Source: a virus
Reading direction: 5' to 3' (one strand)
Length of the DNA: 31,499 nucleotides
IMG/VR virus record: IMGVR_UViG_3300037330_000025
Span: 1-31,499 of that record
The position numbers and the translations under genes are program-made. Positions 1 to 31,499 of the stretch are shown here, one piece after another (positions within the stretch are counted from its first letter, which is position 1; the number at the start of each line of letters is the position of its first letter). Under the pieces are notes generated by a model, which ran no database searches, was not told the DNA's origin, and saw only the letters and a list, made by a program, of their open reading frames with translations.

Positions 1-108
1 TATAAATAAGACCTTACTACTTCCATGTCCACCTAGTAATTGTGAAGCTGATATTTGTGCATAGCCTTTTACTTGATTAACTAAAGCCGTAGTGATTTCT
101 AATTGCAT
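1..108 (-). CDS. Partial duplicate: 5' end of the sigma-like gene
   Basis: These bases repeat the first 36 codons of the gene that lies complete at 30899-31480. The ATG is the complement of 106-108. It is not a second gene. It appears because the contig ends overlap, and in the circular genome it is the same locus. It shows that the small gene at 116-286 lies directly upstream of the sigma-like gene, only 7 bases before its start codon. Confidence 0.9.
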   Translation of the reverse strand, partial: MQLEITTALVNQVKGYAQISASQLLGGHGSSKVLFI

Positions 109-127
109 ATTTTATTTAACTATTAAC
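1..127. repeat. Terminal direct repeat, copy 1 (contig closure overlap)
   Basis: Bases 1-127 are identical to 31373-31499. The length of 127 is a common largest k-mer in short-read assemblers, and the repeat cuts through a gene in mid-frame, so it is best read as the overlap of a circular contig. The unique genome is then 31,372 bp. A physical terminal repeat cannot be excluded from sequence alone. Confidence 0.95.
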
Positions 128-286
128 CCATTTTATATTAGTCCAACCTTGAAAAAAATAAATTTGAATAATTGACGCAGTTTCGAGCCACCTTGTTTCC
201 CTTTCTATTTTAACAGGAAGGATTAAAAATTTATTAATAATTCTTTTTTGTAATCGACTTGGTTTTTTATTACAGTAAAATCTCAT
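116..286 (-). CDS. Small basic hypothetical protein, 56 aa
   Basis: A 57-codon frame whose ATG overlaps the stop of the upstream gene (ATGA), so translation is probably coupled. The product is basic and aromatic, with the string ETRWLETASI followed by IQIYFFQGWTNIKW. The RWLE-type core resembles short proteins I recall from other Bacteroidetes phages, but I know no function for them. There are no cysteines beyond one near the N-terminus, no signal peptide and no clear membrane segment. It is the last gene before the sigma-like gene and the late block, and only 7 bases separate it from that start codon, so the two are likely on one transcript. The tight packing and the conserved-looking core support it as a real gene. 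Confidence 0.7.
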   Translation of the reverse strand: MRFYCNKKPSRLQKRIINKFLILPVKIERETRWLETASIIQIYFFQGWTNIKWVNS

Positions 287-549
287 AATTTATTGCATAA
301 AGGATTTTCAAATTCAATTTCTGGAAACTCAATTTTAAATTCTGCAATATCATTTTCAAATCTTTTAACCAAATCAGTCCATCTTATTGTATATCTACCC
401 TGGTCAAATTGAAATGACAATACAGCATTGGTTTCAATAACTTTATCTAATTCTTTACCCTCTGACATTTCGGCATTAGTGGTAACATACTTCATTAATC
501 GCAAATGAAAATATTTACCCTTACTCTCTAAAAACTCTGTTTCATCCAT
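283..549 (-). CDS. Hypothetical protein, 88 aa, acidic
   Basis: I do not recognise this 88-residue protein. It starts MDETEFLESK and is acidic, with an E/F-rich C-terminal stretch (FKIEFPEIEFENP). Predicted content is mixed helix and strand, and there is no membrane segment or cysteine cluster. It lies 4 bases downstream of a small membrane protein gene, and its TGA overlaps the ATG of the 56-aa gene. It therefore belongs to the operon that runs from the ART-like and DnaA-domain genes towards the late block. Function unknown. Confidence 0.7.
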   Translation of the reverse strand: MDETEFLESKGKYFHLRLMKYVTTNAEMSEGKELDKVIETNAVLSFQFDQGRYTIRWTDLVKRFENDIAEFKIEFPEIEFENPLCNKL

Positions 550-553
550 AATT

Positions 554-682
554 CTATTGCTTAATCTTTTTTAATAAGTGTTTTTTAAACAACCAGATTA
601 TAAAAATTAATATACGTATTTCTATCGCTAAAATACAATAACTTACACACATTATTGTAAAAATCTCTATAAACTCTTCCAT
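554..682 (-). CDS. Small single-span membrane protein, 42 aa
   Basis: A 43-codon frame whose ATG shares a base with the stop of the lipoprotein gene (TAATG). The product is one long hydrophobic segment (about residues 4-32, rich in I, L, F, V, with two cysteines) followed by a lysine-rich tail (KKHLLKKIKQ). By the positive-inside rule the tail should face the cytoplasm. Its place directly after a lipoprotein suggests that the two act together at the envelope, for example in superinfection exclusion or lysis timing. This is inference. It is too short and lacks the periplasmic coiled coil expected of an inner-membrane spanin. Confidence 0.55.
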   Translation of the reverse strand: MEEFIEIFTIMCVSYCILAIEIRILIFIIWLFKKHLLKKIKQ

Positions 683-903
683 TACTTACATCTTAATTCA
701 TAACCTCTTGAATCCATTTCTCCGCTTCTCTTGCAGTCTTTTATAGTAGAAGTATTAAATCCACCTCCAACCTCAAAACTACCTCCAGCGGTATCAAATC
801 TAGCAGGATCTTTTACCCAATTACAATCACAAACCTCTAATGGCTCATCGCTTTCACAACTATTAAGAGCAAATAATGCTAATAATAATACTAATTTTTT
901 CAT
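682..903 (-). CDS. Small lipoprotein, 73 aa
   Basis: The N-terminus MKKLVLLLALFALNSC is a clear lipoprotein signal: two lysines, a hydrophobic core and the lipobox LNSC, with Cys16 as the lipidated residue. The mature part is only about 58 residues, with four further cysteines (CDC near the start, one in KDCKR, one at the C-terminus), so disulfides are possible outside the cytoplasm. The residues after Cys16 are SDEP, an acidic patch like the export signals that send Bacteroidetes lipoproteins outward. The ATG overlaps the stop of the DnaA-domain gene. Candidate roles are superinfection immunity, receptor blocking or an outer-membrane spanin. Nothing here decides between them. Confidence 0.75.
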   Translation of the reverse strand: MKKLVLLLALFALNSCESDEPLEVCDCNWVKDPARFDTAGGSFEVGGGFNTSTIKDCKRSGEMDSRGYELRCK

Positions 904-1295
904 AATTTATATGCTTTAAATTCTTTTTCTATCTCTAAATATAGGTTTTTATATGCTTCAGTTTTTAAAAATGAATAATAATTAATTGCCGAATGAATAA
1001 TTGTTGAATGGTCCCTATTGGTTTCTGATCCGATTTTTTCCAAGGTGTGACCGATGGTTCTTAAATTAAAATCAAACACACACCTAGCAGCGACATACTC
1101 CTCTTTTCTGTTATTGACCGAAACGTCATCGATCTTAAAATGCCTACAAACTATTTCATTAAGGATCCTAAAATCCTCATGAACATACCTTTTACTTTTA
1201 AGCGATTCCATCTTTAAAACGTCCTCTCTAAAGTTTTCAAATAAAGCATTTTGATCTTTCTTTAATTTTTTAAGTAATCTATTAATTTCATTCAT
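900..1295 (-). CDS. DnaA domain IV-like DNA-binding protein (no AAA+ domain)
   Basis: The C-terminal half (about residues 42-125) matches the DNA-binding domain of the bacterial initiator DnaA: an R..EYVAAR helix, then GHTLEKIG, then the signature NRDHSTIIHS (residues 93-102; compare GGRDHTTVLHA in DnaA). In DnaA the RDH(T/S)T residues read the 9-mer box TTATCCACA. At 131 residues the protein has no Walker motifs and no domain III, so it cannot act as an ATP-driven initiator. The N-terminal 40 residues are a charged helix. It lies 5 bases after the ART-like gene, in the operon of the promoter at 1728-1771, which carries a DnaA-box-like word. It could be an autoregulating repressor, a blocker of host DnaA, or a factor for the phage origin. 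The fold is fairly sure, the role is inferred. Confidence 0.85.
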   Translation of the reverse strand: MNEINRLLKKLKKDQNALFENFREDVLKMESLKSKRYVHEDFRILNEIVCRHFKIDDVSVNNRKEEYVAARCVFDFNLRTIGHTLEKIGSETNRDHSTIIHSAINYYSFLKTEAYKNLYLEIEKEFKAYKL

Positions 1296-1300
1296 GGTTA

Positions 1301-1705
1301 TTAAAATTCATTAATTAATTCTATAAGATCGTTTTCTGTTAAGTCACCTTCGTATTCTGTAGTATAATCTTCAAACTCATTACCACCTGTATTACCTTTT
1401 ATTATTTGCATATCGTCAAATTGTAATCCTTCCACAAAATGAACCCTACACTCAACGTCTTGACTATCGACTACTATCTCATATTCGTGTTCTCTGTTTT
1501 CTAGTGCGAATAGTGAATTATCAATGTCTACCATATCAATATCAACATCAATAGAAAGTACTACATAACCATCCTTTCCATGAAAACGATTAATATCATC
1601 AGCATGATTTTCTGCAAATATATCACAAAGTGTCCAAGAGTTACCTAGGTTGCTTGTGTCTATGTCCTCGCCTTCGTTTAGTAATATGCTTCTAAATAGT
1701 TTCAT
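1301..1705 (-). CDS. ADP-ribosyltransferase-like protein (tentative)
   Basis: I place the start at 1705 (MKLFRSILL), giving 134 aa. The frame is open to 1738, but the promoter -7 element at 1728-1735 lies inside that extension. The protein shows a possible R-S-E pattern of mono-ADP-ribosyltransferases in the right order: Arg5 after a first strand, Ser23-Trp24-Thr25 (GNSWT), and Glu74-Tyr75-Glu76 in a strand context (HEYEIVV), an ExE pair. It is strongly acidic. T4-type phages use small ARTs (Alt, ModA, ModB) early in infection on RNA polymerase and the translation apparatus, and this gene is the first of an early-promoter operon. An acidic DNA-mimic-like protein is an alternative. The family call is a hypothesis. 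Confidence 0.45.
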   Translation of the reverse strand: MKLFRSILLNEGEDIDTSNLGNSWTLCDIFAENHADDINRFHGKDGYVVLSIDVDIDMVDIDNSLFALENREHEYEIVVDSQDVECRVHFVEGLQFDDMQIIKGNTGGNEFEDYTTEYEGDLTENDLIELINEF

Positions 1706-1727
1706 AATGTTTGTTATAAGTACAATA

Positions 1728-1771
1728 CAAATATACAAACAACAAACGGATAAACGAATAAATATTTAAAC
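1728..1771 (-). promoter_or_regulatory. Promoter with DnaA-box-like operator (P1)
   Basis: Read on the minus strand: GTTTAAATA (1771-1763), 4 bases, TTCG (-33, 1758-1755), a 19-bp spacer beginning TTTATCCGTTT, then TATATTTG (-7, 1735-1728), which fits the Bacteroidetes TAnnTTTG consensus. The promoters at 8811, 9313 and 15776 have the same layout and spacing. It drives the ART-like, DnaA-domain and lipoprotein genes. The TTATCCG word lies where a bound protein would block RNA polymerase. Confidence 0.75.
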
Positions 1772-1984
1772 AATCTTTCTAATTACTTTCTCGCTGTAAT
1801 CATATTCCAAACTTATACGCTCATCGGATTCTATAAAACAGATTGACGTGATCCAATGGTATCTTAAGACTCCATTTATCCACCGTTCTGATCCTTTAAC
1901 CATCTCAATCCCAGTTACTCTATATTGCAAGCCATTTGGAGATGTGTAAAATGCAAAAGGATCAGTATTCATTTTCGTTGACAT
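1766..1984 (-). CDS. Hypothetical protein, 72 aa
   Basis: I do not recognise this protein. The long form starts MSTKMNTDPF at 1984. A second ATG at 1972 overlaps the stop of the VRR-NUC gene more compactly and may be the true start (68 aa). The sequence looks like a small all-beta protein: alternating hydrophobic residues (LQYRVTGIEMV, WITSICFIE, ISLEYDY), two tryptophans and one cysteine. It is the last gene of the replication operon, and its stop overlaps the upstream edge of promoter P1. Confidence 0.65.
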   Translation of the reverse strand: MSTKMNTDPFAFYTSPNGLQYRVTGIEMVKGSERWINGVLRYHWITSICFIESDERISLEYDYSEKVIRKIV

Positions 1985-2201
1985 ACACTTTGAATTTAAG
2001 TTTCTTTAGTATTTCTATTTTTGCTATCTGTAAGGGGCTCAGTTTATCCCAGATTTCTTTTGACTCTATAAATATAACCTCGTTAGGTTTCAAGGCTATA
2101 AGGTCTGGCAAACCACTTGGTGTGATCTTAACTAGGTTAATCACAAAGTAACCTTTCGCTTTCCAATGCTTTATTAATTTTGTTTGCTGCTTAGATGCCA
2201 T
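1962..2201 (-). CDS. VRR-NUC domain nuclease
   Basis: At 79 residues the protein is little more than one VRR-NUC (virus-type replication-repair nuclease) domain of the PD-(D/E)XK fold. Visible motif residues are G30-L-P32-D33 (GLPDLIAL), E46-S-K48 in FIESKE, and Q58 in the LSPLQ helix. Phage copies of this length are thought to cut branched DNA or replication intermediates, and they are often encoded beside an SF2 helicase. Here that helicase (2815-4047) is one gene upstream, separated only by the HNH gene. The start overlaps the HNH stop by 11 bases. The family call is strong, the substrate is unknown. Confidence 0.88.
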   Translation of the reverse strand: MASKQQTKLIKHWKAKGYFVINLVKITPSGLPDLIALKPNEVIFIESKEIWDKLSPLQIAKIEILKKLKFKVYVNENEY

Positions 2202-2709
2202 TAAGTATTTGTTTTAATGCTTTTTGATATGATAAATGAGCTTTGTGTTCGCTATCAAATCTACCTAAATATTTAGACTTTCCTTTTATCATAATAATAC
2301 TTTGCCACTTGTTATAAAACTTATGCCAATGAACTCCAACATATTGAGATGAAAACCCTCTTTGATTTCTTGTACAGTTAAACCTATTCGTTGTTAATCT
2401 TAAATTGTTAGAACTATTGTTTTGTTTATTTTCATCAATATGATCGACTACCAATAAATATCCATTTGGTTTATGGTTTAAAAAACAAACGGCTACCAAA
2501 ACGTGTATTGATTTTGTTTTTCCTTTATTGTTTTTCCAAAGGCTAACACAACGATATCCGTGTTTACTTAAACAATACTTTAATGTTTTTTCTTTAACAT
2601 TCATAATATGATTAGATCTTTTCACTTTACGCTCTAAGCTTTTTACTTTACCTAAATTGCTAACTTGATATAATCCCTCATAACCTTTAATGTCTTTCCA
2701 AATTTCCAT
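2191..2709 (-). CDS. HNH homing endonuclease (NUMOD4-HNH-AP2-like)
   Basis: The 172-aa protein starts with a NUMOD4 motif (EIWKDIKGYEGLYQVSNLGKVKS). It continues with an HNH core (His69 in SIHVLVAVCFL, VVDHID with Asp89-His90, N97-N102 in QNNSSNNLRL) and ends in an AP2-like DNA-binding segment (YVGVHWHKFYNKWQSII, GRFDSEHKAH). This is the standard layout of free-standing phage homing endonucleases that spread by cutting alleles lacking them. It sits between the helicase and the VRR-NUC gene, a pair normally adjacent, so it is probably an insertion. It has its own leader (2710-2795) with a hairpin and U-run just before the ATG, so its expression may be separately controlled. Confidence 0.92.
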   Translation of the reverse strand: MEIWKDIKGYEGLYQVSNLGKVKSLERKVKRSNHIMNVKEKTLKYCLSKHGYRCVSLWKNNKGKTKSIHVLVAVCFLNHKPNGYLLVVDHIDENKQNNSSNNLRLTTNRFNCTRNQRGFSSQYVGVHWHKFYNKWQSIIMIKGKSKYLGRFDSEHKAHLSYQKALKQILNGI

Positions 2710-2795
2710 AAAACAAAAAACCTATCAAATCAGAGGTTGAGGTCTCGTCATTGATAGGAATTTTATAATATTTTTGATGTAGCCTCAACTCTACT
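2710..2795 (-). promoter_or_regulatory. Structured leader of the HNH gene (hairpin plus loop-complementary 5' segment)
   Basis: On the minus strand the RNA would carry, in order: A = GUUGAGG (2789-2783), itself in the 8-base loop of a small GUAG/CUAC hairpin (2794-2779); B = CCUAUCAA (2758-2751); A' = CCUCAAC (2742-2736); B' = UUGAUAGG (2728-2721); a U-run (2720-2715); and the ATG at 2709. B pairs with B' (8 bp) as a terminator-like hairpin. A' in its loop is perfectly complementary to A (7 bp), giving a possible kissing or pseudoknot contact. The same order occurs before the primase gene. Confidence 0.6.
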
Positions 2796-2799
2796 TATG

Positions 2800-2807
2800 T
2801 AAATATA
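2800..2807 (-). promoter_or_regulatory. Possible -7 element upstream of the HNH leader
   Basis: The minus strand reads TATATTTA, one base off TAnnTTTG. It lies 6 bases before the GUAG/CUAC hairpin, so a transcript would begin at that hairpin. I see no good -33 element 19 bases upstream, where the sequence is inside the helicase 3' end. This is weak. Confidence 0.3.
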
Positions 2808-2814
2808 GTGTTTA

Positions 2815-4047
2815 TTATTGGAAGTTTTGCTTAAACATTCTACTATTAAAGTTTTTCTTTTTGGTTACTGATTCTAAAATTTTCTCTGTAATGCCATCAC
2901 TTTCACAAATAACATAAATATTATTGTTTTTTCTTCCCATTACAGTCATTCGATCACGAGACTGTATCCAGTTCTTACCACTAAACCCTAAATTTAAATA
3001 TACTAGAGCGTCTGCTTTGCTCAAATTAATCCCCTCGGTTGTGTTACATTGTAGAGCAAAACTTTTATCAGTACTATTAAATTCATCTATATCAGTCGTG
3101 ACGGCTTTACCAAATACGTCCTCAATCATTTTAAGCTCATTTTGATAGTAATACATAATTACAATTTTATCGTGCTTAAAACGCTCTAAAATAAAGTCTA
3201 ATTTATAAGTATCAAGTATTACATTAGAAGTTTTGCCGTTCACATCCTCAACAATACAATGACCGTTATAAAGTTGGTGAACTTTGCTTTGCAGTTTTGC
3301 AGGAGTATCTCCAAATATATAACCTGCTTTACCTTTAATAACTTGATCTTTTAACAATCTCTTTACTAAATCCTTAATTTTGATAGGAGTTTCCACAGTC
3401 AAATAATGCTCGTTTATATTAACCTCAAAGCCTGCATCCTCTTGAGTCATTACAACCATATAAGGCTTTAGTATTTTATCGATCTTTGCCACGTGCGCGC
3501 GATCATAAACTCTAATACTATGCGTCGGTAGTTTACGTTCCCAAACCTCGACAAAGTCCTTAGCCCATTTGTAGAAATTAGCGTATCGACTAAAGGGGCT
3601 GTAAGCACTTACAAAGAATTGATGGTAGTATTGGCTATAAGATTCTACGGCTGAGGTTCCAGTCATAAGAATACAAGGCTTATTAAAAAATAATTTCTTA
3701 CAAAGCTTTGTTCTTACACTCGGCTTTGGAAATCCAGATAAAGAATGAGACTCGTCATAAATTACCAGATCACAATCGTAATTATCCAACTTGTGCAATG
3801 ATTCGTAATTCACGACTATTATATCAAAATCAAAAGCAAAGTTTTTATAATCCGATAAGATGCTCGGTATTGCTTTCTTTTTGGTAATTACAATTACTTT
3901 GCCAGCTCCGTATAATCTAGCAGCTTCAAGAGCTGTCAAAGTTTTACCGCTTCTTACTTCACCTGCTAAAAAGGCAATGTTATAATCTAGCAGAATCTCG
4001 TTTAATTCCTTAGACTTTTCAATTTGATGTTCTTTTAGTTTATACAT
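2815..4047 (-). CDS. SF2 (DEAD/SNF2-type) DNA helicase
   Basis: A 410-aa superfamily 2 ATPase. The motifs run in order: Walker A GEVRSGKT (residues 29-36), motif Ia VIVITKKKA, motif II DESH (98-101), motif III TGT (about 129-131), then motif V (CNTTEGINLSKAD) and motif VI (QSRDRMTVMGR, with the arginine finger region) in the C-terminal RecA-like domain. Short phage helicases of this type are thought to remodel forks or recombination intermediates, and are usually paired with a VRR-NUC nuclease, which lies downstream here. The start is 9 bases after the primase stop, so the two genes are co-transcribed from the primase promoter. Confidence 0.92.
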   Translation of the reverse strand: MYKLKEHQIEKSKELNEILLDYNIAFLAGEVRSGKTLTALEAARLYGAGKVIVITKKKAIPSILSDYKNFAFDFDIIVVNYESLHKLDNYDCDLVIYDESHSLSGFPKPSVRTKLCKKLFFNKPCILMTGTSAVESYSQYYHQFFVSAYSPFSRYANFYKWAKDFVEVWERKLPTHSIRVYDRAHVAKIDKILKPYMVVMTQEDAGFEVNINEHYLTVETPIKIKDLVKRLLKDQVIKGKAGYIFGDTPAKLQSKVHQLYNGHCIVEDVNGKTSNVILDTYKLDFILERFKHDKIVIMYYYQNELKMIEDVFGKAVTTDIDEFNSTDKSFALQCNTTEGINLSKADALVYLNLGFSGKNWIQSRDRMTVMGRKNNNIYVICESDGITEKILESVTKKKNFNSRMFKQNFQ

Positions 4048-4056
4048 GTTTTAGTT

Positions 4057-6414
4057 TTAAAATGGAACTTCATCGTTTTGGGTTTCTCCCCCGTTGTTAA
4101 TCTCAAACCATTTAAGGCCGTTTGTGTTTCCTGAGTCAAATTGCGCTTTTATAAATCCTGCATATTTACTAACCCAGATATGAAATCTCTTTCGACTTAA
4201 ATACTTTTCGTAATCTTTATATTCCTGAACAAATGAATTAAATATAACAGCTTTATCATTTCTTTTGTTTAATGGGAAATTATCCTCATCGCTCATAAAC
4301 TCGTGAAACTCCATACAAGTCTCAGCTATAAATTTCCGCATGGTTAAATTTTTAGCCTTTTGTGGAATTAATCCTTTTTGCAAATACTTTTGTAAACAGC
4401 CAACCATATAATTATCGAACTTATTGAATGTAACCTTATTCCAATCATCAAAAAGTTGATGGCCAAACTCATCATAAGGAGTTAAATTCTTACCGTAGTA
4501 TTGAGCAATTTCTATTTCATGCCTTCGCCTGTCGTGGCTGTTTCCTTCGCCCTTAATCGCGTAGTTTGTACTTACCAACATCTTAGGACTTTCCTCAACT
4601 GATAGCTTAATAGCATCTTTGTTTTTACGCTCTAATGTCATTCCTTCGGTGACTAAGCTAAACTTACTTTCGAAGTCCCAATTCTTTTTTACATCATCAA
4701 AAACTAAGATGTCGGTATCCTGCGAAACAGTTTGATAGGGGAAGCTTTTTTTATCGTCAAAAGTTTTACCGTCCAATATTGATACTTTCCTCATTTGCCT
4801 AATGCCTTGAACAAATAACCCTTTACCGGTCCCCCCTTCAGGATTTTCACTAATAACCTCATCGTTTAAGATAATAGCTTTGTTATTCATTTTATTCTTA
4901 TACCTAGATAGTAGATAGCCTAAAACACACTCAATTGGATCAGAACTATCCTGAGAAATATTAGATATGAAAAGCTTATAATTATTCTCTACCTCCTTAG
5001 TGATCTCAAAATCTCTGTCTATAATTTGAGCTTTCCAGATATAAGCATCTACATCAATATAATCCAATAGTTTAATCTTATCTTTTGTGACTTCTAAGAT
5101 CCCGTTGGAATAAGCTATAAAAGATTTTTCCTTTGTATCTCTTATCATTGATAGCTCTATACTTTCCAACATTAATAAAAAGCTTTCGCTAAACAAATTT
5201 TGATAGTTTGCGCAATAATTCCAAACATCATATTCATTTTTTTCATTTAGGTAATTCAAAACAAAATCCTTTATGCGCTCCGGAGAAACTTCACTAACTT
5301 TATTAGATTCTATGAAAACCCATGAGGGTTTTAAAGAATCAGCAGGAAAGTATTTTTTAAATCCATTACGCTCTAAAAATCTTTTATACTTCAAAGGATT
5401 AGCTTTAATTTTATTCTTATCATCTACATCCCAAAAGTTGTCAACCTCAGCTTCATATTTAAGCCTGTCATAAACTTCCTCTTCTATTTTATACTGATCT
5501 ATAACTTTTGCTTTGCCCTTCTTTAAATTGGTCTTTATGGCGTTTTGCTTATTATAATCCTCAAAGTATTTACTTCCGAATGATCTACGCTTATAAGCTG
5601 ATTTAATAGTATTGGAAACCTCTGATTCTTTAAAGTTTCCATAAGCTACATTATTTTGAATATAACTTATTGCATAATCTTCACTTATACCATATTCACA
5701 AAAAGCCCCACCCAAATCAAATACAAAATTATTACGCTCTCCTTCTATAAAATCTTTTTTCCAATCAAAAGACATTATCTTATCTATAATTTTATCCTCA
5801 TCAGTAACAGGGATTAAAGGAACCCTATCTTTTATGTCAAACCCTTCATCTTTTAAAGTTGGCGAAAATACTTTGGCCTTATAATTTACATAACAATTAG
5901 GATCATAACTTTCATAACAAACACGGCTAACATCTGAATTGGAATTATCCCAATAGGGTATTTTGAATTTATCATTAAAAGCCTTAAAATACTTTGTATG
6001 GTCTTGGTGAGTACACTTTGGAATACTAATCAATGCTTTGATGCCATAAGTTTCTTTAGCACCACTGGACGGGCTTAAAAACACAAAAACAGAATGAGGA
6101 TTAGTTGTGAGTTGTTTCCAAACTTTATCAAAATCTTTTTGAGTAGGGATTCCGTCAAAGTCGGTTATCATTAAACCGCTGTGCTCCTTAAGACTATTTT
6201 TATTTCTCTCTGAAAATACACCGCCATAACAAATAGAAGGTAGGTTTGCTTTTAGTACATTCCTAGGCTCCTTTTCATCTGTATTTCTAATCTTATCAAT
6301 AAGCTCTCTTGATACCCCTGTTTGAATCCTCTTAATAGACTTTTCCAACGAAATATAATAAGGAGTCTTTGAGTCCCTTATACTTTTAAAAGCTGTAATC
6401 TGAGTATCTTTCAT
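4057..6414 (-). CDS. Primase-helicase (BT4734/VirE_N-like primase, PriCT, SF3-type helicase)
   Basis: A 785-aa multidomain replication protein. Residues about 1-185 match the BT4734-like/VirE_N domain, a relative of archaeo-eukaryotic primases. Visible residues are D85-F-D87 (ITDFDGI) and the SPSSGAKETYGIKALI strand typical of the family. Residues about 205-275 look like a PriCT helical domain (GERNNFVFDLGGAFCEYG, then SEVSNTIKSAY). The C-terminal half has a Walker A NPEGGTGKG (524-532) and an acidic Walker B pair in ILVFDDVKK (D573-D574), as in phage SF3/DUF5906 helicases. It probably primes and unwinds at the phage origin, and the host polymerase extends. It has its own promoter (6518-6548) and a structured leader. 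The candidate origin lies immediately upstream. Confidence 0.9.
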   Translation of the reverse strand: MKDTQITAFKSIRDSKTPYYISLEKSIKRIQTGVSRELIDKIRNTDEKEPRNVLKANLPSICYGGVFSERNKNSLKEHSGLMITDFDGIPTQKDFDKVWKQLTTNPHSVFVFLSPSSGAKETYGIKALISIPKCTHQDHTKYFKAFNDKFKIPYWDNSNSDVSRVCYESYDPNCYVNYKAKVFSPTLKDEGFDIKDRVPLIPVTDEDKIIDKIMSFDWKKDFIEGERNNFVFDLGGAFCEYGISEDYAISYIQNNVAYGNFKESEVSNTIKSAYKRRSFGSKYFEDYNKQNAIKTNLKKGKAKVIDQYKIEEEVYDRLKYEAEVDNFWDVDDKNKIKANPLKYKRFLERNGFKKYFPADSLKPSWVFIESNKVSEVSPERIKDFVLNYLNEKNEYDVWNYCANYQNLFSESFLLMLESIELSMIRDTKEKSFIAYSNGILEVTKDKIKLLDYIDVDAYIWKAQIIDRDFEITKEVENNYKLFISNISQDSSDPIECVLGYLLSRYKNKMNNKAIILNDEVISENPEGGTGKGLFVQGIRQMRKVSILDGKTFDDKKSFPYQTVSQDTDILVFDDVKKNWDFESKFSLVTEGMTLERKNKDAIKLSVEESPKMLVSTNYAIKGEGNSHDRRRHEIEIAQYYGKNLTPYDEFGHQLFDDWNKVTFNKFDNYMVGCLQKYLQKGLIPQKAKNLTMRKFIAETCMEFHEFMSDEDNFPLNKRNDKAVIFNSFVQEYKDYEKYLSRKRFHIWVSKYAGFIKAQFDSGNTNGLKWFEINNGGETQNDEVPF

Positions 6415-6429
6415 ATTTTTTTAACTAAA

Positions 6430-6512
6430 AAACCCCTTGCTTAAAATGGAGGTGTGGCTGTCCAAGGTAAGAAGGGGTTTACTAATAAATGTTTTGGGTT
6501 GCCACACCTTTG
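6430..6512 (-). promoter_or_regulatory. Structured leader of the primase-helicase operon
   Basis: Minus-strand order: A = AGGUGUGGC (6509-6501) close to the predicted 5' end; B = AAACCCCUU (6480-6472); A' = GCCACACCU (6458-6450); B' = AAGGGGUUU (6438-6430), which ends inside a U-run of six; then the ATG at 6414. B/B' is a perfect 9-bp stem. Its 33-base loop contains A', a perfect 9-bp complement of A. Because A precedes B and A' lies between B and B', both pairings together form a pseudoknot. The terminator at 6703-6738 already serves the upstream gene, so this hairpin is more likely regulatory than a plain operon end. Confidence 0.65.
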
Positions 6513-6517
6513 AACAA

Positions 6518-6548
6518 CAAATATAAACTATTTAATTAGATAAACAAC
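6518..6548 (-). promoter_or_regulatory. Promoter of the primase operon (P3)
   Basis: Minus strand: GTTG (-33, 6548-6545), a 19-bp spacer beginning TTTATCTAATT, then TATATTTG (-7, 6525-6518). The -7 fits the Bacteroidetes consensus. The spacer begins with the TTTATC(T/C) word found at the same place in the four other promoters, but the following bases differ (AATT instead of GTTT), and the upstream GTTTAARTA block is missing. Transcription would start about 6 bases downstream, just before the leader structure. Confidence 0.7.
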
Positions 6549-6600
6549 ATCCATTTTATATAAATTTATAATTAACTGTATAACAATACATTAAGTAATT

Positions 6601-6702
6601 TAGTGCGGATAAACGGATTTATTTAGGATTTATACCCCCCCTTAATGATTTATGAATTATTCTCTCAACGGGGGGTATAGGAAAGCGTATTAATCCGTTT
6701 AT
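6601..6702. other. Nested inverted repeats: candidate replication origin
   Basis: Two inverted repeats are nested. The outer one is ATAAACGGATT (6609-6619) with AATCCGTTTAT (6692-6702), 11 bp perfect. The inner one is TATACCCCCC (6631-6640) with GGGGGGTATA (6670-6679), 10 bp perfect, loop 29. On the minus strand the left arm reads TTTATCCGCA, one base from the DnaA box TTATCCACA. A very AT-rich stretch follows (6520-6600). The site lies between the SSB-like and primase genes in the largest gene-free interval (6415-6760), where an origin is expected. Confidence 0.5.
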
Positions 6703-6738
6703 AAAAAAACCCTTTTACATTTCTGCAAAGGGGTTTTT
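6703..6738 (-). terminator. Rho-independent terminator after the SSB-like gene
   Basis: The minus strand reads AAAAACCC-CTTT, a loop, then AAA-A-GGGTTTTTTT: an 8-bp outer stem, a mismatch, three more pairs and a run of T. It lies 23 bases past the SSB-like stop codon and ends the early operon before the candidate origin. Confidence 0.8.
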
Positions 6739-6760
6739 ACCTATTGGATAATTAATATAT

Positions 6761-7438
6761 TTAGAAAGCTAGATCTTCATCATCTTTTTGTTCTATCTCT
6801 ATATCTTTTGCCTTAGCTCTAATGACCTCAGAACCTTCAGCGGTATAATCTATCATATAATCTTGTAACTCTTCAGCAAACGGCATTAGCTTACTTCTAT
6901 CTTTGATTGCGGTTGACTTTTTGAATACTGGTATAGAATAATTTACTTTACCTTTTTTAAGCTCTTTAGCCTCGGATACCTCTATCCAATTCTTGTCAAA
7001 ATTACTATCACCAATATCATTAATAAAATCCGAATAACTACTCACACCGCTTCCCTTTAGACTTATATTAATGATCTCAAGGTCGTTGGTAACAGCGTAA
7101 ATACTTCTGGCATAATGGCCACCAGCGGCAACTATAGAAGGCTTATTGTCTTTGTAGAGTCCGCTAGCAATGTTACCGCCTTTAAAGCTTTTAACTTGGA
7201 TCTCTTCGTTACCAATTTGGAATACCTCATTAGAGTAAATACCGCTTTCGCTTGCATCATTCCATCCTTTGACTGTGTGATAATGTTCTAATATCACAAA
7301 TTTAAAGGGAAGTGTAACTAAGATGTTTTCTTTTTTGTCTTTGTCGTAATATCCGAAACACTTTTCTTCAGATTTCCAGCTTAAAAATTTCTTTGCTGGG
7401 TTTTTACTTTTTGTTTCTGCTCTTTCTAACCAACTCAT
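6761..7438 (-). CDS. Single-stranded DNA-binding protein-like
   Basis: A 225-aa protein that opens with MSWLERAETKSKNPAKKFLSWKSEEKCFGYYD, typical of phage SSB-like proteins I recall from Bacteroidetes. It then shows many short beta strands consistent with an OB fold (VTLPFKFVILEHYHTVKGW, LEIINISLKGSGVSSY). The C-terminus EQKDDEDLAF is an acidic tail ending in Phe, the hallmark by which SSBs and T7 gp2.5-type proteins recruit replication partners. It is the last gene of the early operon, followed by a terminator, the candidate origin and the primase, which fits a role in coating single strands at the fork. Confidence 0.72.
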   Translation of the reverse strand: MSWLERAETKSKNPAKKFLSWKSEEKCFGYYDKDKKENILVTLPFKFVILEHYHTVKGWNDASESGIYSNEVFQIGNEEIQVKSFKGGNIASGLYKDNKPSIVAAGGHYARSIYAVTNDLEIINISLKGSGVSSYSDFINDIGDSNFDKNWIEVSEAKELKKGKVNYSIPVFKKSTAIKDRSKLMPFAEELQDYMIDYTAEGSEVIRAKAKDIEIEQKDDEDLAF

Positions 7439-7507
7439 AATATAAATGTTTTAAAATACGACTAAAATGCTGTAACCGCGTCAGCTCAATTTATAGCTTA
7501 AATATAC

Positions 7508-7951
7508 TTAAAATGTTATTATTATACTATCTTTAGTATAACTTTTTACAGGAACAGGATTAATTTCTTCGCCTGTATTTGGATCGACTACCGGTGATCC
7601 TGCTTTGCAAGCTGATTTAATAAGATCTTTGCGCTGCTTAAGTAGTTTTTCATAGTGGTCAATCATCCCGTCTTTTGAATAATCTAAGATCTCATAACCT
7701 TGACGGCTTTTGAAGTGTACACCGTTTAGTTTTAACTCTTCTGGGAGATCAAGGTTTGCTTTTAATTCTGTTTGGAAGGTATTAATCACTTCGCTTAATC
7801 TTACGAGCGTGGCCATTACCTCAAGTGGGTTAACGTTTCCGTTATCTAATATGTTTCTCGCTAATTCCAAGCCTTGCTTTTTAGCATCTTTTTTGCTAAA
7901 GTCTTGAGCAAAGTTTAAGTTTTCAAAATTTTCTACTGTTAAATCTTTCAT
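7508..7951 (-). CDS. Hypothetical protein, 147 aa, replication-associated by position
   Basis: A mostly helical protein with an acidic N-terminal half (KDAKKQGLELARNILDNG, VMATLVRLSEVINTF), a short strand region (VHFKSRQGYEILDY), a helix rich in lysine, and a beta C-terminus (YTKDSIIITF). There are no catalytic motifs that I recognise. It is directly upstream of the SSB-like gene, 69 bases away, in the early operon. Proteins of this size beside phage SSBs are sometimes recombination or SSB-partner proteins, but I have no sequence proof here. Function unknown. Confidence 0.75.
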   Translation of the reverse strand: MKDLTVENFENLNFAQDFSKKDAKKQGLELARNILDNGNVNPLEVMATLVRLSEVINTFQTELKANLDLPEELKLNGVHFKSRQGYEILDYSKDGMIDHYEKLLKQRKDLIKSACKAGSPVVDPNTGEEINPVPVKSYTKDSIIITF

Positions 7952-7966
7952 AGTTTCTAGTTTTTG

Positions 7967-8086
7967 TTAATCGTTAATGTCAGCTTCTTTGCATTGATCA
8001 TCGCAGTAAGTTCTAACGCACTCTTCGCCACAAAAAGCGCATTTGTTTTCTAAGTCTTGGTCGTCCTCTGGATTAGTCCATCCCAT
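7967..8086 (-). CDS. Small zinc-finger-like protein, 39 aa
   Basis: A 40-codon frame. After an acidic start (MGWTNPEDDQDLENK) it has five cysteines in 17 residues, at 16, 19, 23, 28 and 32 (CAFCGEECVRTYCDDQC), a pattern that could hold one zinc ion. Phages encode many such mini zinc proteins that bind nucleic acids or host factors. The spacing is tight (2 bases after the upstream stop, 15 bases before the next gene's start), which supports a real gene. Target unknown. Confidence 0.7.
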   Translation of the reverse strand: MGWTNPEDDQDLENKCAFCGEECVRTYCDDQCKEADIND

Positions 8087-8088
8087 AA

Positions 8089-8325
8089 TTAAATTATTAC
8101 ATTTTTAGAATATTGTTCTGAATTTAAATCCACTAACTCCCAAACTTTTGACTTTTTATAATTAGTCATTTGCTTATCTCCTGTTCTCCATCCGTTAACC
8201 TGGGTAACAGTTGAACCGAGTACATAAATACAAAAGTGTGTATAAGTTAAGTGAGGTTGATTCACTTTAATCTTATAAGTTTCAAAGATCAAATCCACAT
8301 CTATAATTTCTTTTATCTTTTTCAT
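8089..8325 (-). CDS. Hypothetical protein with possible helix-turn-helix, 78 aa
   Basis: I do not recognise a named family. Residues about 35-60 (YVLGSTVTQVNGWRTGDKQMTNYKKSKV) resemble the recognition part of a Cro/C1-type helix-turn-helix, where a turn is followed by a W-R-x-G string as in phage regulators. The N-terminal part is a helix (IKEIIDVDLIFETYKIKV). It is small, basic and in the early operon, so a role as a transcription or replication regulator is possible. It is separated from the 81-aa gene by 7 bases. Confidence 0.6.
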   Translation of the reverse strand: MKKIKEIIDVDLIFETYKIKVNQPHLTYTHFCIYVLGSTVTQVNGWRTGDKQMTNYKKSKVWELVDLNSEQYSKNVII

Positions 8326-8332
8326 TTTCTTG

Positions 8333-8578
8333 TTATTGTTTTTTGTAGTTATTGTTCAGGAATTCCAATGTTTGCTCAAAACTGATATTATTCTCTTCCA
8401 TAAATTCCATAAATGATGTAGGAAGGTTTGTTGTTTGTGTAATTACACTATCTATGGCTTTTGAGTCTAAACGATCATTTGTTTCTATTTCGTAAACATA
8501 AAAACACTTTTGATTCTCAATATAAGTATCTTTAAATTCTACATTTTTAATTACGATTTCTTTTACTTTATTTTTCAT
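8333..8578 (-). CDS. Hypothetical early protein, 81 aa
   Basis: An unrecognised 81-residue protein. The N-terminal half is probably beta (VKEIVIKNVEFKDTYIENQKCFYVYEIET), and the C-terminal half is helical and acidic (TSFMEFMEENNISFEQTLEFLNNNYKK). Its ATG overlaps the stop of the preceding gene by 4 bases (ATGA), indicating coupling. There is no signal peptide or metal-binding pattern. Early operon by position. Confidence 0.65.
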   Translation of the reverse strand: MKNKVKEIVIKNVEFKDTYIENQKCFYVYEIETNDRLDSKAIDSVITQTTNLPTSFMEFMEENNISFEQTLEFLNNNYKKQ

Positions 8579-8787
8579 GATAATAGCATTTGAAAGTTAA
8601 TTTTAAATTGTTCGTAAGAAATATTACTATCGTTTTTCATCTCTGTAATTTCTTTCAAGTTCTCGGAATACTTATTTCTTTTATTTGGTAGATAAGATTC
8701 GCATGAATTAGGGAGGTTTACCTCCATAACTAACCAGCCTTCTAAAATGCAAAATAAATAATATTCTTTTTCTGATTGTAATCCCAT
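8575..8787 (-). CDS. Hypothetical early protein, 70 aa
   Basis: I set the start at 8787 (MGLQSEKEYYLF). The frame is open to 8844, but that extension contains the -7 element and transcription start of promoter P4 and encodes an unlikely hydrophobic leader. The 70-aa product has a conserved-looking middle (LFCILEGWLVMEVNLPNSCESYLP) and a helical acidic C-terminus. No family recognised. It is the first gene after promoter P4, behind an A-rich leader like those of the other early genes. Confidence 0.65.
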   Translation of the reverse strand: MGLQSEKEYYLFCILEGWLVMEVNLPNSCESYLPNKRNKYSENLKEITEMKNDSNISYEQFKINFQMLLS

Positions 8788-8810
8788 AATTTTTAGTGTT
8801 TTTGTTTCTA

Positions 8811-8854
8811 CAAATATATAATTAATAAACAGATAAATGAACACTTACTTAAAC
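8811..8854 (-). promoter_or_regulatory. Promoter with DnaA-box-like operator (P4)
   Basis: Minus strand: GTTTAAGTA (8854-8846), TTCA (-33, 8841-8838), a 19-bp spacer beginning TTTATCTGTTT, then TATATTTG (-7, 8818-8811). From the upstream block through the first transcribed bases (TAGAAACAAAAACAC) it is almost identical to the promoter at 9313-9356, so one is a recent copy of the other. Confidence 0.8.
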
Positions 8855-9144
8855 TAATTTATTTTATAATTTTTGAATATCCAATATGTAAATAAGCTGA
8901 AATTATTTTGCACATCTATACAATTGGTAAAGAATGGGGAGAAACTACCTTTATACTTTGATGAATTGTTTTTAAACATCTTGATGTTGTTTTCTTCGCC
9001 AAATTTGATAATTAAATTATTTAAATGAATTTGCTGTTGCTTATGGCTTTTATTTATAGGCTTGCCAATGTCGATTTTACTTTCGTTTGCATTTAAAAAA
9101 CCTATAACACCATTTCCGGCTTTGATTGATTCGTAAACTCCCAT
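8854..9144 (-). CDS. Hypothetical early protein, 96 aa
   Basis: Unrecognised. The N-terminus (MGVYESIKAGNGVIGFLNANES) precedes a histidine- and glutamine-containing stretch (NKSHKQQQIHLNNLIIKFGEENN) and an aromatic C-terminal third (FSPFFTNCIDVQNNFSLFTYWIFKNY) that is hydrophobic but broken by polar residues. The start is 2 bases after the stop of the 47-aa gene, so the two are one unit from promoter P5. A membrane-associated role is possible but unproven. Confidence 0.6.
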   Translation of the reverse strand: MGVYESIKAGNGVIGFLNANESKIDIGKPINKSHKQQQIHLNNLIIKFGEENNIKMFKNNSSKYKGSFSPFFTNCIDVQNNFSLFTYWIFKNYKIN

Positions 9145-9146
9145 AA

Positions 9147-9290
9147 TTATTTGTTTTTATTATTAAGCTCTTTGGCGTATAAAGATGCGAAGTGCATTAG
9201 GGTGTTTTCAAAATCATCTTTTTCCAATCCCTCAAGCTTACTTTCATTAATTAATATTTGTTTATAATCCTTACTAGTGAAATGTTCCAT
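9147..9290 (-). CDS. Hypothetical early protein, 47 aa
   Basis: A 48-codon frame starting MEHFTSKDYK, acidic and almost wholly helical (KQILINESKLEGLEKDDFENTLMHFASLYAKELNNKNK). It is the first gene behind promoter P5, with an A-rich leader and no other start codon between. Size, position and tight spacing to the next ATG support a real early gene. Such first-expressed small phage proteins often bind host factors, but nothing specific can be said. Confidence 0.65.
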   Translation of the reverse strand: MEHFTSKDYKQILINESKLEGLEKDDFENTLMHFASLYAKELNNKNK

Positions 9291-9312
9291 AATTTTGTGT
9301 TTTTGTTTCTAC

Positions 9313-9356
9313 AAATATATATTTAATAAACAGATAAATGAACACTTACTTAAACT
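9313..9356 (-). promoter_or_regulatory. Promoter with DnaA-box-like operator (P5)
   Basis: Minus strand: GTTTAAGTA (9356-9348), TTCA (-33, 9343-9340), a 19-bp spacer beginning TTTATCTGTTT, TATATTTG (-7, 9320-9313). It is the first promoter after the late-block terminator at 9380-9409 and opens the early region. Confidence 0.8.
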
Positions 9357-9379
9357 AATATCTGTTAAAGTTTAGGCAT

Positions 9380-9409
9380 AAAAAAACCCCTAACATTTAT
9401 GAAAGGGGC
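9380..9409 (-). terminator. Terminator at the end of the second late block
   Basis: Minus strand: CCCCT (9408-9404), a loop, AGGGG (9391-9387), followed by seven T (9386-9380). The stem is only 5 bp but GC-rich with a perfect T-run. It separates the virion/lysis genes from early promoter P5. Confidence 0.7.
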
Positions 9410-9446
9410 TAAAACTAAAAACATGAAAGGACAAATATAATACTTT

Positions 9447-9950
9447 TTATTTAAACCTATAGAAATTATTACTAGATTTTGCAATATCACCAGCAATCCC
9501 CGGAGCGTTGTTTATTCTTACGGATTGTATAATTTTACCTTTTTTGTTTCTTATCACAGTATAGGACACCCAGCGATGTTTGCAGTTGACCCCGCCTTTA
9601 TATTTCCAAATGGAATAATTTTGTCTATTGTGGCCAAAGCTCTTATTTCTACCTTGGAAGGACATTATGTTAATCTCTTCTTTAGTATAGAATTTATTTA
9701 TGCGGATCAGCTCTTTGCAAAAATTACGCTCAGGAGAAGGACCTTGATACTTATACACAAGCTTTTCACCCAGTATTCGTGTTACTGCCCCAATGGAACT
9801 AATTAACCCAGCCAACTCTTGATCTTGTGTTTGCTGATCGACTAGATCAATGTAATCCATTTCGCCAAAAACTAAATCCTCCTTGATTGAGAATCCGTAT
9901 TTTCTAGCCAATCTTATTACATTGTCTTTTTCTATATCAATATCATCCAT
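9447..9950 (-). CDS. Bacteroidetes phage virion-type protein with GG-NCKHRW motif
   Basis: I place the start at 9950 (MDDIDIEK), 8 bases into the end of the holin-like gene. The frame is open to 10004, but that would overlap it by 62 bases. In the 167-aa form, the C-terminal half has the pattern NFCKELI (Cys78), FYTKEEINIMS, then YKGGVNCKHRW (119-127). This FC...EEI...GG.NC.H series occurs in structural proteins of Bacteroidetes phages and resembles the C-terminal Cys/His motif of MuF-type head proteins. It is the last gene before the terminator of the late block. I infer a virion or injected protein. The enzymatic role, if any, is unknown. Confidence 0.6.
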   Translation of the reverse strand: MDDIDIEKDNVIRLARKYGFSIKEDLVFGEMDYIDLVDQQTQDQELAGLISSIGAVTRILGEKLVYKYQGPSPERNFCKELIRINKFYTKEEINIMSFQGRNKSFGHNRQNYSIWKYKGGVNCKHRWVSYTVIRNKKGKIIQSVRINNAPGIAGDIAKSSNNFYRFK

Positions 9951-10428
9951 GATTTGTGGTAATTTTTTTAAATTTTTCGACACCTCTACTTCCAAAATAA
10001 GCAAGGTAAACGGTAACTAATAGAGTCTTAAGCAAGTCAACCCATACAGGATCGATGTTAAAATTAATGCTAGAACTATCCAAAACAATAAAACAAGTCA
10101 TTGCAAGTGTAAGAAATCCTAAACAAAGCGGTCTAATATTCTTACTTAGGAATGAATCTGATTCCATGTCATACTTCCAACGGTCAGAAATATTTTTCAT
10201 ATCCTCCTTATCCATTTCTATTTGCGCTAATAGCATTTGTTTGTCTAAGTCTGATATATTAGGTTCACCCTTTATTTTCTCTCCTAAGGCAGTTAGGGCT
10301 TGTACACCCGTAATACTACCAGCGATGGTCAAAAGCTCAGGAGCAATGTTCTTACCTTGGTCTATTAGCCACCTAAGAGAGTCGCCTACTCTTGTAGTAC
10401 CGTTTTTTTTCTTATAACTTGATTTCAT
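9943..10428 (-). CDS. Holin-like membrane protein (3TM holin family type)
   Basis: A 161-aa protein with a basic N-terminus and a moderately hydrophobic segment at about 31-48 (ELLTIAGSITGVQALTAL). A charged helix follows at 60-90, then two strong membrane spans at about 101-117 (LCLGFLTLAMTCFIVLD) and 129-146 (VDLLKTLLVTVYLAYFG), and a lysine-rich tail. The string SDSFLSKNIRPL before the first span matches the 3TM holin family found in phages and gene-transfer agents. It would form the inner-membrane lesion at lysis. The DUF5675 and phosphoesterase genes are just upstream in the same operon. Confidence 0.7.
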   Translation of the reverse strand: MKSSYKKKNGTTRVGDSLRWLIDQGKNIAPELLTIAGSITGVQALTALGEKIKGEPNISDLDKQMLLAQIEMDKEDMKNISDRWKYDMESDSFLSKNIRPLCLGFLTLAMTCFIVLDSSSINFNIDPVWVDLLKTLLVTVYLAYFGSRGVEKFKKITTNHG

Positions 10429-10432
10429 ATTA

Positions 10433-11650
10433 TTATATTGTGTTATCTAACATTTTTGGAAGTCCCTTATCATTTGCCCAAATTATACTATACCCAGCAT
10501 TTGCATTATATCCAAGCGTTTCGCTATAATAATTGCCAGTGAAGAACGGCTTAAGCGTTAATCTTCTTAGCATTAGCTTGTCGTCTTGTATTACTTGGTA
10601 TTTGCTTCTTTGCTTTGCAGTAAGTTTCTCCATTGCTTTATGAAGGTGCGCTTCTGTGATGAAATTGTATTTTCCATGTGCACCGTATAAGCTTACTAGT
10701 TCTTCAGATGTTTTTGAGCTCACGACTTTGTCACCATGCAGGATAATGTGGTTAATACCTTGCACTTCGTGAGATATAACGTAAGGGTGAAACTCTACAT
10801 TGTAACCTAATAGTTCAAGACAATAAGCAATAATTTCTGCTGCACCTCCTTTGACGTCCTCTTTGTTATCTTTGCTTATTCTATCATGATTACCCCCTAT
10901 TATCTTAACAGTATCTAAGTTGTTAATCTTGCTTAGTGCTTCATGTAGTAATTTTGTACATAACTTAATTACGTTTGCACCTATCATTTTTGAATCCATA
11001 GAGTGCCAAGAATTAATATGGTTAAGCCCCGTGAAACTCTCTATTAGGTCGCCTTGTATGTGTACATGTCTCTTTGCAAATCGTAAATCATTAAAGTCTT
11101 TTATACTTGTAAGTAATCCGTTTTTGAGGATTTGAGTGTTAAAATCTCTTGTCTTAACTAGTTCCTCTATCATTGCACCAAAATGCAAATCAGCCCACTT
11201 TAGTACACCTTCTGTGTTAGTTTGCTCGTCTACTTGTAATGGATTATAAGTCTTTTTTAATTCTTGAGCTAAGGTTTGTTTTAGTTCCTCAACGTCAAAA
11301 TCGTTTTCTACTTTATGATCTACAAAATCAATGTGATAAGAAGGTTCTTTATAGTGGTATGGCAACCACTTTGCCCTTATCATGTCTTTGTACGGAAGGT
11401 TGTACTTTTCGCAGTACTCCTTTGGCGTAAGTATCTTATTTGTAATGGGACACCAAGCACTAAGAAAAAACTCTTCGCTGTTGTATCTATCTGATTTGAT
11501 AGCTTTGTCTTCTAATTCTTGACCTTGTGTTAATTTATTGTATTCTTTTATTTTTCTATCATCTAGCGCATATCTGTGATGTTTATTCGGCTCAATACCT
11601 AGTTTGTTTAATATTTCTGTATCTGTAATTCTGAATCTTTTATTTCTCAC
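10433..11650 (-). CDS. Calcineurin-like metallophosphoesterase, 405 aa
   Basis: All metal-ligand motifs of the calcineurin-like family are present in order: D154-L-H156 (ADLHFG), G200-D201 (QGDLIES), G253-N254-H255-D256 (GGNHDR), H305-G306-D307 (LHGDK) and H335-L-H337 (EAHLH), so it should bind two metals and be active. The N-terminal 140 residues are helical and charged with possible DNA-binding character (RFRITDTEILNKLGIEPNKHHRY). The substrate cannot be read from sequence. Nuclease, nucleotide or phosphodiester repair and counter-defence roles are all known in this superfamily. Unusually, it lies in the late block between lysis-type genes, not in the replication region. Confidence 0.88.
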   Translation of the reverse strand: MRNKRFRITDTEILNKLGIEPNKHHRYALDDRKIKEYNKLTQGQELEDKAIKSDRYNSEEFFLSAWCPITNKILTPKEYCEKYNLPYKDMIRAKWLPYHYKEPSYHIDFVDHKVENDFDVEELKQTLAQELKKTYNPLQVDEQTNTEGVLKWADLHFGAMIEELVKTRDFNTQILKNGLLTSIKDFNDLRFAKRHVHIQGDLIESFTGLNHINSWHSMDSKMIGANVIKLCTKLLHEALSKINNLDTVKIIGGNHDRISKDNKEDVKGGAAEIIAYCLELLGYNVEFHPYVISHEVQGINHIILHGDKVVSSKTSEELVSLYGAHGKYNFITEAHLHKAMEKLTAKQRSKYQVIQDDKLMLRRLTLKPFFTGNYYSETLGYNANAGYSIIWANDKGLPKMLDNTI

Positions 11651-11682
11651 AGTTTAGTTTTGGTAAAGGTAATGAATATAAA

Positions 11683-12093
11683 TTACCTTATCTGAATCAT
11701 AATGAAGTCTATATTCTTAAGATAGCTTAATAGTTCTTTTACAGCGTTTTGGCTATCTACAACGTCAATAAGTCCATCGTTGTTAATGTCTCTTAAGAAT
11801 CTACCTATCAATATACAACCTAATATGTCAGAATAATAATTGCCCTTATGTATTAGTATTTCTGATCGGTTTGGCACGTCTTGAAGCCACAAAGAAGATC
11901 CAAACTTAGGTGAGTTGTGTTTTCTTGCCTTATAATTACCTGTCGGAATACACGACACCCTTCCTTTATTATCTAGCCAAGGCAATTCTAATGAATCCCA
12001 TTTTGAAATTACTGAGTCATTTGTACCTAATAAGTACAAGCATCCAATAGTTTGTTTTTCTTCAGGCGAGTAACGATCTATTAGTAGTTTCAT
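11683..12093 (-). CDS. DUF5675 family protein, possible cell-wall enzyme
   Basis: A 136-aa protein with the DUF5675 pattern: a beta N-terminus (LLIDRY...IGCLYL), then CIPTGNYKARKHNSP, then SEILIHKGNYYSDILGCILIG. The last has a conserved His and Cys (IHxGN...GC), reminiscent of L,D-transpeptidase-like active sites. Near the C-terminus DINNDGLIDVVD is a calcium-loop (dockerin/EF-hand-like) string, present in many members of the family as I recall them. It overlaps the membrane coiled-coil gene by 4 bases and precedes the holin-like gene region. No classical lysozyme or amidase is seen in this genome, so it is the best endolysin-related candidate, but weakly so. Confidence 0.7.
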   Translation of the reverse strand: MKLLIDRYSPEEKQTIGCLYLLGTNDSVISKWDSLELPWLDNKGRVSCIPTGNYKARKHNSPKFGSSLWLQDVPNRSEILIHKGNYYSDILGCILIGRFLRDINNDGLIDVVDSQNAVKELLSYLKNIDFIMIQIR

Positions 12094-12398
12094 TTCCTGT
12101 ATTTTTTTAGTTGTCCTAAAAGTAACTTATTTTCCTCTCTTAACGCTGTAACCTCGAATTTTAACTCTTGTATCTCCTTTGTTTGGTGGTTCATTTTCTC
12201 GGTCATGTTTTCAATAAAAGCGTTGTTTGCCTCAGCCATAAGCTTGTAAGCCTTACCAATCTCTAAATTAGCATTACTTTCTTTTGTCTTTTCTGCTGAT
12301 TTTTTAAGCTTCTTACCTGTAAAAAAACTAGCTATAGTGGTTGCAACTCCAATCGTTGAAGCGACTATTGTTGAGAAGTTATCTGATATTAAGCTCAT
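12090..12398 (-). CDS. Membrane-anchored coiled-coil protein, 102 aa (lysis-region)
   Basis: One N-terminal membrane span (about residues 8-28, TIVASTIGVATTIASFFTG) is followed by a lysine patch (KKLKKSAEK) and then a long coiled coil to the C-terminus (EIQELKFEVTALREENKLLLGQLKK). An i-spanin has this layout, but the positive patch after the span suggests that the coiled coil faces the cytoplasm. A holin or antiholin accessory protein is therefore equally possible. It overlaps both neighbours by 4 bases, so it is tightly coupled to the DUF5675 gene. Confidence 0.65.
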   Translation of the reverse strand: MSLISDNFSTIVASTIGVATTIASFFTGKKLKKSAEKTKESNANLEIGKAYKLMAEANNAFIENMTEKMNHQTKEIQELKFEVTALREENKLLLGQLKKYRK

Positions 12399-12607
12399 GC
12401 TTCTAAGTTATTAGACCAACTATCTGGTAAACTATGTACAAGAGTCATATCGGTTTCGTATTTGTCATGTTTTGATATAGCAAAGCCTTGACCGTTTTCA
12501 TTTCTTATTACATTAGCCCACCTGTCTGTTGAATCTTGATAGTTCTCTCCTATAACTACTAGACTATTGTAAGCTTCGCTATCTTTCTTTGTGCCTTTGT
12601 AGTACAT
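12395..12607 (-). CDS. Hypothetical late protein, 70 aa
   Basis: Unrecognised 70-residue protein (MYYKGTKKDSEAYNSLVVIGENYQ...). Predicted beta-rich with tryptophans (DRWANVIRNENGQGFAISKH). Its ATG and TAG overlap both neighbours by 1-4 bases. Similar short proteins follow receptor-binding or tip proteins in Bacteroidetes phages as I recall them, so it may be a small virion or chaperone protein. No motif supports a narrower call. Confidence 0.6.
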   Translation of the reverse strand: MYYKGTKKDSEAYNSLVVIGENYQDSTDRWANVIRNENGQGFAISKHDKYETDMTLVHSLPDSWSNNLEA

Positions 12608-13425
12608 TAGTATATGTTATATATAGCATTTCTATTATTTTCTTTTTCTGTTGCATCGTCTGTATTTTCAAAGATTACTAATTCCTGAAAAGTAAACATT
12701 CCAAAGTTGGCAGGACTGTTTTGTCTATATCCTAGACCTAAAACATTGTTATTAAAACTAAATTCAGTTTCTCTATATAGCAAAAATTGAGAATTAGTAA
12801 AATTAAAAGCTTGGCTTCTAGTGTTAATTGTTACGCTATTTCCATTTAGTCTTGTTGATGTAATTGCTAAATTGCTATCTATACTTGCTGGATCATTATT
12901 AATTGCAGCAAATGCAAAATCATTAGACTGAGTTAAGCTTCCAAACATTATACTCCTATCTCTACTTTCGTTATCACCAACATAAAACACACCCTTAACA
13001 GTTGCGCCGTCATTAGGTGCATAGGTAGAAATATAACCACCGTTATCATTTGCGCTCCTTAAAATACAAGGCTTGCCTCCCTTAAGAATTACAGAACCAT
13101 TAGAAACTATTTGACCTTGCAAGTTTGCAGTAGTCTGAGTCATGTTGTTAGCTCCTACTTGGTCGTATATGATAGGAACAAAGGCATCCCCAGAACCTGC
13201 AAAAGTTAAAAGGCTTGCGGTGTCTAATACACCCTCTACAAATCCTATATCTCTAACATCGTTATCGCTTGACCTTCTTACTTTAATCGCAGAACCTGTA
13301 TATTCTTTTCGCAGCTTAACTAAACTTAAGCCTAAACTAGACCCTGAGAATTTATCCAAAAAGCCTTCAAAGCTTCCACCGCTAAATCTATTATAATTAA
13401 AACCTAAACTAAAACCTAAACTCAT
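12607..13425 (-). CDS. Virion protein with alpha-L-arabinofuranosidase-B/LamG-like domain
   Basis: A 272-aa protein. From about residue 30 it carries the pattern SLGLSLVKLRKEYTGSAIKVRRSSDNDVRDIGFVEGVLDT, then FVPIIYDQVGANNMTQ. This is the signature start of the alpha-L-arabinofuranosidase B catalytic-type (concanavalin/LamG-like) domain common in phage appendages. Later segments (KGVFYVGDNESRDRSIMFG, FGMFTFQELVIFENTDD) fit the same jelly-roll. The N-terminus (MSLGFSLGFNYNRFSGG) looks like a short virion-attachment part. I infer carbohydrate binding, as a receptor-binding or capsid-decoration protein. Whether it hydrolyses sugar is unknown. Confidence 0.7.
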   Translation of the reverse strand: MSLGFSLGFNYNRFSGGSFEGFLDKFSGSSLGLSLVKLRKEYTGSAIKVRRSSDNDVRDIGFVEGVLDTASLLTFAGSGDAFVPIIYDQVGANNMTQTTANLQGQIVSNGSVILKGGKPCILRSANDNGGYISTYAPNDGATVKGVFYVGDNESRDRSIMFGSLTQSNDFAFAAINNDPASIDSNLAITSTRLNGNSVTINTRSQAFNFTNSQFLLYRETEFSFNNNVLGLGYRQNSPANFGMFTFQELVIFENTDDATEKENNRNAIYNIY

Positions 13426-13706
13426 AACTCATTACTTTTAAAACATAGGATATTTCCAGTTAGTCCTGTGATGTTTTTGTAAGGACCAGGAAGAGATCCT
13501 CCAGCTTTTAGCGATACTGTAAATGAAGGATCACCACCGCCTGTGGATGCAACCGTAAAGTCACTATCTTCATTCGCGTAAATGGCCATGAACTTTTCAC
13601 CTATTGCGCTTGTGGCGTTTGTTGTTAGTTGTCTTACTCCAAACTGTCCTAGACTTGCTAAGTTGTAACCTAGATCATTTTGTAATGGATTGCTTTCTAC
13701 TCCCAT
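13422..13706 (-). CDS. Small structural protein, 94 aa
   Basis: A 94-aa protein, low in charge and rich in Gly, Ser, Thr and Asn (QLTTNATSAIGEKFMAIYANEDSDFTVASTGGGDPSFTVSLKAGGSLPGPYKNIT). It looks all-beta, like small phage head or spike decoration proteins. It lies between the connector gene and the ABF/LamG-like gene, and its stop overlaps the next ATG by 4 bases. Probably a virion protein. No named family recognised. Confidence 0.6.
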   Translation of the reverse strand: MGVESNPLQNDLGYNLASLGQFGVRQLTTNATSAIGEKFMAIYANEDSDFTVASTGGGDPSFTVSLKAGGSLPGPYKNITGLTGNILCFKSNEL

Positions 13707-13711
13707 GATAT

Positions 13712-14224
13712 TTATTTGTTATAATTTGTTTGTTTCTTAAAAGACCAACCTCCATAGGTCACTCTTTTTGTTCCTCTTGTTTCCTTTTTGTCATACAAAG
13801 GAAAGTATTCATAATTGGCTTCCATAAACTCAAAGTAACCATATTTATAGGACTCATATTGCTTCTCTTGTGCTTTCACTAGATAGTCAACCTCATTCTT
13901 AGATATACCTTCTGAGTCACTCCCTGTGGCTTTGTATATGCCCTTATTGCCTATATTGTAAGCTCCATAGGAAAAATAAAAAGCCGTAGCCAAATGTATA
14001 AGCATCGGCTTAACATAGTCCTCATATAATTCACCATATTTATCTTCAAAAGTTCCTTCGATAAATTGTCTAATTAACTCATCGTAAAAAGCTTGCCCCA
14101 AAAGTGGTTTAATAGCTGTAATTTGTGCCGATTTTATAGCAGGAATTAAGCGGCTTGTCTCAACATTACCACCTATAGGGGTGTTTTTTGTGATATCATC
14201 CTCCTTTAATAGTAGTGTTGCCAT
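13712..14224 (-). CDS. Head-tail connector/head completion-like protein
   Basis: A 170-aa mostly helical protein with the appearance of gp6-type adaptor or DUF6712-like proteins. Its N-terminal part, ETSRLIPAIKSAQITAIKPLLGQAFYDELI, is typical of phage connector subunits that sit under the portal. Next come a long helix (EDYVKPMLIHLATAFYFSYGAYNIGN) and an aromatic C-terminus. It is 1 base after the portal stop, the usual place for a connector. The call rests on position and general pattern. Confidence 0.68.
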   Translation of the reverse strand: MATLLLKEDDITKNTPIGGNVETSRLIPAIKSAQITAIKPLLGQAFYDELIRQFIEGTFEDKYGELYEDYVKPMLIHLATAFYFSYGAYNIGNKGIYKATGSDSEGISKNEVDYLVKAQEKQYESYKYGYFEFMEANYEYFPLYDKKETRGTKRVTYGGWSFKKQTNYNK

Positions 14225-14225
14225 T

Positions 14226-15338
14226 TTATTCTATTTCTTGGTTAACCTCATTTTCTCTTAACTCTTCAAAATCTTTAAATTCTAGCTTTACATCTGGATA
14301 ACCAATTTTTAAAATATTTTCTAACCCTTTTAATATTGTGTTTCGATTTGGATTGATCTGATTTCGATACAAAGTTTTTAAAGCTGTTTTCATTTCTTCG
14401 GAATCGCTAGAAAACCCGGTTGCAACGGCTTGACCAAATAGACTAGGAGAGGTTACTTTGTTAGCTAACAATATTTTTGAATTCGCCTCCTTGCTTACAA
14501 ATTCAAATTGTTGGTAAGCGTCCACTATCTCAATACTATCCACCGTTGTAGCTGAATCTTTATCCTTATTGAATGATAATATTATTTCACCAGCGTTTTG
14601 ACTTCCTGTCAATTTCTTCTTAAATACTCGCTCCGCATCCTCTTCGGCTTCTTCGCTTATGCTTTCACCCTGGTTAATGTTTACGACTTTACCCGCTGAA
14701 AAATTATTCCTTATGTGTTTTCTGATGTAATTGCTAATTTCCTCCTCAATTTGGGCATACTGCAAACCTGAAAAGTAATCTGGCAATGCGAAAATAGGTT
14801 GAGGTGAATGACCTTTAAGATAATAGATTTCTGTTTCCTTGTCTTGACCTTTTCCGAAAGACGGTATTAATTGAGGCCTAAAACGACTCCTTAATTTCCA
14901 GTCAAAGCTAAACCAATATGCTAACGGGTCCTCGGTCATATCATCTGGCCTATCAACGGCGATCTGTCGAGCTGGAATACTATATATTTTTGTCACTTTT
15001 AACTCTCCCGCTTTGTTGTAGATAACCTGTAATGGACTATTTCTTTGTAGTTTGTATTCGTGGACCAACATATTAACATCTTCGCTTGAAAGTATGCTAT
15101 CTAGCTTCTCTTGAGTAATACCTTCAACCGCAATTAGTCCATCACCTACGATATAATTTACATACCCATCTACAACGGCCTGAAGAGTTGCAGATCCCAG
15201 ATAGGCATTTTCCACAGTGGTAAAAAAACCGTTATCTGGGCCATTTGTTAAAAATTTATTACCAATTTGCAATAAACTCTGTGGGTTTATTCTCTCATAA
15301 CCGTTGAAGTTTAGTACTTGTACGCTATCTTTTTTCAT
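14226..15338 (-). CDS. Portal protein
   Basis: A 370-aa protein with portal hallmarks. The N-terminal region (TTVENAYLGSATLQAVVDGYVNYIVGDGL) corresponds to the start of the core. Next come a short stem-type strand pair (LQVIYNKAGELKVTKIYSIPARQIAVD) and the RKHIRNNFSAGKVVNINQGE segment. A helix-rich C-terminal part (FEFVSKEANSKILLANKVTSPSLFGQ...) is typical of Bacteroidetes siphophage portals. At 370 residues it is a short portal. It forms the dodecameric DNA gate. Unusually, it lies far from terminase and capsid genes, beyond the plus-strand island. Confidence 0.8.
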   Translation of the reverse strand: MKKDSVQVLNFNGYERINPQSLLQIGNKFLTNGPDNGFFTTVENAYLGSATLQAVVDGYVNYIVGDGLIAVEGITQEKLDSILSSEDVNMLVHEYKLQRNSPLQVIYNKAGELKVTKIYSIPARQIAVDRPDDMTEDPLAYWFSFDWKLRSRFRPQLIPSFGKGQDKETEIYYLKGHSPQPIFALPDYFSGLQYAQIEEEISNYIRKHIRNNFSAGKVVNINQGESISEEAEEDAERVFKKKLTGSQNAGEIILSFNKDKDSATTVDSIEIVDAYQQFEFVSKEANSKILLANKVTSPSLFGQAVATGFSSDSEEMKTALKTLYRNQINPNRNTILKGLENILKIGYPDVKLEFKDFEELRENEVNQEIE

Positions 15339-15736
15339 GCTTGTATAATTCCAGATTCGTTATCCTCATCAAATCGATTAAACTCCTGTATATTGGTTTC
15401 TGTTGTAGAAAATAAACGCCCTCTAAATATTAATACATCAGTATCAACCTGCTTAAAATCTATTAAGTAACTTTTATCATCTTCAAAATCAAAATCTACA
15501 TAAATATTTTGTCTACCCCTGTCTCCAAATGAGGTGAATACATCTTCAATAACTGTTTCATCGGTAATCTCGTCATAAATAGAGATAGTTACCTCATCCA
15601 TGTACACCCTTGGATAAATAGAGATGGTATTAAACTCACCTTCTATCAAAACGTTATCATCATTTTCAACCTCGCTGATGGTAAGATCAGCATTTAAGTA
15701 GATATTTTTCTTATCGTTAATATTAATTACTAACAT
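15335..15736 (-). CDS. Hypothetical protein upstream of portal, 133 aa
   Basis: A strongly acidic, all-beta-looking protein (NADLTISEVENDDNVLIEGEFNTISIYPRVYMDEVTISIYDEITDETVIEDVF...). Alternating hydrophobic strands suggest a beta sandwich, as in accessory virion or tail-tip proteins. It is the first gene of the second late block and overlaps the portal start by 4 bases, so it is co-translated with it. No family recognised. No convincing promoter is seen on the minus strand upstream. The nearest string, AAAGTTTG, only partly fits the consensus. Confidence 0.6.
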   Translation of the reverse strand: MLVININDKKNIYLNADLTISEVENDDNVLIEGEFNTISIYPRVYMDEVTISIYDEITDETVIEDVFTSFGDRGRQNIYVDFDFEDDKSYLIDFKQVDTDVLIFRGRLFSTTETNIQEFNRFDEDNESGIIQA

Positions 15737-15775
15737 TTATTCTAAAAACAACACGACAAACTTTAACATACATTA

Positions 15776-15819
15776 GTTTAAATAAGTGTTCATTTATCCG
15801 TTTGTTGGTTGTATATTTG
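15776..15819 (+). promoter_or_regulatory. Promoter with DnaA-box-like operator, plus-strand island (P6)
   Basis: Plus strand: GTTTAAATA (15776-15784), TTCA (-33, 15789-15792), a 19-bp spacer beginning TTTATCCGTTT (15793), TATATTTG (-7, 15812-15819). It has the same spacing as P1, P4 and P5, although it lies on the other strand. It drives the plus-strand island. Confidence 0.8.
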
Positions 15820-15841
15820 CCTATAACTAAAAACAAAAACC

Positions 15842-16090
15842 ATGAAAGCAATTAAATTAACACCCGAGCAATACAGGAGAAGTTTAAATTCTAAATCAGA
15901 TCATTTATGGGTTTATAATAAAAATATTAATTTTGGAAGTCCTCAGTTTTGTATTGTTTTAGATAACGATAAAAATATTTGTGATTTTGAATTAAGTAAA
16001 CTTTTTGGAGAAGGTCACTTTATGGATGGAAGTGTTTCTCCTAACGATAAGAGTCAAATGTTTTACGACGTTTTTTACATTAAAAAATAA
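15842..16090 (+). CDS. Hypothetical protein, 82 aa (plus-strand island, first gene)
   Basis: Unrecognised 82-residue protein, MKAIKLTPEQYRRSLNSKSDHLWVYN... The start is fixed by an A-rich leader (ACTAAAAACAAAAACC) 22 bases downstream of the promoter -7 element. Mixed alpha/beta, with a central strand pair (FCIVLDNDKNICDFEL), two histidines and two cysteines, and no membrane segment. As first gene behind the strongest-looking promoter of the island, it should be expressed early. Function unknown. Confidence 0.7.
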   Translation: MKAIKLTPEQYRRSLNSKSDHLWVYNKNINFGSPQFCIVLDNDKNICDFELSKLFGEGHFMDGSVSPNDKSQMFYDVFYIKK

Positions 16091-16129
16091 TACTAAACGG
16101 GGTGTAAAAACCCCTATAAAACAAAAACC

Positions 16130-16264
16130 ATGAAAGATTTAGCAAAAAAGATTTGTCAGTACAACGGTCAAAGCGGAACACCTAAGCAAGTAGAGAAATG
16201 TATCAAAACATTCTCAGGTAGTATTGAGCTTATGCAACAATTCGCAAAAAGTAGAATAAAATAA
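16130..16264 (+). CDS. Small basic hypothetical protein, 44 aa
   Basis: A 45-codon frame behind the repeated leader AAACAAAAACC. The product is basic and helical (MKDLAKKICQYNGQSGTPKQVEKC...MQQFAKSRIK), with two cysteines. A 5-bp GGGGT/ACCCC hairpin (16099-16114) lies just upstream of the leader. It lacks a T-run, so it is not a terminator and may instead affect mRNA stability or translation. No family recognised. Confidence 0.6.
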   Translation: MKDLAKKICQYNGQSGTPKQVEKCIKTFSGSIELMQQFAKSRIK

Positions 16265-16275
16265 ATATAAAATCT

Positions 16276-16425
16276 ATGGAAAATCAAATTCAAGAATTAT
16301 TAAAAAAAGAAAACTTTTCAGCTAAAGAGTTTGCTGAGTTTGTTTTTAAAATTATTATTGATAATTATGGTGAGCATAATTACGAAGATTTTAAGAAAGT
16401 AATAAATGATAAACTAAAATCATGA
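16276..16425 (+). CDS. Small acidic helical protein, 49 aa
   Basis: A 50-codon frame (MENQIQELLKKENFSAKEFAEFVFKIIIDNYGEHNYEDFKKVINDKLKS), highly helical and amphipathic. It starts 11 bases after the preceding stop, and its TGA overlaps the next ATG (ATGA), which supports translation. Function unknown. Confidence 0.6.
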   Translation: MENQIQELLKKENFSAKEFAEFVFKIIIDNYGEHNYEDFKKVINDKLKS

Positions 16426-16556
16426 ACGAAAAACAAAATATTAAAGAAATATTAAAAGATATTTTATCTAGTGCTAAAAATAAAGATTATGCACTTAATG
16501 AAAATAACAAAAAAACCTACCTGTTATATACAATGCTATATGATAGTTTAAAATAA
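16422..16556 (+). CDS. Small helical protein, 44 aa
   Basis: A 45-codon frame, MNEKQNIKEILKDILSSAKNKDYAL..., coupled to the upstream gene by ATGA. Its first 17 bases (ATGAACGAAAAACAAAA) are identical to the first 17 of the gene at 16703, so the two starts share an origin or a selected translation-initiation sequence. The remaining sequence is not similar. Function unknown. Confidence 0.55.
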   Translation: MNEKQNIKEILKDILSSAKNKDYALNENNKKTYLLYTMLYDSLK

Positions 16557-16560
16557 AACC

Positions 16561-16692
16561 ATGAAAAGACCAAATAAATAAGATTACAGACCTGAAAACA
16601 TTTACTCGGCAGAAGACTACATAGATTGGTTAGATAATTATAGTAAAGATTTAGAAAAATACATAGATTATATAACTAAGCAAATTCATTAA
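16561..16692 (+). pseudogene. Small ORF interrupted by one in-frame TAA (codon 7)
   Basis: An ATG behind the island leader (AAAACC) opens MKRPNK, then TAA (16579-16581), and the same frame continues for 36 sense codons (DYRPENIYSAEDYIDWLDNYSKDLEKYIDY...) to a TAA at 16690. The second part is acidic and aromatic with normal protein-like composition, so it looks like coding sequence. A single base change (for example AAA or GAA to TAA) would restore a 43-aa gene. It is probably a recent nonsense mutation, or a sequencing or population variant. Readthrough is less likely. Confidence 0.5.
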
Positions 16693-16702
16693 AACTAAAA
16701 CC

Positions 16703-17065
16703 ATGAACGAAAAACAAAAACTTATTAAAAGTCTTTTATTAAGAGGAGAGATGCTTGATGATATTAGGATAAAAGCTAAAACCTCTTGGAGAATGATTTA
16801 CAAAGTTATTGAGGAACACGGAATGCAAGAGTTTCGTCAAGAAGTAACAAGAAGGCACAAAAGCAAAAGTTCAAAGATGTTAAAAACTCCTAGAGTTCAT
16901 AAAGAAACAAGTATAAATAGACTAAACCGACAACTTTTAGGCAACCAAGTTAAGAAACAATCTGTGCTTGATGAGAAAGTATTTCAGTTAGGGTATAAAA
17001 ATTGCAGCGATTACATTTCACAAAATGGGGCAATAAGTTTTAGAAATAACATACTAGCAAACTAA
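16703..17065 (+). CDS. Probable helix-turn-helix DNA-binding protein, 120 aa
   Basis: The N-terminal 40 residues (KLIKSLLLRGEMLDDIRIKAKTSWRMIYKVIEEHGM) fit a helix-turn-helix of the resolvase/transposase-regulator type (helix, GEMLDDIRIKAKTS turn, recognition helix SWRMIYKVIEEHG). The middle is very basic (RRHKSKSSKMLKTPRVHKETSINRLNRQLL), and the C-terminus (FQLGYKNCSDYISQNGAISF) resembles the end of small phage regulators. The leader ACTAAAACC fixes the start. It is the last and largest gene of the island, ahead of a two-way terminator. It may be a regulator of early or late genes. Confidence 0.7.
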   Translation: MNEKQKLIKSLLLRGEMLDDIRIKAKTSWRMIYKVIEEHGMQEFRQEVTRRHKSKSSKMLKTPRVHKETSINRLNRQLLGNQVKKQSVLDEKVFQLGYKNCSDYISQNGAISFRNNILAN

Positions 17066-17081
17066 ATATTATTTTAAATAA

Positions 17082-17113
17082 AAAAGACTCAACCAATTAA
17101 AGTTGAGTCTTTT
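17082..17113. terminator. Bidirectional terminator between convergent genes
   Basis: A 12-bp perfect stem, AAAAGACTCAAC (17082-17093) with GTTGAGTCTTTT (17102-17113), loop 8, A-run on the left and T-run on the right. It ends the plus-strand island at 17065 and the minus-strand late block at 17128, and keeps each transcript from running antisense through the other. Confidence 0.9.
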
Positions 17114-17127
17114 GTATTTACATGAAT

Positions 17128-17664
17128 TTACTCACTATACGTCACAGCCGCTTTTAATGCTGTTATTGTACTAGCATCCAAAAAGTAAGCTGGTTCTGCT
17201 TCTTGAGATACTCCCTCTAAGGTGTAAGCGTTTGCACCGTCCATAGGTCCCTCAATATTTGTAGTATTATTAAACTCTACACCTCTGCGCAAACCAATAG
17301 CTAAAATATCACCGCCGTTTGTTTCGGCGAATACAATAGGTCTACCAAAAACCATTTGTCTTAATTGAAAAGACTTTTTAGCCGTAATCTTTGTAAAGAC
17401 TGCTGTTAAGGTTCCGTTGAAAGTTGTGGTTCCAGTGTCTCTGCTTGAGCTAGTTGGCTCAGTGTAAGTATTACCCACATTCTTAAGAGGAAATTTATAC
17501 ACCTGAAAATCCGAGGGGATACCTGTTAAAAGAATACCATCGGTTTCATCTTCTGAAGTTTCAAAAATATAGTCTGCAAAGTTTGCCACAAATAGGGTTT
17601 TGAATCCTGCTGTCGCGTTTTTATCCTCTACAAAAAATCCAGTGGTTATATCGCTTGTTGCCAT
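17128..17664 (-). CDS. Probable major tail (tube) protein
   Basis: A 178-aa protein with low charge and a beta-rich layout (TGFFVEDKNATAGFKTLFVANF, GTTTFNGTLTAVFTKITAKKSFQLRQMVFGRPIVFAETNGGDILAIGLRRGVEF). The C-terminal part, ANAYTLEGVSQEAEPAYFLDAS, resembles the NGYTLTLTGTEKEPAYFL type ending of tail-tube subunits in Bacteroidetes siphophages. It follows the major capsid gene by 72 bases, with a hairpin between, as often seen where two very abundant proteins need separate levels. A head-decoration protein is the alternative. Confidence 0.6.
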   Translation of the reverse strand: MATSDITTGFFVEDKNATAGFKTLFVANFADYIFETSEDETDGILLTGIPSDFQVYKFPLKNVGNTYTEPTSSSRDTGTTTFNGTLTAVFTKITAKKSFQLRQMVFGRPIVFAETNGGDILAIGLRRGVEFNNTTNIEGPMDGANAYTLEGVSQEAEPAYFLDASTITALKAAVTYSE

Positions 17665-17685
17665 TATTTATTTTTTGTTTATAAA

Positions 17686-17713
17686 AAACCCGCTCTTTAT
17701 TTAGAGAGGGTTT
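17686..17713 (-). terminator. Intercistronic terminator/attenuator between capsid and tail-tube genes
   Basis: Minus strand: AAACCC, one mismatch position, CTCT, loop, AGAG, GGGTTT, then further T. It lies directly after the major capsid stop and 21 bases before the next ATG. Partial termination here would give more capsid than tail-tube mRNA. Confidence 0.7.
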
Positions 17714-17736
17714 CTTTAGTTATTTGTTTTTTTAAA

Positions 17737-18621
17737 TTATGCAAAGTTGCCATAATAAACTACTTGACTAGCAAAGCTAAAGCCCACACCCATTTCGAGA
17801 ACTACCTTAGTTCTAATGGTCCCTGAGAGATCACTTTCGTCCATGTCCTTAACATTTACCTGGTTAAGATCTGATTCCAAACCTGTTAGAAAACCTAGGT
17901 TTTTAACTCGGTAGATTAAAATTTGATCGCCCGCAATAGCTCCAACGCTTTCCATTCTTAATCCTAAAAAGTCGAGTTCTTTATCACCCACCGTGGTATT
18001 AAGACCTTGTGCTGCTACTGCTTGTTTGTATAATTTAAGAACTTTCTTAGAAGTAGCTAAAACTAAATCCTCTTCATCCATTACCTCGTCTATAATAGCA
18101 TTGTAGGCTTTCTCAACTTCAGTAACAACGTTTGTTTTTGTTATTGTGGTATTTTGCACCTCGATTGTAGCGTCATCCGCCCTAAGCTTTGCGAATAAAC
18201 CAAGTGTTGCGCGATTCCAAATAAAATCGTCTACTTTAGCGCCCAGGTTTTCAACAATGGCCAAAAGAATAGCTGATTGTATATCAGCTGGTATTTCATT
18301 TGCTGCTGCAAAAAGCCCGGCTGATTGTGCTTGGAATGTTTGATGAAATTCATCCTTACATAGTTCGTGATCGATTTTGAATTTCTTCAAAACAACCTCT
18401 ACATCATCGTAATCAACTTCACCCTCTGGATCAAATCCACACGCATAATCCTGTAACTCTGCTGAGTAGCTTAGTCTAGGTAAAAATCCAGTACCAATGT
18501 TATTGGGTAGAACTGTGATTAAATTTTTTGCAATTGTGTCAGACTTCTTAAATGCTTGGATGAAAATTTCACCAGCTAAAGCACCGTTATAACCTGAATT
18601 TACTGTACTATCTGTTGCCAT
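17737..18621 (-). CDS. Major capsid protein (HK97-fold type)
   Basis: A 294-aa protein just downstream of the protease/scaffold gene, the standard order. The N-terminus MATDSTVNSGYNGALAGEIFIQAFKKSDTIAKNLITVLPN and the C-terminal IRTKVVLEMGVGFSFASQVVYYGN (P-domain strand region, ending with a V-Y-Y-G string) are like the major capsid proteins of Bacteroidetes siphophages. The central DLVLATSKKVLKLYKQAVAA with LGLRMESVGAIAGDQILIYRVKNLGFLTGL corresponds to the A-domain. No delta domain is obvious. An A-rich leader (AACAAAAAAAGAA) precedes the ATG, and a hairpin follows the stop. Confidence 0.82.
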   Translation of the reverse strand: MATDSTVNSGYNGALAGEIFIQAFKKSDTIAKNLITVLPNNIGTGFLPRLSYSAELQDYACGFDPEGEVDYDDVEVVLKKFKIDHELCKDEFHQTFQAQSAGLFAAANEIPADIQSAILLAIVENLGAKVDDFIWNRATLGLFAKLRADDATIEVQNTTITKTNVVTEVEKAYNAIIDEVMDEEDLVLATSKKVLKLYKQAVAAQGLNTTVGDKELDFLGLRMESVGAIAGDQILIYRVKNLGFLTGLESDLNQVNVKDMDESDLSGTIRTKVVLEMGVGFSFASQVVYYGNFA

Positions 18622-18632
18622 TTCTTTTTTTG

Positions 18633-19826
18633 TTATTTGTTAGATCTTGAAATTCTTCCCAACGCCTCAAGCGTACTTTCTTTATTATTAGCCTTTAAGT
18701 TGACTTCTGCTTTAATTTTGCCCGTGTTGGGGGTTTCTTCTAGTTGTGCTTTTAACTTTAGAATCTCTTTGTCTTTAGTTTCTCCGCTGGTTTTTAACAC
18801 CTTGATTTCTTCTAAAAACAACTTTTCAAATTTAGATTTAACATCTTTTGATTTTTCAGCCATGTTTAGGACCACTTTTACCTTCTCTTCATCCGACATG
18901 TTATATTTTTTAGCTAAGATTTTATCCATGTCAGGATCTTTTGCGATCATCTCTAAAAGCTCCCTTTCTTGATCTTCCATTGACATTTCTTCCTCTTCGG
19001 CATTAACCTCTTCAGCAATAACGGGTTCCATTTGTGAAATCATGCCTTCGCCATCGGTTTTGTAGGTCATGCCCTCAAAAACAAATTCCGAATCAGTGAT
19101 GACTTCTTGACCTCGCACTACTTTCATTCCAATTTCTAAAGACTCAACCTCTAAGGGTTCGGCGCCTTCAATGGGAATAGAGATCATTTTAATCTCTTCT
19201 TTGCCCTCCATGAACTTAATAAACTGCTTTAAATAATTTCCCATTTGCTTTTTTATATTTGTTGATATACTACTTTCTTCTGAAAACAACATTTTCTCCA
19301 TAGACAAGTAGCTATCTATGGAAACCCCTGTTGCTTTGCCTGTTTCTATGTACTCAGCCCAATCGTCATCGTTTAATTTCATAATGATACACCAAGTGCC
19401 AACCGGTAAATTGTTAAACCCTAAAGCAAAGGCTTTGTCTTTTGTTTCATCGCATATAACCCAGGATTCAACCACAACACTTGACTTGATTCTCTCGCTT
19501 TGATTGTGGTTAAAAAAGTTATTTTTGTTAAAACCTTCTTGAGTCAAAAAATTATGAGCTAATTTCTCTATAGTTTCCGCATCAAAATAAACGCTAAAAT
19601 CGCCACGCTCTTCTGTAAACCTTGGAATCCTTTGTTCTGGGACCAATACCACACAAGCTAATTGCTTCTTTAATTTATTTTCAACCTTTAGTTTAATGGT
19701 TTCTCTTTGATCCTCGCTCAACTCAATAAAGCTATATTTATTTGCAGGTCTTTCAATTAAGGATATGCCATACAATAGGCCATCCTCTTCGTCATTCCAA
19801 ACCGCTTTATATATTTGCTCTTCCAT
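18633..19826 (-). CDS. Prohead protease (XkdF-like) fused to scaffold
   Basis: Residues about 1-200 match the XkdF-like putative serine protease domain: EDGLLYGISLIERPANKYSFIEL, a His in NHNQSE, then SVVVESWVICDETKDKAFALGFNNLPVGTWCIIMKLNDDDWAEYIETG, ending with ATGVSIDSYLSM, whose Ser is in the family's conserved G-x-S position. Residues about 200-397 are an acidic, helical coiled-coil tail (EEVNAEEEEMSMEDQEREL, IKVLKTSGETKDKEILKLKAQLEE), as in scaffolding proteins that are removed during maturation. It precedes the major capsid gene by 11 bases. One gene therefore supplies both protease and scaffold. Confidence 0.85.
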   Translation of the reverse strand: MEEQIYKAVWNDEEDGLLYGISLIERPANKYSFIELSEDQRETIKLKVENKLKKQLACVVLVPEQRIPRFTEERGDFSVYFDAETIEKLAHNFLTQEGFNKNNFFNHNQSERIKSSVVVESWVICDETKDKAFALGFNNLPVGTWCIIMKLNDDDWAEYIETGKATGVSIDSYLSMEKMLFSEESSISTNIKKQMGNYLKQFIKFMEGKEEIKMISIPIEGAEPLEVESLEIGMKVVRGQEVITDSEFVFEGMTYKTDGEGMISQMEPVIAEEVNAEEEEMSMEDQERELLEMIAKDPDMDKILAKKYNMSDEEKVKVVLNMAEKSKDVKSKFEKLFLEEIKVLKTSGETKDKEILKLKAQLEETPNTGKIKAEVNLKANNKESTLEALGRISRSNK

Positions 19827-19830
19827 TTAA

Positions 19831-19846
19831 CTTTATTTTAAAAACA
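19831..19846 (-). repeat. 16-bp leader repeat before the protease gene
   Basis: CTTTATTTTAAAAACA (plus strand) occurs here, 4 bases upstream of the protease ATG, and again at 28239-28254 just before the ATG at 28237. A shorter version (ATTTTAAAAACA) precedes the 45-aa ORF at 21881. On the coding strand it reads TGTTTTTAAAATAAAG. It is either a translation enhancer or a late-promoter element. Confidence 0.45.
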
Positions 19847-19848
19847 AC

Positions 19849-21753
19849 TTAAACAAATCTCGAATTATTTTGTCTGTTTCTGTCTAATGCTTGTTGATTG
19901 GTTACTTTCTCACTAACTACATAAGATTCCTGTGGTGTGGTATCTCGCTCGGATTCGTTTTGAGCATTTCTAACATTGCTAGAATCACCTACGGTGTCAA
20001 ATCTTGGCGAAGCTGATATAACATTTCCACCCCTTGCGCCAGATGTTGCACCGCTACCATCTGAATTAGTAGATAGTATATTTTGTACGGAAGCAAAACC
20101 AGCGGCTGCTGTTGTTGCTGCGTTTAATATTTTTATTGGTAGAGGTTCTTTTGAAGCGAAAGCCGCTGTTATACCTTGATACGTGTTAAATAGAGATTCA
20201 GCAACTGCAAACCCTTTTGCCGCATCGCTTCCCTTCGCTAAGCTATCAATGATACTAGAAACACCTCCTAGAACATAACCTACTTTTTGGTCGTTTGTTA
20301 ACTTTGTAAATTTTGCGTCCTGTTGAGCTAACTTTTTAGAACCTTCTACAGTATCTTTATTATATTTGGCTATAATTTCAGCCTTTTCTTTTTCTCCTAC
20401 CTCTAAATCCTGCAATTCAATTTGTAGTTCCTCCAACTTTCTATCTCGTTCCCTTTGAAATATTTCCTGCGGGGTTAATCCTATGTCATCTTCTGGAATA
20501 TACTTGTTTCGGATTTCTTGAAGCTTTGCTAAGTTTTCATCCTCTATTGCTTGTACCCCAGCATTGAATTCCATCGCTGCTACGATAAGCAATTCATTTT
20601 TTTCATTTTCATTTTCAACCGTGCGCTCAATTAATACCCTTTGATTTTCTAAGGTATTTTCTAATTCGGTACGGCTTAAATCGTCCTTAGACTTTCCAAT
20701 TTTTCGAAGCTCTTGTAAGTTGGTCCTTCTTTCTTCTCTTAAGCCCTGCTCATTAATTAACTGCTCTGATTGGAAGCCTACAATTCTTTCTTCAACATCA
20801 GCTACCTCCCTTTTAGCATTTATTACCGCAGTTTGTAAAACAATATTAGTTTTATTGGCTGCTAAATCTGCATTTGCCGTATCTAGTCTTATGTTTGCAA
20901 GTTTCTTCTCTTCAGCTCCTTGCTCTATAAGTAGCTTACCTATTTTGTCGTTTGCCTCCTCCCTAGCATCTAAGCTTAATTCTATATTATCCCTAACCTG
21001 TCTTAAGACTTCGATCTCTTTTTGATATTGGAAAATACTTAAAGCTATTTGAGCATCAGCAAGCAAAGCAGCGTTCCTTAAGTTAACTTGTGCATCAGCA
21101 GCATTAAAAGTTTCAGTGGCATAATCTGCAATAGCTTTACCCGTCTCGGTTAATGTCTTTCCAATTTTATCAAAAGAACCATCTACGCCTGTATAAACGT
21201 CAACTAATTCTTTACCCGCTTCCTTTGCTGTTTCTAATGCTCCCGAAAAATCACCCTCAAATAATTGGCTTATAGCTTTCCCAGCAAGTCCGATAGTTTC
21301 AACAAAAGATTTAAAACGTTCGATTAAATTATCTCTTATGGAATCACTAAAGCTTTTAATATTTTCTAGTGGATTCTCAAATATGTCTTTAAAGAAATCT
21401 TTAATTGGATCCACCTTTTCAGTTAGAAAAACCACAAAGTCATTAAATACACGAGTAAGAAACTCCAAACCTAAATTGAAGGCATCTAAAACTTTCTGAT
21501 TATTTATAAAAGCCTGAGCTAGTTTAGCAAACAAAGCAATGACGATACCAATTCCCGCAGCTTTAAAGGCCGTTCCGATACCTTTTACACCCGACTGGAA
21601 AGCTTTTAAAAGTCGCGGTGTTTTCTTGGTTTCTTTATTAAGTTTTTGAGTCTCTTTAGTGACACCTGCAATACCTTTTTTAGTATTATCAATATCTTTA
21701 TTTGCTGATTTGTTATTGACTACAAATTCAAATATCTTTTTAACTACTGACAT
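19849..21753 (-). CDS. Tail tape measure protein
   Basis: A 634-aa protein. The N-terminal 60 residues are a helical, lysine-rich start (FVVNNKSANKDIDNTKKGIAGVTKETQKLNKETKK). A hydrophobic glycine-rich segment follows at about 66-83 (AGIGIVIALFAKLAQAFI), then long helical stretches with coiled-coil character (QKEIEVLRQVRDNIELSLDAREEANDKIGKLL). Near the C-terminus a second hydrophobic, Ala-rich part (GITAAFASKEPLPIKILNAATTAAAGFASVQNIL) is typical of Bacteroidetes tape measures. At about 1.5 angstrom per residue the tail would be near 95 nm. Unusually it precedes the protease and capsid genes. Confidence 0.88.
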   Translation of the reverse strand: MSVVKKIFEFVVNNKSANKDIDNTKKGIAGVTKETQKLNKETKKTPRLLKAFQSGVKGIGTAFKAAGIGIVIALFAKLAQAFINNQKVLDAFNLGLEFLTRVFNDFVVFLTEKVDPIKDFFKDIFENPLENIKSFSDSIRDNLIERFKSFVETIGLAGKAISQLFEGDFSGALETAKEAGKELVDVYTGVDGSFDKIGKTLTETGKAIADYATETFNAADAQVNLRNAALLADAQIALSIFQYQKEIEVLRQVRDNIELSLDAREEANDKIGKLLIEQGAEEKKLANIRLDTANADLAANKTNIVLQTAVINAKREVADVEERIVGFQSEQLINEQGLREERRTNLQELRKIGKSKDDLSRTELENTLENQRVLIERTVENENEKNELLIVAAMEFNAGVQAIEDENLAKLQEIRNKYIPEDDIGLTPQEIFQRERDRKLEELQIELQDLEVGEKEKAEIIAKYNKDTVEGSKKLAQQDAKFTKLTNDQKVGYVLGGVSSIIDSLAKGSDAAKGFAVAESLFNTYQGITAAFASKEPLPIKILNAATTAAAGFASVQNILSTNSDGSGATSGARGGNVISASPRFDTVGDSSNVRNAQNESERDTTPQESYVVSEKVTNQQALDRNRQNNSRFV

Positions 21754-21881
21754 ATTTTTATTTTAAGAATCAATCTTTTCCAAATATTCCACCTCTTATA
21801 ATAACCTTTGTACATTTTTATGTAAGGATGCCTTGGGGGATTCTTATAGGATTGAATTCTATTAATTGTATCTGTTATCAT
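21744..21881 (-). CDS. Small basic protein upstream of the tape measure gene, 45 aa
   Basis: A 46-codon frame, MITDTINRIQSYKNPPRHPYIKMYKGYYKRWNIWKRLILKIKICQ, very basic and rich in Tyr and Trp. Its stop overlaps the tape measure ATG by 10 bases, and it fills an otherwise empty gap between two tail genes. The ATG is preceded by the TGTTTTTAAAAT leader seen before other late genes. It is either a small virion/assembly protein or a leader peptide that couples tape measure translation. Function unknown. Confidence 0.55.
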   Translation of the reverse strand: MITDTINRIQSYKNPPRHPYIKMYKGYYKRWNIWKRLILKIKICQ

Positions 21882-21901
21882 AATTTTAAAAACATTTTAT
21901 T

Positions 21902-24694
21902 TTAAGGGTTTTGCCTAATATTAAAAGTTTTAAAAGATTGCTCTGTTAGTGGAAAAATTATAAAACTTTCATCAATTAAGGAACCTGTTGTATTTTCTGT
22001 AATTTTAAAAACAGATGTTTCGTTTCCAAATCCTAAATCATTACTCAACAATTCTATATTTTCGGGTAGATCTCCAATAGTCCAAAACCCATTCGATTGT
22101 ACGTCTATAGTAAACTCTTGTACACTAGAATTTAAAACTCTATTTGTTGGGGATATTGTTAACTGTGTATTATTTAATGTGCCGACCCTAAGTGATTGGT
22201 TTATATTTATTACATAATTTACCCCACCGATAATTAAGGTTATAAAACCATTTCTCTGTGAATCTTTATAGTTTTCATTAACAAAAAAAGGTATATTGTA
22301 AACCCTTCTATTTCCTGAAATTTCTCCTATAGTTATCCAGCTTGCATTATCAGAAACAGAATCTATTTTCTTATCTGTTCTCACAACTATGTTAGAAAAT
22401 CCACCTCCCGCATTAAAATTAAAGAAGTTTCTATTTATGCTAGTTTCACTTATTAGATATTGATTATTAAAATCTGGAAACAAGGTAAATTTTGCGTCGT
22501 TTGTTGTCAAATCAATATCAAATTCTTCTATACTGTATTTATTATTTTTGTAAATGATTTGACTGTTAAGGTCTATTTTATTTACAACACTTGGAGGTAA
22601 AACACTTTCAAGGGTCATTAACCTAGAATCACTATTTAAAAGATTGTCTATCCAAGGTTTATGATTTTGATTATAAATATTTTTTATTAAACTAGATTGA
22701 TGCCAGCCGTTTATGGTTGTATCACTAAAATCTAAATTGTTAGAAACTTGTGAGCTAACGTAATTATTTGATGAGTCGCAAATTGGAACTCCAAACAATT
22801 CTAAAATATCAAGTGTAGGCGTAATATCATCGGTTGGTTTTGCGCTTAAGTCTAATTTTACAGGCAAAGGTGTTCCTGAATTTTGAACTATTGCAATTCC
22901 GTTATAATAAAAGCTTAACATATTTGTTGGAAATATGGCATCTATTTCTCCTTTTTCAACGCTGCTATAGATGGCAATATTTATATTTGTAAAAGATTCT
23001 AGTAAAGTATCTGTTAATCTAACAAAAAAAGGTATTTCGGTTTTAAGTTCTATAGTTGTAGATTTCTTATTGTCAACTTGAAAATTTTTAGTGTTGTTAC
23101 CTCTAAATCTACCAGTTGCTTTTTTGAATTGTTTTTGTAAAACACTATCCTCCTCTACTGAGTATTTATATTCAATCGTTTTGTTATTTTTATAAACTAT
23201 AGACTCTTCGCTTTCTTGATCGCTGTATTTTGTAATGTCAATAACGTTCCCCTCAGCATAATAATCATTAATATTTTGTAGTCTAAAATTAGTTGTGGAA
23301 TTAGGTCTTATAATTAGTTTATATTCCTTAATTAAGTTTTTTAGATAGTCCAAAACTGTAATATCTGGCATATTTTCAGAAATTTTAAAAAAAGGTGTAT
23401 AGGTATAATTATTAACAAGGGAACCCCCTGTTGATGAACGGATTTCAGTGAATCCATTTGCACCAGGATCATCTTCTACCTGTGCGCTTAATATGTAGAA
23501 AGATCTATAGGTTTTGTTACCAGTAAACTGTATTTCTTCGTTACTTCTAATTTCTAATTTTAAAGAAAGACTAAATAAGTCTGTGGAATTTCCCAGCATA
23601 TCAAAATCGATAAACATGGTTCCAGTCTCTCCTTGATTAGTAACTGTAGTTGTATTAGCTCTTGCTAAAACATTTCCAGCGTTGTCAATATACCTCAACT
23701 CAAATTTAACACCTGCTGGTAGGTTATTATATTGAAACTTAGTTCTTAAAGTTACTCTATAAACTTTATTGGGATCGAATAATCTACCATCTGCTTTTAC
23801 TTCTTTTTTTAAATCATTTGTGTTAAATTTTAAATTAAGCCTATTATTCTCAAATGAAAAATAATCATCACTATCAATAAATGAAGATACTTGTAATCTT
23901 TCCCAGTTTCTTATATTGTCAAAATCTTCATTACCATTTAACCAAGTGTAAAGAGAGGTAAAATCTGTGCTATCTAAAAACTCCCTAGAGAAACTAATTC
24001 CATACTTTGACTCTATTGCTTCAATAATTCTATATTGTCTTATAGCGGGTCTAAAATCCTGTAGGAATAACCTTCCCTCATCTTTAGTTATGTCTTTGAC
24101 GTTTGCACTTGATCCAGTATTATACTGTATTTCTCTAGATGCTGGTACAATGGTAGGCATTATAAGTGAAGGAACTCGAGATAAAGACTCGTTTAAAACT
24201 AAAGACGGTGTAGAGAATAAAGCGGTTATATTTCTTCTGTTATATGTAAAATCAAAACTTGAAAAATCTAAATCACTTAATTTATCCTCATTAAATATAT
24301 CATCCAATCCAGTTAATTCACCATAAAAGGTGATCGCATAAGAATTAATCTTTCCATCCTTGTTTTTGATCTTTTCAAGCTGTGTCTTCCCAGATCTAAA
24401 CGGCAAAGTATTATATTCTATGTAACAATCTACACGTAAATTAGGATTAAATCCACCTTTTACACCGATCTCAAACCAATTTTTAAAAATCTTATTGTTT
24501 TTTGGAGATGCTGGAACCGTAAAAGTGTTGACTAGATCATTAAAAACTGCTTCAATATTATCAGCATCAACTAATTTGCCCCTATACATTACGGTTTCAC
24601 CCTCAAAGAGATCTATTTTTTCAGCTTTGTCAAATATTGCGGACCTAATTGATCCATTGGGGTTTCTAGTGCCTATATAATAAGATAATTTCAT
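21902..24694 (-). CDS. Large tail protein with two C-terminal BACON-like domains
   Basis: A 930-aa tail protein. The N-terminal part (MKLSYYIGTRNPNGSIRSAIFDKAEKIDLFEGETV) and FNDLVNTFTVPASPKNNKIFKNWFE are typical of Bacteroidetes phage tail-tip proteins, which probably take the distal-tail/tail-hub role. At the C-terminus two BACON-like beta-sandwich modules follow each other: about residues 759-833 (VRTDKKIDSVSDNASWITIG...NGFITLIIGGVNYVININQ) and 843-930 (LTISPTNRVLNSSVQEFTIDVQSNGFWTIG...SFKTFNIRQNP). BACON domains bind glycans or mucin-like surfaces in Bacteroidetes and crAss-like phages. The start overlaps the upstream gene's stop by 4 bases. Confidence 0.78.
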   Translation of the reverse strand: MKLSYYIGTRNPNGSIRSAIFDKAEKIDLFEGETVMYRGKLVDADNIEAVFNDLVNTFTVPASPKNNKIFKNWFEIGVKGGFNPNLRVDCYIEYNTLPFRSGKTQLEKIKNKDGKINSYAITFYGELTGLDDIFNEDKLSDLDFSSFDFTYNRRNITALFSTPSLVLNESLSRVPSLIMPTIVPASREIQYNTGSSANVKDITKDEGRLFLQDFRPAIRQYRIIEAIESKYGISFSREFLDSTDFTSLYTWLNGNEDFDNIRNWERLQVSSFIDSDDYFSFENNRLNLKFNTNDLKKEVKADGRLFDPNKVYRVTLRTKFQYNNLPAGVKFELRYIDNAGNVLARANTTTVTNQGETGTMFIDFDMLGNSTDLFSLSLKLEIRSNEEIQFTGNKTYRSFYILSAQVEDDPGANGFTEIRSSTGGSLVNNYTYTPFFKISENMPDITVLDYLKNLIKEYKLIIRPNSTTNFRLQNINDYYAEGNVIDITKYSDQESEESIVYKNNKTIEYKYSVEEDSVLQKQFKKATGRFRGNNTKNFQVDNKKSTTIELKTEIPFFVRLTDTLLESFTNINIAIYSSVEKGEIDAIFPTNMLSFYYNGIAIVQNSGTPLPVKLDLSAKPTDDITPTLDILELFGVPICDSSNNYVSSQVSNNLDFSDTTINGWHQSSLIKNIYNQNHKPWIDNLLNSDSRLMTLESVLPPSVVNKIDLNSQIIYKNNKYSIEEFDIDLTTNDAKFTLFPDFNNQYLISETSINRNFFNFNAGGGFSNIVVRTDKKIDSVSDNASWITIGEISGNRRVYNIPFFVNENYKDSQRNGFITLIIGGVNYVININQSLRVGTLNNTQLTISPTNRVLNSSVQEFTIDVQSNGFWTIGDLPENIELLSNDLGFGNETSVFKITENTTGSLIDESFIIFPLTEQSFKTFNIRQNP

Positions 24695-27324
24695 TCGTTT
24701 AAGTTTCTATCCTCTTTAAAATTAAACCTGTAGTTAATCATATCTTTTTGCAGATCATCTTTTTTATTGAAATTTGTACTTTCCAAAGAAACCGCGCGCA
24801 GTACTCCATCAATTTCTAACCAGATCTCTTCGCTCATGAATAGATCCTCATAGCAATCATTTATATAAGCATCAACTAAACCTGTATTGCATTCCCATTC
24901 TCTTGATCCAGTTTTATTAAAGGTTTTATTTGTATGCGTTAATGGCAATTGAATATTGCCGTTTATGTCTCTTATGCTTCGCTTATATTGTGAGCTATCT
25001 GTGTCTACTGAATCAATACTACGACCATTCATATAAGTAGGCTCTAGTGCTCCAAAACTGTTTTTGAATATAACTTTTACAGAATAAAATAGAAAGCTCT
25101 CATTGCCTTTGAATAAGGTTATGGTGTCGACTGTGACATTGCCATCTCTTTTAAATTTTAATATGGTTGTATCGCTAGTTAAATATTCTGAGAAGTCAAT
25201 ACATAAATAAGAAATATACTCCTCTGGTTTTTCTGGATTTACATTTTCAAAATTAGGATTAGTGATTGTATTTGTTGATGTTCCGTTTATAATATCAATA
25301 TCTCGAATCTTATCAGATAGAAAAGGAATTGTAATTTTACCACCTCGATTATACTTTCTTTTGTTGCCGTTTATAAGCACGGGTTTTAATTCTCTAAAAC
25401 CATCAAACAAAAAGTTAAATTCATTTTTGGTTTCTAACACCGTTTCGCCTAAGAGAGTGTCAGCCTTAATACTTGCAAATGTACCAAGTCTTGCAATTCT
25501 TATTTTTGGTTCATTAGTTCCGTAATCTAGTTGATCGTAATAACCAATATCAGATTCAAAATCCTCTTGGTTTATAAGTGGACTTATATTTAAGAATTGG
25601 CTAAACTGATTGTCCGTTATTTTTGGCTTGTAAATTTCTATAGTATTATCTTCGCTTACTACAAAATCGTTTTGATAAATAGTTAAAAAAAAATTAGCTG
25701 TAGACCAAATATTCCTACCTATGTTTCGTATAAAAAAATCTTTTCTTATTGGAACATTAATAATACTATCACCTAAATTGGCGTCATTTCTAAAAACACT
25801 TATTGTTAGTTTGCCTTGAATTCCGTTTACTCTTGACAGAAAGTATATATCTTCATTCTGTATTATTTTTTCTATTCTAATTTTATAGAGGCCTATTTTA
25901 GAATAAGAAAAACCAAGGTCGGTGTTTCTTGAATTGATTTCAACTAAATTGTCGAATAAATTATTTCTAGTCTGTGTTAAACTAACTTTATCATAAAGTA
26001 CTTCATTTTCACCTAAATCATCTGTAAATATTGAAAATTCGTTAATTCTTCCCCCAATAATTACAGCTCTAGGTGTTGGACTAGGTGTGCCTAATTGTAA
26101 ATATTTTATAGTTTTCACCAAGTTTAAAACTTTTAATTTTTCTACGATAATACCAGTGTTCAAGTTTAAAGTTCCAAAATTATAATTAAGAGTAGGTGAT
26201 TGAAAAGAGATATATAAAAAACCAAACTCTCCTAGCTCTATTGCGTTGACTGTACTTACGTCATAATCAAACGTAAATGAGTTGTCCAAATTACCATTAA
26301 AGTCTACTTTAATAAGATTGTTTACCTCTTGATTTCCGTATTTGTTAAAAGTCCCTGAAAAATAATAACCATCATTTTTCTCAGCAATACCTCGCAAGGG
26401 TATAACCTGTCCATCAGCAAAAACAGATTTAAAATTTTGTATTTGAATTCCTTGAACATTAAAAACAGCCAAATTTTCTGATAAATTTGTTGTAATATTT
26501 CCCCCTACAACTATTTGAAGCTCTCCCTGTTGCTTAACGTGTATTGCCTCTACAGATCCAGATCCAGATTTTATGGAATTTATTAAATTAGAATAAAGGC
26601 TATTTGTTTTTAATTTAAAGGTAGAATCTAAAGCGAATAAACTCCTTGCGTTTACCCCAATAACTTGGTTGAATCCACCTCCACAGATTATAGTTCCAAC
26701 TCTATTTATAATATCAATCGCTTTAACAGGTCCACCAACGACACTACCCTCTGCTGCAAATTCAATCATTGAGTTAGAAACTCCTTCATTTATTAAATCT
26801 AATTCGACTAAGTTTTGTAAATTCTGTAAACTTCCAACGCCAATAAATTTACCTCCAATAATTAAGCTATCATTTATTTCATGATACTTTATTGCGTTAA
26901 CACTTATACCACTCTGAATAAAATTTCCGTAATCTATAGAATTAAAAACTGTACCATCTGTATTAAGAATTATAAATAAGGGACAAAAGATGGTTAATCC
27001 GTTTTTTGTATATTCTGTAAACTCACCACCTATTGCAATAAGATTTATAGATTGTTCTTTAAAAAAGAAATACTCAATTACAGTAACATTGTCATTAAAT
27101 CCTCCTAAAAAATTTTGATCCACACCATTTTTTAAACTAAAGATATTGTCAACATCTCTTGTGTCTAAAGAAACAAATGTTTTATTTACTAATGCATCAC
27201 CTTCATCATAAAAAAGAGGTTTAAAGTTTTCGTTAATTTGATATGTAAATCCCTCTCCATTAAGAATGTCATCAACATTTACCACTTCGAAATTAATATC
27301 TATTTGTAATAATTTTTCAGCCAT
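24691..27324 (-). CDS. Large tail protein with beta-propeller (delta-60-like) insert
   Basis: An 877-aa tail protein. From about residue 60 to 400 it has a run of delta-60-type repeats: IAIGGEFTEYTKNG, LIIGGKFIGVGSLQN, TIICGGGFNQVIGVNARSLFALD, IVVGGNITTNLSENLAVFN, YYFSGTFNKYGNQEVNNLIKVDFNGNLDNSFTFD. These GGxF...G...L..LD units form the blades of a beta-propeller. The C-terminal third (FKNSFGALEPTYMNGRSIDSVDTDSSQYKRSIRDINGNIQLP, EIWLEIDGVLRAVSLESTNFNKKDDLQKDMINYRFNFKED) is of a type shared by Bacteroidetes phage tail proteins. It overlaps both neighbours by 1-4 bases. Probable role: tail tip or receptor contact. Confidence 0.75.
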   Translation of the reverse strand: MAEKLLQIDINFEVVNVDDILNGEGFTYQINENFKPLFYDEGDALVNKTFVSLDTRDVDNIFSLKNGVDQNFLGGFNDNVTVIEYFFFKEQSINLIAIGGEFTEYTKNGLTIFCPLFIILNTDGTVFNSIDYGNFIQSGISVNAIKYHEINDSLIIGGKFIGVGSLQNLQNLVELDLINEGVSNSMIEFAAEGSVVGGPVKAIDIINRVGTIICGGGFNQVIGVNARSLFALDSTFKLKTNSLYSNLINSIKSGSGSVEAIHVKQQGELQIVVGGNITTNLSENLAVFNVQGIQIQNFKSVFADGQVIPLRGIAEKNDGYYFSGTFNKYGNQEVNNLIKVDFNGNLDNSFTFDYDVSTVNAIELGEFGFLYISFQSPTLNYNFGTLNLNTGIIVEKLKVLNLVKTIKYLQLGTPSPTPRAVIIGGRINEFSIFTDDLGENEVLYDKVSLTQTRNNLFDNLVEINSRNTDLGFSYSKIGLYKIRIEKIIQNEDIYFLSRVNGIQGKLTISVFRNDANLGDSIINVPIRKDFFIRNIGRNIWSTANFFLTIYQNDFVVSEDNTIEIYKPKITDNQFSQFLNISPLINQEDFESDIGYYDQLDYGTNEPKIRIARLGTFASIKADTLLGETVLETKNEFNFLFDGFRELKPVLINGNKRKYNRGGKITIPFLSDKIRDIDIINGTSTNTITNPNFENVNPEKPEEYISYLCIDFSEYLTSDTTILKFKRDGNVTVDTITLFKGNESFLFYSVKVIFKNSFGALEPTYMNGRSIDSVDTDSSQYKRSIRDINGNIQLPLTHTNKTFNKTGSREWECNTGLVDAYINDCYEDLFMSEEIWLEIDGVLRAVSLESTNFNKKDDLQKDMINYRFNFKEDRNLNE

Positions 27325-27788
27325 TATTTTTTATCTTTAAATTCTTCGTCTATATCTTTTAAAAATCCTTCATTCAATCTATCCTGAATACCTCGCCCTC
27401 TATCTAGTTGCTCTTGCACTTGCTTTGTGATTAACCTTGGAACTATACCCTTTCTAAATATAGACTGTTGGACAGCAAATTTATTTATTCCTTTTGCTTT
27501 AGCCCAATCGCCTAGGCCTTTGTCTAATCGTGGCTTTTTAGTTTTGTAGCTAAATGGTGTATCATATTGGAATATGCTAAAAGGATTCTTAGCGTTAAGA
27601 CTACCGCTTACACCTTGATCTAGAAAGTCAAAATAATTAAAAGCTTCAATAAAAAAACCATCTTTAGTCTTTTTTTGATTTATGCTATTTTTAAGATCAG
27701 AATTAAATTTTGGAACGGTGAACTGGTATGAGTTTTTATACTCAATACTAATTCCTAAAACTGCATTTCTTAAATTCTTACCTAACAT
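27324..27788 (-). CDS. Neck/tail-completion protein, HK97 gp10-like
   Basis: A 154-aa basic protein with a pattern seen in neck (gp10-type) proteins of Bacteroidetes phages: FNYFDFLDQGVSGSLNAKNPFSIFQYDTPFSYKTKKPRLDKGLGDWAKAKGIN, then QSIFRKGIVPRLITKQ. The DxGVSG, TPFSY and WAKAKGI...IxRxGI strings are the recognisable part. It overlaps the preceding gene by 7 bases and the following one by one base (TAATG). It probably joins the head to the tail or closes the tail, in company with the 151-aa gene. Confidence 0.68.
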   Translation of the reverse strand: MLGKNLRNAVLGISIEYKNSYQFTVPKFNSDLKNSINQKKTKDGFFIEAFNYFDFLDQGVSGSLNAKNPFSIFQYDTPFSYKTKKPRLDKGLGDWAKAKGINKFAVQQSIFRKGIVPRLITKQVQEQLDRGRGIQDRLNEGFLKDIDEEFKDKK

Positions 27789-28237
27789 ACATCTAAGGTA
27801 TTAATCATCTTAAACGTGACCGTAACAAACCAACCATCTAAACCATTACTGTCTTGCAAAAATAACGGCTGTATATCGCTCACAGTGGTCATGTAAATTT
27901 GATCCTCATTGTCTTTTGACATTACAGTTAGAAACTCATTGATGATACTAAAGCAAGTGTTATGGTTGTCAATCACATTGTCGTTTCCTTCAAACTTAGT
28001 GACCTTGTTTCTATTATCTGTTGTACGCTGATTAAATACACCTATCTCAAAAGTAAAGTTATTAGAAGCGTCATTTGTCCAAGGTGCCGATACAGGATTG
28101 AGATGGGCCAAAGGGTAAATATTATCTTTTAAAATATCTTTATCCTCTCCCCTTGCATAAATCAGAGTATTAACCAAGGGGTTTTGTTCTAATGTATCTC
28201 GAATGATTTTGACTATTTTATAGAAATTATTATTCAT
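27782..28237 (-). CDS. Tail terminator/completion-like protein
   Basis: A 151-aa alpha/beta protein: MNNNFYKIVKIIRDTLEQNPLVNTLIYARGEDKDILKDNIYPLAHLNPVSA, then NNFTFEIGVFNQRTTDN, and a C-terminal strand LDGWFVTVTFKMINTLDVC. This layout (N-terminal helix, YPLAH strand, beta sheet, final strand) resembles tail terminator proteins that cap the tail tube in siphophages. It is next to the gp10-like gene, the usual partner. The ATG is preceded by the 16-bp leader repeat at 28239. Confidence 0.6.
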   Translation of the reverse strand: MNNNFYKIVKIIRDTLEQNPLVNTLIYARGEDKDILKDNIYPLAHLNPVSAPWTNDASNNFTFEIGVFNQRTTDNRNKVTKFEGNDNVIDNHNTCFSIINEFLTVMSKDNEDQIYMTTVSDIQPLFLQDSNGLDGWFVTVTFKMINTLDVC

Positions 28238-28238
28238 C

Positions 28239-28254
28239 CTTTATTTTAAAAACA
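28239..28254 (-). repeat. 16-bp leader repeat before the tail-terminator-like gene
   Basis: Second exact copy of CTTTATTTTAAAAACA (see 19831-19846), 1 base upstream of the ATG at 28237. It lies between the frameshift gene pair and the tail-terminator-like gene. Confidence 0.45.
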
Positions 28255-28257
28255 TTG

Positions 28258-28497
28258 CTATTTTAATTTGTTGATTTTCTTGATCCTTTCGTCCTCTGCT
28301 TCATTAAAGTCAATCATGTAATTAAGATAATATAGAAATTCAGCTACAGGAGTATTTAAAACTTTGCCGACATTAAGTAATTTATAGTCTGCCGCTTTTA
28401 TTATCTGGTTACCCCAACCGTATTTAGATGCCAGCTCTTCGCCTTTTGTTACAAGTCTTTTTTTGGCTTGCTCTTCTTGTTTTTCTTGATCATACAC
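28258..28497 (-). CDS. Frameshift extension of the 172-aa gene (tail assembly chaperone-like)
   Basis: A 79-codon frame overlapping the end of the 172-aa gene by 49 bases in the -1 frame. It has an ATG at 28497, but the better reading is as an extension: ribosomes slipping back one base at A AAA AAA (28464-28458) would enter this frame at AGA CTT GTA and add 66 residues, RLVTKGEELASKYGWGNQIIK..., making a product of about 236 aa. The extension is helical and charged with a conserved-looking LNTPVAEFLYYLNYMIDFNEAE. Long/short pairs of this kind are the mark of tail assembly chaperones (lambda G/GT). Confidence 0.6.
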   Translation of the reverse strand: MYDQEKQEEQAKKRLVTKGEELASKYGWGNQIIKAADYKLLNVGKVLNTPVAEFLYYLNYMIDFNEAEDERIKKINKLK

Positions 28498-28967
28498 TCG
28501 TGTATATCTCTTAACAAAATTTCGTTTAAAGTCAAAAAAAAAGCTATTACAGAATGATATATTTTCACATCAACCTCTAGCATAACATCAGCATATTTTT
28601 TTGATCCTTGGTACTCTTCAATCTCATATAATTTGCCATAAGATGAGGTCACTGGTCTGTATAAAATAGCCATTAATCTGTGTACATTATCGAAGTCATT
28701 TTCATAGAGATCAATGTCAACATATTCGCTTGTCATTAAGTCCTCAAAATCTGGAATAAGACCATACTCAATACCAGCAAAGGTAAATCTTTGTGTTACC
28801 TCTTCTTTTTTAGAATTAAGTCCGTCTAGGTAGCTTAAAAGAATCTTATTCGCTTCTTTTAATTTAAGATGCTTGTTTATTTTTAAAAGTTCGGTAGTTA
28901 CTTTTTTAGAGTTTTCTCCATAAAGTTTAAAAAGTGCTCGAACGGTCATGTATTGTTTTATTGTCAT
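28449..28967 (-). CDS. Putative tail assembly chaperone (short form), 172 aa
   Basis: A 172-aa protein with a helical N-terminal part (QYMTVRALFKLYGENSKKVTTELLKINKHL), the segment RFTFAGIEYGLIPDFEDLMTSEYVDIDLYENDFDNVHRLMAILYRPV and a helical C-terminus (YHSVIAFFLTLNEILLRDIHECM). The middle resembles chaperone-type proteins of Bacteroidetes phages that carry an 'xYxPDxxxLTxxEYxD' string. It ends KPKKDL across a slippery A7 run where a -1 shift enters the 28258-28497 frame. It lies 1 base after TerL. The place is unusual for a tail chaperone, as the tail tube and tape measure are far downstream, so I keep the role tentative. Confidence 0.6.
   Translation of the reverse strand: MTIKQYMTVRALFKLYGENSKKVTTELLKINKHLKLKEANKILLSYLDGLNSKKEEVTQRFTFAGIEYGLIPDFEDLMTSEYVDIDLYENDFDNVHRLMAILYRPVTSSYGKLYEIEEYQGSKKYADVMLEVDVKIYHSVIAFFLTLNEILLRDIHECMIKKNKKSKPKKDL
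28458..28464 (-). other. Slippery heptamer A AAA AAA for -1 frameshifting
   Basis: On the minus strand the 172-aa frame reads CCA AAA AAA GAC TTG TAA. The heptamer A AAA AAA (28464-28458) is in the right phase (X XXY YYZ) for -1 slippage. The shifted frame continues AGA CTT GTA into the 79-codon ORF. A small GGTT/AACC hairpin lies about 30 bases downstream, farther than a classical stimulator. Confidence 0.6.
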
Positions 28968-28968
28968 T

Positions 28969-30183
28969 TTACCTTATTCTAAATCGTTTAACTCTTTGAT
29001 TTCTATGTCGGTGAACTACGTAATAATTAATGCCGTCAATGTAGTGATTAAAGTCGTCAATCGGTCTATCTCCAGCAGGGTAATTCGGATCCCAACAATA
29101 TTCATTCAATTCTGTAATTATGTCCTTGCTTTCGGGATCAACTATTATTTTATAATCTCTAAACACTTCTAGCCTGTCGATTATTTTAGGCTTTTTAACT
29201 CCCATAATATTACAACCAGCATTACTGATTTCTGCGATTATATCAGGTGAAGCGGAATCCGCAATTATTAAATTAAGACCTGCAATCTCTTTGACAATTT
29301 TAGCCAACTTACTTGGTATAATTCCAGTTTGATAGATATGGCCTTTTACATAAATTGTCTTAATTGAATGGTCAATATAACATTCTGCCAATGCCGTTGG
29401 ATCATTACTAAACCCAAAGTCTAAAGCAAATTCCGAAGGTACATTTTTCGGAAATTCTCCTAACTCCCAATTAGTTAAGATTAAACCCTCGGCCTTATCT
29501 CTAAATCCTCCCATTACAATATTGTCATACTTAGGTGGATTTGTAATCTTAAGATCTTCCATCTCTTCTATGAAGTCCTGAGATAGGTTATTTACGTTAT
29601 CCAAATAGGTAGTATGGATATAGGTTATTTTTCCTTTGGTAATATTGCTCCCTGGTTGCACTCCTGCTTTTTTAAACCACCTTGTATAAAGTAGATGCTT
29701 TTTTGTTGGAGGATTAAAAACTAGTATAACTTGATTGTCCGCGTTGACGCTTCTAACTGAATAATTAATCTTATCAAAAAGTTCTTCATCGTTTAGTTCT
29801 TCAGCTTCATCTAGTACAAATATTGTAAGGCCTTCAATGGATTTAATATTTGCTGTTTGTATTTTACTTCCCGTCTTAAGACCTTTAAAAATAATACGAC
29901 TCCCTGAGGTTTTGTTTATGATTTCGTTGTTAGTTATGTGGAATAAAGATTCAATTCCAAGTGCTTCTATCTTACTGTTAAATTCTGGTATTACAGAAAT
30001 TGAAGCCGATACCATTGTGAGTCTACTAAATAATATTACTTGACCTTTTTCAAAAGTTTTTAATAATAAGTAAGTAGCTATTGAAAATGATTTTGCTGAT
30101 CCTCTTCCGCCTGAAACTATAAAATACCTAGACTTTGATTCTACTAAGGGAGTAAATTTATGGTGTAAATCAATTAAGGCCAT
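28969..30183 (-). CDS. terL: Terminase large subunit (TerL)
   Basis: A 404-aa protein with complete terminase motifs: Walker A SGGRGSAKS (24-32), Walker B IFVLDEAEE (121-129, with Asp125-Glu126), the coupling motif VILVFNPP (about 151-158), then the RNase H-like nuclease: FALDFGFSND (Asp254), IIADSASPD (Asp308) and a last acidic residue in DDFNHYIDGINYYV. It powers DNA packaging and cuts the concatemer. It lies 1 base after TerS and 1 base before the 172-aa gene. At about 400 residues it is the compact form seen in many siphophages. Confidence 0.95.
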   Translation of the reverse strand: MALIDLHHKFTPLVESKSRYFIVSGGRGSAKSFSIATYLLLKTFEKGQVILFSRLTMVSASISVIPEFNSKIEALGIESLFHITNNEIINKTSGSRIIFKGLKTGSKIQTANIKSIEGLTIFVLDEAEELNDEELFDKINYSVRSVNADNQVILVFNPPTKKHLLYTRWFKKAGVQPGSNITKGKITYIHTTYLDNVNNLSQDFIEEMEDLKITNPPKYDNIVMGGFRDKAEGLILTNWELGEFPKNVPSEFALDFGFSNDPTALAECYIDHSIKTIYVKGHIYQTGIIPSKLAKIVKEIAGLNLIIADSASPDIIAEISNAGCNIMGVKKPKIIDRLEVFRDYKIIVDPESKDIITELNEYCWDPNYPAGDRPIDDFNHYIDGINYYVVHRHRNQRVKRFRIR

Positions 30184-30184
30184 T

Positions 30185-30604
30185 CTATTTCCCTCCTTTA
30201 AAACTAACCAAATCTTTTAGATCTACGCTTTTAACCTCAACACTACTTGTGTTATCTGTTTTCTCTCTCCAATTATGTTTGTTTGATAATGCAAATTTAA
30301 CCATGCTTGAGTCTAACTTTCTAAGCAAACCCATCTTTGCCATTTTGTGCTCTTGCACCTCTGATAACTCGTCATACATATCTAACAACCAAGGTCGAGT
30401 TTGCGCCATCTCGTTTACATGACCTCTATAAATACCCTTATCCATTAGGAAATTATTTAGAAAAAGATTGTTTTCGTGAATGTCTTTCATAGTGTTGTCT
30501 TGATTATCTAAAACCATTCTAGGCCTAAACCATGCTTTGCACTCTTCAAAGATTTCTTCTAGTATTTTATCAGTCCACTTGTTTTTATCTTCGCTCTTTT
30601 TCAT
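30185..30604 (-). CDS. terS: Terminase small subunit (TerS)-like
   Basis: A 139-aa helical protein immediately before TerL. The C-terminal half (YDELSEVQEHKMAKMGLLRKLDSSMVKFALSNKHNWREKTD) has the string of small terminase proteins of the LxxxKxxxxxxxFxLKNxxGWxDK type, where the oligomerisation helices end in a conserved W-R/K-E/D-K. The N-terminal part (WTDKILEEIFEECKAWF) is likely the DNA-binding region. The last residues (DLKDLVSFKGGK) probably contact TerL. The gene overlaps the upstream one by 20 bases. Confidence 0.82.
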   Translation of the reverse strand: MKKSEDKNKWTDKILEEIFEECKAWFRPRMVLDNQDNTMKDIHENNLFLNNFLMDKGIYRGHVNEMAQTRPWLLDMYDELSEVQEHKMAKMGLLRKLDSSMVKFALSNKHNWREKTDNTSSVEVKSVDLKDLVSFKGGK

Positions 30605-30896
30605 AGGTCTTAATTGTTTTGATTACCATTTTTTTGATCTTACCTGGGCAAAGGCATTGAGTTAATCTTTGATTAAATAGCTTATTGTATGTTTTGAACA
30701 ACCACTTTAAACGATCTGAAGGAACCCTTCCATTAAATCCTTTGACAATATTGTAAATCTCATCAGATATTTTATAATTAATTTCTTGGCTTTCTTCAAA
30801 ACTTATGACAGAATAAAGCTTTGTTTCTAGCTCTTTATACCTTTTGGTTCTTTTATCTAAACCATGCATTTCTAGTTTAATTTCTGCTGTATTCAT
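30585..30896 (-). CDS. Hypothetical protein between sigma-like gene and TerS, 103 aa
   Basis: A basic, helical 103-aa protein (MNTAEIKLEMHGLDKRTKRYKELETKLY..., then VKGFNGRVPSDRLKWLFKTYNKLFNQRLTQCLCPGKIKKMVIKTIKTYEKERR). The CLCPGKIKKM string, a pair of cysteines with a basic helix after it, resembles the end of small proteins found before terminase genes in other Bacteroidetes phages. DNA binding is plausible, for example in packaging-site recognition. No named family recognised. The ATG is 2 bases after the sigma-like stop, and its 3' end overlaps TerS by 20 bases. Confidence 0.65.
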   Translation of the reverse strand: MNTAEIKLEMHGLDKRTKRYKELETKLYSVISFEESQEINYKISDEIYNIVKGFNGRVPSDRLKWLFKTYNKLFNQRLTQCLCPGKIKKMVIKTIKTYEKERR

Positions 30897-30898
30897 AA

Positions 30899-31480
30899 TT
30901 ATTTATATAAGTAGTTTAAAACGTTTCTAATTTTTGCTCTGGAATTTGATACCTTTTTTTGAGATACTTTATTCTCTATGGAGAACTGCTTCATAAATTG
31001 ACCTTGAACATAACATTTTAGAAATACCTCTATATCAAATTGGTTTATGTATTTACTATTCTCCAAAGTGTTAACAATAAATTTTAACTGGTAATCAATT
31101 AAGGCATCGTACTCAATTAATCTTTCCAAATCTTCTATCCCTTCATCTGGTAGTTCTAAGGTTACATCTAAATCTAAATTCTTATCTAAACTAACATTAC
31201 CAGTATCTTTCCATATTTGTCTCTTGTGTCTATCCTCTCTTGCGATAACATTTCTTACAGCGTTCTTAGAAGATACAAAATAAAAGTTATCTGTGAAGTT
31301 GCTTTCAATCCATTCGTTTCTTAAGTTGCGATTATGCCAACTTATCAGCAATTCACTTACCGCCTCTTCAGCTATAAATAAGACCTTACTACTTCCATGT
31401 CCACCTAGTAATTGTGAAGCTGATATTTGTGCATAGCCTTTTACTTGATTAACTAAAGCCGTAGTGATTTCTAATTGCAT
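30899..31480 (-). CDS. Sigma-70-like/HTH protein at the head of the late block
   Basis: A 193-aa protein that looks like a short, divergent sigma factor. The N-terminal part has helices resembling region 2 (AEEAVSELLISWHNRNLRNEW, FYFVSSKNAVRNVIAREDRHKRQ). The middle is acidic (LDKNLDLDVTLELPDEGIEDLERL). The C-terminal 60 residues end in a region-4-like helix-turn-helix (FLKCYVQGQFMKQFSIENKVSQKKVSNSRAKIRNVLNYLYK). In Bacteroidetes phages such genes often stand just before terminase. It could direct the host polymerase to late genes, but TerS-type DNA binding is an alternative. The start (ATG at 31480) lies in the terminal overlap and recurs at 108. Confidence 0.65.
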   Translation of the reverse strand: MQLEITTALVNQVKGYAQISASQLLGGHGSSKVLFIAEEAVSELLISWHNRNLRNEWIESNFTDNFYFVSSKNAVRNVIAREDRHKRQIWKDTGNVSLDKNLDLDVTLELPDEGIEDLERLIEYDALIDYQLKFIVNTLENSKYINQFDIEVFLKCYVQGQFMKQFSIENKVSQKKVSNSRAKIRNVLNYLYK

Positions 31481-31499
31481 ATTTTATTTAACTATTAAC
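31373..31499. repeat. Terminal direct repeat, copy 2
   Basis: Identical to bases 1-127. Joining the two copies closes the genome into a 31,372-bp circle in which the gene at 116-286 lies directly upstream of the sigma-like gene. See copy 1. Confidence 0.95.

Follow-up and report, generated by a model that had tools for sequence, protein, structure and literature searches.

A DnaA-domain-IV-only protein and a promoter family with a conserved spacer element in an apparent Bacteroidota phage

The stretch of DNA analysed here (the window) is a virus record taken at its full length of 31,499 bases, with a 127-base direct repeat at both ends, indicating that the phage genome is circular or terminally repeated. 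Almost all of its genes run leftward. The host appears to belong to the Bacteroidota: the promoters of the window are of Bacteroidota form, and its primase carries a BT4734-like domain. No near relative of the window was found in the phage collection. The features on which the argument draws are as follows.

900–1295, minus strand: DnaA_C, a DnaA-domain-IV-only protein of 131 aa, identified by its PF08299 match, AlphaFold model, structure superposition and profile search
1301–1708, minus strand: first gene of the DnaA_C operon, 135 aa from an ATG, with no family match
1728–1758, minus strand: promoter of the DnaA_C operon, with a −33 element TTCG (1755–1758) and a −7 element TATATTTG (1728–1735)
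6415–6760, no strand assigned: non-coding candidate origin between the 225-aa and primase genes, with nested inverted repeats and AATCCGTTTATCCGCACT; also contains a weak promoter
6525, minus strand: weaker fifth promoter site, TTG-TTTATCTAATTAAATAGTT-TATATTTG, with its −7 element at 6518–6525
8811–8841, minus strand: box promoter TTCA-TTTATCTGTTTATT-N5-TATATTTG, preceding the early operon that runs from 8578 to 6761
9312–9342, minus strand: box promoter TTCA-TTTATCTGTTTATT-N5-TATATTTG, preceding 9290–9147
15789–15819, plus strand: box promoter TTCA-TTTATCCGTTTGTT-N5-TATATTTG, heading the rightward operon 15842–17065
16703–17065, plus strand: probable helix-turn-helix protein of 120 aa, with weak family matches
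30899–31480, minus strand: protein of 193 aa, between the DnaA_C operon and the terminase genes

The rightward operon at 15842–17065 is short, has a box promoter of its own and lies within the leftward block of structural genes. The 225-aa protein (6761–7438, minus strand) is conserved throughout the phage group; Mycobacterium phages (Courthouse, Baka and others) encode relatives that are about 33% identical to it and are annotated as hypothetical. A gene resembling NUMOD4/HNH/AP2 homing endonucleases (2191–2709, minus strand) is situated between the helicase and VRR-NUC genes, and at the matching place the related record G003 carries a DNA methyltransferase-like gene. The 78-aa protein at 8089–8325 had looked by eye like an XRE-like repressor, an idea that was dropped after a profile search came back empty and the structure model, at pLDDT 42, proved unusable.

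The protein encoded at 900–1295 is DnaA domain IV without the ATPase, as the first-pass annotation had claimed from the letters of the DNA. Its sole Pfam match was Bac_DnaA_C (PF08299; E 2.1e-10, 40.9 bits against a cut-off of 31.5), a family that 12 of 12 close homologues also matched at E ≤ 0.01, and the DnaA signature NRDHSTIIHS is present. Pfam gave no match to an AAA+ ATPase domain within the 131 aa, and the protein does not have the make-up of a DnaA replication initiator. Comparing a predicted structure with DnaA domain IV, the check that the annotation had named, gave the same answer: an AlphaFold model built on a 17-sequence alignment (pLDDT 91.7) consists of a single long helix (residues 2–34) followed by a DnaA-like DNA-binding fold (residues 40–131). 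When this second part was superposed with VIA-align on DNA-bound domain IV structures, it scored Z 14.6 against that of Mycobacterium tuberculosis (3pvp_A) and Z 14.1 against that of Escherichia coli (1j1v_A; 1.6 Å over 89 residues), with deviations of 1.6–1.7 Å over about 90 residues in the domain IV superpositions, whereas the best unrelated fold reached only Z 6.3. A profile search of solved structures matched only DnaA (six PDB sequences). E. coli DnaA residues R399, D433, H434, T435 and H439 are listed as base-contacting (PMC7561715); R63, D95, H96, T98 and H101 of DnaA_C correspond to E. coli R399, D433, H434, T436 and H439, and S97 takes the place of T435, a threonine-to-serine change. 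DnaA_C thus shares with chromosomal DnaA the domain IV fold and most of the base-contacting residues, but lacks the AAA+ domain and domain I and has the long N-terminal helix instead.

DnaA_C is the second gene of its operon and the 1301–1708 gene is the first, a point on which the first-pass annotation is corrected. The operon promoter reads, on the minus strand, TTCG-TTTATCCGTTTGTTGTTTG-TATATTTG. Its spacer begins with the 14-base TTTATCCGTTTGTT (1741–1754), and TTTATCCGTTT occupies 1744–1754, so that the box is indeed situated between −33 and −7, where it had been placed. The Bacteroidota promoter consensus is TAnnTTTG with an upstream TTTG, and spacer sequence is not part of it (PMC2483708). 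The window promoters have this −33/−7 form (TTTG ... TAnnTTTG), with an exact −7 element (TATATTTG); their −33 element is TTCG or TTCA, and TTTG is found instead in the related contigs L130 and L148–L153.

The evidence for a promoter family goes beyond what the first-pass annotation had. Four promoters in the window carry TTTATCYG at an identical offset from TANNTTTG (1735 minus, 8818 minus, 9319 minus and 15812 plus), the box always starting 19 bases ahead of the −7 element. In 1000 shuffles of the window the average number of such arrangements was 0.001 and the highest was one, compared with the four seen here. As a genome-wide site, TTTATCYG was rejected: six copies were found against 3.6 expected, and 12 of 100 shuffles reached six. 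Since the free octamer is not enriched, the signal is the fixed geometry.

We consider it about an even chance that these boxes are a shared early operator read by a phage-encoded protein, either the helix-turn-helix protein or DnaA_C. Early-type promoters of the kind that the host's Bacteroidota sigma factor recognises would then carry, directly downstream of each −33 element, a putative operator in the form of an asymmetric element of about 14 bp (TTTATCYRTTTRTT); a phage-encoded protein bound there, between −33 and −7, would block RNA polymerase, and the early operons would be switched off once enough of it had been made. The predicted regulon would include the DnaA_C operon and, separately in the window, that of the helix-turn-helix protein (16703–17065), so that the box heads the operons encoding both candidate regulators. 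We infer that the element is bound, and by one of these two, with repression as the most likely effect. The fixed offset of the four boxes argues for this reading, as does the position of the conserved bases in a spacer outside the known consensus.

Relatives of the window offer a further view of the element. DnaA_C as a direct query gave no match in the phage collection or among viral contigs, and relatives were found through the neighbouring 225-aa gene, the promoter pattern and a four-member profile; most of them are contig fragments, in which absent genes prove little. The 31-base promoter pattern matches ten viral stretches and has no exact match in the genome contigs of 84,980 prokaryote species, so it looks phage-specific, which also favours the shared operator. 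Across 20 promoters, a set partly chosen on the 14-bp block itself, the block is conserved, and two lineages differ in the five spacer bases after the block and in the flank upstream of it.

The same conservation could reflect promoter strength or recent duplication. On that account the spacer would only be part of a strong type of early promoter that duplication and exchange have spread, with no protein bound to it. Near-identical promoters do recur beside different genes, and in the relative G004 the homologue of the 1301–1708 gene sits elsewhere, apart from DnaA_C, and has brought a perfect box promoter of its own with it. Yet the block is unchanged between lineages that differ in both flanks and at spacer positions −5 to −1, and the −33 element (TTCA, TTCG or TTTG) varies more than the block does. 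We therefore regard a promoter type alone as a rather unlikely explanation, to be placed after the shared operator and ahead of the specific proposal that DnaA_C is the reader.

That proposal came from the first-pass annotation, in which DnaA_C uses its DnaA helix to bind TTTATCYG and in this way autoregulates the operon that encodes it, together with the other box promoters; it overlaps with the shared-operator reading. The pairing of gene and box, which was to be sought in related phages, recurs in this phage group, to judge from seven contigs besides the window: an exact 14/14 box heads an operon running through DnaA_C in six (L131, L148, L150, L151, L152 and L153; proteins 36–38% identical to that of the window), and in L149 the box matches at 12/14, against an expectation of about 0.45 promoters with a box of at least 10/14 per shuffled genome of 31.5 kb. 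The pairing is weaker, however, where the protein is most similar. In the closest homologues the box at the DnaA_C promoter is degraded (TTAATCAATTTATT, 11/14, in L141 and G004; TTTATTTGTTTATC, 10/14, in G003; a similar sequence in G039), although the proteins of L141, G004 and G003 are 60–73% identical to DnaA_C of the window, and G003 and G004 retain perfect boxes at other operons. L147 has DnaA_C, and a box promoter was not found there. More widely, DnaA_C was matched in 28 of the 50 records sharing the 225-aa gene, but the box occurs only in close relatives, leaving many with the protein and no box. Set against the annotation's refuting condition, relatives that have the gene but not the box, the outcome is mixed.

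The box is asymmetric, as would be expected for a monomeric DnaA-type reader, and the five matching residues (R63, D95, H96, T98 and H101) also speak for DnaA_C. The description of the site as DnaA-box-like did not hold, however. The element TTATCCGTT shares TTATCC with the DnaA box TTATNCACA but not its CACA half; this 3' half of the 9-mer is missing from the window promoters (TTATCCGTT/TTATCTGTT), and the relatives have TTATCCATT. Exact TTATCCACA does not occur in the window. The DnaA box TTATNCACA itself was rejected as an enriched site in the window, where it has two exact copies. If the DnaA helix read the box, its contact residues would be expected to stay constant, and among phages with an identical box the positions of R399/D433/H434 vary: R/D/H in the window, R/D/R in L131, L151, L152 and L153, N/H/H in L148 and N/D/H in L150. 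This argues against canonical DnaA readout, and other contacts may be used. Of the earlier claim that DnaA_C binds its own promoter, the domain, the position of the box and the pairing therefore stand, and against it are set the missing CACA half, the variable contacts, the degraded boxes, the box-less relatives and a second DNA-binding candidate. Binding of the box by DnaA_C is possible but not the version that we favour; we think it quite unlikely.

The second candidate is the protein at 16703–17065, for which no relative was found among solved structures. In the window it is encoded within its own box operon (15812, plus strand), separately from DnaA_C. Homologues lie in the box operons of L131 and L148–L153, adjoining DnaA_C or a few genes upstream of it, with further homologues downstream of a box promoter in both L130 and L132. 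Its link to the box is as good as that of DnaA_C. Whether position 8 of the box is G or A tracks the lineage with the helix-turn-helix gene rather than the type of DnaA_C: the window combines a DnaA_C of the G003/G004 type with a G-type box (TTATCCG) and the helix-turn-helix gene, whereas in G003 and G004 the box is of the A type (TTATCCA) and the sequenced parts contain no homologue of the 16703–17065 protein. This pattern favours a shared operator and tilts the choice of binder slightly towards the helix-turn-helix protein, a tilt that is small because the relatives are fragmentary; we would rank it slightly above DnaA_C. Against a shared operator, recognition residues are not fully constant where the box is identical, given that DnaA_C varies at three contacts and the helix-turn-helix protein has diverged in L150, and the helix-turn-helix assignment rests on weak matches.

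DnaA_C may instead be primarily a phage replication protein, binding the origin or assisting an initiator, with the box operon only timing its expression. In most relatives it adjoins the 225-aa gene, the primase and the helicase, and the candidate origin of the window contains TTATCCGCA, a match of 8/9 to TTATNCACA, besides inverted repeats (ATAAACGGATTTAT/ATTAATCCGTTTAT around TATACCCCCCCTT/AACGGGGGGTATA); the region is similar in G001 and G003. Between the 225-aa and primase genes, many relatives carry iterons that are specific to their lineage (L004 10297–10548; L013 814–1065; L011 3391–3465; L046 8207–8349; and others). Those of L014, L031, L034 and L035 have the form AATCGACA(C/T), which shares ATCNACA with, and so resembles part of, the DnaA box (L014 6561–6641; L034 5335–5405; L035 7843–7930; L031 1365–1452), and a related form, GTCGACAC, occurs in L027. 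In the AATCGACA(C/T) phages the 225-aa and primase genes enclose DnaA_C, which in several abuts the primase gene, and these phages possibly have a DnaA-domain-IV-only origin-binding system. As a general target of DnaA_C the iterons were tempting in this one lineage and were rejected: similar clusters occupy the same intergenic region in records in which DnaA_C was not detected (L011, L013, L043/L045), so they cannot simply be assigned to it. L011 and L024 share an iteron, and DnaA_C is found in L024 only. G004 has 14 copies of the iteron GTGTAACA, its primase and iterons having been exchanged together, yet its DnaA_C is nearly identical to that of G003 despite the swapped origin region. On balance a primary role in replication seems unlikely.

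A third possible role concerns the late genes. A sigma-like gene of 150 aa lies downstream of DnaA_C in five relatives (G003, G004, L131, L150 and L151), and in G003 and G004 it comes after DnaA_C and before the terminase genes. Its contig loci are as follows.

L080, 11479–11931: sigma-like 150-aa gene
L082, 7412–7861, minus strand: sigma-like 150-aa gene
L131, 6315–6764: sigma-like 150-aa gene
L150, 7524–7973: sigma-like 150-aa gene
L151, 3418–3867: sigma-like 150-aa gene

Its product matches phage sigma factors (phrog_1740, E 5.6e-6) and, weakly, the ECF factor SigW (E 0.0038). DnaA_C and this neighbour could thus form a pair turning on a terminase-first late operon, in the manner of GafY, which is DnaA-domain-IV-like, and the sigma-like GafZ, which jointly activate the main gene cluster of a gene transfer agent (GTA). 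The 193-aa protein of the window, however, has no detectable sigma homology, nor any to the 150-aa protein by hhalign; no element common to the regions ahead of the terminase genes was found; and the GafY site lies far upstream of the promoter rather than in the spacer. We consider such a pair very unlikely. Still less probable is the broader proposal that Bacteroidota phages hold a free-living counterpart of GafY/GafZ ahead of their terminase genes, in which the DnaA-like protein would also set the early regulon through a new spacer operator that is not a DnaA box.

Should the element prove to be an operator, it would define a compact early regulon in uncultured Bacteroidota phages, about whose gene control little is known, and would supply candidate promoter parts. 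If it is DnaA_C that reads the box, phages would have put DnaA domain IV to new use as a free-standing transcription regulator that recognises a different sequence, in parallel to GafA and GafY. Even if DnaA_C is not the reader, at least 28 of the 50 related virus records carry DnaA-domain-IV-only genes, most of them within the replication module and most without an explanation.

The annotation's statement that no phage switch of this kind had been described was too strong: the activators GafA and GafY act on their own operons (PMC6363796, PMC11150451), and neither the protein type nor the idea of a DnaA-like transcription switch is new. For a promoter family with a conserved spacer element, paired with a DnaA_C-type gene, we found no description in the literature. 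Annotated phage DnaA or Bac_DnaA_C genes are known from Olleya phage Harreka_1, Pelagibacter phages Greip and HTVC204P and Polaribacter phages P12002L/S. Like DnaA_C they are placed among early or recombination genes, and Harreka_1 and both pelagiphages have small ORFs that matched a DnaA_C query; they differ in being too distant for tblastn with the window protein, and no box promoter has been described for them. GafA of the Rhodobacter capsulatus RcGTA is a transcription activator with a DnaA-domain-IV-like DNA-binding domain (PMC6363796, PMC9638019), a type of domain that DnaA_C also has by Pfam and structure. It regulates transcription in a phage-derived element and binds and activates its own promoter (PMC6363796), a precedent for DnaA_C as reader of the box; it differs in being an activator of Alphaproteobacteria that is fused to a sigma-like C-terminal part, to which own-promoter binding maps, the N-terminal domain having shown only non-specific binding to the gafA promoter. 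GafY (= HdaB) of Caulobacter crescentus is an activator homologous to DnaA domain IV that had earlier been linked to replication (PMC9632790, PMC11150451). It resembles DnaA_C as a small domain IV homologue, with the sigma-like GafZ encoded alongside, and controls a phage-like gene cluster as well as its own operon. The GafY site, however, lies about 113–123 bp upstream of the start, where GafY activates with IHF, and in CcGTA it is the GafZ site, not that of GafY, that lies between −10 and −35; the box of the window, in contrast, sits within the promoter spacer, a position at which a bound protein would be expected to obstruct RNA polymerase.
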